A DNA stretch of 64,000 nt from Armatimonadota bacterium (lineage in GTDB: Bacteria > Armatimonadota > Fimbriimonadia > Fimbriimonadales > Fimbriimonadaceae), in the NCBI GenBank assembly GCA_025360125.1, contig JANYCU010000055.1, forward strand, positions 55,752 to 119,751, written 5' to 3'. The position numbers and the translations under genes are program-made. The first letter of the stretch is position 1. Each line of letters opens with the position of its first letter. The notes beneath the pieces are model-generated. The model was not told the DNA's origin and did not search any database. It saw only the letters and a program-made list of their open reading frames with translations. This document shows, piece after piece, positions 1-64,000 of the stretch.

Positions 1-1
1 C

Positions 2-184
2 TGCTCTACTTTCAGAACTTCAATTCTTCCGTATGTAACCGCACACCCAAATGCAATTTTTCTCGTCCTCTCACCAGATCTAACCGACATCGCTCCGCTA
101 ATTGAAAACAAACGGTGTTACGTCGTTCAGTATCCACCAAAGTCTAAGTATTCCGAAATAATACCAGGGATCTACAACCGATGA
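2..184 (+). CDS. C-terminal end of an unidentified protein (5' end outside window)
   Basis: The frame starting at base 2 is open from the window edge to a TGA at 182-184, giving about 60 residues that end in ...SEIIPGIYNR. The stop overlaps the ATG of the next gene as ATGA, the classic sign of translational coupling. The residues look protein-like (FLVLSPDLTDIAPLIENK), but no family is recognisable from this tail. It is too short to appear in the ORF track. The coupling suggests it belongs to the same operon as the prepilin-like gene that follows. Confidence 0.6.
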   Translation, partial: CSTFRTSILPYVTAHPNAIFLVLSPDLTDIAPLIENKRCYVVQYPPKSKYSEIIPGIYNR

Positions 185-744
185 AAAAGCAAGCATTCTC
201 ACTTCTTGAACTTCTAAGTATCGTGATTATAATGTCCGTGCTTTTAGCGATCTGCCTACCTATAATAGCCAACGGTCAGCTTCAATTGAAAGCGAATTCC
301 GCGAAAGATAATCTGAGAGGTTTTTGGCGAGGAATTAAGCTATATCAAGCTGACAATGAAGAAAAAATAGAGTTCGGACTAGCAAAAGATATGGGACTCC
401 CAGCAGAAGCTAGCAATTTTTCAGCATTTGTCGATAACTACACTGGAGATCATCACAATACTTGGGAAACCAAGAAGAAATTTCTTCCCTGCGGAGTAAG
501 AGTCGGAGAAGACGATGCCCAGGGGCTGGGATATATGCCTGAAGTAAGAAGTGACTGGCTAAACGAAGTACTAGTACGTCGAAATAATACAGTGCTTATG
601 TACGATAAGAACTGCAATACGCTGGGAACCAGGGTAATGTGCCAGCTTTGCGAAAAAAGATCTATCGGCGTAACACTGGGTGGCATTATTCGAGATAACA
701 TAAGTTCTGATTGGGCTGTTTATGACCAATCGTTTTATGAATAA
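181..744 (+). CDS. Prepilin-type N-terminal cleavage/methylation protein
   Basis: A 187-residue protein that starts with a class III (prepilin) leader. It has a short basic stretch MKKQ, then AFSLLELL with Phe where cleavage and N-methylation normally occur and Glu five residues after it, then a hydrophobic helix to about residue 30. Such proteins are pulled through the membrane and assembled by a type II secretion or type IV pilus machine. The body (residues 35-187) is polar, with Cys pairs near the end (MCQLCEK), and resembles no pilin I can name. It overlaps the preceding gene by ATGA and lies 20 nt before a Cys-rich exported protein. No other secretion-system gene is in the window, so the partner machine must be elsewhere. 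Confidence 0.75.
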   Translation: MKKQAFSLLELLSIVIIMSVLLAICLPIIANGQLQLKANSAKDNLRGFWRGIKLYQADNEEKIEFGLAKDMGLPAEASNFSAFVDNYTGDHHNTWETKKKFLPCGVRVGEDDAQGLGYMPEVRSDWLNEVLVRRNNTVLMYDKNCNTLGTRVMCQLCEKRSIGVTLGGIIRDNISSDWAVYDQSFYE

Positions 745-764
745 CCGGCCGTATGGAATAAACA

Positions 765-1115
765 ATGAAACTAAATAAATATTCGAGCATCGCACTTTCT
801 TCTATAATGGTTTTAACTTCTGCGACTGCTTTCAGCAGAACACAAGTGGACCTTATTAAACAAATGTGCGAATTTTGTATTCAGATTGCCAAGCCAAATC
901 CAGTCTGTATAAAGTCTGTTGAGGATCCTGATATCATTACTTTTTGTGGATCCGAGACTTGGGATAGATCTGGGGTCCCTGAGTGCAAAAGATTCATTAA
1001 AGTTGCCCGGCATTGCGCAAATGGTTCAATCCAAGCATGGACCGAAGAGAGTTGGGCTGGGGCTGGAACTACTTGCAAGCCAGGTTCAGACATAGGCTCC
1101 CATGATTGTGAATAA
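765..1115 (+). CDS. Small Cys-rich exported protein
   Basis: A 116-residue protein with a Sec-type signal (MKLNKYSSIALSSIMVLTSATAFS, cleavage likely near residue 24). The mature part has eight cysteines, including a CxxC (MCEFC). An even cysteine number in an exported protein suggests disulfides. I do not recognise a family. It sits between the prepilin-like gene and an anchored protein, the last of which it overlaps by 14 nt, so the genes are probably one transcript. A similar arrangement (Cys-rich exported, membrane, prepilin-like) occurs at 23382-25012. Confidence 0.65.
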   Translation: MKLNKYSSIALSSIMVLTSATAFSRTQVDLIKQMCEFCIQIAKPNPVCIKSVEDPDIITFCGSETWDRSGVPECKRFIKVARHCANGSIQAWTEESWAGAGTTCKPGSDIGSHDCE

Positions 1116-1770
1116 TAGCTTTACTTCAATCCGACAGTTTCTCCTAGTCAGTGGAGCACTGTTTGCCGCATCCGGTTACGGCCTGTCGATTCTCAATCAA
1201 GACACATTGCCAAAAGCCGCGAAAAGGTTTGGAGCTGCGGTTTTAGCATCAGATACCGCTACCCTCTGGACTTTCGTTTCCAACGATGAACGCGCATTTT
1301 ATGGCCTGGATGAAAAGAAGTTTGACACCTATTGGATGACGATCATCAAGCCAAATCTAGGTGACTTTCATACTTTTGATCTTTATGCTTCAAGTTCCAA
1401 TGGGCTAGACGTCAGAGCAAAGAGAGATAGGGCAAAAGATACTTCTCCCTGCTTCACACTAAAGGTGTCTGGCCAAAAAGGAAAATATTACGTTCCCTAC
1501 CTGATCGCTTGCTCAAGCATTTGCGTCGCTGGCCTAGACCTTGAGACAACGAAGGCTCCAATTCATACTCGGTTTGATCGGTATGTTCAGTGGATTGACT
1601 CCAACAAATCCCGCCTCAAAGTATCTGGGATTTCTATGATTCGTAGAGGACCCAAGTTCCAGGGTGAGTCCATCAGTCACATGAAAGCCCAGTTTCAAAA
1701 GAACGCGGCAAACGATGAAGCTCGAATCCTCATTCCCGCTATCCTGGGAACCGAAGGCAATAAGCCTTGA
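1102..1770 (+). CDS. Hypothetical exported or membrane-anchored protein
   Basis: A 222-residue protein with a hydrophobic segment at about residues 11-29 (FLLVSGALFAASGYGLSIL), either a signal peptide or an anchor, followed by a soluble domain. Early in the domain is a helix-rich stretch (AAKRFGAAVLASDTATLWTFVSNDE) of the kind seen in small NTF2-like or lipoprotein folds, but I cannot assign a family. The start overlaps the end of the Cys-rich gene by 14 nt, so translation is probably coupled. About 70 nt separate it from the ABC transporter operon, whose content is unrelated. Confidence 0.6.
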   Translation: MIVNNSFTSIRQFLLVSGALFAASGYGLSILNQDTLPKAAKRFGAAVLASDTATLWTFVSNDERAFYGLDEKKFDTYWMTIIKPNLGDFHTFDLYASSSNGLDVRAKRDRAKDTSPCFTLKVSGQKGKYYVPYLIACSSICVAGLDLETTKAPIHTRFDRYVQWIDSNKSRLKVSGISMIRRGPKFQGESISHMKAQFQKNAANDEARILIPAILGTEGNKP

Positions 1771-1838
1771 AGCCAAAATCGACTCAAATCATCGTTTTCG
1801 TCTTGAACTTAGGTTCGATTCAACGGTAAGGTATCCCA

Positions 1839-3308
1839 GTGCTGAAAACTGTTGAGCTGACAAAAGAATACGAAGCCACAATTGCACTGAGCCCGTTTAA
1901 TTTGAACGTCGAGCCCGGCGAGGTTATTGGCGTTATTGGCGAAAATGGAGCGGGAAAAAGCACGCTAATGAAAGTGCTGTCTGGAATCGTGCAGCCAACC
2001 AGTGGTCATATCGAGTGGAACAACGCAATTGTCCACTTTCGAAATACTTCAGATTCGTCTCGCGCGGGAATCCAAATCGTTCATCAAGAGTTGAACATCA
2101 TCCCCACACTTTCCGTCGAAGACAACTTATTTCTCGGTCAAGAAATCGGGACTGGGGTCATTAACCGTGCCGAAACTAGGCGACGCGCCAATGAACTCTT
2201 ACAAAAAGTCGGAGCTAAGTTTCTATCAACCGATTTGTGCGACAACCTGTCTATTGCTGAGCAGCAACTCGTTGAAATCGCCAAGGCACTCTCTAAAGAG
2301 GCAAAGCTCATCATCTTCGACGAGCCAACTGCGGTGCTGAGTGAACCCGAATCGGAAAAGCTTTTCGAAATCATTCAGTCCCTCAAGATGCAAGGCGTCG
2401 CCGTACTTTACGTTTCCCACCGATTGCCCGAAATCTTGCGGATTTGCACCCGAATCGTTGTCTTGCGAGACGGTGTTAAAGTCGCCGACCAACCACCAGG
2501 TGGCCTAGCCGAATCAGATCTTGCAAACCTAATGGTGGGAAGAACCCTTGCTGATATTTTCCCCGCACGCCAAAGGGCACAAGATCTTATTGCCCTTGAA
2601 GTTCAAAACCTTTCGGTTCCTGGCTTTGCCAAAGACATATCTTTCACTGTCCGAGCCGGAGAAATCCTCGGACTCGCAGGCTTAATCGGTTCTGGGCGCA
2701 CCGAAACATGCGAAGCAATATTTGGGGTCAGAGATGGTAAAGGAACCGTCCGGGTTGAAGGAGTCACCCTAAAACAATTAACCTTAGCCAACGCTCTCAA
2801 GGCTGGAATTGCATATGTCAGCGAAGACCGCAAAGGCAAGGGCTTAGTAACTTCGATGTCCATTGACGAAAACATATGCCTAGCTTCACTAAGAACCCTC
2901 AACACTGCCTCCAAGCGACGTTCAACGGCAACTCACTGGATCAATGAATTGAAAATAAAAGTATCCGATTCCTCTCTGCCAATGACTTCGCTGTCCGGCG
3001 GAAATCAACAAAAGTGTTCGGTGGCAAAGTGGCTAGAAACGAAGCCAAGAGTGATCATCCTTGACGAGCCGACCAGAGGAATCGATGTCGGCTCAAAGGC
3101 GGAAATGTATCGACTTATCGCGTCGCTGGCATCAGCTGGTCTGGCCGTAATCGTCATTTCTAGTGAAATGCCCGAGCACGTGGGCCTTGCCCACCGAGTG
3201 GCAGTTTTTCGAGAAGGCCGGATAGTTGGAGAGTTAGTTGGCAGTGAGATATCGGAGTCAGGAATTATGTCGTTAGCAGCTGGAGTCAATAACGAGGTGG
3301 CAGCATGA
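1839..3308 (+). CDS. Sugar-type ABC transporter, duplicated ATP-binding subunit
   Basis: A 489-residue ATPase of the RbsA/MglA type with two fused nucleotide-binding domains that power import through the permease encoded next. Domain 1 has Walker A GENGAGKST, signature LSIAEQQLVE and Walker B LIIFDEPT. Domain 2 has a degenerate Walker A (GLIGSGRTE), the signature LSGGNQQK and Walker B VIILDEPT. A degenerate second Walker A is normal for this family. The start is GTG at 1839. The stop overlaps the permease start by 4 nt (ATGA). The substrate cannot be named, because no catabolic genes or dedicated repressor flank the operon. Confidence 0.92.
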   Translation: MLKTVELTKEYEATIALSPFNLNVEPGEVIGVIGENGAGKSTLMKVLSGIVQPTSGHIEWNNAIVHFRNTSDSSRAGIQIVHQELNIIPTLSVEDNLFLGQEIGTGVINRAETRRRANELLQKVGAKFLSTDLCDNLSIAEQQLVEIAKALSKEAKLIIFDEPTAVLSEPESEKLFEIIQSLKMQGVAVLYVSHRLPEILRICTRIVVLRDGVKVADQPPGGLAESDLANLMVGRTLADIFPARQRAQDLIALEVQNLSVPGFAKDISFTVRAGEILGLAGLIGSGRTETCEAIFGVRDGKGTVRVEGVTLKQLTLANALKAGIAYVSEDRKGKGLVTSMSIDENICLASLRTLNTASKRRSTATHWINELKIKVSDSSLPMTSLSGGNQQKCSVAKWLETKPRVIILDEPTRGIDVGSKAEMYRLIASLASAGLAVIVISSEMPEHVGLAHRVAVFREGRIVGELVGSEISESGIMSLAAGVNNEVAA

Positions 3309-4366
3309 ATTCTGAAGCTCGAATGTTCATTGTTATCGTCCTCATTCTTGCCTCGATACTCCTTGGCGTCTATAATTTGAATGATCGATACAAGCGATTT
3401 ATTTCCAAATATATACAGCCCTATGCCGCTTTAATTGCACTGATTATCTTGTTCCTCTTTGACGTTTTTTGGCTAAAGGGACCATTTTATGATGCCGAAA
3501 ACCTTCGCAACATCATGACCCAAAATGCCTCCAAAGGAATGGTTGCAGTCGGCATGACCCTCGTCATCATTGGTGGCGGAATCGATCTTTCGGTAGGAAG
3601 CATGGTCGGCCTTCTCGGGGTGCTTTGTCTGCTCACCCTCAACAAAACCGGCAGCATTCCTGGTGCGGTTGCGGTCGCCATTTTGGGAGGGGGCGTTCTG
3701 GGACTCTTCAACGGTCTGCTCATTTCACTCGGCCGTATCGCACCATTTGTTGCCACTCTTGCTGGGCTCGGTGCCTTCCGGTCGCTCGCACTAGCAATCA
3801 CGAACGCGGGCCAGGTAACGACCGAAAACAAAATGTTTGAAAGCATTGCCGGAAAAGGCATTCCGGTTCCAGGTCTTCATTCTGGTTCTGGACAGCCACT
3901 CATGCTTAACTGGCCGATATTGATCTTTGTCTTAGTAAGCATCATGGGCACCCTCATCCTCAATCGATCCGTATTTGGTCGGCGTTTGATAGCAACCGGT
4001 TCGAACGAACAAGCGGCCGAGTATTCGGGAATCAAGACGAGCCAGGTGAAGCTGCTGAGCTACGTTATCCTCGGCTTAATTACTGGCCTTGCGTCGCTCT
4101 GCATTGCGTCTCAGTACAACTCTGCATCCCCATCTCAGCAAGGTCTCTATCTCGAGCTCGATGCGATTGCCGCGGTAGTTATCGGTGGAACTAGCCTAGC
4201 GGGTGGGCGCGGTCAAATCGGAACCACCGTGATTGGAGTGCTTATTTTGGGAATTGTTGACAATATGTTGGCGATCAAGGGGATAGACTCCAATTGGCAG
4301 GGATGCGTAAAAGGTGTTATCATCCTACTGGCGGTTCTGTTGCAACGCAACAGCTCACGAAAGTAA
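3305..4366 (+). CDS. Sugar-type ABC transporter permease (RbsC-like)
   Basis: A 353-residue inner-membrane permease of the BPD_transp_2 (RbsC/XylH) family with about ten hydrophobic segments. Family landmarks include GGGIDLSVGSMVGL and the loop AAVVIGGTSLAGGRG. The ATG at 3305 follows a good ribosome site (GAGGTGG). It has one extra N-terminal hydrophobic segment (residues 7-24) compared with minimal family members. It forms the pore with the ATPase upstream and takes substrate from the lipoprotein binder downstream. Confidence 0.92.
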   Translation: MNSEARMFIVIVLILASILLGVYNLNDRYKRFISKYIQPYAALIALIILFLFDVFWLKGPFYDAENLRNIMTQNASKGMVAVGMTLVIIGGGIDLSVGSMVGLLGVLCLLTLNKTGSIPGAVAVAILGGGVLGLFNGLLISLGRIAPFVATLAGLGAFRSLALAITNAGQVTTENKMFESIAGKGIPVPGLHSGSGQPLMLNWPILIFVLVSIMGTLILNRSVFGRRLIATGSNEQAAEYSGIKTSQVKLLSYVILGLITGLASLCIASQYNSASPSQQGLYLELDAIAAVVIGGTSLAGGRGQIGTTVIGVLILGIVDNMLAIKGIDSNWQGCVKGVIILLAVLLQRNSSRK

Positions 4367-4382
4367 TCCAAGAGCAAATTCA

Positions 4383-5405
4383 ATGAAGACAAACTCCATT
4401 CTAAAAATCGGACTCGTTTCCCTAGCGGCAATCATAATTGTCGGTTGCGGAGACTCAGGAAGTGCAAATTCTGCAGGCACATCAAACACGCCCACTAAGA
4501 CCAGCTCAGATCCAGTTGCAAAGAAATTCAAGATTGGAATTTCAATCCCTGCAGCTGACCACAGTTGGACGGGAGGCGTCAAATATTGGGCCGATGATGA
4601 GGCCGCAAAGCACCCTGAGGTCGAGTTCGACATCCAAACCGCCGATACCGCTGCGAAGCAGATCACCCAACTAGAAGCAATGGCAAGCAATAAGGTAGAT
4701 GCTGTCGTCGTCTTGGCAATGGAAAGTGTTACCTTAACTCCAGTCGCAAAGAGATTGAAAGAGCAAGGAATCTTTATTGTCAATGTTGACCGAGGTTTTA
4801 CCGACGCAACGATTGCCGACATATTTGTAGCGGGTAACAACACACAATTCGGCCAAATGTCCGCGGACTTTATGGCGAAGAAGTTGAACGGCAAAGGCAA
4901 CATTCTCGTCCTGGAAGGAGTCACTTGTACGGTCAACACCGACCGAGTCAAAGCATTCAAAGCTGTCGTTGACAAAAACCCCGGGATGAAGATTCTTGCA
5001 AGCCAAGCCGCAGATTGGAACCAGCAGAAGGCTCAAGACAAAATGACCATCATGTTGACAACTTACAAACAAGTTGACGCAATTTGGGCCGGAGATGACG
5101 ACATGGCGCTTGGCGTTGAAAAGGCTCTGAAAGCTGCCGGAAGAGACAAAGGAATTTGGATTCTCGGTGGTGCAGGTATGAAGGATATCGTTAAACGAGT
5201 GATGGATAACGATCCGTTCTTTCCTGCCGACGTAACCTACCCACCCGGAATGATTGCTCAAGGAATTCAGGAAGCAGTCGCAGCATTGACCTCAACGAAA
5301 AAGGAAGATCTCAAGACCTTCAAGCATAAGGATGTTATCATCCCGATTAAGTTGATCGAGCCTGCAAATGCCAAGGATTTCTACTTCAAAGATTCAGCCT
5401 ACTAA
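4383..5405 (+). CDS. Sugar-type ABC transporter substrate-binding lipoprotein
   Basis: I place the start at ATG 4383 (MKTNSILKIG), not the track's 4314, because a signal peptide begins here and the earlier start lies inside the permease gene. It is a 340-residue protein. The signal ends in a lipobox (IIIVGC), then a Ser/Thr linker, then a periplasmic binding protein type 1 fold (KIGISIPAADHSWTGG...). Such proteins deliver pentoses, hexoses or related small molecules to RbsA/RbsC-type transporters. Being lipid-anchored rather than periplasmic is less usual for a diderm. A hairpin terminator follows 20 nt after the stop, which closes the operon. Confidence 0.9.
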   Translation: MKTNSILKIGLVSLAAIIIVGCGDSGSANSAGTSNTPTKTSSDPVAKKFKIGISIPAADHSWTGGVKYWADDEAAKHPEVEFDIQTADTAAKQITQLEAMASNKVDAVVVLAMESVTLTPVAKRLKEQGIFIVNVDRGFTDATIADIFVAGNNTQFGQMSADFMAKKLNGKGNILVLEGVTCTVNTDRVKAFKAVVDKNPGMKILASQAADWNQQKAQDKMTIMLTTYKQVDAIWAGDDDMALGVEKALKAAGRDKGIWILGGAGMKDIVKRVMDNDPFFPADVTYPPGMIAQGIQEAVAALTSTKKEDLKTFKHKDVIIPIKLIEPANAKDFYFKDSAY

Positions 5406-5422
5406 GGTTATTTAAACCCACC

Positions 5423-5461
5423 TGAATGCCGATTGACGAAAAGTCAATCGGCATTCATTTT
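5423..5461. terminator. Bidirectional intrinsic terminator
   Basis: A perfect 15-bp stem (TGAATGCCGATTGAC and its complement, 5423-5437 and 5443-5457) with a GAAAA loop, followed by ATTTTTG. It ends the ABC operon on the plus strand. The stop codon and last four codons (MNAD*) of the minus-strand regulator lie inside the right arm and loop side, so the same hairpin serves both convergent genes. Confidence 0.9.
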
Positions 5462-6676
5462 TGCTGAATGGGAGTTCTTGCCGATGACCGAGGCAAGTAA
5501 TTTAGGGAGCGGCACCAAGTGATCGATTATCTTTCGATCAAACTGATTTTCCAACTGGCTTGAAAACTGGACGAAATATCGCTTATCTGGCTCAGTTGTC
5601 GAAAAGGCCAACGAAACTCCAGATTGAATATTTGCTTCTAAAAATATGGAGCGCTCCGTAGTCGCCGACTTTGGCAAATTCGACACCGTGTCAAAGGTCC
5701 ATGACTCTCGCTCAGTCGCCTGTTTCAGAAACCATCCCACGAAGGACAGGGGTATAGAACCTTCAACTGCATACCGCTCTTCAAATTCATTCCGTATCCA
5801 TGCATGAATGATAGTAAAAATGCCCCGTTTGTGGTCAATCTCAGCAATCATGGCCTGATCTGCCCCAATGAGTTTGCCGACTGCCCCTAACGTCATAGAA
5901 ATCTCGTGACCTTTGTTATTGGATTCCGAATTATAATGCGCCAAAATTCGGTCGACAAAGGCTTCAGACAACTTCCCAATATTTTGTAACACCAAATTCT
6001 CGGATGAGAGCGATGTGATGTCCTTATAAACGATAAAGTGGCCGATGGTTGAACCCCGAACCATCACGTTGCTTAGCGTGCGTTCAAATGTTCTGCCATC
6101 GGTCATCGCTATTCGGTCAACAGTTTTTTCCGATGGCGATGTGGCCAGGCTCCGAATCTTCTTCTCCGAAGTCATGTCAAAACTCAAAGCACGATTTTCG
6201 CAATTGTTTATAAATTGGCTAATGTCATGTCCGATCAGTTCTTTAGGTTTCAATGTGCAGCCTGCCATTCGACAAAGTTGCTCATTGACGTAACTAACCG
6301 ATAATCCGCCATTGGTGAACAGCACCCCTACGTCCAGCAGATTCATGAGCGAATTGAGTTGGGCCGCTGCCAATTGCTGCTGCTGACCAACGGCGTCCCT
6401 CTCCTTTAATTTTTGCTCTAGAGCCGTAACCTGACCTTCAAGCCGATCCAGATCCTCCTCGTAGTACTCGCGAAGAAATTCTGCGACCACCTCAGTTCGG
6501 CTCGAAGATTCAAAGCGGAATAAAATCCGCTTCCAATATGTGGCGACTGTGTCGGTCGTAATATCCAATAATTGGGCAATTGTTTTGTCCGTATTGCCCT
6601 CCATAGCCAACCAAATGACTTGCGATTCTCGAGCTAAGTTCGCAAACTCAAAATCAGTGCCTGGGTAAAAATCCAT
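5444..6676 (-). CDS. HTH-PAS sensor/regulator with N-terminal LuxR-like helix-turn-helix
   Basis: A 410-residue soluble protein. Residues about 10-60 look like a LuxR-type HTH (ESQVIWLAMEGNTDKTIAQLLDITTDTVATYWKRI). Residues 70-100 form a Glu/Gln-rich coiled coil. Residues about 105-215 are a PAS domain (GVLFTNGGLSVSYVNEQLCRMAGC...). The rest (230-400) resembles a GAF-like sensor. In ordinary LuxR proteins the HTH is C-terminal, so this order is reversed. It has no kinase or receiver domain and no membrane segment, so it probably senses a cytoplasmic ligand. It converges with the ABC operon and shares its terminator. Confidence 0.7.
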   Translation of the reverse strand: MDFYPGTDFEFANLARESQVIWLAMEGNTDKTIAQLLDITTDTVATYWKRILFRFESSSRTEVVAEFLREYYEEDLDRLEGQVTALEQKLKERDAVGQQQQLAAAQLNSLMNLLDVGVLFTNGGLSVSYVNEQLCRMAGCTLKPKELIGHDISQFINNCENRALSFDMTSEKKIRSLATSPSEKTVDRIAMTDGRTFERTLSNVMVRGSTIGHFIVYKDITSLSSENLVLQNIGKLSEAFVDRILAHYNSESNNKGHEISMTLGAVGKLIGADQAMIAEIDHKRGIFTIIHAWIRNEFEERYAVEGSIPLSFVGWFLKQATERESWTFDTVSNLPKSATTERSIFLEANIQSGVSLAFSTTEPDKRYFVQFSSQLENQFDRKIIDHLVPLPKLLASVIGKNSHSAKMNAD

Positions 6677-6782
6677 AGGTTAGAATCGACTCAGTAATTA
6701 AACGCATGAAAACGCAAAAAAGTATCCCTCACGCTATCAGTCCACTATAAATTTACCTTGCAATCGAACAAATCGATCAACT

Positions 6783-8018
6783 TCAGTGTCGATTGGCCTG
6801 ACCGTGTAAAATTTCGACCGCTTTGGCAATGACAGGATCAGGTTCATTGTCCTTCTTCACTGCCGTCACTTCCACATCTGGCGTGATCGGGTGACCTTCT
6901 AACCGAGTGCCTTTGATCGTAATGTAGTCCGAAACCGGATACTGGATGCTAAATCCTTCTGTTAGCTTACGAAATACCGAACTGAGCACGGCCCCAGCCG
7001 ACTTTGTGCCAACCATCTTCGCATCCGCCTTCTCCTTGAGGGCTGCAGCGCAAATTTCGCTCGCACTTGCCGATCCTCGATTGAGCAAGACCGCCATCTT
7101 TCCTTTAAATGGCTCAGTCTTCAGTTTTCTCGTTTTCGCCTTACCTGGTGCCCATTCGGCCATCGCTTCAGGCGTTTGAGCGCCCGATGGATTTGCTTTC
7201 GTATAATTCTCCGCAACTCGTCGCGAAACAAACACTCCGTAAGGCGTCTCTTCAGGAAGCAAAAGCGACAGCAGATGGTTCAAATTATTGACCGCTCCAC
7301 CACCATTCGATCGCAAGTCTAAGATGAGATACTTGGCCTTTTTCGACGCCTCGGCAATCAGATTTTCAAGATTCTCGCGGTCATAACCTGCTGCGAAAGT
7401 ATAAATGCGCAATACCGCAGTATCGTCACCCTGCCAAGTCAATGTCTCTTTTCGAACGGTTGAATATTCCTGAATTTCAAAGTCAATTTGTTTGGCGCTA
7501 CCATCAGCCTTTTCTATTTCAAGGTGGAACTTAGCACCTTTCTCGCCATCCAACACTTCAAGCTTTGTCGGCTTTTCACCGTTTACTTTGACAATCAAGT
7601 CCTTTTCTTCTAGCCCAGCAACTTGAGCAGGACTCTTTTCGGAAACTCGCCGAACGCGAATCCCCTTGTCCTCAATCGTTCCCGCAATACCAGTGTCCGC
7701 AACTGCAGTCCTTCCTCTACGGGCAGTTGCCCGAGGGCCTTGCAGCCGACAATGGCTAATGCCAAAGTCCCTCAGTACCTTGTTAACTGTATTGGTGAAC
7801 GCGGTCACATCTTTGTCTTTATCAAGGTCTTCCTTTTTCTTCTCGAGGTAATCATTCCACTTCTTGAAGTCAACTCCCGGAACAAATGCACTGGTCGTTA
7901 AGGCATCCTCAAGGGATTTCAAAACATTTTGCTTTTGCTCAGGCGTGATATCTTGAGCAAAGGTAATGGCAGACAAGGCCGCCGCCATGATAAGCAGAAC
8001 CAATCGTCGTAAGGTCAT
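6783..8018 (-). CDS. S41-family (C-terminal processing) exported protease
   Basis: A 411-residue exported protease with a signal peptide (MTLRRLVLLIMAAALSAITFAQ). It has a PDZ domain near residues 115-180 (VSEKSPAQVAGLEEKDLIVKVNG) and an S41 catalytic domain. The likely catalytic Ser lies in LNRGSASASEI and the Lys in VGTKSAG. The family uses a Ser/Lys dyad to trim proteins in the envelope. The gene is monocistronic by spacing, and the target is unknown. Confidence 0.88.
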   Translation of the reverse strand: MTLRRLVLLIMAAALSAITFAQDITPEQKQNVLKSLEDALTTSAFVPGVDFKKWNDYLEKKKEDLDKDKDVTAFTNTVNKVLRDFGISHCRLQGPRATARRGRTAVADTGIAGTIEDKGIRVRRVSEKSPAQVAGLEEKDLIVKVNGEKPTKLEVLDGEKGAKFHLEIEKADGSAKQIDFEIQEYSTVRKETLTWQGDDTAVLRIYTFAAGYDRENLENLIAEASKKAKYLILDLRSNGGGAVNNLNHLLSLLLPEETPYGVFVSRRVAENYTKANPSGAQTPEAMAEWAPGKAKTRKLKTEPFKGKMAVLLNRGSASASEICAAALKEKADAKMVGTKSAGAVLSSVFRKLTEGFSIQYPVSDYITIKGTRLEGHPITPDVEVTAVKKDNEPDPVIAKAVEILHGQANRH

Positions 8019-8119
8019 ATGCTTACTTTAACGAATTTTGAGAAAAAATGTGCAATTTGATGCCTTCATTTTTCTCCATACGACCGAACCAGCTGGTCGC
8101 ATCGAAATTAGAATGAACC

Positions 8120-8776
8120 TCAGCTGATCTCGGTGCCCTTTGCAATTTCAATTTTACGATGCAAAAATTCCTGAAACCGAATCGAATCCGAATGGCGCCC
8201 GACTGCTAACAAATTAAGCAGTTTTGCTTGCTTCGATCCTAATGCCAACCGAAGCTGTTGCAATTCTTCGTACTGTATTGAGTTCCGATCCAACGAAACA
8301 CCTGCATACCGAATCACCAGATCCAACTCCTGAAATTGCTGATGAAACGATTTCGGTGTCGAATCAAGGGCCGGACGATCCACAATGCAGTCGGCGATCG
8401 CCTGCTCAATGTCAGGCAAAATCGTGGCATCCAGTTTGTCCCAATTCTCATCGCTACGCGAAACTCGCAAACCTATCTCATGAGCGTGGCTGACAAATTC
8501 GGTAGTAGATTTCCGCACTGAATCAAACCAGATCTGCCGAGTACGAGGCAACCGAGAAATAGCCCGGTCATTCAAATTCTGAAGAGCAATTCCATATTTT
8601 TCCTCAGCGTTCCGAACCTGAGCTGGCTCTTGACCAAACTTCTTACCGTAAATATCTGTCCAACGCTCGCGCCCCATCGCGACAATTTGTTCTGGACTCT
8701 TTCCCAGAAAATTCGCCCGATTCCACTGAATGGCGAAGTACCCAACGACTAAAGGAACGATAGTCATAGCTATCAA
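8120..8776 (-). CDS. Hypothetical membrane-anchored protein
   Basis: A 218-residue protein with a single N-terminal hydrophobic segment (MIAMTIVPLVVGYFAIQW) and a long, charged, mainly helical remainder. I recognise no family. It lies 39 nt from the phosphatase gene on the same strand, downstream of it, so the two may be co-transcribed. Confidence 0.55.
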   Translation of the reverse strand: MIAMTIVPLVVGYFAIQWNRANFLGKSPEQIVAMGRERWTDIYGKKFGQEPAQVRNAEEKYGIALQNLNDRAISRLPRTRQIWFDSVRKSTTEFVSHAHEIGLRVSRSDENWDKLDATILPDIEQAIADCIVDRPALDSTPKSFHQQFQELDLVIRYAGVSLDRNSIQYEELQQLRLALGSKQAKLLNLLAVGRHSDSIRFQEFLHRKIEIAKGTEIS

Positions 8777-8815
8777 TTAACAACGCCAAATGCGGCCGTC
8801 CCGTTCGATATTTTC

Positions 8816-9280
8816 CTACTTTGTCAGTTTTACTAACAATCCATCCGTCGTCGAATCAAGCATTTTGAACACTTCCTCAAAGCCACCAAAGTCGCCGTAA
8901 TAGGGATCGGGCACTTCGATTCGACCGCCATCGCCTCCCCAACTGGACATCAAGGACACCCTATGAGGAACAGATCCATTCCAATCACAAAGGTCACGCT
9001 CGTTGGCCAAATCCATGGCGATAATATGGTCAAATTCAGCGAAGTCGGAAGAAGTAACTTGTCGAGCGCGGCTAAATTCGTGCACTCCGTTCTGAGCCAA
9101 AACCCGAATCGTTCTAGGATCCGGATTGTCACCAACGTGCCAATCTCCCGTTCCCGCAGATTCAATCACAAACGACTCAGCCAAGCCAGCCCTATCAACC
9201 TTGTGACGAAAAATCGATTCCGCCATCGGACTGCGGCAAATATTCCCAAGACACACAAATAAGACGGAAGTTTTAGACAT
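8816..9280 (-). CDS. Low-molecular-weight protein-tyrosine phosphatase
   Basis: A 154-residue cytoplasmic phosphatase when started at MSKTSVLFVCLG. The track start six codons earlier is not needed. The P-loop CLGNICRSP carries the nucleophilic Cys and phosphate-binding Arg. The general-acid Asp is in the PDPYYGD motif near the C-terminus. Family members remove phosphate from tyrosines or act on small phosphomonoesters. Its start codon abuts the plus-strand ORF at 9281, so the promoter overlaps that of the SDR genes. Confidence 0.9.
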   Translation of the reverse strand: MSKTSVLFVCLGNICRSPMAESIFRHKVDRAGLAESFVIESAGTGDWHVGDNPDPRTIRVLAQNGVHEFSRARQVTSSDFAEFDHIIAMDLANERDLCDWNGSVPHRVSLMSSWGGDGGRIEVPDPYYGDFGGFEEVFKMLDSTTDGLLVKLTK

Positions 9281-9361
9281 ATGGAAAAAGTCCAGCAAGC
9301 ATGTTTACCCCAACCTCACACACTTAATCGTTTCGGTCCAGACATGCGTAGAACCAATTGC

Positions 9362-10084
9362 ATGATCAAAACCGCACTCATTTCAGGCGCAAACAAGGGG
9401 ATTGGATTCGAAACTGCGAAGCAGCTCGGAGAACTTGGTTACAAAATCTATCTTGGCTCAAGAGACCTCGAAAAAGGAAACGCTGCAGTTACCGAACTCC
9501 GGTCCCAGGGCATCGAAGTCGAACTAGCCCATCTTGATATGAGCGACGCAAAGACCTTCCATCAAGTCGCAGCCCAAATTGAATCTGATCACGGACTGCT
9601 AGACGTCCTCATCAACAACGCTGGCGCAACGTTTGACCAAGGCATTCGGGCATCCGAAGTTCCCATCGACAAGGTCCGCGAATCCTTCGAAGTCAATTTC
9701 TTTTCCCACGTCGAACTAACTCAAATACTTTTGCCATTGCTGATGAAGTCCGACGCTGGACGCATCGTCAACGTCAGCTCAATCCTCGGCTCGCTTACGC
9801 TCAACTCAGATCCGACCAGCCCGCTCGGCACCTGGCGATCACTTGGATACAACGGCTCAAAAACTGCTCTCAATGCATTTACCGCAATACTTTCCTATGA
9901 TTTGCGGAATACCAAGATCAAAGTCAATTCTGGCCATCCAGGCTGGGTCAAAACCGATCTCGGTGGCAAAGGTGCTTTGCTTGAGCTCAAAGACGGAGCC
10001 GCAACCAACGTATGGCTGGCGACCCTGCCCGACGACGGCCCCACTGGCGGATTCTTCCACATGCACGCTAAACTGCCTTGGTAA
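9362..10084 (+). CDS. Short-chain dehydrogenase/reductase
   Basis: A 240-residue NAD(P)-dependent oxidoreductase. I start at ATG 9362 (MIKTALISGANKGIG), because the 27 extra residues of the track ORF are not SDR-like. The cofactor-binding TGxxxGxG equivalent is SGANKGIG, the structural NNAG is present (INNAGA), and the catalytic motif is YNGSK. Ser of the triad is in NVSSILGS. The substrate is unknown. Its stop (TAA) directly abuts the next SDR's ATG, so the two form an operon of tandem but only distantly similar SDRs. Confidence 0.88.
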   Translation: MIKTALISGANKGIGFETAKQLGELGYKIYLGSRDLEKGNAAVTELRSQGIEVELAHLDMSDAKTFHQVAAQIESDHGLLDVLINNAGATFDQGIRASEVPIDKVRESFEVNFFSHVELTQILLPLLMKSDAGRIVNVSSILGSLTLNSDPTSPLGTWRSLGYNGSKTALNAFTAILSYDLRNTKIKVNSGHPGWVKTDLGGKGALLELKDGAATNVWLATLPDDGPTGGFFHMHAKLPW

Positions 10085-10921
10085 ATGGCAAACCCAAAAG
10101 TTTGGTTCATCACAGGTTCATCGACTGGCTTCGGCCGACTTATGGTCGATGAGCTTTTGGAGAGAGGAGAAACAGTTGTGGCGACCTCCCGAAACCCAAA
10201 GCAATTAGAATCCCTTTTTTCCAATTATGACGATAAAGTTCTTCTTCCTGAACTTGACGTCACTGATCCGATCCAGTGCACAAACGCAGTTCAAATGGCT
10301 CTCGATTCCTTTGGCCGCATAGACGTACTAGTCAACAATGCTGGCTTCGGAGTATACGGCTCACTGGAAGAAGTCCCGATGGAGACCTTCCGCCAGCAAT
10401 TCGAGACCAACGTCTTCGGCGTCCTCAACGTTCTCAAAGCCGCACTCCCATCGATGAGAGCGCAGCGGAGTGGAACCATCCTCAACATCTCTAGCATCGC
10501 TGGCTGGATGTCATTCCCCGGCAGCGGTGCCTATGGCTCCTCGAAATTCGCCCTCGAGGGCCTGACTGAATCACTCGAAGCCGAACTAAGACCGCTGGGA
10601 ATCCGCACAGTCCTCATCGAACCGGGCAGTTTCCACACCAATTTTTATGGCCACAACTATCAGCGCATCGCCAACGAGATCGAGGACTATGCTGAGACAG
10701 TTGGCAAGACCCTCGAATTCTTCGACAACTTCTCCGGCAAGCAACCGGGCGACCTGCACAAGGCGGTCAACACCATGATCGATATCGCCGACCACCCCAA
10801 CCCTCCACTTCGCCTCTTACTTGGTAGCGACGCATTTGATCGCGCCATGGCCAACCTTAAGTCGGTGGAAGAGAATTTCGAAGAATGGGAATCCGTCAGC
10901 CGTAGCGCGGACAAGGACTAA
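10085..10921 (+). CDS. Short-chain dehydrogenase/reductase
   Basis: A 278-residue oxidoreductase of the classical SDR fold. It has cofactor motif TGSSTGFGR, the structural motif VNNAGFGVYG, Ser in NISSIAGW, and catalytic YGSSK. The longer C-terminus (residues 195-278) is typical of the retinol-dehydrogenase-like or 'SDR family oxidoreductase' group. The start codon follows the preceding gene's stop with no gap. The reaction substrate cannot be derived from sequence. Confidence 0.88.
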   Translation: MANPKVWFITGSSTGFGRLMVDELLERGETVVATSRNPKQLESLFSNYDDKVLLPELDVTDPIQCTNAVQMALDSFGRIDVLVNNAGFGVYGSLEEVPMETFRQQFETNVFGVLNVLKAALPSMRAQRSGTILNISSIAGWMSFPGSGAYGSSKFALEGLTESLEAELRPLGIRTVLIEPGSFHTNFYGHNYQRIANEIEDYAETVGKTLEFFDNFSGKQPGDLHKAVNTMIDIADHPNPPLRLLLGSDAFDRAMANLKSVEENFEEWESVSRSADKD

Positions 10922-10958
10922 TCTCAATCTTCTTCGCTTCTCAGCTTCTTGGCTCGTT

Positions 10959-12302
10959 TCAATCCCTTCCGTACCGTCGCAAAACGCTCGAAAACATCTC
11001 GCATGGCTCCGGCTTAGCCAATTCATCCGTCTTCATAGGATCAAAGCGATAGTACATGCACTTGATTAACAGTGCCTCATATTTCGCTAAATCTTCGGGC
11101 TTCTCTACCTTCGCGGCATCCGCAATCGCTTGTAGAGCCGCGCTCGTCGCGCCAATATTCCCAGTATTCACTTTACGGTCCAAGAAAATCGCTTTCCCCG
11201 CTTCCGAGTGTACAAAATCGGACAAGGGGCGAACGACTTTCTGCGAACCAATCGTCACCGATACCTTATCATTCATTGGCCAGTAAACCTGACGAGCGGA
11301 TTTCAATTGGCTGGCCCGAAACGGTCGGTACATGCCCGCCCGCTGAAATGCCGCAATCAAGCGCTTATCCTTAATGATCTGGTTATTGGCGTCCGGCCCA
11401 ACCATTTCTAATTTCGTCTCAAAATCGAGTGCGACGAGTTTTTCGTCCGGTGTGACTTCAATTCCATATCGGTGGAAGTCAGCCTCAAAACCCTTCGGGT
11501 CCTCATTCTTATAATTGATCAGCGCTCGGCCCAATGATCCGCCGCCTTCTCGCAACGACGCAAATTGAATGAAGCCGACCGAAACGAATCCGGTGTCATA
11601 TGTGTTGATCGAATCAAATCCGCCTTCCAAAATCGAGACAGACTTAAACACCTTAGTGTCCGAATCGTCATATCCGCATTCTTTCAAAATGCCATCAAGC
11701 TCGGAGCTGGAAATAGTCTTGATCGATTGCCCTTCTGAATTCACACCATTGTCAAATCGATAGTAGGCGTAGCGTGGTCGCATATCGACGTTGTCGGAGT
11801 AGTTCAACGTCATGTCATCAAAGCGAACAGCAATCTTATTCGGCAGAATGTTCGCCGCAAAAACCGGAGGCTGACCAAACTTCGTGACCAACGCTGGGTC
11901 GGCTAGCTCAGGCTCAGGAACTTCGGCGGGATACTTTGGCGCGCGATGCTGATTCTTAGCGTTCAATGTCTCGGCTGCGCATGCCGCCAAATAGCGATCG
12001 CGAGCCACACGGGCATTCAGCCACTTTTCCCAGACCGCTTCCTCGTCGGTTGCCGGAGCAGGCACCTGTCCCGGAGGTGTCTTGCCGTGGCCGCGCAAAC
12101 GATTGTAGTCCCAAAACCACTTCGAACCAACCGTTGTCAAACGCACGACGTATTTGTCCGCAGGAGTAATCAGGTACCGACCGGGCTCGGCCCAAAACTG
12201 ACTAATCTGGCTCTTCTCGGAATCGGACCAAAGCACCGACTGGGCTCCGGAAACCTGAACAATTACGAATGCGAATACGCTTGCGGCCAAAGGTTTGAAC
12301 AT
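10959..12302 (-). CDS. Exported protein with a possible lysozyme-like fold
   Basis: A 447-residue protein with a signal peptide (MFKPLAASVFAFVIVQVSGAQS). Residues about 245-280 read ILEGGFDSINTYDTGFVSVG followed by FIQFAS. A Glu ahead of a conserved INTYD and a GFIQF segment is reminiscent of lysozyme-like or chitosanase-type glycoside hydrolases that cut peptidoglycan or related polymers. That link is inference from pattern only. The rest shows no known domain. It starts 2 nt after the hslU stop, so the two may be one transcript. Confidence 0.6.
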   Translation of the reverse strand: MFKPLAASVFAFVIVQVSGAQSVLWSDSEKSQISQFWAEPGRYLITPADKYVVRLTTVGSKWFWDYNRLRGHGKTPPGQVPAPATDEEAVWEKWLNARVARDRYLAACAAETLNAKNQHRAPKYPAEVPEPELADPALVTKFGQPPVFAANILPNKIAVRFDDMTLNYSDNVDMRPRYAYYRFDNGVNSEGQSIKTISSSELDGILKECGYDDSDTKVFKSVSILEGGFDSINTYDTGFVSVGFIQFASLREGGGSLGRALINYKNEDPKGFEADFHRYGIEVTPDEKLVALDFETKLEMVGPDANNQIIKDKRLIAAFQRAGMYRPFRASQLKSARQVYWPMNDKVSVTIGSQKVVRPLSDFVHSEAGKAIFLDRKVNTGNIGATSAALQAIADAAKVEKPEDLAKYEALLIKCMYYRFDPMKTDELAKPEPCEMFSSVLRRYGRD

Positions 12303-12304
12303 GT

Positions 12305-13678
12305 TTACACCATCAGTTTTGCTCGTTCTAAGTTTGCAACAAAATCTTCTAACATGCTTCGAACCCTTGGTCCGTCAAATGTCACCTGAGCCGGCGCCTT
12401 TTCTGGGGCGTCGAATAAGACTTCATGCAACAAGATTTCCATCATTGTTTGTAAACGTCGAGCACCAATATTGTCGGTCGTTTTATTGACTTGTTCAGCC
12501 AATCGCGCAATTTCTTCAATCGCATCTTTGGTGAACTCAACATTCACTCCTTCCACTTTCAGCAGACTCTGATACTGACGAATTAACGCGTTCTTAGGCT
12601 CCGTCAAAATCCTCGTAAAGTCAGCACCGCTCAGCGGCTCCAACATGACCCGAATCGGTAGTCGTCCCTGCAATTCTGGAATCAAGTCGCTCGGCTTCGA
12701 CATGTGAAAGGCTCCCGCCGCAACAAACAAAATGTGCTCTGTGCTCACTGGACCAAACTTCGTCTGAACCGTCGAACCCTCGATGATCGGCAACAGGTCT
12801 CGCTGCACACCCTCTCGGCTGACGTCCGGACCACTGCCGCCGCTTTTGCCCGCAACCTTGTCGATTTCGTCAATAAAGACGATTCCCGTTTGTTCTGCTC
12901 GTATCACGGCCTCACGGTGCACGCTGGGTCGGTCAATCAACTTTCCGGCTTCTTCCTCGATCAAAATGTTCATCGCTTCGGCCACCGTCGACTTTCTCAT
13001 GACCCGCTTGTTGCCAAAGGGATTGGTCAGCTGATTCATGTCAAAACCCATCTCCTCCATTCCGCCCGGAGTAAACACCTGTAGAAATGGGTTCGAAGGC
13101 TCTTCCACATCGAATTGGATCATCGCGTCGCGGTGCTCTCCCGCCTCAAGTTCCGTTCGAAGCTTCATTTTGCGAAGTTGGTCGTCAGCAGCCCGCTTCT
13201 CCCAATCAATAATCTCGTCTTCATCAGGATAAAACGTAGTCGTATTAAGCTCGTTATCCAGCAAATCGATGACGCGGTCAATCGCAAATCGTTCTGCATC
13301 TTCCTTGACCGCATCCATTCGCTCCTTCTCGACCAACCGAACCGCGGTGGCAACCAAGTCTCGAATAATCGACTCGACGTCACGCCCCACGTATCCAACC
13401 TCGGTGAATTTGGTGGCCTCAACCTTCACAAAAGGGGCCCTCGCCATCTGAGCCAATCGACGCGCAATCTCCGTCTTGCCCACGCCAGTGGGGCCAATCA
13501 TGAGGATGTTTTTGGGTTGAACGTCGTTTCGTTCCGCCTCGGGCAACTGCTGTCGGCGGTACCGGTTTCGTAGCGCAACCGCAATCGCTCGCTTGGCCGC
13601 GACTTGGCCAATAATGTATTTGTCGAGTTCGGCCACAATCTGGCTTGGGGTCAAATCTTCGACGGGAGGAACGTTCAC
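12305..13678 (-). CDS. hslU: HslU (ClpY) AAA+ ATPase subunit
   Basis: An unfoldase that normally feeds the HslV peptidase. The start of the family's conserved part is LTPSQIVAELDKYIIGQ. Walker A is GPTGVGKTE and Walker B is VFIDEIDKVA. The I-domain lies between them. I prefer the GTG at 13678 (457 residues, normal for HslU). The track start at 13810 adds a 44-residue Leu/Pro-rich, purine-biased leader unlike the family. No hslV is next to it or anywhere in the window. The extreme C-terminus (NLERAKLMV) does not match the usual LSRxIL tail that docks into HslV. Confidence 0.88.
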   Translation of the reverse strand: MNVPPVEDLTPSQIVAELDKYIIGQVAAKRAIAVALRNRYRRQQLPEAERNDVQPKNILMIGPTGVGKTEIARRLAQMARAPFVKVEATKFTEVGYVGRDVESIIRDLVATAVRLVEKERMDAVKEDAERFAIDRVIDLLDNELNTTTFYPDEDEIIDWEKRAADDQLRKMKLRTELEAGEHRDAMIQFDVEEPSNPFLQVFTPGGMEEMGFDMNQLTNPFGNKRVMRKSTVAEAMNILIEEEAGKLIDRPSVHREAVIRAEQTGIVFIDEIDKVAGKSGGSGPDVSREGVQRDLLPIIEGSTVQTKFGPVSTEHILFVAAGAFHMSKPSDLIPELQGRLPIRVMLEPLSGADFTRILTEPKNALIRQYQSLLKVEGVNVEFTKDAIEEIARLAEQVNKTTDNIGARRLQTMMEILLHEVLFDAPEKAPAQVTFDGPRVRSMLEDFVANLERAKLMV

Positions 13679-13810
13679 AGATTCATTATGCGTGACATGA
13701 GGAAGCGAAAGATGCGGAGGAAGCGGAAGAAGCGGGGGAAGCAGTTTTCGCGATCTTTGATCCTCAAGCTCTGTGCTCAATTTACAGTCCTGGACAACGG
13801 TCATTGGCAT

Positions 13811-14521
13811 ACGTCGTTGCTCCCAACCTCGAAAAGTGGTGGATGAAAAAAATGCGGGTTAACTCGCCCTTGAACCTGACTGAAAATTAGGTCAGCATCA
13901 GTCCCGATTCGCCTCAGGCTCTCGGGATGCCGCTGAGACGGCAAAAGCGGGGGTGATGAAAAAAAGTACCCAAAGAATTTAGGCATCAGCTTTCGGCTTT
14001 CGGCTTTCGGGCTTCGGTAATAGAGGAGGATTCGTTGAGCGGTCCATGGGTGAGTGATATTGAAAAAAATGTTCCTAAAACTTTCGGGGCGCTGGCCGAA
14101 ATGCGAAGAATTGAACGGCCGTGAAAAAATTCCTTCCTAAAGTGGTTGGAAAGTGGGGTGCGCGAAAAAGTGTGCACCAAGTTTTCGGGGTGGGTTGCGT
14201 GGAGAATTCCACCAATTTTCTCGTTGATTGCGTGACGCACTATAGTATATATACGTCTACTATTTTAAAATTGTTCCGAGAAAGGGCGAGAAAGGGTTGG
14301 AAGAAGCGAGGTTTTAGGAAATTAGAAGCCAGTTCGAATTTAATGCACCCCAAAGTGAAGGGCTGGGGATCGTGGGAACGGTCCCACCTGTCTCCGCATT
14401 TCGCATAATTACAGAATTTCGTCTACTATATTGAAATACTATATCATGATGGAGCCAGCAAATAAAGACGTTTTGTCGGTGTTGGGCCGCAACTTCCCAT
14501 CTGCTAAGCTAGAAATTGCAA
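13811..14521. other. Gene-free region with degenerate A-tract repeats and short palindromes
   Basis: About 700 nt without a credible gene. Visible items are: five diverged copies of a (T/C)GAAAAA(A) tract followed by Cs and A/T at about 13845, 13958, 14062, 14123 and 14164, some continuing into TTTCGGGG; three 7-bp tandem GCTTTCG units (13989-14009); two tandem CGAGAAAGGG units (14277-14296); a hairpin TGCCG/CGGCA (13928-13943); and palindromes GTATATATAC (14245-14254) and ACTATAGT (14239-14246). The stretch separates hslU from the accessory island. Confidence 0.5.
14243..14444. promoter_or_regulatory. Repeated TACTAT motifs upstream of the HipA-like kinase
   Basis: CGTCTACTAT occurs at 14254-14263 and again at 14420-14429. 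TACTATAT is directly repeated at 14424-14431 and 14437-14444. An inverted copy, ATAGTA, lies at 14243-14248. The motifs bracket the likely promoter region of the HipA-like gene and could be an operator or iterons. This is inference; no dedicated HipB-type repressor is encoded beside it. Confidence 0.35.
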
Positions 14522-15313
14522 ATGGATGTGAAATACAAGTATTTCCAGCGCGTAGTTCCAGTTGCGTATTTGAACAGACCGGAAAGGGGTCAAACCAGGC
14601 CAGTATTCTTTCATTGCATCGAATTGCAATCGGCTTCCATCTCTTCATTTCTGATCAAACCTTTGCCTCGCCCGGAGTTGATGGCAAGAGAATTAATGGG
14701 AAATGCGCTAGCAAGACTCACAGGGCTTCGCACGCCAGATCCTGTAGTGGCCCTCATGGGCGAGACGATGGCCAACGAGGTCAATGACATGTTTCGAAAG
14801 ATGAATCGATTTCCAAATATGATTGCAGGACACTGCCCTGGATGCCGACAGTTTCGAGCTGGCCAGGAAAGCATGCTCATGGATATTCCGATGAGGGATG
14901 CCAAATCGGCACTTACACTTTATATTTTTGACATGCTAAGTGGCAACTCGGACAGGGTAATTCGAAATCCGAATTGCACCGTTGACAGCACTGGCTTGAT
15001 TGTTTATGATTTCGAACAATGTTTTTCTCTTGACGAGAGAGAAATGTTCGATCCGCTGCGACCTGCTTGGCTGGTAAGCAACCATGGTTTGGGCAGAACT
15101 CATATGTTCCATTCAAAGCTTGTTGGCCTGCCAGACGTAGAAACAGAAGTTAAGAGAATTCTTGGTAAATTATCGACTCGTACATTGCGTACAATTGAAA
15201 GTGAACTTCCGGACGCTTGGCGACCCGAAGCAAGTCGAATCATCGGGCATGTCAAGATGATTCGAGATCATGCCGATGATTTCATCAAGGACATTGTGGA
15301 GAGTTTGAAATGA
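14522..15313 (+). CDS. HipA-like serine/threonine kinase (short form)
   Basis: A 263-residue protein. I start at ATG 14522; the track's TTG at 14516 is two codons earlier. The phosphatidylinositol-kinase-like catalytic signature of HipA proteins is present: MLSGNSDR (Asn/Asp of the catalytic loop) and, about 20 residues on, VYDFEQ (metal-binding Asp). The N-terminal part (GQTRPVFFHC...SSFLIKPL) matches the nucleotide-binding lobe with its Lys. It lacks the long HipA N-domain that binds HipB. It overlaps the DUF3037 gene by ATGA, so the two are coupled. HipA kinases phosphorylate tRNA synthetases or other targets; the target here is unknown. Confidence 0.78.
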   Translation: MDVKYKYFQRVVPVAYLNRPERGQTRPVFFHCIELQSASISSFLIKPLPRPELMARELMGNALARLTGLRTPDPVVALMGETMANEVNDMFRKMNRFPNMIAGHCPGCRQFRAGQESMLMDIPMRDAKSALTLYIFDMLSGNSDRVIRNPNCTVDSTGLIVYDFEQCFSLDEREMFDPLRPAWLVSNHGLGRTHMFHSKLVGLPDVETEVKRILGKLSTRTLRTIESELPDAWRPEASRIIGHVKMIRDHADDFIKDIVESLK

Positions 15314-16185
15314 GCGAATTTAAATATACATATTCTGTAATTCGCTACGTACACGACGTTTCAGTAGGCGAAAGTCTAAACGTGGGAGTCATTCTCCATT
15401 GCCGCCAACCGAACTTTGTGGGAATCGTGTACGATCGGTCTGTACGTCGATTGTCTTCAGCATTTCGGGATTTTGATGCCAGTTTGTTTCGAAGTGTCAT
15501 GCGGGATCTCGAGCGTAGCATCGACCGAATGAATACGCAAGAAGCTCTTTTCCCGGTAGCGGACGCATATGATGCAGTGCGTCAAATATGGCCCGATTAT
15601 TCGCTTAATTATCGCGGTATGCCAGCCAAACCCGGAATTTCAAACAAGCCGCTCGAGTTGACGCTCGAAATGTTGTTTGAGCAATTGGTGACGAGGCAGG
15701 CCCCTCACCGGCCGGAATTGCGATCACGAACCGACGATGAGGTGTGGCGGCGATTCAAGCACGGTCTGAGTTCTTCGGCGATTCTTCAGAAGCTAATTCC
15801 GGCAAGTGTTCACGCTTCGTCTGTCGAATTCAAATTTGATCATACTTATCAGAATGGAAAGTTGCACGTAGTGGCCCCACTTTCTTTTGACCTTCTGGAC
15901 TCTGATTCGATTCGGGATAAGGCCGTTCGCTGGCTAGGTAACGGTGAGGTCCTTAGTTCCGTTCCGGAGCTAGGAAAATTCATTTTTGTCATTGGACGGC
16001 CAAGCCAATCTGCCCGGAAGCCAGCATTTGATGCGGCAATGAAGTGGCTTGAAAGAGTGAAGCTAGACAAGGAGATTTACGAGGAAGATCAATTTGATCC
16101 TCTAGCCAAGACACTTGCTACTATGCTGTCGATGGATATTGGAAACCTAAGCGGCGGCAACAATATTAACGCGTTTTCCTCTTAG
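15310..16185 (+). CDS. DUF3037-domain protein, partner of the HipA-like kinase
   Basis: A 291-residue protein beginning FKYTYSVIRYVHDVSVGESLNVGVIL, the recognisable opening of DUF3037 proteins. The remainder is alpha/beta with no catalytic motif I can identify. Genes of this family are often found directly after a short HipA-like kinase, and here the two overlap by 4 nt. I infer a two-gene functional unit, possibly toxin and modulator or a phage-defence module, but the sequence alone does not show which protein restrains which. Confidence 0.75.
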   Translation: MSEFKYTYSVIRYVHDVSVGESLNVGVILHCRQPNFVGIVYDRSVRRLSSAFRDFDASLFRSVMRDLERSIDRMNTQEALFPVADAYDAVRQIWPDYSLNYRGMPAKPGISNKPLELTLEMLFEQLVTRQAPHRPELRSRTDDEVWRRFKHGLSSSAILQKLIPASVHASSVEFKFDHTYQNGKLHVVAPLSFDLLDSDSIRDKAVRWLGNGEVLSSVPELGKFIFVIGRPSQSARKPAFDAAMKWLERVKLDKEIYEEDQFDPLAKTLATMLSMDIGNLSGGNNINAFSS

Positions 16186-16211
16186 TGGTTTTATTAGGAT
16201 CGTACCAGTGC

Positions 16212-16901
16212 CTAGCTAAGAGCGGATTGTTCGAAATTTCTCCTAAGCAATTCTGCGAGGAGATCGGACTCAGAGATGTCGACCGGAAGTCCGTAAGCGT
16301 CAGCGACAGCTTCGTCGAGTTTTTGGTGAGCCATGCGGAGCCACGCAGGTTGTTCGTTGTATAGTCTGGTCATCGTCCTGGCCGCAACTGATTTCACCAT
16401 AGCCGGATGAGGAATTCGGCGAACGTAAAAGGCCTCTGTAATCAATCCGAGCGCCAGGCTGTCGGCACCTGGAATCCATTTGTGCCAAGGGCCACCAACG
16501 GTGGCCGGAAACACAAGTGTTTCCTCTTTGGTCCATTCAATAGGATTAAGGTAGCTTTCACGCAAGTGGTCAAGCTCCGTAGCGGCTAAAGCAATCCTGG
16601 CCCTTTGCCCTTCAGTCATTTTAGGAAATGGAAACGTTTGAAAGGTACGTGTAGAATTGTAACGTGGGTCGTTACCGACGCCGAGCCTATTTCCAGTGCC
16701 TAACATCCAAAGAGTGTGAAATCTAGAAGACAAAACACCTTGGATAAAGTCTTCATCGGAGCTAATCACAATGGAACTGTGGTCCGGAGCAATCTCGGTA
16801 CTGATCCAACGAAAAAAGCGATGTTTTGATGTCTCTGGAGTCACTAGGAGCCTGGAAAAGCTTGGCGCATCCCGGGACGCGTTTCTCCCTGGCGCCACCA
16901 C
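16212..16901 (-). CDS. Type IIG/MmeI-like restriction-methylase, C-terminal (target recognition) part, out of frame
   Basis: A 229-codon ORF whose reading from about SFSRLLVTPETSKHRFFRW to the end corresponds to the C-terminal target-recognition region of MmeI-like enzymes. This includes a stretch of the kind seen in the family (DDPRYNSTRTFQTFPFP-like) and a helical tail ending YGLPVDISESDLLAELL. The first 15 or so codons are the wrong frame of the upstream part. It overlaps the N-terminal ORF by 58 nt. Adding one base in the AAAA run at 16856-16859 would join the two into one protein of about 940 residues. Confidence 0.72.
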   Translation of the reverse strand: MVAPGRNASRDAPSFSRLLVTPETSKHRFFRWISTEIAPDHSSIVISSDEDFIQGVLSSRFHTLWMLGTGNRLGVGNDPRYNSTRTFQTFPFPKMTEGQRARIALAATELDHLRESYLNPIEWTKEETLVFPATVGGPWHKWIPGADSLALGLITEAFYVRRIPHPAMVKSVAARTMTRLYNEQPAWLRMAHQKLDEAVADAYGLPVDISESDLLAELLRRNFEQSALS

Positions 16902-19063
16902 TTCTCAGCGCGGGCCTTCCTTTTATTTGATGTTCGAACCGGTTTTACTTTCTCCTCCAACCAAGCGAAAGGGGATACATATTGGCTTGACTCTTCCTCG
17001 GACATCTCGGTGCCAGTATCAATTAACCAACGGCCTGCCCAGCGGGTTGCGAGATCTTTTCCGTTCCAAAGTGGTCTCAATAGATCTGAATTAGGTTTGT
17101 TGCTTGGATTAGGTTCAAGGAGCCACAAAAGTGCGACGTCGTCTGTAACATCAAAATCACCTGAAAGACAAATTCCATTGAAGGACTTTCCCAGGTTTTC
17201 TGACAGCTTCCCAGCTAACCCGAGGTCTACTTGGTTCAAAGTTGTCTGTCCAGTTAAGTCAGGCAAGATCTTGGCTACTTGGACTCCATCCAGCATTCTT
17301 GGCAAACCTGTCAAATCCTCGGAAGGGGCAAAGCAGGTGATCGCTACGCGAACTGCCGCACCCTTTTCATCGTGCCAAGGAACATCGGACCAAGCGGCAA
17401 ATATTTCGTTAGAAATGAGTGCTTGTCGTAGGACCGAGCTATTGGCACCTTTACGAATTTTGTTTGTAGAGACCAACCCGACACTCTTGGACTTGCCAGA
17501 CTCAATCGCAATGGCACCCTTTGCAAACCAATAGCAAACGAAATCTGCGCCACCTGGTACATGGCCCTTGTACTTCTTTCGTATTTCCTCGGTGTAAGAA
17601 TCACCAAGATGTTCCCTCATCACCTTGTCACCAATAAATGGAGGGTTGCCAATGATGAATTCAGCGGCTGGCCAAATAGCTTCCGTCCCATCAACGTTTA
17701 GCAGTGAGTCACGATTCTCAATTGAATCAAGAGGTTTTAAGATCGGTTTGCGTTCCACATTGAATCCATGCTCGATTTGCCATTGAAGCTCTCCTATCCA
17801 GATGGAAACCCTTGCCAGTTCGGCCGCATAAACGTTCAGCTCGATGCCTCTAAGAACGCTAGGATCAAGTTGGGGGAATTGACGTTGGAGCCCCATAGAT
17901 TCGGCCTCAAGCAACACTCTATGTTCGAGGTCCTTCAATCCTCGCAGGGCCAAATACAGGAAGTTCCCAGAGCCGCATGCCGGATCAAGCACGGTTACAT
18001 TTCGAAGGCGATCAAGGTATTTGTCAAGTGCCTCCTTCTTCTTTGCCGGGGACTTGTAGGTTTCAATTTGGACTTTGGCGATGTCCCATTCTCTCGATAA
18101 AGGTTCTAGAACTACGGGATTGACGATCCTCATGATATTTTGAGGATCGGTATAGTGGGCGCCAAGTTGGCTTCGTTTCTCTGGGTCGAGTCCGCGCTCA
18201 AAGAGAGTTCCGAGGATGCTGGGGTCGATGGCACTCCAGTCCAGTGTTGCGGCATTTCGGACGAGGTCAATTTGGGTACGAGTAAGGGGCAGAGCATCGT
18301 CATCTTCGAAGAGGCCACCATTAAACCAATCAATGGTTTGGAATCCGTGGCGGCCGCCCTTGCTCATGGCCCTAAATAGGTCGCCCGCTAAGGGTACAAA
18401 GTCTTCCGGTTTTGCCCGGGTCACGTCTAACATTTTGCTAAAAACGTGGTCACTGAGGAGTCCGGCGTCTTCGGCAAACATACAAAAGACAAGGCGATTG
18501 ACAAAGTGCGCCACACGAAGCGGCTCGTACCCTTCGTTCTGCAATTCTTGAGCCAACTTTGCAAATTCACTCGCCACCTTAGCGGTTAGTGCCGTTCGGC
18601 TTTCTCCGGTGCAGAGACTTTGGTCGCCTTGAAATACCTTTTTCAGGAATTGAAGTTTGAATGGGTCAGTGAGTTCGGACAGGTGAATTTCGTGGCGGAC
18701 AGATACGGTATTTGTCCAGTTGGTAATGACGATTATACGATTGATATCGCTCGCGACCAATAGTGGAGGGTTGTGGAGGGCGGCGGCGTATTGCTTGACT
18801 TGGACTAACGCTTTTTCGAGATCCTTATGTTTGCCCTTGTATTCCCAGGCGAAGCATCCTCTTCTCCAAACGTCGGCCCAGCCATCACCACCGCCAGTTT
18901 TGGCGGCTCCTTTTTCGAATGCATATGTTTCTCCAGTTGGATCCGCATCATGGGGTTTGGGTTCGCCGAGGAGGTCGCAAAGATCATTGAAGTGAGATTG
19001 GGCGGTTGCTCGTTCGGTTTGTGTAACCGAACTCCACTTGTCAATAAACTCCTTAGGCGACAT
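16844..19063 (-). CDS. Type IIG/MmeI-like restriction-methylase, nuclease and methylase part (frameshifted)
   Basis: A 739-residue ORF with an N-terminal PD-(D/E)XK nuclease (GWADVWRRGCFAWEYKGKH gives the Asp and the E-x-K) and a helical connector. The adenine methylase domain has motif I VLDPACGSGNFLYLAL and motif IV IIGNPPF. Such single-chain enzymes cut and methylate DNA and take specificity from a C-terminal domain. This ORF stops at MRQAFPGS just where the family continues, and the missing part lies in the next frame (16212-16901). Either the gene is inactivated or phase-switched at a short homopolymer, or the read has an error. It is convergent with the DUF3037 gene. Confidence 0.85.
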   Translation of the reverse strand: MSPKEFIDKWSSVTQTERATAQSHFNDLCDLLGEPKPHDADPTGETYAFEKGAAKTGGGDGWADVWRRGCFAWEYKGKHKDLEKALVQVKQYAAALHNPPLLVASDINRIIVITNWTNTVSVRHEIHLSELTDPFKLQFLKKVFQGDQSLCTGESRTALTAKVASEFAKLAQELQNEGYEPLRVAHFVNRLVFCMFAEDAGLLSDHVFSKMLDVTRAKPEDFVPLAGDLFRAMSKGGRHGFQTIDWFNGGLFEDDDALPLTRTQIDLVRNAATLDWSAIDPSILGTLFERGLDPEKRSQLGAHYTDPQNIMRIVNPVVLEPLSREWDIAKVQIETYKSPAKKKEALDKYLDRLRNVTVLDPACGSGNFLYLALRGLKDLEHRVLLEAESMGLQRQFPQLDPSVLRGIELNVYAAELARVSIWIGELQWQIEHGFNVERKPILKPLDSIENRDSLLNVDGTEAIWPAAEFIIGNPPFIGDKVMREHLGDSYTEEIRKKYKGHVPGGADFVCYWFAKGAIAIESGKSKSVGLVSTNKIRKGANSSVLRQALISNEIFAAWSDVPWHDEKGAAVRVAITCFAPSEDLTGLPRMLDGVQVAKILPDLTGQTTLNQVDLGLAGKLSENLGKSFNGICLSGDFDVTDDVALLWLLEPNPSNKPNSDLLRPLWNGKDLATRWAGRWLIDTGTEMSEEESSQYVSPFAWLEEKVKPVRTSNKRKARAEKWWRQGETRPGMRQAFPGS

Positions 19064-19114
19064 TTTGGATAGGTTATCTTATTTCAAGTCGACGATGGCC
19101 AATTTCCGACGTGG

Positions 19115-20083
19115 TTAGAGCCGATCAAATTCTGAAATGCTCATGGCGTTTCGTTGGATTCCAGGCGACTCAAAAAGAGTTAGAATTGGGGTCGACCAAT
19201 GGGTTTCAGTGCCATCTATCGCTTCGGTCGTGGTCGTTTGAAGGTGGCAAATGCTTTCTAATTTCATTGCTGATGATTTGTAGTCAAAAGTCGGTCCAAT
19301 TCGAACAAACCCTGATCCAAATAAAGCATAGGCCTGGTAATCACCATCGGGAATTGAGGAAACCTTTATGGAATCATGCCTTCGAACATAGATAGTCGCA
19401 AATTTTAGATCACTTGCCATATTCACGACTTTGACGATCGTATCCTCTGAGGCGTCATTTTTTATGGTGATTGAACATTTGCCGCTTCCGCTCTCCTGGT
19501 CGAGAATTTCGGTATCACCCCTTGTCGAGTTTTTGGGCTTGATTGGCTCCGGAATGTTTGTCGACAGGGATTCAATTGGCTTATTTTCCAATGCTTTGAA
19601 CTGCGGTTCCTTTTTGGGTTCATTATTTACTGGTTCAGTCTTGATTTGTTCAATCGGCTTGACGTCAATAGGTGTGAACTGAGGAATTGGCTTGTAGGTC
19701 TCGATTGGTGCTTTTTTAGCTAGAAACACTTCGGATGGACTTTCTGCAACAGGCTTAACGTGTGACAAATTGCTCACCACCAACACGTAAACCACGAGCA
19801 CAAGGATGCCAGCAGCCCACTTGTACGTACTCGGCAAAATACGAAACCTTGGTTTGGGCTTTAGGTTCTGAGCCTTACTCGTTTTGAATTTTTTTGATGA
19901 TGCAGTGGAAGGCCTTTTAAATGATTGATTTGGCTCTGAAGGTATTTCTCCGATAACCTCATTTCGACGTAGCCATTGGGGATGGCCACACGCCGGGCAC
20001 AAGCAAGAACCGCCAACTTCACCTTCCATTTGCCAGGTGGCAGTGCAAGGCGGTTTACCACATGATAAGTTGAACCTCGGCAT
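19115..20083 (-). CDS. Zinc-ribbon, single-pass membrane protein of unknown function
   Basis: A 322-residue protein. The N-terminal 40 residues carry several Cys (CGKPPC, CLCPACG) that could bind zinc. A transmembrane helix follows at about residues 85-108 (GILVLVVYVLVVSNL), then a Pro/Lys/Glu-rich linker (residues 110-190) and a C-terminal domain of about 120 residues that looks beta-rich. The layout suggests a cytoplasmic sensor linked to an exposed domain. I recognise no family. It lies 51 nt upstream of the restriction-methylase gene on the same strand and may share its transcript. Confidence 0.6.
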   Translation of the reverse strand: MPRFNLSCGKPPCTATWQMEGEVGGSCLCPACGHPQWLRRNEVIGEIPSEPNQSFKRPSTASSKKFKTSKAQNLKPKPRFRILPSTYKWAAGILVLVVYVLVVSNLSHVKPVAESPSEVFLAKKAPIETYKPIPQFTPIDVKPIEQIKTEPVNNEPKKEPQFKALENKPIESLSTNIPEPIKPKNSTRGDTEILDQESGSGKCSITIKNDASEDTIVKVVNMASDLKFATIYVRRHDSIKVSSIPDGDYQAYALFGSGFVRIGPTFDYKSSAMKLESICHLQTTTTEAIDGTETHWSTPILTLFESPGIQRNAMSISEFDRL

Positions 20084-20272
20084 GACTATATGGCTACGTT
20101 ACCTGACTTCACGATTTAGGGCCATAACAAGATATGTTATTTACATCAGCGACATAATGCAAGCATAACTGACAATTTGCCTATTGCTATCCAAGGAAGA
20201 ACTCCATTGTAGTTTTCTTACCAGTTTTTGAATCCTAGGTGACATACTATTCAAGGCGTTGGGGGCAACCAA

Positions 20273-21217
20273 ATGAAAATTGGAAAGCGTAAATTAGTAT
20301 CTGCGAAGAGCGTCTGGGAAAAGGAACTGAAGTTTTCAAATTGGCTGGCAAGCGAGCCTGGTCTTGAATTAATTGCCCAGGATCTTGGAATCCTGATCGA
20401 GAATGCGAAGCTTGAATCCAAGCCTGGAAATTACCCGTGCGATGTAACCGGAAATGAGGTTGGTGATCCTGACCACATTATTGTCATTGAAAACCAATTT
20501 GGGAAAACTGATCACGATCACCTCGGCAAAATTCTCACTTATGCAACATCCCATGATGCGCTTACAGGAATTTGGATTGCCGAGATAGCTTCGGACGACC
20601 ACATCAAAGCGGTTCAAAGAATCAATGAAAAGTACCATGGACTGTCGTGCTACCTAGTTGAACTTAGCGTCATTCAAATCGACGATGGACCGTATGCTCC
20701 AATCTTAAGAATTGTCTGTCAGCCCGATCTTGGAGACAAAATTAAGCGCTCAGGTCAGAGTGCGGCGGAGAAGAAGCTTCATGCTTGGCGACTAGACTTT
20801 TGGGCAGATATTCAAGCTGAAATTCGAAAAACAAATCCACCGTTTAACCTACAGAAACCCAGCACAGCCTCTTGGTCAAGTATTGCAATGGGTAGATCGA
20901 ACATTTATCTAAATATGCTGCTGACACCCAAAAACAAGAGTGTAGGACTCGAACTCTACATTAATGGTTTGAGCTGGAAAGAGTCTGCTTACAATGACCT
21001 TTTGGTCCAAAAATCCGAGATTGAGGCCGAAGTGGGCAATCTCGAGTGGATGCCTTTGCCGGATAAACGAAGTGCTCGGCTACTGTTAGAGTTCAAATTG
21101 GATCCAATAGACCCCAAGAACCGGGAAATGGTCGTTGAGTGGTTTGTTGAGAACACCGAGAGAATGTTTAATTCGCTTAAACCAAGAGTCATGGCGTTGA
21201 AGCAGCCTGAGGGTTAA
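20273..21217 (+). CDS. DUF4268 protein with a nuclease-like N-terminal domain
   Basis: A 314-residue protein. The first 130 residues look like a PD-(D/E)XK fold (CDVTGNEVGDPDHIIVIENQFGKTDHDHLGKILTYA, with an Asp followed by an E-x-Q variant and a helix carrying the HLGK motif). The C-terminal half (LHAWRLDFWADIQAEIRK... to GNLEWMPLPDKRSARLLLE) is DUF4268. Proteins of this build are common in prokaryotic defence islands. The start at 20273 follows a 190-nt divergent promoter region shared with the zinc-ribbon gene. The biochemical activity is not established. Confidence 0.8.
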   Translation: MKIGKRKLVSAKSVWEKELKFSNWLASEPGLELIAQDLGILIENAKLESKPGNYPCDVTGNEVGDPDHIIVIENQFGKTDHDHLGKILTYATSHDALTGIWIAEIASDDHIKAVQRINEKYHGLSCYLVELSVIQIDDGPYAPILRIVCQPDLGDKIKRSGQSAAEKKLHAWRLDFWADIQAEIRKTNPPFNLQKPSTASWSSIAMGRSNIYLNMLLTPKNKSVGLELYINGLSWKESAYNDLLVQKSEIEAEVGNLEWMPLPDKRSARLLLEFKLDPIDPKNREMVVEWFVENTERMFNSLKPRVMALKQPEG

Positions 21218-21310
21218 TTATTCGGCGGAAGCTATTGAATTACCGCGAACCTTCTGCCCGCCAGTAAGTTTGGCTCCCAAATAGGGATTCGCCATTAGGC
21301 TAAGGGGCGG

Positions 21311-21392
21311 GTCTTAAGACTTCTCAGCGAAGCAGGCTTCGCAGGCTTAAAGCGCTCGCAGGCGAGCGCACTCCAAGGATCGCTTCGCGATC
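21311..21392. repeat. Run of one palindrome and three tandem hairpins
   Basis: GTCTTAAGAC (21311-21320) is a perfect palindrome. It is followed by stems GCGAAGC/GCTTCGC (21327-21342), GCGCTCGC/GCGAGCGC (21352-21369) and GATCGC/GCGATC (21378-21392), each with a 2-3 nt loop. They lie between the ends of DUF4268 (plus) and DUF4926 (minus). They could be a terminator cluster or a REP-type element, but there is no T-run after any stem. Confidence 0.6.
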
Positions 21393-21426
21393 AAGACTAA
21401 TAGCGAGTCATCGTGATGCAGTCACG

Positions 21427-21756
21427 CTACTTCGGGAGTTCTCGGGGCAAGACGATATTTACGAATCTGTGATCATCGGGGAAGACGTTGAAGGAGGGCG
21501 AGGGCGCGGGGAAATCTAAGACGTCGATGATTCGGATTGGCGGTTGTTTGCCGTACTCGAGCCGGAGAGACGGGAGCTGGTCTCGCTCATCGTCTTGGAA
21601 TTCCTCGTAGAGTTCGATGGTCATCAATGCGGTTCCGCGTCCGATGCCTATGTCGACGACGACGCCCTGGTCACCTTTCTTGAGGCCGCTTTCGGGCACG
21701 TCTTCGGTGAGTTCGACGACGTCGTATACTTTGTAGAGTCCGACGAGGCGGCGCAT
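21427..21756 (-). CDS. DUF4926-domain protein
   Basis: A 109-residue protein whose core YDVVELTEDVPESGLKKGDQGVVVDI matches the short SH3-like DUF4926 family. A C-terminal extension of about 40 residues follows. Family members are frequently found near toxin-antitoxin and defence genes, but their role is unknown. The gene ends the accessory island. Confidence 0.75.
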   Translation of the reverse strand: MRRLVGLYKVYDVVELTEDVPESGLKKGDQGVVVDIGIGRGTALMTIELYEEFQDDERDQLPSLRLEYGKQPPIRIIDVLDFPAPSPSFNVFPDDHRFVNIVLPRELPK

Positions 21757-22138
21757 GGGGGTAGTTTACAGTGCGAGGGCGAGGGCGAGACACGCTTTCG
21801 GCTCCTCTGTTAGCTTCGCGCCGTCTCAGCCTTGGCTGCTCCGCCGCTCCCCACTCAGGGGCGTAGCGTGGTCAATTCCTACTCAGTAAGCCGTAGGTCG
21901 ATTGCCATTGGTCGAAAGCAGGGTGAATTTGTTCCTCTCGTCAGAGAGGGGCGGGTGGGCGGGTTTAATCGAAACCGAAAAAGTCCAAATTGAATTGAAT
22001 CGCCGTTGTCTGTCAGCCGTCTGCCGTTTGGGGCCAGTCGTTGGAGGGCTGGAAGCCCACCCTCCCAAATTCTGTTAAGACCAGGTTATTAACAATGTTA
22101 ACAATCCGTTAATAATATCTCGGTACGATCCTTCTTCG
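21757..22138. other. Intergenic region with G-rich repeats and porin promoter region
   Basis: No gene. It contains short GGGCGA-type repeats near 21775-21789, a hairpin CCTCTC-GTCA-GAGAGG (about 21933-21948) followed by a GGCGGGTGGGC run, and an imperfect GGAGGG...CCCTCC hairpin (22043-22066). Just before the porin start is a three-part palindromic site listed separately. Confidence 0.5.
22086..22115. promoter_or_regulatory. Palindromic operator-like site before the porin gene
   Basis: TTATTAAC (22086-22093) and GTTAATAA (22108-22115) are perfect inverted repeats separated by 14 bp, with a central GTTAAC palindrome at 22097-22102. The site is 24 nt upstream of the start codon, so a bound protein would sit on or next to the promoter. 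The regulator is unknown. Confidence 0.45.
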
Positions 22139-23218
22139 ATGAAAGGAACTTTGTCATTATTCGCTCTTAGCCTCGTCTGCGTCGGGTTTGCGTTCGATGG
22201 TTCAACTGAAACCGTCAAACCCATTGAACTTGCTATCCAAAAAGATACCGACATGACCAACCACGGTTGGATTTCCGGCTTTTTGCAAGAGCAATATTTC
22301 TCGTCTGACAAGGGCGGAACGAACTCCGGGTTCTTCCGCAACCGAAGAACCCGCGTGGCCTACAACTACATGGGCGACGAAAAGACCATGGCTCGACTCA
22401 GTATTGAGTTTGCCGCCGGAGCAAATCACTCGACCGCCCAGGTCAGAGACGCATTTGTTCAGTACAAGCCTGGCACGTTCAAAGCCAGTTCCGGTCCAAC
22501 GTTTACATTTGGCGCGCAATCGATACCCGTTGGTTATGAGAACATGACCTCCACGCCTAACATCATGTGGTCCGAGCGTTCAACCTACCACGATGCATTT
22601 TTCAACAGCGAAGCCAGCAAGGGCGTGCTGTTCCAAAACGGCGACGCAAACACATTCTGGTACGTCGGCATGTTCGACTCGTTGACGATTGGCGACCCAG
22701 AGCAAAGCGACTCAAGCACGAAGGGCGAAGTTCTTCCCGTCTACGGAATCAGGGCAAAGATGGGCGCATTCGAAGGCGGCCTCTCGGGAATGTACGGCAA
22801 TCGTCCTGCTTACTCGGCTGGAGCAATCAACTTGGCTCGAACCGATCGACGATTCGCCTACGCTGATCTTCGCTATCATCCTAATGGATCGAAACTCGAC
22901 GTTCGAGGTGAATACATGATCGGAAAGGACCGAATTCCTCTGGCTGCCGTTGCTGCAGCGAACAAAGTAAAGGGCGCACTTGTTAACGCTGAATACAAGC
23001 TAAACAGCGAAGATACCGTGATTGGACGATGGGAAATGTTCGATCACAATTCCGATGCATTGCACCAAACCCAAACCCTCTATGGCGTAGGCGCAGCGAA
23101 GGATGTCAACAAGTTCATGCGAGTCTCACTTTGGGCTGATTGGAACAAGGTTCCAACCAACTCCCCTAGTACACAGTCATACAAACAGCTGACATTCCGC
23201 GTTCAGTTCAAGTTTTAG
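22139..23218 (+). CDS. Outer-membrane beta-barrel (porin-like) protein
   Basis: A 359-residue exported protein with signal peptide MKGTLSLFALSLVCVGFAF. The mature chain consists of alternating polar/aromatic strands and ends in Phe (RVQFKF), the usual outer-membrane insertion signal. Strand-rich content and Gly-rich turns (GWISGFLQEQYF, RNRRTRVAYNYMG) resemble the phosphate-selective OprO/P-type porins, though the specificity is not provable here. A hairpin terminator follows. The presence of this protein is good evidence for an outer membrane. Confidence 0.78.
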   Translation: MKGTLSLFALSLVCVGFAFDGSTETVKPIELAIQKDTDMTNHGWISGFLQEQYFSSDKGGTNSGFFRNRRTRVAYNYMGDEKTMARLSIEFAAGANHSTAQVRDAFVQYKPGTFKASSGPTFTFGAQSIPVGYENMTSTPNIMWSERSTYHDAFFNSEASKGVLFQNGDANTFWYVGMFDSLTIGDPEQSDSSTKGEVLPVYGIRAKMGAFEGGLSGMYGNRPAYSAGAINLARTDRRFAYADLRYHPNGSKLDVRGEYMIGKDRIPLAAVAAANKVKGALVNAEYKLNSEDTVIGRWEMFDHNSDALHQTQTLYGVGAAKDVNKFMRVSLWADWNKVPTNSPSTQSYKQLTFRVQFKF

Positions 23219-23240
23219 CCAAGTAAATACTTCGCCTTTA

Positions 23241-23296
23241 CCCAAGCCAAACTGAACCTATAATAGGGTTTGGGTTTGGGGCACATTATTTTTAAC
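23241..23296 (+). terminator. Likely terminator of the porin gene
   Basis: CCCAAGCCAAAC (23241-23252) pairs with GTTTGGGTTTGGG (23268-23280) with one small internal mismatch, followed by an AT-rich run ending in ATTTTT. It starts 22 nt after the porin stop. Confidence 0.5.
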
Positions 23297-23299
23297 AAT

Positions 23300-23324
23300 G
23301 TGATTTTCTTATAAATAAAATCAC
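23300..23324. promoter_or_regulatory. AT-rich inverted repeat upstream of the Cys-rich gene
   Basis: GTGATTTT (23300-23307) and AAAATCAC (23317-23324) form a perfect 8-bp inverted repeat with a 9-nt AT-rich centre. It sits 14 nt before the larger start-region hairpin and could be an operator over an AT-rich promoter. Confidence 0.4.
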
Positions 23325-23337
23325 TAACTTTGGTGTA

Positions 23338-23378
23338 TTGTTCCATTTGAGGCTAGCGTGCAACCTCAAATGGAACAA
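23338..23378 (+). promoter_or_regulatory. 15-bp hairpin over the translation start of the Cys-rich gene
   Basis: TTGTTCCATTTGAGG (23338-23352) and its exact complement (23364-23378) form a 15-bp stem with an 11-nt loop. The stem ends 3 nt before the ATG at 23382 and buries the upstream GTG and ATG candidates (23358, 23370). In mRNA it would cover the ribosome site. A transcription operator is the alternative. Confidence 0.6.
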
Positions 23379-23381
23379 ACC

Positions 23382-23912
23382 ATGTTAAAATCACTTTACA
23401 TCGTATTCGCAGGAATACCACTCGTCGTTTCTTCCTTGGCCGCAACCGGAGTAGCAATACCAAAATTGCCAGAACCCACAAAAGAATGCCCGTGCTCCAA
23501 AAATAGGTCTCTTCCAAATATGACGATGGAAGAAATGAAGGCGAATTTATCTACAAAATCCACACCAACGGCGTCAATGCCAGTTTGCCCGGATGGCCTA
23601 GACACCCTATGCGCACTAACTGGACAAAGTATGGATACATATTGTATGGCTGGTGGCTTGTTTGCTACTTGTGAGAATCCAGGGACTGACAATGATGGAG
23701 ACGGGATTTATGGTGAAGCTCATTTTCAAATGAAGCGATATATTAATACATATCACTGTAGTGCCCCCGCTCCAGCGGGTAAAGACTGGGTTGTCTGTGG
23801 AGAATGGATGCACATGAAAATTGGCGGTGGCACCTCAAACCAAGATGTTTGTTGTGCGACTGCTGCCTCACCTCCGGCCTGCCCTGCTGGTTCATGTCAA
23901 TTGGCGCAATAA
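23382..23912 (+). CDS. Cys-rich exported protein
   Basis: A 176-residue protein when started at MLKSLYIVFAG. The signal peptide covers about residues 1-22 (IVFAGIPLVVSSLAA). The mature chain has twelve Cys, including CPC, a VCC pair and CPAGSC at the tail, plus an Asp-rich NDGDG loop that might bind calcium. I recognise no family. Earlier GTG (23358) and ATG (23370) starts are in frame, but they lie in the start-region hairpin and would lengthen the signal. The membrane protein and prepilin-like gene follow on the same strand. Confidence 0.65.
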   Translation: MLKSLYIVFAGIPLVVSSLAATGVAIPKLPEPTKECPCSKNRSLPNMTMEEMKANLSTKSTPTASMPVCPDGLDTLCALTGQSMDTYCMAGGLFATCENPGTDNDGDGIYGEAHFQMKRYINTYHCSAPAPAGKDWVVCGEWMHMKIGGGTSNQDVCCATAASPPACPAGSCQLAQ

Positions 23913-23934
23913 CGAGGAAGGGCCTTCAAACTCA

Positions 23935-24342
23935 ATGGACAAAATACAATCCATTCTTTCGTGTGCTGGCAAGAGAAATATTGTCTACCTTGTCAGCACG
24001 GGGCTTTTGATTTCATTCTTACACATGATCAAAAGCATATCAAACCATGCACCAGTGATCGCAGTTAACCTTGAATCTGACATAAAGCGCCTTGTACTTA
24101 ATCCTTCACCCTATTTGATTCAAATTTTGATTGCGGTTTGTCTAATCCAGATGGGCTCGAAGAAATTTAGTTTTGTTATAAGCAGCTTAGGATATTGTTT
24201 GGGGATTTTTGCCGCTTTTGGCGACGGATTCACCCTTTCGAACAACGCCCAATTACTACTCATGTTAGCTTTGTTCACCGTTGCAATCGACTATCTATCT
24301 AGGAGCAGAAAAAATGAAGAAAAGAGCCTTAACCCTAATTGA
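23935..24342 (+). CDS. Small multi-pass membrane protein
   Basis: A 135-residue protein started at ATG 23935 (MDKIQSILSCAGK). The 38 residues before it in the track ORF are the wrong frame of the Cys-rich gene. About four hydrophobic segments are visible (IVYLVSTGLLISFLHMI, LIQILIAVCLIQM, FSFVISSLGYCLGIFAAF, LLLMLALFTVAIDYL), and the tail is basic. No family is recognised. Its end overlaps the prepilin-like gene by 29 nt. It may serve as a membrane partner for the exported or pilin-like neighbours. Confidence 0.6.
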   Translation: MDKIQSILSCAGKRNIVYLVSTGLLISFLHMIKSISNHAPVIAVNLESDIKRLVLNPSPYLIQILIAVCLIQMGSKKFSFVISSLGYCLGIFAAFGDGFTLSNNAQLLLMLALFTVAIDYLSRSRKNEEKSLNPN

Positions 24343-25012
24343 AATTCTAACTGTCATTACAATTTTGGCAATCCTGGTCGCAATTTTGATCCCAGTGATA
24401 ACAACTGCCAAGTTGTCGGCCAAGAAGACTGTTTGCGCCAACCAGCTTCGCCAAGTAGGCGTAGCATTGCAGTTGTACTCCGATGATGCAAACGGGGAGT
24501 ACCCAGTGCAGCTGTCCACTTTTAGCGGAACAATCATACGTTCTGTTGATCCCCTTGTAACATATGGAACAAAAAGTATCATGAGGTGTCCGCTCGACAA
24601 ACCTTTGGGCCGTGGGCGGCAACTCGGAAACGAACTATTAATCCCCAGATCATATTCCTTCAATTGGATCTTATGGGAAGGAGAAAGTGGAGTTGATGCG
24701 TGGCAAACTTTACTTCAATTGGATTCAAATCCTGTTGTTGCGAGATGCAACTTTCATGAACAACGAGTCGCATCCTTCTTGACATCTGCTGGGCATCAGT
24801 CCGCATTTGGTAGCTTCGAAAATGGTTATGGATTGGTCTTGCGAAGAGACCTTTCGGTTAGCCTGGACAAACGAAGCACACCGTCAAAGAATATCCCTGG
24901 TTCAAATAGCGTGGACCTACATTTGAACAAATGGGTTGTTACAACGAATATTCCATGTCCGGCTGACATTTGCAAAGGCGATAATTTAAGCAAATCCGTA
25001 AGGGAAGATTAA
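24314..25012 (+). CDS. Prepilin-type N-terminal cleavage/methylation protein
   Basis: A 232-residue pseudopilin-like protein. I start at ATG 24314 (MKKRALTLIEILTVITILAIL), preceded by AGGAG at 24301. The class III leader has the Glu five residues after the cleavage site, then a hydrophobic helix and the conserved polar continuation AKLSAKKTVCANQLRQVGVALQLYSDDANGEYP, typical of prepilin-like (DUF1559-related) proteins of Planctomycetes and Armatimonadota. The C-terminal 120 residues are unique. The gene forms a cluster with the Cys-rich and membrane genes upstream. Confidence 0.78.
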   Translation: MKKRALTLIEILTVITILAILVAILIPVITTAKLSAKKTVCANQLRQVGVALQLYSDDANGEYPVQLSTFSGTIIRSVDPLVTYGTKSIMRCPLDKPLGRGRQLGNELLIPRSYSFNWILWEGESGVDAWQTLLQLDSNPVVARCNFHEQRVASFLTSAGHQSAFGSFENGYGLVLRRDLSVSLDKRSTPSKNIPGSNSVDLHLNKWVVTTNIPCPADICKGDNLSKSVRED

Positions 25013-25057
25013 CTCAAGATTTGTATTTAAGAGGGACTTAGGGTCACACTATTAAGC

Positions 25058-26677
25058 ATGCCCACCGCCCCCACTTCCCCAACAAATCTTCTTAATTGGC
25101 AATCAGACGGACGCGCCGTGCCCACAGTGGCCGACGGAAATCGATATCTCATTGGAGGAGAAATTCGCGAGTGGAAGGGCCTGGCCAGTGAGGTCAAGTC
25201 GTGCCTCTTTTTCAACCAGAATGGAGTGATCGTCCGGCCAACTCTCGGCTACGCTCCAGTTCTCGACGCCAACGAAGCCCTCGAAGCCCTTCATGCCGCC
25301 CAGAAAGCGTGGGACAACGGCCAAGGCGAATGGCCAACATCCACCGTCGCCGAACGAATCGCCGCCGTGGAAGCTTTCGTTGTCCGCATGAAGGCAGTCC
25401 GAGAAACGGTTGTCGAACTCATCATGTGGGAGATAGGCAAGAACCTCGCCGATGCCCAAAAGGAATTCGACCGAACAGTCCAATACATCGAAGACACTAT
25501 CGTGTCCCTCAAAGAACTCGACCGAAAAAACTCGGGCTTCACCGTCGAAAAGGGGTTCCTGGCTCAAATTCGAAGGTCCCCGTTTGGTCCAACTTTGTGC
25601 ATGGGTCCTTATAATTATCCACTCAACGAGACATTCACGACCTTGATCCCTGCGATTATCATGGGCAACCCGGTTATTTCGAAATTACCTCGTTTTGGGC
25701 AGTTATTGAACACTCCGTTGCTCGAAGCTTTTCGCGATTGCTTCCCCGCTGGCGTCGTCAATATCATTAATGGCAAAGGCTCCGAGATCATCCCGCCTAT
25801 CCTCCAACAAGGCGGGGTTGAACTGCTCGCTTTCATCGGTGGATCCAAAACCGCCGATCAACTCAAGACCTATCACCCCAAGCCGCATCGGCTGAAATCG
25901 ATTTTGTCTCTCGATGCAAAGAACTTGGCGGTTGTCTTGCCCGATGCCGACATCAAGGTAACGATTCCTCAGTTGGTTGCAGGTGCTCTCGGTTTTAACG
26001 GTCAGCGATGCACCGCGCTTAAGATCATCTTTGTCCATCGGTCCCGGGTTGACGAAGTCGTTAACGCCCTATCGGTTGCCGTGAACAATCTTCAAGGCGG
26101 CTTGCCTTGGACGAAGGGAGTTTCTTTGACTCCACTGGCCGACCTGAACGCGGCAAAGTGGCTTCGAGAGCTCATCGACGAAGCCGTTTTGATGGGAGCC
26201 AAAGTCATGAATGAGGGTGGCGGCGACGTCATTGAAAACTTCATGCACCCCGCGGTGGTCTATCCGGTTACTTCCGAAATGCGACTCCACGAGGTCGAGC
26301 AGTTCGGTCCGGTCATCCCCGTTCGAGCCTACGACGACATTGCTGAGGTAATGGAATACGCCGTAGAAACCCAATTCGGTCAACAGGTTTCGTTGTTTGG
26401 CTACGACCCGAAAGTCCTCGGACCACTTATCGACGCCATGGTCAACCAAGTTTCGCGAGTGAATTTGAATGTTCAATGTCAACGCGGCCCGGACACGTTC
26501 CCGTTCACTGGACGCAAAGCATCCGCTGAGGGCACTTTGTCGGTCTCCGATGCATTAAAGCGCTTCTCAATCCGAACCCTCGTCGCGACCGACTATAGCG
26601 AAGCTAATAGGGACCTGGTGAACGACATTATTGCGGCTCGAAGCAGTAACTTCCTCACGACAGACTTCCTCTTTTAA
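25058..26677 (+). CDS. gapN: NADP-dependent non-phosphorylating glyceraldehyde-3-phosphate dehydrogenase (GapN-type)
   Basis: A 539-residue aldehyde dehydrogenase superfamily enzyme. The catalytic Cys is in FNGQRCTALK, as in GapN enzymes. Other landmarks are PFGPTLCMGPYNYPLNE and FIGGSKTADQL. GapN oxidises glyceraldehyde-3-phosphate to 3-phosphoglycerate, making NADPH and bypassing ATP-forming steps of glycolysis. The N-terminal extension is longer than the Streptococcus enzyme and resembles the plant and bacterial long form. No glycolytic gene is adjacent. Another aldehyde substrate cannot be excluded. Confidence 0.82.
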   Translation: MPTAPTSPTNLLNWQSDGRAVPTVADGNRYLIGGEIREWKGLASEVKSCLFFNQNGVIVRPTLGYAPVLDANEALEALHAAQKAWDNGQGEWPTSTVAERIAAVEAFVVRMKAVRETVVELIMWEIGKNLADAQKEFDRTVQYIEDTIVSLKELDRKNSGFTVEKGFLAQIRRSPFGPTLCMGPYNYPLNETFTTLIPAIIMGNPVISKLPRFGQLLNTPLLEAFRDCFPAGVVNIINGKGSEIIPPILQQGGVELLAFIGGSKTADQLKTYHPKPHRLKSILSLDAKNLAVVLPDADIKVTIPQLVAGALGFNGQRCTALKIIFVHRSRVDEVVNALSVAVNNLQGGLPWTKGVSLTPLADLNAAKWLRELIDEAVLMGAKVMNEGGGDVIENFMHPAVVYPVTSEMRLHEVEQFGPVIPVRAYDDIAEVMEYAVETQFGQQVSLFGYDPKVLGPLIDAMVNQVSRVNLNVQCQRGPDTFPFTGRKASAEGTLSVSDALKRFSIRTLVATDYSEANRDLVNDIIAARSSNFLTTDFLF

Positions 26678-27000
26678 GCATCCGCTGGCATGTGAATGAA
26701 TGAAATATTCGATGTACCCTTGCAACTCGGATTCAAGATAAGTTTCTGCTGGAGCCAGTTCCAGCCCTGAAAGGGCGGCAATATGTCGGCCCAGTCTGCA
26801 GGAGTCTTTGGCGCGTTTTCGCGTCAAAGCTCCGGAGGGCTGGGTAAATGATGGAATTAGTCCTTTCCTCGGTCGCTCCGATTGCTCTCAATTTGAACGT
26901 GCCTTGGCGAGCGACCCCGCCGACTTTTCGGCCATATTGGCTCGGTGAAAACGAAGCAATGCTCGCTTAATTAATTTCGCTGAGACTGAAGCGTCATTGC
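26678..27000. other. Intergenic region without a supported gene
   Basis: About 320 nt. A minus-strand ORF in the track (26567-26827) runs through the end of gapN and has no protein-like pattern. Small hairpins GCCCT-GAA-AGGGC (26764-26776) and CGCG-TTTT-CGCG (26812-26823) are visible. Nothing else is identified. Confidence 0.4.
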
Positions 27001-27480
27001 CTAAACCTTCGGCATGTTCGCCCTAAACGCGTGGCAAATCGCGATCGCCAACGCATCTGCCACGTCGTCCGGTTTCGGGTCTTCTTTCAGCGCCAAGAGC
27101 CGACGAACCATAAACGTCACCTGCTTCTTGTCCGCACGACCATTCCCGACCACCGACAATTTGATCTCGGGAGGAGAATATTCGGCCCATTCGATCCCCG
27201 TGTCCGCCGCTGCCAGCAAAATCGTCCCCAGCGCCTTGGCGACGTCCATCGCGGTCGTCACGTTCTTCGTGAACAGCAGCCGCTCGGTCGCCATCGCGTC
27301 AGGATGGTGCTTTTCGATGAGCTCGACGACTCCGTCATGAATCAGCTTCAGCCGCTCAGGAATCAAAACACGCGGCGTCTTGATGAGACCGAAGTCCACC
27401 GCCTCAATTCTTGAGCCGACCTTGCGGATCACTCCGTAGCCAACACTCTCTAACCCCGGGTCAATTCCTAATATAAGCAT
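27001..27480 (-). CDS. ruvC: Crossover junction endodeoxyribonuclease RuvC
   Basis: A 159-residue dimeric Holliday-junction resolvase. The catalytic acidic residues are visible: Asp in GIDPGLESVGYG, Glu in TERLLFTKN and Asp pair in DDVADALAIAICH. Length and order fit the family. It lies directly downstream of the ParDE pair on the same strand (27481 is the end of the toxin) with mutL beyond, so ruvC may be read from the TA promoter. ruvA and ruvB are not in the window. Confidence 0.93.
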   Translation of the reverse strand: MLILGIDPGLESVGYGVIRKVGSRIEAVDFGLIKTPRVLIPERLKLIHDGVVELIEKHHPDAMATERLLFTKNVTTAMDVAKALGTILLAAADTGIEWAEYSPPEIKLSVVGNGRADKKQVTFMVRRLLALKEDPKPDDVADALAIAICHAFRANMPKV

Positions 27481-27774
27481 TTAATTCGGATTGAAAATCG
27501 CCTCAATATTTCGGGCAGAGTGAAGTACTCGTGCGATGTGGATTCTTTCATCGGAAGACTCATAAAAAATGACGTATTTTCCAAATGGCCAGGATCTCAG
27601 ATTTGGCCGCAATTCGCTTTGGTCCTTTCCCATCTTCGGTTGATCGAGGAAAAGCGAACAACATGATTTGAGCTCGTCTATAAATGATTCGCCCCGAGCA
27701 GGATTGTCGAGCTTGATATAATTGCCTATTTCGATGAGATCACCAATGGATTCTGGCGAAAACTGAAGCTTCAC
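27481..27774 (-). CDS. RelE/ParE-family toxin
   Basis: A 97-residue protein of the ParE fold: a helical hairpin (ESIGDLIEIGNYIKLDNPARGESFIDEL), then strands ending LRSWPFGKYVIFYESSDERIHIARVLHSARN. The C-terminal R-V-L-H-x-x-R pattern is characteristic. ParE toxins usually inhibit gyrase and RelE cleaves mRNA; sequence favours ParE. The start is GTG, overlapping the antitoxin stop by 4 nt (GTGA), so translation is coupled. Confidence 0.87.
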   Translation of the reverse strand: MKLQFSPESIGDLIEIGNYIKLDNPARGESFIDELKSCCSLFLDQPKMGKDQSELRPNLRSWPFGKYVIFYESSDERIHIARVLHSARNIEAIFNPN

Positions 27775-28004
27775 TGCATACCTTTGCGAATCATTTCATA
27801 AGCCGCCTCGGCGTCAAGCGGAGTGCCATCGTATCCTTTTCGAATTTCTTCTTTCAGTATCAGCAACTTTGCTTCACGGGTCATTTCAGCTGCTTTTAGC
27901 ATTCGCAAGCCGTCGCGAACGACTTCGGACGCGGTCGCATATTCGCCAGATTCCACTTTGCTGGCAACAAACTTGTCGAGTTCAGGTGTTAACGAAACAT
28001 TCAT
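27771..28004 (-). CDS. ParD-family antitoxin
   Basis: A 77-residue antitoxin started at MNVSLTPELDKFV. The track's extra 24 residues extend into the mutL end and are rejected. The N-terminal ribbon-helix-helix (VSLTPELDKFVASKVESGEYATASEVVRDGLRML) matches the ParD/CC2985 group and would bind DNA. The C-terminal acidic/hydrophobic tail would wrap the toxin. An inverted repeat directly upstream is a candidate autoregulatory operator. Confidence 0.88.
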   Translation of the reverse strand: MNVSLTPELDKFVASKVESGEYATASEVVRDGLRMLKAAEMTREAKLLILKEEIRKGYDGTPLDAEAAYEMIRKGMQ

Positions 28005-28035
28005 AAATAACAGTTTATGACATTTCTTGTTATTT
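28005..28035 (-). promoter_or_regulatory. Candidate operator of the parDE unit
   Basis: AAATAACA (28005-28012) and TGTTATTT (28028-28035) form a perfect 8-bp inverted repeat, with 15 nt between the arms. It abuts the antitoxin start codon and lies in the 37-nt gap after mutL. A ribbon-helix-helix antitoxin with its toxin is expected to bind such a site. Confidence 0.55.
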
Positions 28036-28041
28036 CGCAAG

Positions 28042-29874
28042 CTACATTCGCTTAAACAGCCGCAGCAAGTCGTCATGGGTCAACGTCGCAGTAATCGGGC
28101 GCCCATGTGGACAATGGTACGGATTCTCCGTCGTCGCCAAATCAATCATGAGCTTTTCCATCTCTGCGTGCGACAGCACGTCGCCCGACTTAACCGCCAT
28201 CTTGCACGAAGACATGATCCAAATTTGCTCCCGCGTCGGAACCAACTTCCGAGTCACCGATGACTCCACCAATTCGTCGATCAAATCCTTCAGATACTTG
28301 ATCGGATCTTTGCCCCGTAGCGCCGCCGGAATAGCTCGCACCACGTAAGCATCTCCCCCAAACGACTCTAATTCGAACCCAACGCTTCGAATCTCGTCCA
28401 GCCGTTCCTCAAGCAGCAACGCAGCCCGACGGTCCAGGTGAAGCGTTTCTGGCAGCATCAATGTTTGCTTCTCAATCAACGTTGACCGCTTCAACCCGCA
28501 CAAGTATTCATACAAAATCCGTTCGTGCGCCACATGCTGATCCACGATCACCAACCCGTGCCGCGTCTCAGCGATAATGAATGTCTTCATTGCCTGACCG
28601 ATGATCCGAAGGTCATCGAGCAATTGAATGTATTGCATCGACTGGTGCGCCAGATTGGGCTGGTCGGCAAACACGGGCGGCAAAACCTGATCGTAGTCGA
28701 TCCTCGATTGGTCGGATGGCACAACCGCAGAACCCCCTAAGGGTGACTGGGCGTAAATCGATAAATCAGTCGGAGGAGTATACGACTGGCCAAAGGTCTG
28801 CGCTTGCCGCAGCGCCTGGTTAGCCACCGCAATCTGCGACGCACTTGGCATCATTCCATGAGCAAGCAGGGCCTCACGAATACAAACACGCAAGGCCTCA
28901 AACGCCACGCCTTCCTGCTGAAACTTCACCTCAGTTTTGGTGGGCGAGACGTTCACATCAATCCGAAAAGGCTCTATCTCTATATTGAGGGCCACCAACG
29001 GGAATCGACGTTCGGGGGTCAAATCCCGAAATGCCTGATCCAAAGCAACAGTCAGCGTCCGACTCCGCATCGGACGGCCATTCACATATAAATATTGCAG
29101 GTTTCGGGTCGGCTTGGTAATGTGCGGCGGCGAAACGTACCCGACCAACCGAAGCCCGCCCAAAGTGGCATCAACCGGAACCAACGACCGCGCCGTATCT
29201 CGACCCCAAACGTCCGAAATCGCCTCAAGTTGATCCCCACTCCCGCTCGTCAAAATCACTTTTTGCCCGTTATGAGTCAGCGAAAACGCGACGCCAGGAT
29301 TGGCGATCGCATACTTCATCACATGATCAACCGCCTGCCCGACCTCAGTGGTATCACTTTTCAAAAACTTCAGCCGTGCTGGTGTGTTAAAAAATAAGTC
29401 TTCGACTCGAATCTCAGTACCCTTAGGTCCGGCAACCGCAGAAACCGGAAAAACGTCTCCCCCCTCGACCCGAACTACGGCTCGCATGCCATCACTCGTC
29501 GCGGTCGATATCGTCATCCGAGAAACCGATCCAATGGAAGGGATCGCTTCCCCGCGAAACCCAAGCGAACGGACTTCGTTAAGGTCATCCAAGCCTCGAA
29601 TCTTGGAAGTTGCGTGCCGCAACAGGCACATCTCGGCTTCCTCCGCCGACATGCCACACCCGTTATCGCTCACGCGTATCAGCTCACGCCCAGCCCCTAC
29701 AAGTTCGACTTCGATGCGGGTCGCTCCGGCATCCAGGGCATTTTCAACCAATTCCTTGACCACCGCCGCCGGACGCTCGACAACCTCGCCTGCCGCGATC
29801 TGGTTGATCGTATTCGAGTCTAGAAGCTGAATTCGGGAAGTTGAAAGTGAGTGAATGAATCTATTTTGAAGCAA
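28042..29874 (-). CDS. mutL: DNA mismatch repair protein MutL
   Basis: A 610-residue GHKL ATPase that links mismatch recognition by MutS to strand incision. N-terminal motifs are NTINQIAAGEVVERPAAVVK, DNGCGM and GFRGEAIPSIGSV. The C-terminal DQHVAHERILYE fits the nicking-endonuclease motif DQHA(x)2E(x)4E, and CPHGRP near the end supports an endonuclease-type MutL rather than the E. coli type. The start is uncertain: TTG at 29874 gives a 15-residue leader before RIQLLDSNTINQIAAGEV. mutS is not in the window. Confidence 0.93.
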   Translation of the reverse strand: MLQNRFIHSLSTSRIQLLDSNTINQIAAGEVVERPAAVVKELVENALDAGATRIEVELVGAGRELIRVSDNGCGMSAEEAEMCLLRHATSKIRGLDDLNEVRSLGFRGEAIPSIGSVSRMTISTATSDGMRAVVRVEGGDVFPVSAVAGPKGTEIRVEDLFFNTPARLKFLKSDTTEVGQAVDHVMKYAIANPGVAFSLTHNGQKVILTSGSGDQLEAISDVWGRDTARSLVPVDATLGGLRLVGYVSPPHITKPTRNLQYLYVNGRPMRSRTLTVALDQAFRDLTPERRFPLVALNIEIEPFRIDVNVSPTKTEVKFQQEGVAFEALRVCIREALLAHGMMPSASQIAVANQALRQAQTFGQSYTPPTDLSIYAQSPLGGSAVVPSDQSRIDYDQVLPPVFADQPNLAHQSMQYIQLLDDLRIIGQAMKTFIIAETRHGLVIVDQHVAHERILYEYLCGLKRSTLIEKQTLMLPETLHLDRRAALLLEERLDEIRSVGFELESFGGDAYVVRAIPAALRGKDPIKYLKDLIDELVESSVTRKLVPTREQIWIMSSCKMAVKSGDVLSHAEMEKLMIDLATTENPYHCPHGRPITATLTHDDLLRLFKRM

Positions 29875-29957
29875 GAATCTTGAGCTTCATGAGTTATGTG
29901 TATAAATTCGCCAAAATGGGACCCTCTTACCCCAAAAATCCCGTATGATGAGTAATT

Positions 29958-31061
29958 ATGCGTATTCGTACAGCATTAGCTATCCTATCTGCGCTCGCGA
30001 TTTCTGGAATCGCCTCCGCGCAATCTTCACTTCCACCGGCTCTCCACGTTGGCGACAATGCTCCTGCAATCCCAATTACTGGCGTTATTAAGGGCGACAA
30101 GATCGACCACGTTGAAAAAGGTAAGACCTACGTCGTTGAGTTTTGGGCAACTTGGTGCGGTCCTTGCATCGCTTCCATGCCTCACCTCAGCGACATGGCC
30201 GACAAGTACCAGGGCAAAGTAAGTTTTGTCAGTGTCAACACTTGGGACTATAACAAAGACGCAAAGAAAGTTCCAGAAACCGAAGAGACCCACATCAAGC
30301 GAGTTGCTGACTGGGTAACCAAGAACACCGACAAAATGCGCTACAATATCGTTCGCGACGATGTCAGCGACACCATCTCAACAAATTGGATGTTCGCTGC
30401 TGGTCGATACGGCATTCCTTGCGCATTCATCGTCAACGAGGAAGGAAAAATTGCGTGGATCGGTCATCCAACACAAATGGACAAGGTTCTCGAAGAAGTT
30501 ACTGCCGGGACCTGGGATGTCAAAGCGTTCGCTGACAAATTCAACCCATCCATCGATACTGAGAGAGCGAAGCGAGAGGTGCAACTCAAGGTTGCTGCTG
30601 CCGTCAAGGCAAATGATTCAGCTGCTATTTACAAGATCATCGATTCTTCCGATACAGCCAGCAAGTCGACGTACGCAATGATGGCTATATCGTCAAGTTC
30701 ACGAACGAATCCTGATCTCGCGTTCACGATCTTCAAGAAATATGCTCACATGGCACCTGCAAGTGAAGCTGCAAGCTGGTGTTCGACTGCAAGCAATCTA
30801 GTTAAATCATTGAAAACTGATGAGGCGAAGAACGAACTCGCCGCGATGTGCGGAGAGTGCACCTCAATGGCCGAGCCAAAGTCTGCAGCCCTTGCATACA
30901 CTTACCACGCGTCAGTCTTGAACTCCGTGGGTAAGAAAGAAGAAGCCGCGAAATGGATCGAGAAAGCTAAAGCCGCCGTCTCAACATTTGAGCCAGCAAA
31001 CCAGCACGATGCCTTGATGAACTTCATCAACCAGACTGCAAAGTCATTCGAAAAGAACTAA
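29958..31061 (+). CDS. Exported thioredoxin-like (TlpA-type) protein
   Basis: A 367-residue protein with a signal peptide (MRIRTALAILSALAISGIASAQ) and a thioredoxin fold from about residue 30. The redox motif is WCGPC (FWATWCGPCIASMPHL) and the cis-Pro region is YGIPCAFIVNEEGKIAWIG. The C-terminal half (about residues 200-367) is helical and TPR-like. It probably reduces or shuffles disulfides in the envelope. Such an activity would suit the Cys-rich exported proteins of this genome. A TATGAT at 29944 could be a -10 very close to the start. A clear terminator follows. Confidence 0.86.
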   Translation: MRIRTALAILSALAISGIASAQSSLPPALHVGDNAPAIPITGVIKGDKIDHVEKGKTYVVEFWATWCGPCIASMPHLSDMADKYQGKVSFVSVNTWDYNKDAKKVPETEETHIKRVADWVTKNTDKMRYNIVRDDVSDTISTNWMFAAGRYGIPCAFIVNEEGKIAWIGHPTQMDKVLEEVTAGTWDVKAFADKFNPSIDTERAKREVQLKVAAAVKANDSAAIYKIIDSSDTASKSTYAMMAISSSSRTNPDLAFTIFKKYAHMAPASEAASWCSTASNLVKSLKTDEAKNELAAMCGECTSMAEPKSAALAYTYHASVLNSVGKKEEAAKWIEKAKAAVSTFEPANQHDALMNFINQTAKSFEKN

Positions 31062-31085
31062 ACGTTCAAAACTAAAACGAAAAGG

Positions 31086-31113
31086 CCCCATCGAATTTCG
31101 ATGGGGTTATTTT
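31086..31113 (+). terminator. Intrinsic terminator after the thioredoxin-like gene
   Basis: CCCCATCGA (31086-31094) pairs with TCGATGGGG (31098-31106) around a 3-nt loop, followed by TTATTTTTT. The same hairpin could end the convergent small lipoprotein gene. Confidence 0.88.
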
Positions 31114-31126
31114 TTCATTTCAGTGA

Positions 31127-31435
31127 CTACTGGACGTTGACAGTGACACTGCTCGTCGCGGTGCCGCCGAAAGACGACTGCACCGTGATCGTGTAAGTCG
31201 TTGTACTACCGGGAGAAACAACTTTGGTTCCGTTAACCGTCGAAGCCCCAAAGTTAGACGAAACCACGCTACTCGCGTCAATGGACTGCCAGGCGAGAGT
31301 CGTACTCTGTCCGTTGGTAATCGTAAGCGGTGTAGCGCCAATCTGAACCGTCGTGGTGGGAATTCCCAATCCACCGCATCCAATCATTGCAAAACCAATA
31401 GCGGCCAACAAGTACTTTTTAACCATTCCTAACAT
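31127..31435 (-). CDS. Small lipoprotein with an immunoglobulin-like domain
   Basis: A 102-residue protein. The signal MLGMVKKYLLAAIGFAMIGC ends in a lipobox Cys. The rest is a single Ser/Thr-rich beta domain (TNGQSTTLAWQSIDASSVVSS...GSTTTYTITVQSSFGGTATSSVTVNV), like the bacterial Ig-like repeats of cell-surface proteins. The first ATG (31435) has GGGG a few nt upstream, so it is preferred over the ATG at 31426. Its role is probably surface adhesion or scaffold. Confidence 0.75.
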   Translation of the reverse strand: MLGMVKKYLLAAIGFAMIGCGGLGIPTTTVQIGATPLTITNGQSTTLAWQSIDASSVVSSNFGASTVNGTKVVSPGSTTTYTITVQSSFGGTATSSVTVNVQ

Positions 31436-31541
31436 ATTGCCCCAAAACTGGTCCGATCCTGGAAAAAACCCGAGACCTTCTCGCCAGTTCGGCCTTCTTC
31501 ATTGACTTTGGCCCTCTGCCTGAGTCATACTTTAATCTCAT

Positions 31542-31618
<77 letters not shown>

Positions 31619-31629
31619 ATTTCAAAATC

Positions 31630-31660
31630 GGCCGACTCATTGAGTTTCGGCCCTTTTTTT
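31630..31660 (+). terminator. Terminator after the initiator tRNA
   Basis: GGCCGA (31630-31635) pairs with TCGGCC (31647-31652), enclosing an imperfect CTCA/GAGT pairing, and is followed by CTTTTTTT. It overlaps the stop codon of the convergent PPTase gene. Confidence 0.8.
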
Positions 31661-32288
31661 ATTCCAAAATCGCAAAGGCCGCCGAATACCCTTCGGCAAC
31701 TTCCAAGTTCTGAAGCCGGACAGGCTCCGGCAGAAGCACCACATCCTGCAGCACACTGATCGTCCGCAGCGGAAAGCTCATTCCATCCCCCGTTGCTTTG
31801 ATCACCGACTCCTTACGAGCCCAAATACGAAAGAAATTGGCGGTGTCATTCTGCTCGGCCTTGAGCAAATTAATCTCTTCGCTTGCCAGAAAGTGCATGT
31901 CCAGACTTGCCATTTTGGCATTGTGAATTTCAATATCAACCCCAATCGGGCGATTCGTCGAAATAGCAACCAAACCAAATAGCCCCGACGAAGAAATTGA
32001 AAAATGAAGTGGAAAGCCTTTGAGCCACGGCTTGCCTCCCTCCTCAAATTCGAATTTCAACTTCTTTGGAATTTCGATTCCGAGTTCCCTGGCAAGCAGC
32101 CGACGAAGTGTGCTGCGCCGGACGACAAACCGATCCTGAAGCTCCGGCCGACCATATGATTTCATCTCCATGATGTCCGCCGAATCGAGGTCTAACCTAA
32201 ACTCTTTGATCTGCTCTGCCTCGGCCTCTAAGCTAAATTGCCAGACCTTGACCGAGTCCTTATCAAATATTTTGGTTACGTTCGTCAT
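31659..32288 (-). CDS. 4'-phosphopantetheinyl transferase (Sfp-type)
   Basis: A 209-residue enzyme that attaches the phosphopantetheine arm of CoA to a carrier-domain Ser. The Sfp hallmark GVDIEIHNAKM (Mg-binding acidic pair) and, further on, FFRIWARKESVIKATG (the W-x-x-KES-x-x-K motif) are present. The gene starts 3 nt after the end of the peptide synthetase, which has a carrier domain needing exactly this modification. I infer that the two form one dedicated unit. The shared transcript would end at the terminator over the tRNA side. Confidence 0.9.
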   Translation of the reverse strand: MTNVTKIFDKDSVKVWQFSLEAEAEQIKEFRLDLDSADIMEMKSYGRPELQDRFVVRRSTLRRLLARELGIEIPKKLKFEFEEGGKPWLKGFPLHFSISSSGLFGLVAISTNRPIGVDIEIHNAKMASLDMHFLASEEINLLKAEQNDTANFFRIWARKESVIKATGDGMSFPLRTISVLQDVVLLPEPVRLQNLEVAEGYSAAFAILE

Positions 32289-32291
32289 GGA

Positions 32292-35200
32292 TCACTTTTG
32301 TCCCACATTCGGATCGATCTGGGCTGGGGACCCTGTCCAGTATGTATGGGATGGAATTGTTTCGCCCTTCATCACCAGTGACAAGTCACCGATGTGGGCG
32401 TCGTGCTTCAACTCCGACTCACACAATATGACCGAATAGGTCCCCACCGAGCAGCGATCACCAATCGTAATCGGACCAATCTTCATGATCCGGTCCTCAA
32501 ACAAGTGGGCCTGAAGAGGCGCATTTGCATTGATGGCAACATCATCGCCAATTGAAATCAAATCCGTCTCAGTCCAATCGGTAGTATTCATAAATACGCG
32601 ATGCCCAACCTTCGCCCCAAGGAACCGCATAAATCCGGACATCATGGGCGTACCAACCAGTGGCAACACAAACAGGGGGACTCCAAAATCATGCAGCACC
32701 GCCGAGTAGGTCTCTACGTTCCAGACTTGCCGACTCCATAGTGGCTGGACCGAAGGCTTATATTTACCGACCAGTAACCATTTCGAAAACTTGCAGATAC
32801 ACGCGCCAATGAATGCGGTAACTAAATAGAGGATTGGAAGCGAAATCACACTCAAAACGATCGAGTGCATATCCCAAATCTCGACGAACGCCTCAATAAA
32901 ACCTGCCGCAATCATCAGCGAAAACATGCTCGGCAAAATAATTCGAAAGCCTTCATGAAAAAGACGTTCGATATAAAGTCGCTTGCTTGGACGATATGTG
33001 CGCTCAAGTCCAAAAGTATCGGTTACCTGGCGGCGCGGAAGCTTAAACGCGGGTGAACCGAGCCAAGCTTGCCCCACTTCATCACCCATCGTTTCAGGAC
33101 CGGGGGACGCGGAAAGAACACCCAAAAGGCTTTCATCAGGGATATTGGAGCCTTGCGGTACAACCGAGTCGTTGCCCAAAAAGACCCGCTTTCCAACGAT
33201 GGTCCGCAGCAGCGTAATCGTTCCATTTCGACGTAGCGGCATGCCAATACTAACTTCGCTAGCCAAAAAGCTTTCTTCGCCCATTTCAACCAAATCATAA
33301 GGCATTCGGCGCGGCAAGGCGATCTCGCAACGGGGCCCGCATTTCATTCCGAGTGCCTGGCACCAGTTTCGAGTGAACAGCGAATCATAAATCGGAACAA
33401 GAGTCCCTGTCATCAATTCAAGGTGCTTATCGGCAAACCACTTCCTTAGCCAATACCCTCCCGGATATTTGAAGACTCCGGGCTTCAACTTTCCGATAAC
33501 CAACCACTTAATCATCAGGGCTTGACCACAAGCAAATAAGACCAAGGCAATGGCATAAACTGGCTCCATCAAGTAGGCAAAAATGCCTTCGCTTTCGTTA
33601 TAAAGCGTAAACGCAATCGCCAGAAACGGGATTGAATCCAGTACCGCCAACACCGCAACGAGAACGGTTTGCAAAATAGCAAACGACACCAAGCGGTTCT
33701 TCGAGGGTCGCATCGTAGGATCATACGTCGGTAACAACCGCTCATCAACTTTATGCGCAGGGCTACCCGCCCACTCCTCATTGGCGGGAATTATGTTGCC
33801 CGCCTTAATGCACCCAAGATCCCGAAGGACCGAGCCATCCTCCATGATTCCCCCACCAGCAACCCCGGATCGAACGCCGACTACGCAGCCGTTACCAATC
33901 GATATTTTGCGGAGATGGAGTTGACCATTAGAAACTGTTGCGGCATGGAGCCACGCCGAGTTTTCAAAACTACAGTCATCCCCAATTGAAATAAGGCCCG
34001 GAGCGTCAATATCGAGCGACTCAAAGGTGACATTTTTGCCGACCTTTGCTCCAAGAGCACGCAGGAAAACGGTGGCCAAGGGAGTGCCCGTAATAAACGG
34101 AATCGGAGCAATCGCCAATATACGGTTTGCAAACCACCAGCGCAAAAATGTCGGTCCCCAAAGCGGATAAGTTCCCTCCTTTAAGCTTCCTCCCGTGATT
34201 CGTTTCGCAATCACAACAAACAAAAACAGGATCGGGACCTGGACGGCATTGATGCCTAAACCGACGAGGAATGCATGAAAGTCGGAGAGCCCGTTGTTGG
34301 AAAAGTAAATCGCGGCAAGAATCGGACCAAGCCAAGTGACGGCTTGGATTCCAAACAGGGCCAAGACGCAAAAGAACATGACCACCTTGGAAATCCGATA
34401 TTGCTTCTTGGAGACTTCAACAAAAACTGGCTCTTCCGAAATTGGACGAACCATTCCGTCTAGCAACGAGGCCAAGCTTCGAATTGTTGGATTCTCGTAA
34501 AGGTCAAGTACAGATAGCCCAGGATAACCGTGTGAACTCCTCAGAGTTGAAACGATTCGCGATGCGAGCAGCGAATAGCCACCTAGTTCCAAGAAGAAAT
34601 TGTCGTCGCACGAGATGTCTTCAGTCGCGAACAAATCTTGCCAAACACTCAGCAACAACGACTCGGTGTCGTTCATCGGCGGCAGAATCTCGCGCTCGAT
34701 TCGAACGGTGTGGCCATGCAAACTCGCGCATGCGCCGCGATCTATCTTTCCACTCGGCAGTACTGGGATCGATTCGACCAGCTCGACCGATTGCGGAACC
34801 ATGTAAGCGGGCATCGCCTCTCGCATGCGCTCAAGGAACGACGAAAACTCCAACTCGTGGTTTTCTTTGAGCCGAACCAATGCAATGAGCTGAGGATTAT
34901 CCGTGTCGGCCCCACGCACGATTACGACCGCGGTTTGCACCGAAGGCTCGGACAAAACATGGCTTTCAATTTCCGAAAGCTCAATTCGGTGACCGCGAAT
35001 CTTGACTTGGTTGTCAATCCGGCCAAGCCAGACAATATTTCCGTCCGCGTTGACCAGAACCCGGTCACCAGTTTTGTACAGAATCTTATTTCTGCGTTCG
35101 GGTTCGTAATACGGGTTTTCGAGAAAACGACCCAGACTCAACTCTTCCCTTCGGAAGTAGCCATTTGAAACTCCGATCCCTGCTATTGTCAACTCACCTT

Positions 35201-36230
35201 CATGCCCTAGCTGAACCTCTTCCAGGTCATCGTTCATCACATAACAGTCATATCCCGGCAAAGCCTGACCGATCGTCACAGGCTGACCTGGCGTGCAATA
35301 ACCAAAACTCGCCCCAACCGTCGCCTCTGTTGGTCCATAGGTATTGAGAATCTCTCGAGTCGGCTTCCACCACCGTTCGATCATCGATTTCGATAGACTC
35401 TCCGCACCAAACAAGACCCTTCGTAAAGTTGGAATGTCAACATCCACCATCGAAAGAAGAGTTGGCGCGCACGAAATGATCGTGATTTTTTGGTGATTTA
35501 AAAACTCAGCAAGTTCCTCTCCCGAGTGAACGTGGCTTGGCGAGGCAACCACCAATGTAGCTCCGGCCAAAAACGTCGGCCATACCTCTTCATGGTGCCC
35601 ATCGGATGCCGGACTAAAGCATTGCAAAACCTTGTCATCAGATTCAACGCGAATACAAACTGCCTGATTTCCAATGATGAAATTGGTAAGCGCTGCGTGG
35701 GTGATCGGCACTCCCTTAGGCCTGCCCGTTGTTCCCGAAGTAAAAATAATATAAGCCAGGCTATCAGGATCAATCTGGGGCGCAATCGCTGCCGGAGATA
35801 GAGACTTTGCCTCGGCCAACAACTCCTCTATTGCGCAAATCGGAGCCGTGCAGCCAATAAGATTTGTTGTTCGCTCCTCGGCAATAACGAGCGCGGGGTC
35901 GGCATCTTCGAGGCAGTCGGCGATTCTTCCCGGAGGCGATTGCGCATCAATTGGGACGTATGCCGCGCCAACCTTGAGAATTGAAACGAGGAGCAAGACT
36001 GCGTTTGGACCGCGTGGTAAAACGAAGGAAACCCGATCGCCCGCTTTGATGCCGCGAGCCGCCAAAGCAGCAGCCAATTGATTCGATCGCGATTCAAATT
36101 CTGAATAGGTCCAAGAAACACCATCAGCAACGACCGCAAGTTTAGAAGGAGTCGCGGCTGCCCAAAATGCTAATGACTCAAAAACAAAGTTCTGTATTTC
36201 GGCTTGCGGTTTGATCGATTCAGAGTCCAT
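32292..36230 (-). CDS. Pls/PosA-type single-module peptide synthetase with membrane and beta-helix domains
   Basis: About 1312 residues from the ATG at 36230; residue numbers below follow the track ORF, whose TTG at 36323 lies beyond two upstream hairpins. The order is: adenylation domain, residues about 50-540 (YIIFTSGTTGRPKG near 191; LNTYGPTEATVG near 327; A10 Lys at 526); carrier domain with GGYS Ser at 584; then about six transmembrane segments (646-668, 684-706, 878-906, 920-945, and two near 1125-1180); and three left-handed beta-helix hexapeptide domains (about 762-857, 995-1090, 1230-1335), each closed by a W-x-GSPA motif. This architecture is that of epsilon-poly-lysine synthetase and relatives, which polymerise one amino acid. 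No thioesterase or condensation domain is seen. The acidic residue D241 in the substrate pocket fits an alpha-amino acid, but the amino acid is unknown. Confidence 0.9.
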   Translation of the reverse strand: MDSESIKPQAEIQNFVFESLAFWAAATPSKLAVVADGVSWTYSEFESRSNQLAAALAARGIKAGDRVSFVLPRGPNAVLLLVSILKVGAAYVPIDAQSPPGRIADCLEDADPALVIAEERTTNLIGCTAPICAIEELLAEAKSLSPAAIAPQIDPDSLAYIIFTSGTTGRPKGVPITHAALTNFIIGNQAVCIRVESDDKVLQCFSPASDGHHEEVWPTFLAGATLVVASPSHVHSGEELAEFLNHQKITIISCAPTLLSMVDVDIPTLRRVLFGAESLSKSMIERWWKPTREILNTYGPTEATVGASFGYCTPGQPVTIGQALPGYDCYVMNDDLEEVQLGHEGELTIAGIGVSNGYFRREELSLGRFLENPYYEPERRNKILYKTGDRVLVNADGNIVWLGRIDNQVKIRGHRIELSEIESHVLSEPSVQTAVVIVRGADTDNPQLIALVRLKENHELEFSSFLERMREAMPAYMVPQSVELVESIPVLPSGKIDRGACASLHGHTVRIEREILPPMNDTESLLLSVWQDLFATEDISCDDNFFLELGGYSLLASRIVSTLRSSHGYPGLSVLDLYENPTIRSLASLLDGMVRPISEEPVFVEVSKKQYRISKVVMFFCVLALFGIQAVTWLGPILAAIYFSNNGLSDFHAFLVGLGINAVQVPILFLFVVIAKRITGGSLKEGTYPLWGPTFLRWWFANRILAIAPIPFITGTPLATVFLRALGAKVGKNVTFESLDIDAPGLISIGDDCSFENSAWLHAATVSNGQLHLRKISIGNGCVVGVRSGVAGGGIMEDGSVLRDLGCIKAGNIIPANEEWAGSPAHKVDERLLPTYDPTMRPSKNRLVSFAILQTVLVAVLAVLDSIPFLAIAFTLYNESEGIFAYLMEPVYAIALVLFACGQALMIKWLVIGKLKPGVFKYPGGYWLRKWFADKHLELMTGTLVPIYDSLFTRNWCQALGMKCGPRCEIALPRRMPYDLVEMGEESFLASEVSIGMPLRRNGTITLLRTIVGKRVFLGNDSVVPQGSNIPDESLLGVLSASPGPETMGDEVGQAWLGSPAFKLPRRQVTDTFGLERTYRPSKRLYIERLFHEGFRIILPSMFSLMIAAGFIEAFVEIWDMHSIVLSVISLPILYLVTAFIGACICKFSKWLLVGKYKPSVQPLWSRQVWNVETYSAVLHDFGVPLFVLPLVGTPMMSGFMRFLGAKVGHRVFMNTTDWTETDLISIGDDVAINANAPLQAHLFEDRIMKIGPITIGDRCSVGTYSVILCESELKHDAHIGDLSLVMKGETIPSHTYWTGSPAQIDPNVGQK

Positions 36231-36269
36231 TTTGTGTGGCGTGCTTGCATCCCAGCTCTTGACGATAAC

Positions 36270-36314
36270 GGGGCAAAATGCCCCAATTTCGCTTAGGTTC
36301 GCGCCGAACCTAAG
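36270..36314 (-). promoter_or_regulatory. Two perfect hairpins in the leader of the peptide synthetase
   Basis: CTTAGGTTCG (36292-36301) pairs with CGAACCTAAG (36305-36314) with a 3-nt loop. GGGGCA (36270-36275) pairs with TGCCCC (36279-36284), also with a 3-nt loop. Both lie within the leader upstream of the preferred ATG. They could regulate transcription or mRNA stability, or be an upstream terminator, though no T-run follows. Confidence 0.5.
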
Positions 36315-36453
36315 AAGACTCAAATAATTTACCTGACACGAGCTTAAACCAAAGTACTATTTTTCGAGCCTCAAGGTACAAGGATCAAAGATCAGGACCC
36401 AAGACTCAAGGCTGAAAGCTCCTTGAGGTAGCATCCTGTCTAATTATTCCCTT

Positions 36454-37890
36454 ATGTCACCTATTTCTTTGGTTTGTTTAGTGTTAGGTTTGCTGGTCGG
36501 ACTCGGCGGTGGTTACGCCTTACTGAGGACTCGATTTCAGTCGTGGGAGACTCCCATGCGCGAGCGAATCCACGGTCAGGAGCAGGAGTTAAAGGACCGC
36601 CAAGAGAAACTCAACGAACTTTTGCCCATTGAAGGTGAGCTTAAACAACTCCGAGAGAATTTAACCGCGACGACCGCCAAGGCTGAGGAGGCGTCGATTC
36701 AACGCGACACTGAGCGAGAGTTGCGATCAAAGCTTGAGACTGAACTTGAGGCATCGAACCGCGAAATAAGTGAACGTGAGGCGTCGCTTCAGCGCGAGCG
36801 CGAGCGCTTCCTCGAAGAAAAAGAAACTCTCGAAAACTCTTTTGCCAACTTGTCGAAACAGGCTCTGACTCAAGCCCAAAACTCCTTCATGGAGATCGCC
36901 AACGAGAAGTTCGCCAATGAACGAAAAGTTGGTCAAAAGGAGATCGACGAAGTGCTTGCTCCGATGCGGGAAACCCTTCACCAGTTGAAAGAGCATACGA
37001 AAGAAATCGAAGAAAAGCGAACTGAGTCGTACGCGCAACTGACCATGCAGGTTCGTAATCTCATGATGTCGACGACCAAATTAGGCAATGCGCTTAACCG
37101 CCCCGAAGTGCGAGGATCGTGGGGAGAACTCACCCTTCGCCGCGCCGCCGAGCACGCTGGCCTGGTGGAAGGAACTGACTTCGACATGCAGGTCCATACT
37201 GAAACCGAGGATGGGAAGTTCCGCCCCGATATGGTCGTCCGACTTTCCAATAATCGAGTCATTGTGGTCGATGCCAAAGCTCCGCTAACGGCTTATTTGG
37301 CCTCGCTCGAAACCGAAGACCAGATTGAAAAGCAGTTCAAGCTAAAGGAGCACGCCGCCCAAGTCCGCAAGCACATCATGCAGCTTTCCACCAAGCAATA
37401 TCAGGGGATGTACGCTGATACCGCTGACTTTGTCGTGATGTTCGTTCCGAATGAAGCCCTCTATCAAGTCGCGATTCAAGAGGACCCTGACCTGCTCGAG
37501 GAGGCATTCGTCCGCAAAGTCATTCTCGCCAACCCGATGACGCTGGTCGCCCTTCTCAAGACCATCGCCAACGGAATGCAACAGCAAAAAGCATTCGAGA
37601 ACTCCTTGCAAATCGCAAAATTGGGTGGAGAACTCCACGACTCGGTTGCCACCTTCGCCGAGCATTTTGCGGGCGTCGGGAAAGCCCTCGGCTCGGCCGT
37701 TCGCAAGTATAACGATGGCATTGGCTCGATGGAAAAGAATGTCTTGCCGAAGACTCGCCGAATGCGAGAGCTCGGCGCGAAGGCGCATAAAGCGCTCGAA
37801 GATCCTGAGATTTTGAATGCGGTGGTAAAGCCGAGTTCCCTGCCTTCGCCAGCGGCGAAGGACGAGCCAGAGACCGAGAGTTTGTTTTAG
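36454..37890 (+). CDS. rmuC: DNA recombination protein RmuC
   Basis: A 478-residue protein with an N-terminal membrane helix (SLVCLVLGLLVGLGGGYALL). A long coiled coil follows (about residues 40-170, very rich in Glu/Gln/Arg). The conserved PD-(D/E)XK-like RmuC domain contains RPDMVVRLSNNRVIVVDAKAPLTAY and FVPNEALYQVAIQEDPDL. RmuC limits recombination at inverted repeats. Notably, a structured inverted-repeat element lies 48 nt downstream of its stop. The gene is alone on this strand. Confidence 0.93.
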   Translation: MSPISLVCLVLGLLVGLGGGYALLRTRFQSWETPMRERIHGQEQELKDRQEKLNELLPIEGELKQLRENLTATTAKAEEASIQRDTERELRSKLETELEASNREISEREASLQRERERFLEEKETLENSFANLSKQALTQAQNSFMEIANEKFANERKVGQKEIDEVLAPMRETLHQLKEHTKEIEEKRTESYAQLTMQVRNLMMSTTKLGNALNRPEVRGSWGELTLRRAAEHAGLVEGTDFDMQVHTETEDGKFRPDMVVRLSNNRVIVVDAKAPLTAYLASLETEDQIEKQFKLKEHAAQVRKHIMQLSTKQYQGMYADTADFVVMFVPNEALYQVAIQEDPDLLEEAFVRKVILANPMTLVALLKTIANGMQQQKAFENSLQIAKLGGELHDSVATFAEHFAGVGKALGSAVRKYNDGIGSMEKNVLPKTRRMRELGAKAHKALEDPEILNAVVKPSSLPSPAAKDEPETESLF

Positions 37891-37938
37891 GTCTTGAGTA
37901 GCTTCATCCCTTGGGGAATTCGTTTCTTGGGGAATTAT

Positions 37939-38024
37939 TCATCCCTTCCGTCTCGCTCGCCAATCAGGAACGATGTGAAAATGGTTGGCGAGCGAGCCAC
38001 CTTCCCTATCTAGGGAAGGACTTT
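37939..38024. repeat. Left end of the DUF559 element
   Basis: Outer repeat 37939-37952, stem CTCGCTCGCCAA/TTGGCGAGCGAG with a 21-nt loop (37952-37996), then the 29-bp inner repeat 37996-38024. Just outside, TTGGGGAATT is directly repeated (about 37911 and 37928). Confidence 0.7.
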
Positions 38025-38037
38025 AGCGGGATGTCAA

Positions 38038-38445
38038 TCAGTTGTATATATCCTGAACGCAGATTTCACCCAGACAGATCGACTTAATCAAATTTGCAAC
38101 CCCATCCGGATTTGCCAAGACTCTTCGAGCTGAGATTCTAACGACCGAAATACCAGCTTGGGACAGAATCCTGTCTCGTACAATGTCTTCATTCCGTTTC
38201 AGTTCGTGAACGCTTCCGTCGATTTCAAAGACAATTTTGAGCTTCTCGAAATAGAAATCAGCCGTGAACTTTCCGAGCAAAGGTACTTGCCGCCGAAAGT
38301 GAAAATCCTTATTAACCTTCGGTCGCAACCGTTGCCAGATCATGACTTCAGGCAGGGACATTTCCTGTCTTAGCCTTCGGGCTCGAACTATTTTAGGCTG
38401 GGCAATCTTGCCAAACACATTTTCGTCTCGCATCGAAGAACTCAC
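38038..38445 (-). CDS. DUF559 (Vsr-like) endonuclease-domain protein
   Basis: A 135-residue protein. The domain runs from VRARRLRQEMSLPEVMIWQRLR to the end and shows the family's FRRQVPLLGKFTADFYFEKLKIVFEIDGSVHE segment. The Asp in FTADFYF and the Glu in VFEIDGSVH suggest a Vsr/PD-(D/E)XK-type active site. Free-standing DUF559 genes are scattered in many genomes and their targets are unknown. The gene is the only content of the structured element at 37939-38613. Confidence 0.87.
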   Translation of the reverse strand: MSSSMRDENVFGKIAQPKIVRARRLRQEMSLPEVMIWQRLRPKVNKDFHFRRQVPLLGKFTADFYFEKLKIVFEIDGSVHELKRNEDIVRDRILSQAGISVVRISARRVLANPDGVANLIKSICLGEICVQDIYN

Positions 38446-38529
38446 TTCAATCCGATTCTACTTCCTAGATATCGTTTCGAACCAACAAAGTCTACTGAAT
38501 GAAACTAACCGACTATGGTGCAGTAAACA

Positions 38530-38613
38530 AAAGTCCTTCCCTAGATAGGGAAGGTGGCGCATCGATCATTCCTAGACTTTCTTTACCATTGATCGATGCG
38601 ACGGAAGGGATGA
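38530..38613. repeat. Right end of the DUF559 element
   Basis: Inner 29-bp repeat 38530-38558, exact complement of the left inner repeat. Then an 11-bp stem CGCATCGATCA/TGATCGATGCG with a 21-nt loop (38558-38600) and the outer repeat 38600-38613. It ends 8 nt before the rhamnosidase stop codon. Confidence 0.7.
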
Positions 38614-38620
38614 TAGTAGG

Positions 38621-41437
38621 CTATGGAAGAGTTGAAACGAACTGGTACGTTCCTGATCCAACTGCAATCATTGCTTTCACCGACTTTCCACCCTCGGTCA
38701 CGTTGCTTCCCGGAACAAAGACCGTCGCCGACGTATTCGGCGGAACCACTACCGTTAGGGTCAACTTGTTTCCTTCCCGCTTCCAGTTGCTCTCAATCCG
38801 CCCGTACATCGAATCATGGTGCGCCTTAACCCAAGTCAAATCTCCAACAACCGACGGCCGAACGAAGAACTTCTTAAATCCGGGTCCCGATGGGTCCGGC
38901 TGGATTCCCGCCAAAGACTTGTAGAACCATTCGCTGACCGATCCAAACATCGGGTGGTTGTGCGAGTACGTGTTGTCGCTGAACTCCCAGTGCTCCCACA
39001 TCGTCGTCGCTCCATTCTCAAGCATCCATCCCCAACCAGGGAATGTCTTCTGGTTCACTATTCGATAAGCAATGTCATCTCTTCCCGCGTTCGAGAGGGC
39101 TTGGAACAAGTACTTCGTGCCAAATATTCCCGTCGTCAGATGATAGTCGTGGGCCTTGATGTCCTTGATCAGCACGTCGAGAACCTTCGCCTTCATGTCT
39201 TCGGGAACGAAGCCAAGGGCCAACGGGATCGCTTGGCAAGCCTGAGTTCCGGAATCATACGTTCCATCGGGCTTAAGGAATCGCTTGTTCAACGCATTCT
39301 TAAAGTCCTCGGCCAAGCCGTGCAATTTATTCGAATAGTGCTTGTTGCCCCTAACCCCATAAAAAAGATCGATCGAACCTGAAGCTACCTTTCTAGGATC
39401 GTCATCCGGCAAGTTACCAAGCAAAATAATACGCCCAAACCAGTCGTAATTTAGAAGCTCGTAGGTTAGCCCAGTTAGAGCCTCGGGCTTAGGCACCAGG
39501 CTCTCATGATCACTGATACCTTTCTCAATCTTCGCTTTATCCGCACCCGCGAGATAGTTCAGCCACAGTCCTTCGCTTGTAAAAAGGTCCTGGGCAACCG
39601 CTTTATCTCCGTAATAGTCATTCAACTGCACAATAAGCATCGGAAAAGCAGACGCCCATTCGATCGGGCCCGTTTGCCCACCCAAGCCTTCGTCGGCAAT
39701 TCCAACAAATGGTGCGGTCTCCGTAACCCCTCGTCGCACATTCGGTTTCATAACCCTATCGAAATTATTTCCTAATTCGGTCGGAGGATCGATGATCATT
39801 GATTCCGCCAGCAAATGAGCAGTATTAGCATAGAACCGAGCCATGTCGTACGTGTACATCGCCATCTCGCTCGTCGCAACCTGATCGCCCCCGTACCCAA
39901 ACTTCTCGCGGTGCGGGCAGTCTGACTGAACGCTAAACAAGTTGCTCAGCAACGTCCACTCAACCATTGTCTGAATCCGGTTGAACATCGGGTTCGAGCA
40001 CTCGAACGAGCCCACTTGCTCAACGTCCGAGTTCATCCGCAATCCCTCAAACGATTCTAGCGTCGGCTTGCCCGGATACCCGGTCACCTCGACATAGCGA
40101 AAGCCGTGGAAGGTAAATCGAGGCTGAAAGACTTCTTCTCCTGACCCGCCACAAATATATTCGTCGATTTGAAAAGCCGTCTTCGGATATCCCTTTCCGT
40201 CGTAATGGTAGTCCTGGCCGCCGCCCTTAATCTGGCCGGCAACCGAGGTCATGGCATTCAACGTTCCATCTTTGTAAAGTAATTCGCCCGACCGTAGCCG
40301 CACCCGGGTCCCGGCCGCCCCACGAACTTTCATGCGGGTTACGCCAGCGAAATTCTGACCAAAATCCACAATGAATAAACCGGGCTTTGGCTCAGTGATC
40401 TTTACAGGTTTAACCGTCTTAGTTATACGAATCGGCGGAGTTTGCTGCGATTGCAAGGCTCCAGTTTTGATCCCTTGAGCTAAGACCGCGGGTCCCCAGC
40501 CGCTATCATCGAAGCCAGATTTATCCCATCCGGGCTGCACATTTCGCGCATCGAACACTTCACCCAAATAGACGCTGTTTCGAACAATCGGCCCTTCCCC
40601 TGCTTTCCACGATGGATCGGAAACAATGACGTCCGTAGTCCCGTCTGCATATTCGATGTGAAGCTGAGCCAGCAACCTTGGATCACCAGTTGGCAAATGC
40701 TCTCTTAAATTGATGCCAAAAACCCTTAGCGGAACGGTGTTGAACCACCCATTTCCCAGCATCGCCCCGATTGCATTCTTGCCCTTGACCAAGGAAGACG
40801 TTACGTCGAAAGTCTGATATGAGACTCGCTTCGAAAAGTCGGTCCAGCCAGGATCGAGCTGATGATCGCCCACCTTGGCTCCATTCAAATGAAACTCGAA
40901 GTACCCTAATCCCGCCCCGAACAATAGGGCTCGCTTGATCGGCTTCGAAACAGTAAATTGCTTTCGAAACATCGGATTTGGATCGTCGTCGAAGGGATCG
41001 ACCGCGGCAAATGTCTCTTTTATGTGTCGCTGGATCCATTGCGCCTTCCAGTCTGACGGCGAGAACATTCCTGTGGTCCAGGCCGCGGCCTCACTCCAAG
41101 CGCAAGCTACCCCCTTTTCATCCCAAGTCCGAACCTTCCAAAAATATTGTTGATGAGAAGCCAACCGCTTACCTTGATAGGCAACTTGAATCGATGTATC
41201 CGCCTTCAGGATTCCGGAATCCCACGCGTCAGCTTTGCCAGGCTTTAACAAGCCTGGACTCGTTGCAACTAAAACTTGGAAGGCAGTTTGACGAGCCCCT
41301 CGAGTGGAGGATTTCAACCACCAACTCAATCGAGGTTTCGCGCTATCGATCCCCAGCGGATTGATCTGATACTCACACCGAAGGTTCTCAACTTTCGTCA
41401 TCGCGACCATACTCACAAAAACTGCTAAAGAAATCAT
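38621..41437 (-). CDS. Alpha-L-rhamnosidase (GH78-type)
   Basis: A 938-residue glycoside hydrolase that releases terminal L-rhamnose from glycosides or polysaccharides. The Bac_rhamnosid_N region begins NLRCEYQINPLGIDSAKPRLSW. The alpha/alpha-barrel shows DCPHREKFGYGGDQVATSEMAMYTYD with the likely acidic catalytic residue, followed by the C-terminal beta domain (GISD...GFKKFFVRPSVVGDLTWVKAHHDSMYGRI). A short hydrophobic start (MISLAVFVSMVAM) may be a weak signal; a later start at MTKVENLRCEY would be cytoplasmic. Its stop lies 8 nt from the structured element. Confidence 0.87.
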   Translation of the reverse strand: MISLAVFVSMVAMTKVENLRCEYQINPLGIDSAKPRLSWWLKSSTRGARQTAFQVLVATSPGLLKPGKADAWDSGILKADTSIQVAYQGKRLASHQQYFWKVRTWDEKGVACAWSEAAAWTTGMFSPSDWKAQWIQRHIKETFAAVDPFDDDPNPMFRKQFTVSKPIKRALLFGAGLGYFEFHLNGAKVGDHQLDPGWTDFSKRVSYQTFDVTSSLVKGKNAIGAMLGNGWFNTVPLRVFGINLREHLPTGDPRLLAQLHIEYADGTTDVIVSDPSWKAGEGPIVRNSVYLGEVFDARNVQPGWDKSGFDDSGWGPAVLAQGIKTGALQSQQTPPIRITKTVKPVKITEPKPGLFIVDFGQNFAGVTRMKVRGAAGTRVRLRSGELLYKDGTLNAMTSVAGQIKGGGQDYHYDGKGYPKTAFQIDEYICGGSGEEVFQPRFTFHGFRYVEVTGYPGKPTLESFEGLRMNSDVEQVGSFECSNPMFNRIQTMVEWTLLSNLFSVQSDCPHREKFGYGGDQVATSEMAMYTYDMARFYANTAHLLAESMIIDPPTELGNNFDRVMKPNVRRGVTETAPFVGIADEGLGGQTGPIEWASAFPMLIVQLNDYYGDKAVAQDLFTSEGLWLNYLAGADKAKIEKGISDHESLVPKPEALTGLTYELLNYDWFGRIILLGNLPDDDPRKVASGSIDLFYGVRGNKHYSNKLHGLAEDFKNALNKRFLKPDGTYDSGTQACQAIPLALGFVPEDMKAKVLDVLIKDIKAHDYHLTTGIFGTKYLFQALSNAGRDDIAYRIVNQKTFPGWGWMLENGATTMWEHWEFSDNTYSHNHPMFGSVSEWFYKSLAGIQPDPSGPGFKKFFVRPSVVGDLTWVKAHHDSMYGRIESNWKREGNKLTLTVVVPPNTSATVFVPGSNVTEGGKSVKAMIAVGSGTYQFVSTLP

Positions 41438-41675
41438 AAAACCTTAAGGGGTGCCGCCGTGTTTGAGTGTCGACGCAAGAACAAAGCCAGCAAAACGTGC
41501 ATGTCGGTATCTTACACAGATTCCTTGGCGCTGGAGTAGTACAATGTCGGCCTTTGCCCGGTGGACCCATAAAAATACGTTTGGATCGATTAAGACCTGG
41601 ACATTCTGTTAATGCAGACAAAACTCTACTAAATCGAGTAACGGCAACGTAGATATTGGTATTCTACGATTAGAC

Positions 41676-42662
41676 TTGAAACAGAAAAAAGTGCCTTGGA
41701 AAGAGTTTGAGCAATTGGTCAGCAACCTCGAGATCATGTTTTCGGATCAAAATTGCCGTGTCAAACACAATGATCAAGTGCGAGACAAATACGGAAGTTT
41801 GCGTCAAGTCGATGCAACTGTAAGATTCTCTACTGGTGCAACAAATTACTTGACAATCATAGAATGTCGCAATAGGAAGAAAGTTAGTGATTCTATTTGG
41901 ATTGAACAGATTGCTACAAAACGCGATAATCTCGGAGCTGACAAGGCAATATGCGTTTCGAATAAGCCGCTATCGTCTCCCGCAAGGCTACAGGCACGAG
42001 ACAGACGTATTGACGTTCGCACTCTAGAAACTTTAAGCGAATCATTCAATGATTATTTAGAGCCATGGATGGAATTTGGCAACGCTGGCTGGCACTCGGA
42101 AAGAATTGGGATTGGCTTCACTGACGAAGATTCTCAAGCACAATTTAGTGAATATTTCGGCAACATTGATGCCAATGAATTGACATTCTTGATTTTGGGA
42201 AGGACTTGGAATGCACAAAGCTTATACAAAGCCGCGCTCCGCGAATGTGAAAAAATCGACATTCCTCCTAAAACAAAGGAAGTCCGTCGCAGCATAAGTT
42301 TCTTCGAAGAGGGTACACCTTCGATAGTATGCCATCTGGACAAAAAATTTGAAGTGACATCAATTAATGTAGAGATGGTCTATCAATTTAAGCAGACTCC
42401 ATTGAACTCTTCATTTAAAGGCATGTATACGAGCACCGATTCCACCATAGATCATATTGTCCATGAAGCAAGCGTTACTCACAATGGCAACGATCTTCGG
42501 TTTCGCTCTACCAAGGCCAGCAAGTCCGAAACGTTCTCATTTAACGTCCCATTTGAGTTCCTTGATGAAGATGCTCGCCAAGGAGTTGATCCTGAGCGTG
42601 GTGTAACTTTAACTGTCGATTTTGATGAAAAAGGCAATCCTACTATAAATTCTAAAAAGTGA
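41676..42662 (+). CDS. Solitary PD-(D/E)XK restriction-endonuclease-like protein
   Basis: A 328-residue protein with a TTG start. Residues 1-130 look like an Mrr/restriction-endonuclease-like fold: VPWKEFEQLVSNLE, then RQVDATVRFS with the metal-binding Asp and NYLTIIECRNRKK with the E-x-(K/R) pair. The C-terminal 200 residues are beta-rich and unassigned (possibly a DNA-recognition or sensor domain). No methylase or specificity gene is adjacent, which fits a modification-dependent (type IV) enzyme, but that is inference. It sits alone between the rhamnosidase and trpB. Confidence 0.72.
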   Translation: MKQKKVPWKEFEQLVSNLEIMFSDQNCRVKHNDQVRDKYGSLRQVDATVRFSTGATNYLTIIECRNRKKVSDSIWIEQIATKRDNLGADKAICVSNKPLSSPARLQARDRRIDVRTLETLSESFNDYLEPWMEFGNAGWHSERIGIGFTDEDSQAQFSEYFGNIDANELTFLILGRTWNAQSLYKAALRECEKIDIPPKTKEVRRSISFFEEGTPSIVCHLDKKFEVTSINVEMVYQFKQTPLNSSFKGMYTSTDSTIDHIVHEASVTHNGNDLRFRSTKASKSETFSFNVPFEFLDEDARQGVDPERGVTLTVDFDEKGNPTINSKK

Positions 42663-42751
42663 TCCCATGGGCGGAGCCAAATTTGCCCCTCTATACTCAT
42701 CGCTCCATTGACGAGCTCAGGACTTACGATTTGAGCTAGTAATATATAACC

Positions 42752-43933
42752 ATGATTTCACGCCCCGATTCTCGCGGACGCTTTGGAGCCTTTGGCGGAC
42801 GATACGTCCCCGAAACCCTCATGCCAGCCTTAGAGCAACTCGAAAAAGAGTTCGATGCGGCGTGGGCAGATCCAGCCTTCAAAGCCGAGTACATGCGGTT
42901 GCTGACCGAATATGTCGGTCGTCCATCCGCCCTTACCGAAGCCAGAAACTTGAGCGAAGACACCGGCCTCCACGTCACCATCAAGCGAGAAGACCTCAAC
43001 CATACTGGTGCGCACAAGATCAATAATGCCATCGGTCAAGCCCTGCTGGCCGTGAGAATGGGCAAAAAGCGCATCATCGCCGAAACCGGGGCGGGTCAAC
43101 ACGGAGTTGCTTCTGCTACTGCTTGTGCCTTGCTCGGGCTCCAATGCGAGGTCTATATGGGCGAAGAAGACATCATTCGTCAAGAGCTCAACGTCTTCCG
43201 CATGAAGCTTCTCGGTGCAAAAGTCCACCCGGTTTCCAGCGGAACCAAGACCCTGAAAGACGCCCTCAATGAAGCGATGCGCGACTGGGTTACGAATGTC
43301 GATACCACCCACTACATCATCGGTACCGCGGCCGGCCCCCACCCCTATCCGTACATGGTTCGCGAGTTTCACCGTGTCATCGGCGAAGAAGCCCGGGCCC
43401 AATATGTCGAGCGATATGGTTGCACTCCTGATGCGATCGTAGCCTGCGTGGGCGGCGGTAGTAACGCAATCGGATTCTTTGTCGGATTCTACGGCGACGA
43501 TTCGGTCCGAATGATCGGAGTCGAGGCTGGAGGTCATGGTTTGGCTTCAGGCCAACATGCTGCACCGCTCACTGCGGGATCCCCTGGCGTTCTCCATGGC
43601 AGTTACAGCTACCTCATGCAAGATGCCGACGGGCAGGTCATTGGTACTCACTCAGTCTCGGCTGGCCTAGATTATCCTGGCGTTGGTGCCGAGCACTCTT
43701 ACCTGAAGGATTTAGGCCGAGCAGAATATGTGTCGGTTACCGATGACGAGGCACTAAGCGCACTCCAATGGTGTGCCAGTCGAGAAGGTCTCATCCCGGC
43801 TCTCGAAAGCGCTCATGCGTTTGCTGCACTCAAGATTCCCGGCTTGTTTAAGCCAGGAACTCGAGTGATTGTGAACATGAGTGGACGAGGCGACAAGGAC
43901 ATGGTCACCGTCGCCAACATCCTTAAACTGTAG
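42752..43933 (+). CDS. trpB: Tryptophan synthase beta chain
   Basis: A 393-residue PLP enzyme that joins indole and serine to make tryptophan. It is of normal length, with the PLP Lys in [14 protein letters not shown] and the phosphate-binding [10 protein letters not shown]. It opens with [21 protein letters not shown], typical of the TrpB1 type that works with TrpA. No trpA, trpC or trpF is in the window, so the tryptophan genes are dispersed, or TrpB is paired at a distance. It converges with and overlaps the next minus-strand gene by 11 nt. Confidence 0.95.
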
Positions 43934-44591
43934 CTTTCAATCGGCCAACTGGGGTGGTTGACACTGCATCGGAAATCACGTCGCTAAACGTCCTTCCGAC
44001 CAACGCGGAGTCGCGTAGCATCAAGAAATTGGGAAATTCTTGCTCAATTGTTGGATTCATTTTAATAATCTTAGGTCCAGTTTCAAGCTGGGGATTCAAA
44101 ATTATTTCTAGGGCCTGGTTAATGCCCGAAAAGTCGGTGGCCGTCACTGGCTGCTGAAGAGAGTCAATCGATTGCCGTTCGATGCCAAGGGTCGGAATCA
44201 TTGCTCGGCCACTCGTATTAAAATTCTGAAGGCTCAAAAAGAGGGCACCTTCAAGCGAGGTACCCAATCGATGCTCGGCAAAATCCCTAAGAGTCTTTCC
44301 GTCGACCTGAAAGTTCTTGGTCTTCGAAGGAAATCCCGTCAATTCAGTGATTTTCGACATATATCGATTTTCAAACGGCGTAAAATCAGAGCCCTCAGGA
44401 AGTAGGCGTGGGGTGATCGGAACGTCAAGGAAATTAGCCAATATCCGCTCTTCGGAACTGAGGCGATCTGGCTGAGCGGTCTTATCGAGAAGGTGTCCGC
44501 GTGCGGCTTGCAACGCAACGACGGTGACGCGAAAATCGAAATCCATAATCGGGACGACAGCTTTAAAATCCCACAAAAATGTGCGTTTCAT
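43923..44591 (-). CDS. Hypothetical protein
   Basis: A 222-residue soluble protein without signal or membrane segment. It begins [20 protein letters not shown] and contains repeated LSLQ/ILNPQL-like helical pieces. I recognise no domain. The 3' end overlaps trpB by 11 nt in a convergent arrangement. The start region faces the ChaN-like gene on the other strand. Confidence 0.5.
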
Positions 44592-44684
44592 ATTGCAAGA
44601 TACGCCAATTTTCGATGAGATTCAAGATACTTTGGAAAAGATGAGCTTTTGGTCCTGAATCCCTAACCGAGTATCCTAAAACTA

Positions 44685-45614
44685 ATGTTATTCATTTCCA
44701 GTTTGCTTGGTGCTGCAGCCATTATTCAAACCCAAAAGCCTACTGAACCAGAGGTCAATCCTCTGCAACTCAAGGTTCGCCGCACAGACTCGTTGAACGT
44801 CAGCGTCAATAACTGGTTTGACCTTAACTCTGGCAAACAAAGTTCGCTGGACGCATTCGTAAAACAAGCGGACAACTATCAGTTCGTGTTCCTCGGCGAA
44901 TCACACGATGACCCGGTCCACCACCAAATGCAAGCGAATGTCATCGAAGGATTGGCAAAAAGAAGGCGCAACGTGATTGTTGGATTTGAGATGTTCACTC
45001 GACCAAACCAAGAGAACCTAAGCTCCTGGACCCTCGGTCGGGAGTCCGAAGATGATTTCATTACCAACGCAAATTGGAAGAAAGAATGGGGATTCCCTTT
45101 CCCTCTCTACCGTCCAATCTTCGATGTCATCAAGGCAAACCGAATCCCGATGGTCGGGCTCAATGTTCCTCGCACATGGGCAAGTGCAGTCGGCAAAGGC
45201 GGCCTAACTGCCCTCACTCCAGATCAACAAGCCCAAATTCCAACCGTCCTCACCAATAACGCGAACCACAAAGCCGTATTTGATGGCTTAATGGGTGGAC
45301 ACCCAATGACGGGCCCACGCGGCGACAATATCTACGCTGCCCAGTGCCTGTGGGATGAAGGGATGGCCGACACGGCTTTGAAGTACGTGTCCAATCGGTA
45401 CGGTAAGCCCGAGAACATGCCCAAGAACACCGTCTTCGTGATCCTCGCCGGAATGGGGCACGGACTATATAAGCAAGGTATCAACTGGCGAATCATGCGC
45501 CGAACGGGCATGGACACCCTGACCCTCATCAATATTGAGGGCGAAAAGTCGCAGTCAGTCTCACGTGGGCTCGCCGACTTCGTTTACGTCTCACCGTCAT
45601 TCGAGCGCAAATAG
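44685..45614 (+). CDS. ChaN-like (DUF399) exported protein
   Basis: A 309-residue protein with a hydrophobic start (MLFISSLLGAAAIIQTQ) and the ChaN-like motif FVFLGESHDDPVHHQMQANVIEGL. Further landmarks are IVGFEMFTRPNQENLSSW and VFVILAGMGHGLYKQGI. ChaN-family lipoproteins have been linked to haem binding, but here no lipobox Cys is visible, so anchoring may be by the signal only. A strong terminator follows. Confidence 0.78.
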   Translation: MLFISSLLGAAAIIQTQKPTEPEVNPLQLKVRRTDSLNVSVNNWFDLNSGKQSSLDAFVKQADNYQFVFLGESHDDPVHHQMQANVIEGLAKRRRNVIVGFEMFTRPNQENLSSWTLGRESEDDFITNANWKKEWGFPFPLYRPIFDVIKANRIPMVGLNVPRTWASAVGKGGLTALTPDQQAQIPTVLTNNANHKAVFDGLMGGHPMTGPRGDNIYAAQCLWDEGMADTALKYVSNRYGKPENMPKNTVFVILAGMGHGLYKQGINWRIMRRTGMDTLTLINIEGEKSQSVSRGLADFVYVSPSFERK

Positions 45615-45623
45615 ACAGGCAAC

Positions 45624-45659
45624 AAAAAAGCCCCGATCCAGTTGGATCGGGGCTTTTTT
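45624..45659. terminator. Bidirectional intrinsic terminator
   Basis: AAAAAAGCCCCGATCC (45624-45639) pairs with its complement GGATCGGGGCTTTTTT (45644-45659) around an AGTT loop. The A and T runs at each end let it work on both strands, ending the ChaN-like and htpX genes. Confidence 0.95.
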
Positions 45660-45669
45660 GTTTGTTGCC

Positions 45670-46539
45670 TTAGCCCAGTTGGCGCAGGGCTTCGATTCGC
45701 TTTTCAAGGGAAGGGTGCGAGTCTAGGAGAGGTATTCGGCTCTTTCCATCGGCGATTTTCGCCGTCGCAAGTCCGTTCGGAGCATCGAGCTTTACATAAT
45801 TCAATTGCAAAGTCTGCAACGCACCGATCATCGATTCTCGACTCACCAAAAGTCCCGCACCAGAGTCGGCTCGGAATTCTCGCTTTCGTGAAAACGCCAT
45901 CGTGATGAACGATCCTAGGAAGGTGAAAAGGAATTGGCAAGCAATGTTGACCACGTAATACACCAGCGTGGAGATCTTCGAATCAACCATCATCGACGCT
46001 GCGTAACCAATGATTCTCGCAAGGAAGATTGCGAACGAGTTAATGACGCCTTGCAGCAAGGTCATCGTAACCATGTCGCCATTCTTGATGTGAGTAATTT
46101 CGTGAGCGAGAACCGCGCGCACTTGATCGTGCGGCATATTGGTCAAAAGCCCAGTTGAGACGGCGACCAACGATCGCTTTTGAGTCGGTCCGGTCGCAAA
46201 TGCGTTCATTTCTTCGCTGGCATAAAAGCCAACTTCAGGCATTCCCTTGAGGCCAGCCTTTTCGGCCAGCTCATAGACGTCGCTTGCAAGTTGTCCAAAA
46301 GCTCCTTCCGATTGAGGAGTGACCAATTGGATTTTCATCATCCATTTGGCGACGATTCGGGATAAGCCAAGGGAAATAAATGCCCCTGCGAATCCGTAGA
46401 TGACTGAGCTCACCATCAGGACTTCGTAGTTGATTCCTTTTTCGGTAATCCAACCGCGCAATCCGAGGGCGGACGTAACGCCAAACAGCAACAAACCGAC
46501 TAACAGGTTCGTCGCTACAAATAAGCCAATTCGCTTCAT
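45670..46539 (-). CDS. htpX: HtpX-type membrane zinc metalloprotease (M48)
   Basis: A 289-residue inner-membrane protease for quality control. The zinc motif is HEITHIKNGD, followed by a Glu-containing region. Hydrophobic segments at the N-terminus (IGLFVATNLLVGLLLFGVTSALG, YEVLMVSSVIYGFAGAFISLGL) and after the zinc site complete the expected fold. The gene is 30 nt downstream of the next minus gene's promoter side and ends at the shared terminator. Confidence 0.92.
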   Translation of the reverse strand: MKRIGLFVATNLLVGLLLFGVTSALGLRGWITEKGINYEVLMVSSVIYGFAGAFISLGLSRIVAKWMMKIQLVTPQSEGAFGQLASDVYELAEKAGLKGMPEVGFYASEEMNAFATGPTQKRSLVAVSTGLLTNMPHDQVRAVLAHEITHIKNGDMVTMTLLQGVINSFAIFLARIIGYAASMMVDSKISTLVYYVVNIACQFLFTFLGSFITMAFSRKREFRADSGAGLLVSRESMIGALQTLQLNYVKLDAPNGLATAKIADGKSRIPLLDSHPSLEKRIEALRQLG

Positions 46540-46569
46540 TACTTCTATTGTACGTTTGAGTCCGGCGGT

Positions 46570-47283
46570 TTACTTCACTGTCTCAATCCACTTAAGGGCA
46601 AATTGAGCAACTTCCGTGGCGCGTCGGCTCATTAGTGGGCCAACATGACTCATTTTCGGATAGCTCTTCACCGTCGCTCCCGTCCAATTTGCCAACGCCA
46701 AACCAGTCGAATGAGGCACATCGGTATCCGCTTCACCGAGAATCGTTAATACGAGACATAGGGCACTTTGAGCCGAAACCCCTTCGGTAATTTGGTTCAT
46801 GACTGTTCCGGACTCATCCCGCCATCGTTTCCAAGCCCAACGAATGGTTTTTCGGTCGCTGTCGGGCATCGCGGCTTCGGAATCTTTCAACGGGCCATTT
46901 GCCCACCGAACGATCGGGGGAAACGATGCGGGATGCCGTTTGATCGGCACTTCGAGCGGGGCCACGCTATTCACAAGCACGATTCCCATCACGGGTCTTC
47001 GCTCTTGGGCTTTGAGCGCCAACAGTCCGCCCATACTTGCGCCAATGTAATAAACTCGCCCGCGTTGAGGAGTCCAACTCACTACTTGGGCAACATAGTC
47101 GTCTAACTGGGTTGATTCGTACTGATGGTTGGTCGGGACTAGGTCTTTGGCTATGACAGTCCAACCTGCCCGTTCGAACACGGGTCGCCACTTGTCATAT
47201 TCCCATCCGCCACCACCAGCACCATGGATCATCACGACGGTCCCTTTTGAGGCCAACAAGCTAGCGGCGAGGAGAGCGATCAT
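46570..47283 (-). CDS. Alpha/beta hydrolase
   Basis: A 237-residue protein with a signal-like start (MIALLAASLLASKG). It shows the oxyanion-hole loop IHGAGGGGWEYDKW, the nucleophile elbow YIGASMGGLLAL with Ser, Asp in EADTDVPHS and His in MSHVGPLMS, so a full catalytic triad. The substrate is unknown; esterase or lipase-like activities are typical. It follows the SDR by 2 nt on the same strand, so the pair is likely an operon. Confidence 0.82.
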   Translation of the reverse strand: MIALLAASLLASKGTVVMIHGAGGGGWEYDKWRPVFERAGWTVIAKDLVPTNHQYESTQLDDYVAQVVSWTPQRGRVYYIGASMGGLLALKAQERRPVMGIVLVNSVAPLEVPIKRHPASFPPIVRWANGPLKDSEAAMPDSDRKTIRWAWKRWRDESGTVMNQITEGVSAQSALCLVLTILGEADTDVPHSTGLALANWTGATVKSYPKMSHVGPLMSRRATEVAQFALKWIETVK

Positions 47284-47285
47284 GA

Positions 47286-48065
47286 TTACCCGAGCCCCTT
47301 GGTCATTCCGCCATCGACCAGCAAGCTGGTACCCGTAATGTATGCCCCTGGTTGAGAGCAGAAGAAGGCGATCGCCGCCGCAATCTCTTCGGGTTTACCG
47401 AGGCGCTTCATGGGAACCTCACTGGCTTGAAGGTCGAGGGCTTCGTCAACCGTTAGTCCATCCCGTTTGCCGCGAATCTCGGCTAGATGAATCTGGCGAT
47501 CGGTCAGTGTGTGGCCAGGCAGGACTCCGTTAACCGTGATTCCAAACGGAGCAAGTTCCAGTGCCTGCAATCTCGTAAGAGCCATCAACCCGGCTCGCAG
47601 GGTGCTTGAAATTGGAAGAATGGCGTTTGGCTCCTTCGCCACGAGAGACGTGTTGTGAACGATTCGGCCCCAGCCTCGCTCTTTCATTTCTGGTGCCACA
47701 TTTCGAACCATTCGCACAACATTCATGAGCGTCGAATCAAAACCAGCTTGCCATTGCTCATCAGTAATTGTCTGCCATGAGCCAGCCGGGGGTCCGCCAG
47801 TATTGGTCACCATGATGTCGATGGGGCCCAACTGAGATTGAGATTCGGAAATCCAATGGTCGATATCGCTCAACGATGACACATCGCAAGCGATGCCAAT
47901 TGCTCCGTGGCCAATTTGTTTGGTGGCTTGATCGAGGGACTCTTGGTTTCGACCGCAAATCGATACCTTGCACCCTTCTACTGCGAGCATTCTCGCCGTC
48001 GCGAGGCCAATGCCTTTACTTCCGGCGGCGACGAGCGCGACCCTACCTTGTAGTCCGAGATCCAT
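47286..48065 (-). CDS. SDR-family oxidoreductase lacking the usual YxxxK motif
   Basis: A 259-residue protein with cofactor motif AAGSKGIGLAT and a C-terminal ITGTSLLVDGGMTKG end, as in 3-oxoacyl-ACP reductases. The catalytic Ser region is present (HNTSLVAKEP), but where YxxxK should stand the sequence reads LPISSTLRAG, and NNAG is replaced by TNTGGPP. This variant is known in a few SDR subgroups whose activity is uncertain. It lies upstream of the hydrolase gene. Confidence 0.85.
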   Translation of the reverse strand: MDLGLQGRVALVAAGSKGIGLATARMLAVEGCKVSICGRNQESLDQATKQIGHGAIGIACDVSSLSDIDHWISESQSQLGPIDIMVTNTGGPPAGSWQTITDEQWQAGFDSTLMNVVRMVRNVAPEMKERGWGRIVHNTSLVAKEPNAILPISSTLRAGLMALTRLQALELAPFGITVNGVLPGHTLTDRQIHLAEIRGKRDGLTVDEALDLQASEVPMKRLGKPEEIAAAIAFFCSQPGAYITGTSLLVDGGMTKGLG

Positions 48066-48103
48066 ATCGTGATGTTACCGGAGGCCGTCCGAACTGCTCT
48101 TGA

Positions 48104-49705
48104 CTATGCTTGCTTTGCTTCAGCGGTTTGCAAGAACTTTGGTGCTTGCCGATTCTTGGCTGCTTGCTCGTAGGCGTATGCCAGTTTGAGCAGCGTAGGT
48201 TCGCTCCACGCTCTCCCGAACAGAGTCAAACCAACTGGGAGGCCCCGAATATAGCCCGATGGCAATGTGATTGCCGGATATCCCGCAACCGCCGCAGGCG
48301 TTGAACTACTGCCGGAAATGTGATCCCCATTGATCAGATCGGTCGTCCATGCTGGACCACCCGTGGGGGCAAAAATTGCGTCCAATTTGAACTTATCCAT
48401 GACCGCATCGATTCCATCGGTTCGAGACATCTTGTGATTTCTTGCCAACGCGTCGATGTATTTCTTGTCGGTCAGGGGCCCCTTCGCTTGCGCTTGGATG
48501 AATAACTCTTGGCCGAAATACTGCAACTCAGTGTCCTTCAGTTTCTCGTTTATTTTGATGAGATCAGCCAGCGTTTTTGCCTCGAGATGGCGAGTCGATA
48601 GATACTTGTTGATGTCATTTTTGAAATCGTAAAGCAGCACTTCGGTTTCGGTGTCATCGTACTTGCCGTGGGATGGCAAGTCGGCTGGATCGACAATGAT
48701 TGCGCCGAGGTCCTTCATGACCTGAATGGCGTTATGCATCAGGGTGTCGACGCGATCATTGAAGCCAAAGAACTTTCGGGCAACCCCGATGCGAGCACCC
48801 TTGAGTCCGTTTGTATCGAGGAACTTGGTGTAATCGGATACGCCCTTATAGCCTTTCGTTGCCGGGTCCGATGGATCTGGACCAGCGAGAACGCCCAGCA
48901 AGATTGCGGCATCACGGACGGTTCTCGCCATCGGGCCAGCGGTGTCTTGGCTATGTGAAAGCGGAATAATTCCTGAACGGGAAAGAAGACCAAGTGTTGG
49001 CTTTATTCCAACCAAGCCATTATTTGACGACGGGCAAACAATCGAACCATCGGTCTCGGAGCCAATCGAAATGGCACAAAGGTTTGCCGACGTAGCCGAG
49101 CCTGAACCGGAACTGCTACCGCACGGATTTCTATCTAGCGCGTAAGGATTCTTAGTCTGCCCGCCTCGCCCGCTCCAGCCGCTACTTGAGTGAGTAGATC
49201 GGAAGTTTGCCCATTCGCTGAGGTTCGTCTTGCCGAGAATAATTGCCCCAGCTTTTCGCATCAAGGCCACGATGTGGGCATCGTGGGCGGCAATGTTGCC
49301 GAGCAAGGCTAACGACCCCGCAGTCGTCATCATTTTGTCGCCCGTTTCGATGTTGTCTTTGATGAGAATAGGGATTCCGTGCAGGGGTCCGCGAATGACG
49401 CCTTCGGATCGCAATTTGTCGAGGCGATCGGCATGAGCCAAGGCTTCGGTATTGGTTTCGATTACAGATCGCAAAGTTGGCCCGTTTCGATCAATTTCCT
49501 CAATTCGCTCGAGATATTTTTGGGTGATCGAGTGCGCGGTTTCTTTGCCTGAATTCATCGCTTTTTGCAGGTCGGCGATGGTGGCTTCGTCTAATTCAAA
49601 TGGCTTGGGGGCTGGTTGGGAGTCTTGAGTTTCAGCCATGAGGGGTTTCGCCATCGCCGCGGCACCCGTCAGGAGGCCAGCTTTCAGAAAATCACGTCGC
49701 TTCAT
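48104..49705 (-). CDS. Amidase-signature family enzyme with Tat signal
   Basis: A 533-residue exported amidase. The Tat signal is MKRRDFLKAGLLTGAAAMA. The Ser-cis-Ser-Lys triad is visible: Lys in GIPILIKDNIETGDKM, cis-Ser in GSSSGSGSATSANL, and nucleophile Ser in the following SIGSETDGSIVCPSSNN. Such enzymes cleave amides or esters of small molecules. The substrate is unknown. The stop lies 38 nt from the SDR start on the same strand, so they may be linked in transcription. Confidence 0.9.
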   Translation of the reverse strand: MKRRDFLKAGLLTGAAAMAKPLMAETQDSQPAPKPFELDEATIADLQKAMNSGKETAHSITQKYLERIEEIDRNGPTLRSVIETNTEALAHADRLDKLRSEGVIRGPLHGIPILIKDNIETGDKMMTTAGSLALLGNIAAHDAHIVALMRKAGAIILGKTNLSEWANFRSTHSSSGWSGRGGQTKNPYALDRNPCGSSSGSGSATSANLCAISIGSETDGSIVCPSSNNGLVGIKPTLGLLSRSGIIPLSHSQDTAGPMARTVRDAAILLGVLAGPDPSDPATKGYKGVSDYTKFLDTNGLKGARIGVARKFFGFNDRVDTLMHNAIQVMKDLGAIIVDPADLPSHGKYDDTETEVLLYDFKNDINKYLSTRHLEAKTLADLIKINEKLKDTELQYFGQELFIQAQAKGPLTDKKYIDALARNHKMSRTDGIDAVMDKFKLDAIFAPTGGPAWTTDLINGDHISGSSSTPAAVAGYPAITLPSGYIRGLPVGLTLFGRAWSEPTLLKLAYAYEQAAKNRQAPKFLQTAEAKQA

Positions 49706-49841
49706 ATGATTTTTTCATCTTTGCATATCTTCGCAGTAACATTGCAAATCCTCATCACCTTCATGGGTCGGCTATAGGAATTGATGCTTTCTTGATGTCG
49801 CCAAACGGGGAATTCATAGGTTGCTCAAGTAGAATTGACCC

Positions 49842-50207
49842 ATGGCAATCCAACTTCAAGTTCACGATAAATTCAAAGTCTATTTCGGCAAGACAATCGC
49901 CGACATCAACGCAAAGATCCAGGCTGAGACTGCCGACGGCACGATCGCAGCAAAGAGCATCGGCGTTGAGTATATGGAAGCCAGAAATCAATTTCTCGTG
50001 TCAGTTGGTTACGCCGAAGGGCAAGCTGGTTATCAGGTGGGAATTACTGACACCGTCGTTGGTCCTCTTCCCGAGTTCAACGATGCACCCGACCAACTGT
50101 GTAGTTCGATGGAAGCCATCGTTGACGAATTCTCAGATGTCATCTGTCACGAGTTGTTCGTCGATAATGATGAGGTCGTGCATCTTGTCTTGATGACCAA
50201 ATTGTAG
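49842..50207 (+). CDS. Hypothetical soluble protein
   Basis: A 121-residue protein (MAIQLQVHDKFKVYFGKTIADINAKIQ) with no signal or membrane segment. It looks alpha/beta and acidic toward the end (MEAIVDEFSDVICHELFVDND). I do not recognise it. It starts 137 nt after the divergent amidase and ends 79 nt before the arsenic operon, with which it shares no overlap. Confidence 0.55.
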   Translation: MAIQLQVHDKFKVYFGKTIADINAKIQAETADGTIAAKSIGVEYMEARNQFLVSVGYAEGQAGYQVGITDTVVGPLPEFNDAPDQLCSSMEAIVDEFSDVICHELFVDNDEVVHLVLMTKL

Positions 50208-50246
50208 AGTCGATTCCAAAGAAAACATCGAGAGAAACATCGAAAA

Positions 50247-50301
50247 CATTTCGCTTTTCGTCGAAATGAGTGTTATAATCATTTCGATGGCGAACGAAAT
50301 G
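50247..50301 (+). promoter_or_regulatory. Two matched ArsR operators and -10 box
   Basis: CATTTCG-N8-CGAAATG occurs at 50247-50268 and again at 50280-50301. The centres are 33 bp apart, three turns of the helix. TATAAT (50274-50279) lies between them, and the second site spans the arsR ATG at 50287. A dimeric ArsR binding both would block RNA polymerase. The -10 implies transcription starts at about 50286, leaving no room for a leader. Confidence 0.75.
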
Positions 50302-50634
50302 TCCCTCGTTGTATTGAAGGCGTTGGCGGACCCAACGAGACTGCATATTGTTGAGTTCTTGTCGGGATGTGCGTGCGGCCGTGTTAATTTGCTTGATGAT
50401 TTAGGCGGAGTTGAGGGGCCAACGGCGGGTGAGGTCTGTTGTCATATCACTGGCGCGGATAAGATCAATTCGACCATTTCACACCACCTGCACGAGTTAG
50501 AATCAGCTGGGATTATTCGCCTTGACAAGCGAGGTAAAACGACGGTTTGTACCTTGATTCCGGCTTCCCTCGTTGGATTATCTTCGCATCTCACTTCCCT
50601 CGCGAATGGCGAAATCAAGACGGATTGCTGCTGA
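50287..50634 (+). CDS. arsR: ArsR-family metalloregulator of the arsenic operon
   Basis: A 115-residue winged-helix repressor, started at ATG 50287 (MANEMSLVVLKALADPTRLHIVEFLSG) because the -10 box lies just upstream; the track start 50266 lies before the -10. The recognition helix is INSTISHHLHELE. Cys-rich patches SGCACG and GEVCCHIT are candidates for As(III)/Sb(III) binding; the usual ELCVC motif is altered to EVCCH. The ATG seems leaderless. It ends in TGATG with arsC. Confidence 0.88.
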   Translation: MANEMSLVVLKALADPTRLHIVEFLSGCACGRVNLLDDLGGVEGPTAGEVCCHITGADKINSTISHHLHELESAGIIRLDKRGKTTVCTLIPASLVGLSSHLTSLANGEIKTDCC

Positions 50635-51044
50635 TGAACGTTTTGTACGTGTGCGTTCATAACGCGGGTCGATCACAAATGGCCGAGGCGATTACTAATC
50701 ATCTGGCCAAAGATCGGGGATTGGACGCTCACGCCAAGTCGGCGGGAACCGTTGGGGGTAAGCAACTCAATCGTCAAGCGGTTGCAGTTCTGGATGAGAT
50801 TGGGATTTCCTTGGCGGATCATGAGCCAAAGTTTTTGACTCCGGAAATGGTCGCGGAGGCCGACCAGATTATTTCGATGGGTTGCGGCGTGGACGCCGAG
50901 GCGTGCCCCACCAAATTCCTGCTGACCGAAGATTGGGAGCTGGACGATCCGGCAGGCCAGCCGCTTGAGACGGTGCGGGTTATTCGCGATCAAATCATCG
51001 GTCGGGTCAAGGTACTTTTGGACCAGGTTGAGGTGGCACCATGA
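50634..51044 (+). CDS. arsC: Thioredoxin-coupled arsenate reductase (LMW-phosphatase fold)
   Basis: A 136-residue ArsC of the phosphatase-like type, started at MNVLYVCVHNAGRSQMAEA. The P-loop is CVHNAGRS and a further Cys is in ISMGCGVDAEACPTKF, used in the disulfide relay to thioredoxin. It reduces arsenate to arsenite for export by the next protein. The start overlaps the arsR stop by 1 nt and its stop overlaps the aquaporin gene by ATGA. Confidence 0.88.
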   Translation: MNVLYVCVHNAGRSQMAEAITNHLAKDRGLDAHAKSAGTVGGKQLNRQAVAVLDEIGISLADHEPKFLTPEMVAEADQIISMGCGVDAEACPTKFLLTEDWELDDPAGQPLETVRVIRDQIIGRVKVLLDQVEVAP

Positions 51045-51736
51045 TCAAGCGATATTTAGCCGAGTTCATTGGGACATTTGTGATTGTGTTCGCTCCGGTA
51101 GCCGTTTCGGCATCTGGGATCATTGGCAAAGTCGATCACGGGTTATTGATTAGTGCTCTCGTTTCAGGTATGCCCGTCATGGCGATGATTTACGCTCTGG
51201 GCTCGATTAGTGCGGCCCACTTTAATCCGGCTGTCACCCTCGGTTTTGCATTAGCCAAACGGTTTCCTTGGAAATTTGTGCTGCCGTACTGGCTCGCCCA
51301 GATGATGGGATCGCTGGCGGGGGCGGGGTTGGGCATGGTTCTGTTTGGAGTTTCGAGTGGAACGCATGTTCCGGCTGACCCTTCGATGATCGTTCGAAAT
51401 GTTGGACTTGAGATCACACTTTCGGCGATGTTGATGTTGGTCATCATTGCCGTTGCAACCGACAAACGGGTGAGCGGAACGGTGCCTGCTTTGGCGATTG
51501 GATTTGCGGTAGTGGTCGGAGTTCTGATTGGCGGACCGATTACGGGTGGATCGATGAACCCGGCGAGGTCCTTTGGTCCCGCCGTGTTTGCGGGCGGAGC
51601 GGCACTGGCTAACTACTGGATTTATATCGTGGGACCCTTTGTTGGCGCAAGTTTAGGGGCGATTCTTTATGAGAAAATTAGGTTGGATGCAGATAGTGCG
51701 AAGGGTGCTCCGGATGGCCTGGTAAAACCAGGTTGA
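51041..51736 (+). CDS. Aquaglyceroporin-type channel for arsenite (AqpS-like)
   Basis: A 231-residue MIP-family channel with six membrane helices and both NPA motifs (AAHFNPAVTLG and GGSMNPARSFGPA). In Sinorhizobium and other bacteria such channels replace ArsB and let arsenite out down its gradient. The ATG follows GAGGTGG and overlaps arsC by 4 nt. No ArsB or Acr3 pump is present, which supports this role. Water or glycerol could also pass. Confidence 0.88.
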   Translation: MIKRYLAEFIGTFVIVFAPVAVSASGIIGKVDHGLLISALVSGMPVMAMIYALGSISAAHFNPAVTLGFALAKRFPWKFVLPYWLAQMMGSLAGAGLGMVLFGVSSGTHVPADPSMIVRNVGLEITLSAMLMLVIIAVATDKRVSGTVPALAIGFAVVVGVLIGGPITGGSMNPARSFGPAVFAGGAALANYWIYIVGPFVGASLGAILYEKIRLDADSAKGAPDGLVKPG

Positions 51737-52188
51737 TGAACAACCCATATCTCATTCGCGCCCTTTCGTTTGGACCCTCCATTGTTGCCCGAATCGTGGG
51801 CCAAATTGATGCTTCCCGGTATGACAGTCATTCTGATCCCGAGCGGTTTACCCTTCGGGAAGCGGTCGCTCACTTGGCGGAGTGGGATGCGATTGACCTC
51901 GTCCGAATCAAGCAGATTGTCTCGCGTCCTGGCAGTGACATCGAGCCGTTTGATGAAGTTGAGCTGGCGGTGAAGAACCGCTACGTTTCGCTGGATGTTC
52001 ATGAGCAGTTGGCTTTGTTTGCCCGTCGACGAGTAGCAACGATTGCGTTTTTGGAAACGGTTCCGCCTGAGAAGTGGGGGCTTTCGGCGGTTCACGCCGA
52101 GAAGGGTCCGTTGACGGTTTACGACATGGCGAATTTGATCGTGGCGCACGACACATATCACATCGAGCATTTGACGCAGTATTTGTAA
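51736..52188 (+). CDS. DinB-family protein
   Basis: A 150-residue helical-bundle protein started at ATG 51736, overlapping the aquaporin stop by 1 nt. The DinB-like metal-binding His pattern is visible: AVAHLAEW near residue 45, and HDTYHIEHLTQYL near the C-terminus. Members of the superfamily are often thiol transferases. Being the fourth gene of the arsenic operon suggests a link to thiol or metal stress, but that is inference. Confidence 0.85.
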   Translation: MNNPYLIRALSFGPSIVARIVGQIDASRYDSHSDPERFTLREAVAHLAEWDAIDLVRIKQIVSRPGSDIEPFDEVELAVKNRYVSLDVHEQLALFARRRVATIAFLETVPPEKWGLSAVHAEKGPLTVYDMANLIVAHDTYHIEHLTQYL

Positions 52189-52193
52189 GTCAG

Positions 52194-52217
52194 GGGCGAG
52201 GGCGAGGGCGAGGGCGA
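52194..52217. repeat. Four tandem GGGCGA hexamers
   Basis: Four perfect GGGCGA units directly after the dinB gene. Similar GGGCGA repeats occur near 21494 and 21775. They may be slippage-prone filler. Confidence 0.8.
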
Positions 52218-52250
52218 TGGTGATCTCAGCATGCCGACACATTGCCGTCG

Positions 52251-53078
52251 CTATTTCAGCCGGATATCGTTGGCGCCAATTTCGATCAGGCCTTCGCGGA
52301 ACAGGTTGCCGATGAGCTTCTTGAACGCACCTTTGCTTAGACCAAATCGGCGATGGATTTCTTCGGGCGAAGAACGATCGGAGACTGGTAGAACGCCTTC
52401 GTTGTCATGCAAAGCCTTCAAGATTCGATCACGCTCACCCAAAACGGCTTGGTATCCTTGCGGCCGCAACGAGATGGCGACCCGGCGGTCTTCGGGTCGG
52501 ATTCGCTTTACGTACGCGTCTCGCACCTCGCCCATTTTGAGCTTCTCGTGCCATTCGTCGGGGAAGATTGAGCCTTTGATCGCGTTGTTGATGATGACAG
52601 TGATCCAATCTTGGTGAAAATCGGCGACCATGATGGTTACTTTCTCACCAGGCTCGAGCATTTCGCCGTCGGCTTTTAGGAAGCGGTTTAGCTTGCTTGA
52701 ACAGGCGACTCGGTTCGAAACCATGTCGAGGTAAATTCGCACCAAATAATCTTCGCCCGCCATCATGTGATAGTTCTGCTCTTTGATCGGGCAGAAGAGA
52801 TCTTTATCGAGTCCCCAGTCGAGAAAGGCCCCGGCACCCGTCACCGAAACACATCGCAGCAGGGCAAAATCACCAACTTTGGCAATCGGCTTTTTCAGGG
52901 TTGCGACTGGGCGGTCTTCGCTGTCGGTGTACAGGAAGACCTCGATGTAGTCGTTCATGAGCAGGTCATCGGGACATTGTCCCAGTGGCAGAAGCACTTT
53001 TGTCTCGCCGTCGCCAAGGTACAAGCCGTGTTCGGACTCGCCAATTACCTTCAGTCGTTCATACTCACCCATTCGCAT
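52251..53078 (-). CDS. CvfB-type S1-fold RNA-binding protein
   Basis: A 275-residue protein with three S1-like OB domains (residues about 10-65, 70-135, 140-200) followed by a winged-helix end (RSSPEEIHRRFGLSKGAFKKLIGNLFREGLIEI). This order is that of CvfB/YitL, which bind RNA and affect virulence gene expression in staphylococci. Landmarks are VGDFALLRCVSVTGAGAFLDWGLDKDLF and VRDAYVKRIRPEDRRVAISL. It is a single gene; its upstream region has been duplicated (see 53085 and 53599). Confidence 0.88.
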   Translation of the reverse strand: MRMGEYERLKVIGESEHGLYLGDGETKVLLPLGQCPDDLLMNDYIEVFLYTDSEDRPVATLKKPIAKVGDFALLRCVSVTGAGAFLDWGLDKDLFCPIKEQNYHMMAGEDYLVRIYLDMVSNRVACSSKLNRFLKADGEMLEPGEKVTIMVADFHQDWITVIINNAIKGSIFPDEWHEKLKMGEVRDAYVKRIRPEDRRVAISLRPQGYQAVLGERDRILKALHDNEGVLPVSDRSSPEEIHRRFGLSKGAFKKLIGNLFREGLIEIGANDIRLK

Positions 53079-53084
53079 ATAAGA

Positions 53085-53116
53085 ACATTGTGAGACATTC
53101 GGGCAGTTTCGATTCG
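53085..53116. repeat. Direct repeat flanking the zinc-ribbon gene, copy 1
   Basis: A 32-bp identical copy of the sequence at 53599-53630, starting ACATTGTGAGACATTCGGGC. Weaker similarity extends both ways, including the CvfB start codon (CAT) on one side and AAATAAGT on the other. Confidence 0.85.
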
Positions 53117-53171
53117 TGAGAACCCAAATAAGTTCATATACAGTTGTCTGATCCAGTTTATAGGGTTAGAA

Positions 53172-53564
53172 TTGAATAGTAGATCGAAATTGAATTCCAT
53201 CACTTCGCCAGGGCAAACTGAGACATTCCTTCAATGTCCAAACTGCGGTTTTGCCTTCCCAATCGGAGCAACTTCGTGTGACGGTTGCGGCGCGGGGAAA
53301 AAATGGGACGAAACGATTCCTGCAGACGCCCAAGGGACTATTGATCTCAGCCATGCCTCTACTGCACTGCTGATATTCGCAATTGCCATGATTGAAGTGG
53401 CAGACTACGACATCCATGACATGCTAAAGGCCTCTCTGACTCAAGACGCATTTGCCTTACCAAACCTGATTCTTATTGCCACCAAATGGTTCGTTATCGG
53501 ATTGATAATCAACGTAATCTTTAAGTACCAAGCAAGGAAGAATGCTCAAAGCGACAGAATCTAA
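53172..53564 (+). CDS. Zinc-ribbon membrane protein
   Basis: A 130-residue protein from a TTG start. The zinc ribbon CPNCGFAFPIGATSCDGCG (residues about 22-40) has two CxxC pairs. Two hydrophobic segments follow (HASTALLIFAIAMIEVADY, LPNLILIATKWFVIGLIINVIF). I recognise no family. It lies between two copies of a 32-bp direct repeat. The start is uncertain, since no ATG precedes the zinc ribbon. Confidence 0.6.
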   Translation: MNSRSKLNSITSPGQTETFLQCPNCGFAFPIGATSCDGCGAGKKWDETIPADAQGTIDLSHASTALLIFAIAMIEVADYDIHDMLKASLTQDAFALPNLILIATKWFVIGLIINVIFKYQARKNAQSDRI

Positions 53565-53598
53565 AATGCCTGGCAGTTCTAGGATTCGGCATGTAAGT

Positions 53599-53630
53599 AC
53601 ATTGTGAGACATTCGGGCAGTTTCGATTCG
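53599..53630. repeat. Direct repeat flanking the zinc-ribbon gene, copy 2
   Basis: Identical 32-bp copy of 53085-53116, 514 bp downstream. It includes ATGTAAGT/ATATAAGA-like flanking similarity, so a longer piece of the CvfB upstream region seems duplicated. Confidence 0.85.
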
Positions 53631-53725
53631 CGAAACTCCGTTTGAACTAAAATAAGTCCATGTCCGTTTTGGGATTTTCCACGTAGCGAACCGAGCAGGA
53701 GAAACAGGACCAGTTCCTGGTTCGG

Positions 53726-53845
53726 ATGTCGAAGATTCTCAAGCGCGATCTCAGCCAGTACTTCGCGATGTGGGACGTCAAGAACTCCGACGAGGCGAAG
53801 AGGCAGGCGGGTGCTTTTGCGTCTTGGATGCCGAAGGAATTGTGA
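53726..53845 (+). CDS. Possible small protein or gene remnant
   Basis: A 39-residue frame (MSKILKRDLSQYFAMWDVKNSDEAKRQAGAFASWMPKEL). The frame stays open upstream to a TAG about 11 codons earlier, and those residues (RTEQEKQDQFLVR) also look helix-like. That makes a decayed longer gene plausible. No ribosome site is obvious. Confidence 0.25.
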   Translation: MSKILKRDLSQYFAMWDVKNSDEAKRQAGAFASWMPKEL

Positions 53846-53889
53846 CAATTTTTGAACCATTTTCTATCGCGACGACACCAACAAAAAGC

Positions 53890-54402
53890 ATGAAATTTTC
53901 TTTTGCCATTGTAGGAATCGGGCTCGCCGCTTTAGGCATGTCTCAGGATGTCAATTCTCTGACTCGCAGCGTTTACTTTGCAAGCCAGGATCCCCATAGC
54001 CTCACCAAGTTGCCAGCCCTGAGCGTGGAGCAACAGAAGCATTACTCGGGCACGGTTATCGTGCTGTCGGGCAACAACGCCACGATCTATAGTTTTTCCG
54101 GCGGAAAGAGGCTGATTTTTGTGACTGAGGACAAGATTTTTGATGATCCTAAAGTGACATTCCCAATGTTCCTCCGGCAAAACGCAGGCAAGGATTTTCG
54201 AGTAGGCGTTCCGGCTAATTCTCGATTCGAATTGCCAAAGGATGCCGCTAAGTTGGCCTCTTTTACAGGCACGCTGATGCGACGCGAGGATATTGGGATC
54301 AATCAAGTTTTTGTCCTCGTCAAAGGCAAAATTGTGAACAGCTCTTTGACCAACGCGATGGATGGCTCCTATTCACGCATCATCCCCAATAAAAAGCACT
54401 AA
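53890..54402 (+). CDS. Exported hypothetical protein
   Basis: A 170-residue protein started at ATG 53890 (MKFSFAIVGIGLAALGMSQ, a short signal peptide). The 40 extra residues of the track ORF are non-coding in type. The mature part looks beta-rich (GTVIVLSGNNATIYSFSGGKRLIFVTEDK). No family is recognised. Its stop overlaps the convergent exported gene by 4 nt. Confidence 0.55.
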   Translation: MKFSFAIVGIGLAALGMSQDVNSLTRSVYFASQDPHSLTKLPALSVEQQKHYSGTVIVLSGNNATIYSFSGGKRLIFVTEDKIFDDPKVTFPMFLRQNAGKDFRVGVPANSRFELPKDAAKLASFTGTLMRREDIGINQVFVLVKGKIVNSSLTNAMDGSYSRIIPNKKH

Positions 54403-55418
54403 CGAATAATCTTTCGTTTTCCGTAATTCTCGATGAATCGCTTGTACAAGCCGTATTTGTCAGATTTTTTCTTAATCATCTCTTGGGCGTAATTGATGCA
54501 GATGGGGAGGAAGTCGGGGCGAGAGCGGAGATAGAGCAGGACTTCGTATTTGGTGGTGTCGTATTCCTCAAGGTAGCCATTTTGCTTGTCAGTCCGAAGG
54601 AGGATTCTCTGACACTCTTGGTCCAAGGCGGGATTGGCAACAGTTTGGAGTTCGAGGATAATGGATCGTGGGCTTGCGGAGGGCTCGCCTCGGGGCCTTC
54701 GTCCATATGAGGTTCGGAGGCAGTCCATGGCCAGTTCGGCAGCTTCGCTCGGAAAAAAAGTTCGAAATCGTTCAAATCCGAAGACCTGTCGTGCTTCGGA
54801 GTCGGGTTTTATGACGTCGTTTCGGAGAGATAATTTCAGGTCTTCGGAGCGCACGGAATTCCAGTCGTCAGTGGCTGATTTTTGGACGGCGGGATGGTCG
54901 GAAGCCGAGCAAAGGAGCATCAGCGAGGGGTTTCCACCGAGGATTCCGTACCAGCGATTGGTTATCTGCCCGAGGGCGAAGAAGGCGACGTCTCCGCGGG
55001 TGATGGTGTGCTTGAATTGGGGAGCTTTGAGGAGAAACTCGTTGGTGACGACGGCCCATGCTTCGGTGTCGGGTTGTCTGAATTTGGGGTCATACGCTTC
55101 GTAGGCGACGGAGATTACGTCCGGTGTTTCGCCGATTTTGAGTCTCGACTCCTCTTTGCTTGAGAGTTGGGAGACGAGGTATGGGATGGCGTCGTAACCG
55201 CGCGAGATGAGCATGTCGATGGAAGTCGAGACGGTTTTGCGTCGGACGAGGGTGTCGGCCTGGAATTCGTCGGCGAACTCGTAGCCGTCGGCCACGAATC
55301 GGCCCTTGGCGGACATTTCTTTGGCGAGTTCTGGGGCGGGCGTCGCGACGGCAGCGTCGAGCAAGTCGCTGACTTGGCTCAGGCGAGCCGATAGAAGCAG
55401 TGAAAGGGCGAGAATCAT
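54399..55418 (-). CDS. Exported hypothetical protein, helical-repeat-like
   Basis: A 339-residue protein with signal MILALSLLLSARLSQ. The remainder looks mainly helical with short repeats suggesting a HEAT- or ARM-like solenoid (SRGYDAIPYLVSQLSSKEES; RSRPDFLPICINYAQEMIKK), but I cannot name it. The codon use is G-rich on the plus strand, unlike its neighbour at 53890. It converges with the exported gene upstream. Confidence 0.5.
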   Translation of the reverse strand: MILALSLLLSARLSQVSDLLDAAVATPAPELAKEMSAKGRFVADGYEFADEFQADTLVRRKTVSTSIDMLISRGYDAIPYLVSQLSSKEESRLKIGETPDVISVAYEAYDPKFRQPDTEAWAVVTNEFLLKAPQFKHTITRGDVAFFALGQITNRWYGILGGNPSLMLLCSASDHPAVQKSATDDWNSVRSEDLKLSLRNDVIKPDSEARQVFGFERFRTFFPSEAAELAMDCLRTSYGRRPRGEPSASPRSIILELQTVANPALDQECQRILLRTDKQNGYLEEYDTTKYEVLLYLRSRPDFLPICINYAQEMIKKKSDKYGLYKRFIENYGKRKIIR

Positions 55419-55958
55419 ACTTGTATGACTATCTTACGTCGGAAAGGAGCCGAATTTACCTTCAAGCTTTCTTGATTCTCGCACAGCTAACAAAAGCCCT
55501 GCTCTGACCTCCATATCAATACCAGACCTCATGACTGATATCATAAGAGGCGGCTGTAACAGCCGGGGTCGCTTTTCAACAGCAATCAAATTCCAAATCA
55601 GTTCAGAGCGACCTTTGACTAAGGACAGTCTCAATTTTTCCAGGGGTCTCCAATCCATTTTCGCTGAGGCTCAATGCATTTGCGACACCCTGGCTACATG
55701 CTGTGATCCCTCCGGGATCGGTTTGTCGGAACTTCAAATCTGTCGATGCAAAGCAATAACGTCTCTATAGGAGCAGATGCTGACAAGTCCGCGATGTGGC
55801 GGTAAAGATCAAGGAAATGGCAAGTGTCATTAGTTGTCAGACAATGATACAGCGGATTTTCGTAAGCCGTTTACAGTTTGCCGTTTGCCGTTTGCCGTTT
55901 TAAGTTTGTCGTTGGCCGAATCAAGAACCATCCCCCTCGCCCTTGCCCTTGACCTAGT
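55419..55958. other. Gene-free region with hairpins and tandem repeats
   Basis: About 540 nt without a supported gene; the short ORFs in both directions have no signal, domain or ribosome site. It contains the palindrome CGGCTGT-A-ACAGCCG (about 55552-55566), a GATCCC/GGGATC hairpin (about 55705-55719), and three tandem GTTTGCC units at 55876-55896. Confidence 0.5.
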
Positions 55959-57425
55959 TCAACACACCTGATATTCCGGTGCTGCGACGAGGAGTTTCAT
56001 CACGGCAACGATCATCTGGCTTGCGGTTTCCTTGTCCTTAAGAGCGCTAACTCCGCCGCTATCGGCGCACGCCTTGACGAGAAGGGTTCGCTTTTCGGCG
56101 GGGATTTCGCCATCAAAGAGTTGCAGCAGGCCGTCGACGATTTTGTCTGGGCTATCGGCCTTGAATTCATTGGTGAGCCTTTGCCCGATGAAGGCGGCGA
56201 TTGGGCGATTCTTATCGTCGCCTTGGAAGATGACGCTAGGCAGTTGCAGCCTGGAGGCCATGTTGGCCGATGTGATCCAGGCTTTGCCCCACTTCCATCC
56301 GCTGACGTTGGGCGGATAAGTGAGCAAAAGTCCCTCGCGGCTCATGAGGAAAAGCAGACCTTCTCCACTGCCTCTAAGCTCGGGGCGCATGGGCTGGAAA
56401 ACGCTTTTGACCTCGCCGCGAAGTTGCAAAAGGATCGGTTGGACACCGAGTTGGCGGAACATGGTGACGTAATAGTCAACCGGGCTCTTGGGTCGAAGGC
56501 GGACCTGCTTTTCGTCCCAGAACTCAGGGGAAGCCGCGATTGCCCGGAGGACGGGCTTGATTTCCATTTCGCTGGAGACGAATATGGCCGAAAGCTTTTC
56601 AACCAAACTGGCAGGGATTGGCCCTTCGATGAACCAGCTGGCCAATTTTGTGGTGATGAATTTGGCGCATGCGGGCTGATCGCACAGGTGGTCGAGCAAG
56701 GAGTCGCCGTCAAATCGGGCGGTTTTGCCGAGGACGGTTTTCAGGCGGTCATCATGAAGGGAGGGTACGACACAAAATGAGAGGGGTGAACGACCTTTTC
56801 TCGCGGCGGCCTCGGCGACCTTATCGAACGGGATATTTCCGCCGATGTCGGAGTAATGAAGGCTCCAACCCGTGAACGCATGGGATGCTTCTTGGATGTC
56901 GTGTTCGGTGTAATTTCCGATTCCGAGCGTAAACAGCTCCATCACTTCGCGAGCGAAGTTTTCGTTGGGGTGCTCAGCGGTGCTTTGATGGGTGTCTAGG
57001 TAGAAGACCATCGCGGCGGATTTGCTGATCTCCTTGAGTAACGTGCGGAAGTTGCCGCTGGCATGGGTTCGGAGGGTTTGCTGGTAGATGAGCATGTTGG
57101 CGCCATCGGCGACTTTTTCCGCGCTCACGGCAAAGTGGTTGTGCCAAAACAGAGTCAATTTTTCTTGAAGTGGCCGCTTGGTGAGGAGCATGCGTAGTGA
57201 CCACCAAGCCGCAAATTTTGGCGGATCGAACATGATGAGGCCTTCAGTGCCATAGCCCGTCATCTCCCAGGGACTGACAGGAAAACCTTCGTCGACTTGA
57301 TCGTAATTGATGAGGCGCTCGATAGTGCCCTCGACACCGAGCTTCATGTATTCATCCACTTCAATTTTTCCGGCTCCGAGGCCAAATCGGCGCAGAAGGT
57401 GGGAAATCTTTTCGCGATCCGTCAT
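55959..57425 (-). CDS. DUF1800-domain protein
   Basis: A 488-residue protein started at MTDREKISHLLRRFGLGAG; the 27 extra N-terminal residues of the track ORF are not needed. The DUF1800 signature is visible: HLLRRFGLGA at the start, LFWHNHFAVS, NENFAREVMELFTLGIGNYTEHDIQEASHAFTGW, and WKWGKAWITSANMASRLQL near residue 355. The family is often paired with DUF1501 proteins in Planctomycetes and Armatimonadota, but no DUF1501 gene is adjacent here. Function unknown; the gene lacks a signal peptide in this start. Confidence 0.87.
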   Translation of the reverse strand: MTDREKISHLLRRFGLGAGKIEVDEYMKLGVEGTIERLINYDQVDEGFPVSPWEMTGYGTEGLIMFDPPKFAAWWSLRMLLTKRPLQEKLTLFWHNHFAVSAEKVADGANMLIYQQTLRTHASGNFRTLLKEISKSAAMVFYLDTHQSTAEHPNENFAREVMELFTLGIGNYTEHDIQEASHAFTGWSLHYSDIGGNIPFDKVAEAAARKGRSPLSFCVVPSLHDDRLKTVLGKTARFDGDSLLDHLCDQPACAKFITTKLASWFIEGPIPASLVEKLSAIFVSSEMEIKPVLRAIAASPEFWDEKQVRLRPKSPVDYYVTMFRQLGVQPILLQLRGEVKSVFQPMRPELRGSGEGLLFLMSREGLLLTYPPNVSGWKWGKAWITSANMASRLQLPSVIFQGDDKNRPIAAFIGQRLTNEFKADSPDKIVDGLLQLFDGEIPAEKRTLLVKACADSGGVSALKDKETASQMIVAVMKLLVAAPEYQVC

Positions 57426-57778
57426 ATGAGGATTATATGGGTCCTGGGCGATGGCAGGTTGCGAAAAAGTCGAATTGCCTATTTTCAGTTCGAAATAGCA
57501 GAACATTTTGACTTTAGTTTGCGTCCTAGACTCGGGCGACCGCCAGCCAGTTGTTACGTGTAGAGAGCGTGCACGGCGATTTCAGACGAAATGTGTTGTG
57601 CAGATTAGCTGTGCTTGGCGGTTTAGCCCCCTTTTTTTGCGCCTACTTGGCCAAAAGTCCCGACTTTTGACCTGTTCACGGTTTGGTAACAGCCCGTTCA
57701 GACTTCATTCACCTAAGTCTCGTTTCATGTCATCAAGCACCAGTTCCCAACAAGAACTGAGTGTCTTGGAATTTAACA
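57426..57778. other. Divergent promoter region without a gene
   Basis: About 350 nt between the start sites of DUF1800 (minus) and the first DUF4331 gene (plus). I see no clear hairpin or paired operator. A TTTGACC at about 57667 could be a -35, but no well-spaced -10 is visible. Confidence 0.35.
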
Positions 57779-58465
57779 ATGAAACTAAAAATGATCCCCA
57801 TCTTAGCCGGATTAGGAATTGCATCTGGTGTTGGCCTTCTTGGCGTTCAACACGTCTATGCTTCTGATCACGCAGATACACCACAAATTTTCAACTCACC
57901 GGGAACTGACTTGACCGACGTCTTCATGTTCCCTAGCCCTACGAACTCGAACAATGTCGTTTTGATGATGACGGTTAATCCACTCATCACTCCTTCGACC
58001 AAGAATTCTACGAGCTTTGACCCGAATGTCTTGTATCAATTCAAAATTGACAACAACCTGGACGGGCGCGAAGATCGAGTGATTCAAGTTTGGTTTGACG
58101 GAACGGGTTCCGGACAAACCGCTCACGTTGCTGGCCCAGCATTGCCACTGTCACAGGGCACAAAAAATGGAAAGCTTCGGCCTTATGATGTAACCGGAAC
58201 CTTTGGTTCAACATTCTCGCCGACTGGTGGAATGCAGGTTTACACTGGAGTTCGCGAAGATCCATTCTTCTTTGACCTGGAGCAATTCTTCAACATCCTG
58301 CCAGATCGAGCTACTCCGGTCAACGGAATTGAAGTTCCAAACCCGAATTCTCCTCATCAGACAACTTGGCGTGCTCCAGGCACCGCGGTTGACTTCCTTT
58401 CGAACGGCAACTACAGCGTCCTTGCGATCGTTGTCGAACTCCCTAAGACGATGTTGACCAACTAA
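57779..58465 (+). CDS. DUF4331 protein, N-terminal half (exported)
   Basis: A 228-residue protein started at ATG 57779. The signal (MKLKMIPILAGLGIASGVGLLGVQHVYA) ends before SDHADTP. The chain shows the DUF4331 opening: SDHADTPQIFNSPGTDLTDVFMFPSPTN, GREDRVIQVWFDG, VYTGVREDPFFFDLEQFFNIL and LAIVVELPKTML. In usual family members, the sequence runs on without a break into the part that is a separate gene here (58474). The stop codon lies 8 nt before it. Confidence 0.85.
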   Translation: MKLKMIPILAGLGIASGVGLLGVQHVYASDHADTPQIFNSPGTDLTDVFMFPSPTNSNNVVLMMTVNPLITPSTKNSTSFDPNVLYQFKIDNNLDGREDRVIQVWFDGTGSGQTAHVAGPALPLSQGTKNGKLRPYDVTGTFGSTFSPTGGMQVYTGVREDPFFFDLEQFFNILPDRATPVNGIEVPNPNSPHQTTWRAPGTAVDFLSNGNYSVLAIVVELPKTMLTN

Positions 58466-58473
58466 GAATAACC

Positions 58474-59082
58474 ATGAAAAACCTTGCAATTACCCTTATT
58501 TTCGCTTCACTGACTGTCGCTGGTTGTGGCGGTAGCCCTGGCACCACTGCCGTAAACGGAACCACGATTGGCCTGTGGTGCACTACTGGAGTCAAGTCTG
58601 GCCCGAACAGCTATACCCAGCGTGACCGATTGGCTAATCCAGTTGTCAACGAAGTGTTTGCTTCGGTTGCTAACAACCGACACAAGATCAACGACGAAGC
58701 GTCGCCTGACCAAGACTTCAAAGAGTTGAAGAACGATATTAACTCGTTCATGCTCAACACAGCGGGTCGGTCGCAAGCGACCGCCAACGTGGTTGTTGCG
58801 GTACTCGTACCCGACACGATGAAGGCCGATTTAACGCAAAGCGGAGTCGCGTCGTACCTCGGTCATGAGACCAATGGTGCAACCGGCGGAAAGTTTGGCG
58901 GACGAGCGTTGACCGACGACGTCGTTGACATTTCGCTTGGTGTTGTTTTTGGCAACACCATTTCAGCTCTTGGACTTGCTCCGGATGATGGACACGAAAT
59001 TCCTACTTTGACCAGCGACAACGTTGGCTCTGGTGGCAAGCATTTCCAAGCTACTTTCCCTTATTTAGGTAACCCTCAATAA
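58474..59082 (+). CDS. DUF4331 protein, C-terminal half with its own lipoprotein signal
   Basis: A 202-residue protein. The signal MKNLAITLIFASLTVAGC is a lipoprotein leader. The mature part begins IGLWCTTGVKSG and ends with GGRALTDDVVDISLGVVFG and FPYLGNPQ, which match the C-terminal part of DUF4331 proteins. So the two halves are encoded by separate neighbouring genes, each exported: one by Sec signal, one lipid-anchored. A frameshift does not explain it, because each half has its own complete signal. A hairpin terminator follows. Confidence 0.78.
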   Translation: MKNLAITLIFASLTVAGCGGSPGTTAVNGTTIGLWCTTGVKSGPNSYTQRDRLANPVVNEVFASVANNRHKINDEASPDQDFKELKNDINSFMLNTAGRSQATANVVVAVLVPDTMKADLTQSGVASYLGHETNGATGGKFGGRALTDDVVDISLGVVFGNTISALGLAPDDGHEIPTLTSDNVGSGGKHFQATFPYLGNPQ

Positions 59083-59092
59083 GACTGACCGC

Positions 59093-59123
59093 GGGCCTCT
59101 CCCCCGGAGGCCCCTCTATTTTT
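59093..59123 (+). terminator. Terminator-like hairpin after the DUF4331 halves
   Basis: GGGCCTC (59093-59099) pairs with GAGGCCC (59107-59113), followed by CTCTATTTTTG. It precedes the TPR gene by 20 nt, so it may attenuate rather than stop transcription. Confidence 0.65.
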
Positions 59124-59132
59124 GGGATATCC

Positions 59133-60491
59133 ATGATGAAGCCAACTCTTTCGATTCTCGCCCTGCTTGCCCTTGGCGCATTGGTATTTAACACCATTCC
59201 TCGCGCTCAGGCTGCGGCGCCCTTGGTTAAAGCAAATCACCGTGCCTATGACCCGCACTTTGCTTTGGCCGAAGTTGCGTTTAACGAAGCTCGTGTGAAG
59301 CGAGATCCGGGCGGATCGATTGGCTGGCGGCAACTGGCATCGGCGTATCTTGCGGCGGGGCGAGAGTCTGATTCGCAGGTGTTTGCCAAGAAGGCAGAGG
59401 CGGCGGCAATGAAGTCATTGGAGCTACGTCGGGAGCAGAATTCGTCGGCGTCGGTTATTTTGAGCGAAGCTTTGATGGAGCAGCATCGATTTCCGGATGC
59501 TTTGAAGGCTTGCAACGAGTCGCTGGCGACAGAACCCGGGAACGATTTTGCTGAAAGGACGCTGACTGACATCTATTTTGAATTGGGAAAATACGAAGAA
59601 GCCCGAAAGCTGATTGGCAAACATGCCGATTGGAACGAGGATCCGGGCGGGCTTGCGTTGATTGCTCGGCAATTTGAGTTGACGGGCCGCTCGGACGAAG
59701 CGCTGGTGACTCTTCGAAAAGCAACCGAGATTGCGGAGAGTCATTATGACTATAGTGCGACGACGGTGAGTTGGTTCCACATCAAATATGGCGACCTGCT
59801 TGCTCGGAACGGGCAGTTGGCGCAAGCAGAAGCGGAATACTCGGCTGGGCTGACGTTGAATTCAGGCTCATGGAAGGCGTTGGCGGGGATGGCCCGATTG
59901 AAAGCTTTGCAAAAGGACCCGGCGGCTGTTGTTGCTTTCGGTTCGAAATTGAATGCGATTGCGCCGATGACGGACGTTGTTGGCCTCATGGAAGATGCTT
60001 CAAGGTCGTTAGGCGACAAGGCGGGTGCTTCTCGTTATGCCAATCAGGTGATATCAATGAACCAAGCGGCGATTGATGCGGGGACTTCGGCAGTGGCGGA
60101 AGGAGATCTTCGGCGAACCCATACCCACGACCGAATGTTTAGCCTGTACTTGGCCGATCATAATAAAATGTTGCCGTTGGCTCAGCATGCGGCGACGCAC
60201 GATTTGGCGATTCGGAAGGATATTTACTCCTACGATACGTACGCTTGGGCCACCTATCGACTGGCGATGAGCCCATCATTCATAGCTTCGACTACGAATA
60301 GTCATGAACTGTTTTTGGAGGCTAAACAGAGTATTGACAAAGCCTTAGCATTCGGTACTCATAACGCCTTGATTTACTATCACGCGGCGAAGATTGAGCA
60401 GGGGCTTGGTCAAATGAATTCTTGCAAAGATCATATAGCGATGGCTAACAAAATAAATCCTTCTGTCGTTAATTACTTGGAACAGCACTAA
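59133..60491 (+). CDS. Exported tetratricopeptide-repeat protein
   Basis: A 452-residue protein with signal MKPTLSILALLALGALVFNTIPRAQAAA (a second Met at 59136 could be the start). At least five TPR-like helical pairs follow (e.g. GWRQLASAYLAAGRESDSQVFAKKAEAAA, DFAERTLTDIYFELGKYEEARKL, SWKALAGMARLKALQKDPAAVVAF). TPRs bind proteins. Genes for DUF4331 and TPR proteins neighbour each other in several genomes, so a common complex is plausible. Confidence 0.82.
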   Translation: MMKPTLSILALLALGALVFNTIPRAQAAAPLVKANHRAYDPHFALAEVAFNEARVKRDPGGSIGWRQLASAYLAAGRESDSQVFAKKAEAAAMKSLELRREQNSSASVILSEALMEQHRFPDALKACNESLATEPGNDFAERTLTDIYFELGKYEEARKLIGKHADWNEDPGGLALIARQFELTGRSDEALVTLRKATEIAESHYDYSATTVSWFHIKYGDLLARNGQLAQAEAEYSAGLTLNSGSWKALAGMARLKALQKDPAAVVAFGSKLNAIAPMTDVVGLMEDASRSLGDKAGASRYANQVISMNQAAIDAGTSAVAEGDLRRTHTHDRMFSLYLADHNKMLPLAQHAATHDLAIRKDIYSYDTYAWATYRLAMSPSFIASTTNSHELFLEAKQSIDKALAFGTHNALIYYHAAKIEQGLGQMNSCKDHIAMANKINPSVVNYLEQH

Positions 60492-61378
60492 ACTGCTGAC
60501 TTCTTAGTTGGCTCTGGTTGACCAAATTGTTGGACCAGAGCTACTCCGGAGAGAATCAATGCGCCGCCAATTACCGAAACGACCGTTGGGATTTCATGGA
60601 GGAAGAGCCACGCGACAACGATGGTTGCGGCGGGAATGGCGTACAAAAACGCCGCCGCCTTGGCGACCGGCAATTTCTTTATGGTCTGCGCCCATGTCCA
60701 GTATCCGAAGGCGGTTGTTATAACCCCCATGTAGATGGTGCAAAGGAAGGGCGTCAGCGCTCCGTTAACGGTTTTGGTCCACGAACTTGCCGCCCACGGC
60801 GTCATGAAAAGGGTAGCGAAGAAAACCGAGTAGGTGATGACCTGAAGTCCGGAGTACGACTTGAGCAGCGGTCGTTGCCCCATCGAATAGAAAGCCTGGA
60901 GCAGGGCTGCGCATAGAACGATGAGAGCAAACCAATCGAGGCTTTGCAGTCCGCCGCGGCCTACCGAGACGATCGCAACCCCAACGAAACTGACGGCCAT
61001 GCCGAGCTTGCCAAAAAGTGAAAGGCGCTCAGGATTGGAGAATTTTCCGATGATTACCATGAAAATGGGGGCGGCCGCGATGATGAAGCTGGCGGTTGAG
61101 GCGGGGACGCGGGTGAGTCCGAGGCTCAGCACTGGGGAATAGAGTGCGTGCCCCAGTAGTCCGAGTCCGGCGAAATATGGCAAGTCTTTGACTTTTGGGA
61201 TCGACTCTTTGGCGAAGAAGGATATGGCTCCAAGTACGATCGAGGCGGCGACGAGCCTCACGAAGGTCATTTCGAGCGGTGAGTATTGGGTTACTGCGAT
61301 CTTGACCGCGGCGTAGGCCAGCGACCAGCAGACCATGGTGCTGACTGCGGCAACCACTCCAAGTTGTTTGCTCGTCAT
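60488..61378 (-). CDS. EamA/DMT-family transporter
   Basis: A 296-residue inner-membrane protein with ten hydrophobic segments in two EamA repeats, each beginning with a characteristic helix (WSLAYAAVKIAVTQYSPLEMTFVRLVAASIVL and FALIVLCAALLQAFYSMGQRPLL). Family members export amino acids, metabolites or drugs. No substrate hint from neighbours; the deacetylase-like gene is 3 nt away on the same strand. Converges with and overlaps the TPR gene by 4 nt. Confidence 0.88.
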   Translation of the reverse strand: MTSKQLGVVAAVSTMVCWSLAYAAVKIAVTQYSPLEMTFVRLVAASIVLGAISFFAKESIPKVKDLPYFAGLGLLGHALYSPVLSLGLTRVPASTASFIIAAAPIFMVIIGKFSNPERLSLFGKLGMAVSFVGVAIVSVGRGGLQSLDWFALIVLCAALLQAFYSMGQRPLLKSYSGLQVITYSVFFATLFMTPWAASSWTKTVNGALTPFLCTIYMGVITTAFGYWTWAQTIKKLPVAKAAAFLYAIPAATIVVAWLFLHEIPTVVSVIGGALILSGVALVQQFGQPEPTKKSAV

Positions 61379-61381
61379 GTG

Positions 61382-62353
61382 TTATTCGGGTTCGGCGATG
61401 AGGAGCGTATTTTCAAGGTTGAGGGTTTTTTGGATGATGTTGGCGGGGTCGAGGTCTGGTCGGTGGATCGGCCATTTCGCGGCTCCAGCGAGGGCTTTGG
61501 GGGTTTCGGATCGAAAGAATTGGATTTCCTCGTCGCTTGGCCTTCGCTCATTCCATTTGAGTTCGAGGAGTTCGTCGACGCCGACGATTTTGGCGACGGA
61601 TTTTAGTTTTACGAGGAAGGAACGGAGGTTGATGAGGCTTCGCATGTAGACCTTTTCGTCAACCACATTGGCAAACGGAAGCGGTTCGGCGGTTTTGCCG
61701 CCAAAATATCCACTGTCCCAGAAGGCGTCATGTCGGAAGCGGGTTGGGTGACCAACGAAGATTCCGAGCCAGGGCGTGGTGGCCGATTGGATCGCTTTGA
61801 GCACTTGGTTGGACCGTTGGTCGGCAATTTGGTCATCGGCCCATTGGTCTTCACCGATTGAGTAAGCCTGGGGAAGTCCAAGAATTCCGTTGATGCGGTG
61901 AGGGCGATGGTTCGGGGTTTGGATAAGGGAATAGGAGTAAGCCGGGACTTGCAGTTGGCTGAGCGCGGCGTTGATTTCGGGTGACCAGGTGTTGCCCGCT
62001 CCTCCCCAAAAAGTCGGGGATTGGCCGAATGCTTTGACGAAGGAATCATGGCCTTTTCGCTCGGAATCGAGCGCTAGTCGGCACCCGGTTTCGTAGTCCA
62101 CGTCGGCGAGGAGCTCCATCGTGGATGGATGTTGTGAGTGGGTATTCGTATGCAAACCTATACAATGCGATTTAAGGCTGGTCAGAATATCTTGTCGGTT
62201 CCGGGACATTAGGGAGCGACATTTCTCGCCCGTGATGCACATGGATGCGCGAACCGAGAGGTTCGTGAAGAGCTCGGAAATATCCAGCGCAGCGGGGTCA
62301 GCCAGCGGGTTGATCGGGTCTTCGATATCCATGAAAACGGAAACAAGGATCAC
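61382..62353 (-). CDS. Polysaccharide deacetylase-like protein
   Basis: A 323-residue protein with NodB-like motifs: MDIEDP near the start (metal-binding Asp) and CIGLHTNTHSQHPSTM (the metal-binding His pair). GHPTRFRHDAFWDSG may be the active-site region near residue 205. Similar proteins remove acetyl groups from sugars such as peptidoglycan or chitin. No signal peptide is obvious, so the substrate may be cytoplasmic. The transporter gene follows 3 nt after it, probably as one operon. Confidence 0.78.
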   Translation of the reverse strand: MILVSVFMDIEDPINPLADPAALDISELFTNLSVRASMCITGEKCRSLMSRNRQDILTSLKSHCIGLHTNTHSQHPSTMELLADVDYETGCRLALDSERKGHDSFVKAFGQSPTFWGGAGNTWSPEINAALSQLQVPAYSYSLIQTPNHRPHRINGILGLPQAYSIGEDQWADDQIADQRSNQVLKAIQSATTPWLGIFVGHPTRFRHDAFWDSGYFGGKTAEPLPFANVVDEKVYMRSLINLRSFLVKLKSVAKIVGVDELLELKWNERRPSDEEIQFFRSETPKALAGAAKWPIHRPDLDPANIIQKTLNLENTLLIAEPE

Positions 62354-62396
62354 GGAGATAGTTTAACTTCCACGGGAACGAATTTAGTCATTTGGC

Positions 62397-62426
62397 TTGA
62401 CGTTGATTGTCCGAGATCGCTACAAT
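62397..62426 (+). promoter_or_regulatory. Sigma-70-like promoter of the ankyrin gene
   Basis: TTGACG (62397-62402) and TACAAT (62421-62426) are separated by 18 bp. Transcription would begin near 62433, leaving a leader of about 130 nt. Confidence 0.6.
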
Positions 62427-62432
62427 ACTTTA

Positions 62433-62543
62433 ACAGCGCGAAGGGCGCTTCCAGTCCGTGGAAAGGGTTGTACCCACCTCATAATAGATGAAAATACAAG
62501 GTCACGAACCTCGTTTCGAGCCTGATTTGGACGGACTCCAGGC
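62433..62543 (+). ncRNA. Structured leader RNA upstream of the ankyrin gene
   Basis: The likely transcript leader folds. AGCGC/GCGCT (62435-62449) forms a 5' hairpin. AGTCCGT (62453-62459) pairs with ACGGACT (62531-62537) as a long-range closing stem, enclosing GGGT-TGT-ACCC (62465-62475), TCAT/ATGA (62479-62491) and AGGT/ACCT and CTCG-TTT-CGAG small stems. GCCTG (62520-62524) can instead pair with CAGGC (62539-62543), which would break the closing stem. It looks like a riboswitch or attenuator; I match it to no known class. Confidence 0.4.
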
Positions 62544-62563
62544 ACAAATAGAAGTGAGTTCGT

Positions 62564-63880
62564 ATGAATAAAACACCATTGCCCTCGCGGCCAAATATCG
62601 AGCTGTACAAGAAGCTCGCGAAAGATATCGTCAAAGTTTGGAAGTCAAACGTCCCCGGAATTGTCCATTGGGAAGGGCGAGAAGTAACCTTTTCCCGACT
62701 TGAGATCGCGGTTAGGCATCCCCGATTTTCAAAGCTATTGGAAGTTGATCTGAAAGAGGTTAAATTCTCGCTGGCGGATGCTCAGTTTTTGATCGCCCGT
62801 GAATATGGGTTTGAGAGTTGGCCGAAGTTTGCCGAGCATATTGCGGCACTGCGGTCTGAGGATGAACCAAATCGTTTGTTTCTGATTGCGGCGACGGTGC
62901 CGCTGGATGGCACTTCGCATGTTTTAGGCGACTTGACCGAGGCGAATGAGATATTGGCTCAGAACCCGGGAGTTGGCACCAAGGACATCTTTGTTGCAGC
63001 GGTAACGGGCAACATTGGGTTGGTCCGTCTGTTCTTAGCGCGTAACCCGAAACTCGCCAAGCGAAAGGGTGGTCCGCATGGATGGGACGCCCTGTGTTAC
63101 CTTTGCTTTTCACGGTATTTGCGGTTGGACAGTTCTCGGTCGGACGATTTTGTCGCTTGCGCGAGGGCTTTGCTTGAGGCGGGAGCGAACGCAAATACGG
63201 GTTGGTTCGACCGAACTCATTCGCCAGAGCCTGAGTGGGAAAGCGCGCTTTACGGGGCGACGGGGGTTGCTCAGCACCCCGGGGTTACCCAGGTCTTGCT
63301 CGACTTTGGGGCCGATCCGAATGACAACGAGACCCCATATCACGCACCCGAGACTTATGATAATCGGGCGGTGTCGGTGCTTATTGGGAGTGGAAAGCTC
63401 AGCGCCAAAAGTCTCTCAATGATGCTGGTTCGAAAGTCGGACTTTCACGACCTTGCGGGAGTGCGGATGTTGCTAGAGGCGGGTGCCGACCCGAACCTGA
63501 TGACGATGTGGAAGGTAACGGGCCTCCATCACGCCATTCGGCGAGACAATAATATTACGATTCTCGATTTGCTGTTGGATCATGGCGCTGACCCGAAGAT
63601 TACCGATCAGCTGGGTGGTCAGAATGGGATCGCGATGGCGGCTCGCCGGGGTCGGGGAGACTTCCTGGCATCGTTGGTTGCTCGGGGAGTTGCCTTGGAC
63701 TTGAATTCGGCCGATACGTTGGTTGCTGCGTGTGCGATGGATGATCGAGAAGCCATTTTGGCTGCGTCTGATGAGACGAAGACTGGCGTTCGGGGGTTGG
63801 GCGGTGCGTTAGTGTCAGAGTTCTCCGGAACCGGGAATGCGGTTGGAGTTGGACATTTGCTGTACAGTCAAGCTTCATGA
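62564..63880 (+). CDS. Ankyrin-repeat protein
   Basis: A 438-residue soluble protein. The N-terminal 100 residues have no recognised domain. At least six ankyrin-type repeats follow from about residue 130, with typical helices and loops (TQVLLDFGADPNDNETPYHAPE, RMLLEAGADPNLMTMWKVTGLHHAIRRDN, LDLLLDHGADPKITDQLGGQNGIAMAARRGR). Ankyrin proteins bind other proteins. The start at ATG 62564 lacks a strong ribosome site, which fits control by the leader. Confidence 0.85.
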   Translation: MNKTPLPSRPNIELYKKLAKDIVKVWKSNVPGIVHWEGREVTFSRLEIAVRHPRFSKLLEVDLKEVKFSLADAQFLIAREYGFESWPKFAEHIAALRSEDEPNRLFLIAATVPLDGTSHVLGDLTEANEILAQNPGVGTKDIFVAAVTGNIGLVRLFLARNPKLAKRKGGPHGWDALCYLCFSRYLRLDSSRSDDFVACARALLEAGANANTGWFDRTHSPEPEWESALYGATGVAQHPGVTQVLLDFGADPNDNETPYHAPETYDNRAVSVLIGSGKLSAKSLSMMLVRKSDFHDLAGVRMLLEAGADPNLMTMWKVTGLHHAIRRDNNITILDLLLDHGADPKITDQLGGQNGIAMAARRGRGDFLASLVARGVALDLNSADTLVAACAMDDREAILAASDETKTGVRGLGGALVSEFSGTGNAVGVGHLLYSQAS

Positions 63881-63901
63881 CTAACATAATCATGAAGATC
63901 A

Positions 63902-64000
63902 ATGCTAAAACAATCAATTAAGATTCCATCTCCTAAACTATTGGGGGAGAGAACGTTTGTGAAAGACCCTGCTGAGAAGCTTGCTTTGTCCAGGCTTCGG
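63902..64000 (+). CDS. Start of a gene cut by the window edge
   Basis: A frame open to the end of the window. It may start at ATG 63902 (MLKQSIKIPSPKLLGERTF...) or, more likely, at GTG 63959 (VKDPAEKLALSRLR), which is preceded by a strong GGGGGAG ribosome site 10 nt upstream. Both are in the same frame. The residues are too few to identify. Confidence 0.45.
   Translation, partial: MLKQSIKIPSPKLLGERTFVKDPAEKLALSRLR

What the first reader, a model, noticed from the sequence alone, without database searches (positions are those of the whole stretch)
31659..36323. Self-contained Pls/PosA-like peptide synthetase plus PPTase
The gene order A-domain, carrier, six membrane helices and three beta-helix domains is that of epsilon-poly-lysine synthetase. 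Its phosphopantetheinyl transferase is 3 nt downstream. This would be a two-gene route to a homopolymer of one amino acid or to amino-acid ligation, possibly secreted or attached. I am not aware of one described in this lineage. The pocket residues (Asp present) allow an alpha-amino acid but do not tell which.
Basis: partly seen in the sequence, partly recalled or inferred. Interest (0 to 1): 0.75.

Follow-up and report, generated by a model that had tools for sequence, protein, structure and literature searches.

The report
Poly-lysine-type polymer synthetase with activator
A Fimbriimonas-type bacterium carries an intact two-gene kit, a membrane enzyme of the known poly-lysine/poly-ornithine synthetase family plus the enzyme that switches it on, and its active-site pocket predicts a polymer of lysine or a somewhat larger basic amino acid.

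Summary
Window 32292-36323 (-) encodes an A domain, a carrier protein and a six-helix, three-beta-helix membrane domain. It passes NCBI's Pls/PosA model TIGR02353 (534 vs 423 bits). A Sfp-type PPTase starts 3 nt downstream. The start is more likely ATG 36230 than TTG 36323. The genome falls in the GTDB genus that contains Fimbriimonas ginsengisoli (Armatimonadota).

The specificity segment matches solved PosA and Pls A domains ahead of all others. The pocket code is D-G-E-S-L-G-T-V-G-K. It has the conserved Asp and Glu of cationic homopolymer synthetases and equals the Pls code except Ala and Val become Gly and Ile becomes Leu. This predicts lysine or a bulkier basic amino acid, not an acidic one. 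No lysine 2,3-aminomutase was found, so beta-lysine is unlikely.

The family is already known across many phyla, and PPTase adjacency recurs in Pseudomonadota and Verrucomicrobiota. What is new is a seven-member Armatimonadota clade with an invariant, apparently uncharacterised pocket (SDGHHEE[VI]W). This is the only Sfp-type PPTase in the genome, fitting a dedicated partner. The product is untested. Verdict: new member of a known kind, moderate interest.

The parts
32292..36230 (-). Pls/PosA-family cationic homo-polyamino-acid synthetase (A-T-CPT), most likely 1312 aa from ATG 36230; ORF extends to TTG 36323 (1343 aa; residue numbers here follow the 1343-aa ORF)
35154..36164 (-). Adenylation domain core (PF00501, residues 54-390); code D241 G242 E245 S284 L304 G306 T328 V336 G337 K526
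34746..34973 (-). Adenylation C-terminal subdomain (PF13193), including A10 Lys526 (SGKIDR)
34461..34655 (-). Carrier protein (PF00550), phosphopantetheine Ser584 in DNFFLELGGYSLLASR
32322..34367 (-). C-terminal membrane polymerisation domain, TIGR02353 residues 653-1334
34194..34403 (-). TM helix pair 1 (residues 641-676, 681-710)
33756..34046 (-). Beta-helix unit C1 (about residues 760-856)
33495..33701 (-). TM helix pair 2 (residues 875-910, 920-943)
33039..33326 (-). Beta-helix unit C2 (about residues 1000-1095)
32772..32984 (-). TM helix pair 3 (residues 1114-1152, 1162-1184)
32316..32612 (-). Beta-helix unit C3 (about residues 1238-1336); holds H1273, E1276, D1277, K1319, E1321, invariant in 32 homologues (candidate catalytic centre, inference)
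31659..32288 (-). Sfp-type 4'-phosphopantetheinyl transferase (IGVDIE ... WARKESVIKATG), 3 nt after the synthetase stop
36292..36314 (.). Perfect 10-nt dyad in the presumed leader (CTTAGGTTCG-3 nt-CGAACCTAAG), possible operator
31084..31108 (.). Terminator-like hairpin found on both strands, between this unit and the convergent thioredoxin-like gene

Best explanation
A two-gene operon for a cationic homo-polyamino acid. The PPTase converts Ser584 of the carrier domain to the holo form. The A domain adenylates a basic amino acid (alpha-amine held by Asp241, side-chain amine by Glu245) and loads it on the carrier. The membrane-embedded beta-helix domain joins loaded units through side-chain amine and carboxyl (isopeptide) bonds into a short polymer, as Pls and PosA do. 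The pocket is that of Pls with two residues shrunk to Gly, so the monomer is most likely L-lysine or a slightly larger basic amino acid. Shown by sequence or structure prediction: domains, motifs, pocket identity, PPTase pairing. Inferred from characterised relatives: loading, polymerisation, isopeptide linkage. Unknown: chain length, export, biological role.
For: TIGR02353 above curated cutoff. The specificity segment hits only four PDB sequences at E<1e-10: PosA 8G95 and 8G97 (3e-25), Pls 7WEW (3e-16), then 8XJZ (1e-11). Code DGESLGTVGK vs Pls DAESIGTVV read from the 7WEW alignment. D241 and E245 are invariant in 32 homologues; in PosA the equivalent D217 and E221 bind the two amines and their mutants are inactive. 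A-domain motifs other than A4, and the carrier Ser, are intact. The predicted CPT fold matches the published description for PosA. The genome has only one Sfp-type PPTase, here, besides an AcpS-type gene. Among 61 relatives, the only genomes scored with a second PF01648 gene (G000, G017) carry the synthetase, and in G028 the scored copy sits beside it.
Against: No product or activity evidence. The A4 motif is unusual (SDGHHEE instead of F/Y-D-x-x-x-E-E), so the pocket may differ from Pls more than the ten-residue code shows. Two of the seven clade members lack an adjacent PPTase (L146, L148). A homologue with another code did not act well on any of the known diamino acids (Bdellovibrionales).
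Confidence: 0.78

Rival explanations
1. The enzyme belongs to the family but makes a polymer of a basic amino acid other than lysine (hydroxylysine, arginine-like, homolysine or N-modified lysine), giving an unreported polyamide. This is a sub-case of the best explanation.
For: Gly at the chain-length position (PosA Met218, Pls Ala) and Gly at position 9 enlarge the pocket (size rule). A4 motif SDGHHEE seen only in this clade. Long stem of 1.0, 100% SH-aLRT.
Against: The remaining code positions are nearly those of Pls. Pocket size alone does not set preference.
Confidence: 0.3
2. Poly-epsilon-beta-lysine synthetase, like that of Streptoalloteichus hindustanus (DGESISVVNK).
For: Shares D-G-E-S at code positions 1-4.
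Against: No lysine 2,3-aminomutase (TIGR00238) in the genome or in the six code-sharing genomes and G009. Code positions 5, 6, 7 and 9 differ.
Confidence: 0.06
3. Single aminoacyl transfer (amino-acid ligation to a lipid, glycan or protein) rather than polymerisation: the beta-helix domain acts as an acyltransferase on another acceptor.
For: The CPT fold matches hexapeptide acyltransferases and its catalytic chemistry is unproven. No export gene is adjacent.
Against: The characterised members with this domain polymerise. The pocket keeps the Glu that binds a side-chain amine, as isopeptide growth needs.
Confidence: 0.12
4. Ordinary NRPS module fragment or decayed gene.
For: The A4 motif deviates from consensus.
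Against: Full length, no stops, all other motifs intact, orthologues at 58-59% identity in other species with identical code.
Confidence: 0.02

Closest known systems
epsilon-Poly-L-lysine synthetase (Pls), Streptomyces; A-domain structure 7WEW
   Same: A-T-CPT layout, Asp/Glu pocket, code the same at 7 of 10 positions
   Different: Ala to Gly, Ile to Leu, Val to Gly in the pocket; SDGHHEE instead of FDASCEE A4 motif; PPTase directly downstream
delta-Poly-L-ornithine synthetase PosA, Acinetobacter baumannii; 8G95-8G98
   Same: Best PDB match of the specificity segment (E=3e-25), same CPT fold description
   Different: Code DMEHNGTVSK; Met limits the pocket to ornithine
epsilon-Poly-beta-lysine synthetase, Streptoalloteichus hindustanus
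   Same: D-G-E-S start of the code
   Different: ISVVN at positions 5-9; a lysine 2,3-aminomutase neighbour, absent here
DSECYGGVTK-type homologues (Bdellovibrionales; also Armatimonadota and Planctomycetota)
   Same: Same family; two occur in the window's own genus
   Different: Other pocket, weak L-arginine activation reported, embedded in a SET/acyltransferase cassette

Membership tests
Pls/PosA cationic homo-polyamino-acid synthetases | C-terminal NRPS_term_dom (TIGR02353) above curated cutoff | tested here: met
   533.9 vs 423.1 bits, residues 653-1334
Pls/PosA cationic homo-polyamino-acid synthetases | Single A domain and carrier with intact core motifs, no C or TE domain | tested here: met
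   Pfam hits and motif conservation, Ser584 invariant in 32 homologues; the A4 motif deviates
Pls/PosA cationic homo-polyamino-acid synthetases | Asp (position 1) and Glu (position 3) binding alpha- and side-chain amines | tested here: met
   D241, E245
Pls/PosA cationic homo-polyamino-acid synthetases | Six TM helices in three pairs with three beta-helix units | tested here: met
   AlphaFold pLDDT 85, pTM 0.86; hydropathy
Pls/PosA cationic homo-polyamino-acid synthetases | Makes isopeptide-linked homopolymer of a diamino acid | not testable with these tools
   Needs an enzyme assay
Sfp-type phosphopantetheinyl transferase | PF01648 match with GxDxE and WxxKE motifs, about 200-240 aa | tested here: met
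   53.5 bits vs 25 cutoff; IGVDIE, WARKESVIK
epsilon-Poly-beta-lysine synthetase | Lysine 2,3-aminomutase present to supply beta-lysine | tested here: not met
   No TIGR00238 match in own genome or seven further genomes

The most novel reading that the evidence does not exclude
The seven-member Armatimonadota clade with the invariant pocket DGESLGTVGK and A4 motif SDGHHEE[VI]W makes a previously unreported cationic polyamide from a monomer larger than lysine.
Probability: 0.25. Interest if true: 0.6.

Novelty: new member of a known kind. Interest (0 to 1): 0.38.

Why it matters
Only a handful of natural homopolymers of one amino acid are known, and some are used as preservatives or have antifungal activity. 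A small self-contained pair, with its own activating enzyme, from a hardly studied phylum and with an untested pocket is a cheap candidate for heterologous expression. The clade also gives a clean test of the rule that the residue after the conserved Asp sets monomer length.

Tried and rejected
A single-sequence scan of genome contigs found nothing; the alignment scan found the family in other phyla. LgrA is the top PDB hit for the whole A domain, but its score sums two domains, so it is not evidence for a neutral amino acid; restricting to the specificity segment removed it. Searches for a solved CPT structure gave only hexapeptide-type proteins. Beta-lysine as monomer rejected on absence of KamA. 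My first motif scan for PPTases was too strict and was replaced. A literature search for NRPS in Armatimonadota showed no paper on this system among the titles and abstracts listed.

Full report
Observation. The synthetase ORF lies at 32292-36323 and the PPTase at 31659-32288, both on the minus strand, with 3 nt between stop and start. Pfam finds AMP-binding, AMP-binding_C, PP-binding and ACPS. NCBIfam places the C-terminal half in TIGR02353, 'Pls/PosA family non-ribosomal peptide synthetase', at 534 bits against a cutoff of 423. The start is more likely ATG 36230: the G028 orthologue begins near there, and a perfect 10-nt dyad separates the TTG from that ATG.

Lineage. The window's genus includes a held genome whose single contig is 5,231,762 bp (L028), exactly the published chromosome length of Fimbriimonas ginsengisoli Gsoil 348 (PMC4072686). 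The window is therefore from the same GTDB genus, phylum Armatimonadota.

Pocket. On an alignment of family members the ten specificity positions of the window are D241 G242 E245 S284 L304 G306 T328 V336 G337 K526. The specificity segment alone hits four PDB sequences at E<1e-10: PosA (8G95, 8G97), Pls (7WEW) and, much weaker, 8XJZ. From the 7WEW alignment I read the Pls code as DAESIGTVV. In PosA the equivalents of D241 and E245 bind the alpha-amine and the side-chain amine and are essential, and the residue after the Asp limits chain length: Phe for diaminopropionate and diaminobutyrate, Met for ornithine, Ala for lysine (PMC10522769). Gly there, and Gly instead of Val at position 9, predict lysine or larger. 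Poly-beta-lysine synthetase has DGESISVVNK, but a lysine 2,3-aminomutase was not found in this genome or in seven others of the group.

Clade. In 291 Armatimonadota genomes 25 have the family at E<=1e-40, 13 above the cutoff. Three code types occur: DGESLGTVGK (window and six others), DAESIGTVIK (Pls-like) and DSECYGGVTK. The DGESLGTVGK rows form one clade with 100% SH-aLRT and a stem of 1.0 changes per column. The motif SDGHHEE[VI]W was not seen in any locus retrieved from samples of 368 Verrucomicrobiota, 372 Planctomycetota, 379 Pseudomonadota and 397 Actinomycetota genomes. A few of those loci were truncated or could not be read, only the best matches were retrieved, and the samples are partial.

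PPTase. The genome has two PF01648 genes, this one and a 140-aa AcpS-type one. All 61 relatives have at least one; a second is scored only in G000 and G017, both with the synthetase, and in G028 the single scored copy is the one beside the synthetase. Divergent PPTase-like ORFs beside the synthetase in G009, G004 and G019 fall below the family cutoff or are not hit at all, so the count is a lower bound. Adjacency also occurs in Caulobacterales, Novosphingobium and a Verrucomicrobiota MAG. It is absent in L146 and L148, and L149 ends at the contig edge. The pairing is therefore a recurrent arrangement, not a peculiarity of this genome.

Membrane domain. The AlphaFold model of residues 640-1343 (13-row alignment) has pLDDT 85 and pTM 0.86 and shows three repeats of a helix pair, connecting helices and a beta-helix, as described for PosA. 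Foldseek finds hexapeptide acetyltransferases and gamma-carbonic anhydrases at E of 4e-5 and weaker, and no solved structure of the whole domain. Over 32 homologues the invariant charged or polar residues cluster in the third unit: H1273, E1276, D1277, K1319, E1321, plus N1051 in the second. I suggest, as inference only, that the third unit holds the condensation centre. The A-T half was also modelled (pLDDT 84, pTM 0.78), with the usual A-domain secondary structure, but no ligand could be placed.

Mechanism. Holo-conversion by the PPTase, adenylation of a basic amino acid, transfer to Ser584, and membrane-domain condensation into an isopeptide oligomer. The first two steps follow from clear family assignments and the third from the conserved carrier motif. 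Polymerisation rests on the characterised members doing so. Product identity is a prediction.

Verdict. Real, intact and correctly filed as Pls/PosA family. Known kind, wide distribution already published. The added value is the lineage, the basic-monomer prediction, a pocket type confined in my samples to Armatimonadota, and a good case for a dedicated PPTase.

Noticed in passing
L038:7162-13304; L039:7268-13356; L152, L153, L154, L157, L159; L049:2482-7022: Synthetases with code DSECYGGVTK sit in a recurrent cassette: a SET-domain gene upstream (found in L038, L039, L049, L152, L153, L154, L157; Armatimonadota and Planctomycetota) and, in L038, L039, L152, L154 and L159, a HGSNAT/DUF418 membrane acyltransferase-like gene downstream, sometimes with a divergent PPTase-like ORF. 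The code equals the Bdellovibrionales homologue reported with weak arginine activity. This may be a more unusual system than the one in the window.
   Followed up: partly
L037:11517-14587; L146:9200-12411; L148:9352-12425: A sugar-type ABC transporter set (two permeases and a solute-binding protein; Pfam-checked in L037 and L148) lies near the synthetase in three of the seven clade genomes, in L037 on the opposite strand after a tryptophan-halogenase-like gene.
   Followed up: partly
window 36292-36314: Perfect 10-nt inverted repeat with 3-nt spacer between the TTG and the presumed ATG start; possible operator.
   Followed up: no
window 31127-31435 (-): Small ORF of 102 aa with a lipoprotein-like signal and weak PKD-like match, same strand, 223 nt downstream of the PPTase and just before a terminator-like hairpin; might be a third gene of the unit.
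   Followed up: no
window 38038-38445 (-): DUF559 endonuclease-like gene (PF04480, E=7e-25), next to an alpha-L-rhamnosidase gene at 38621-41437.
   Followed up: no
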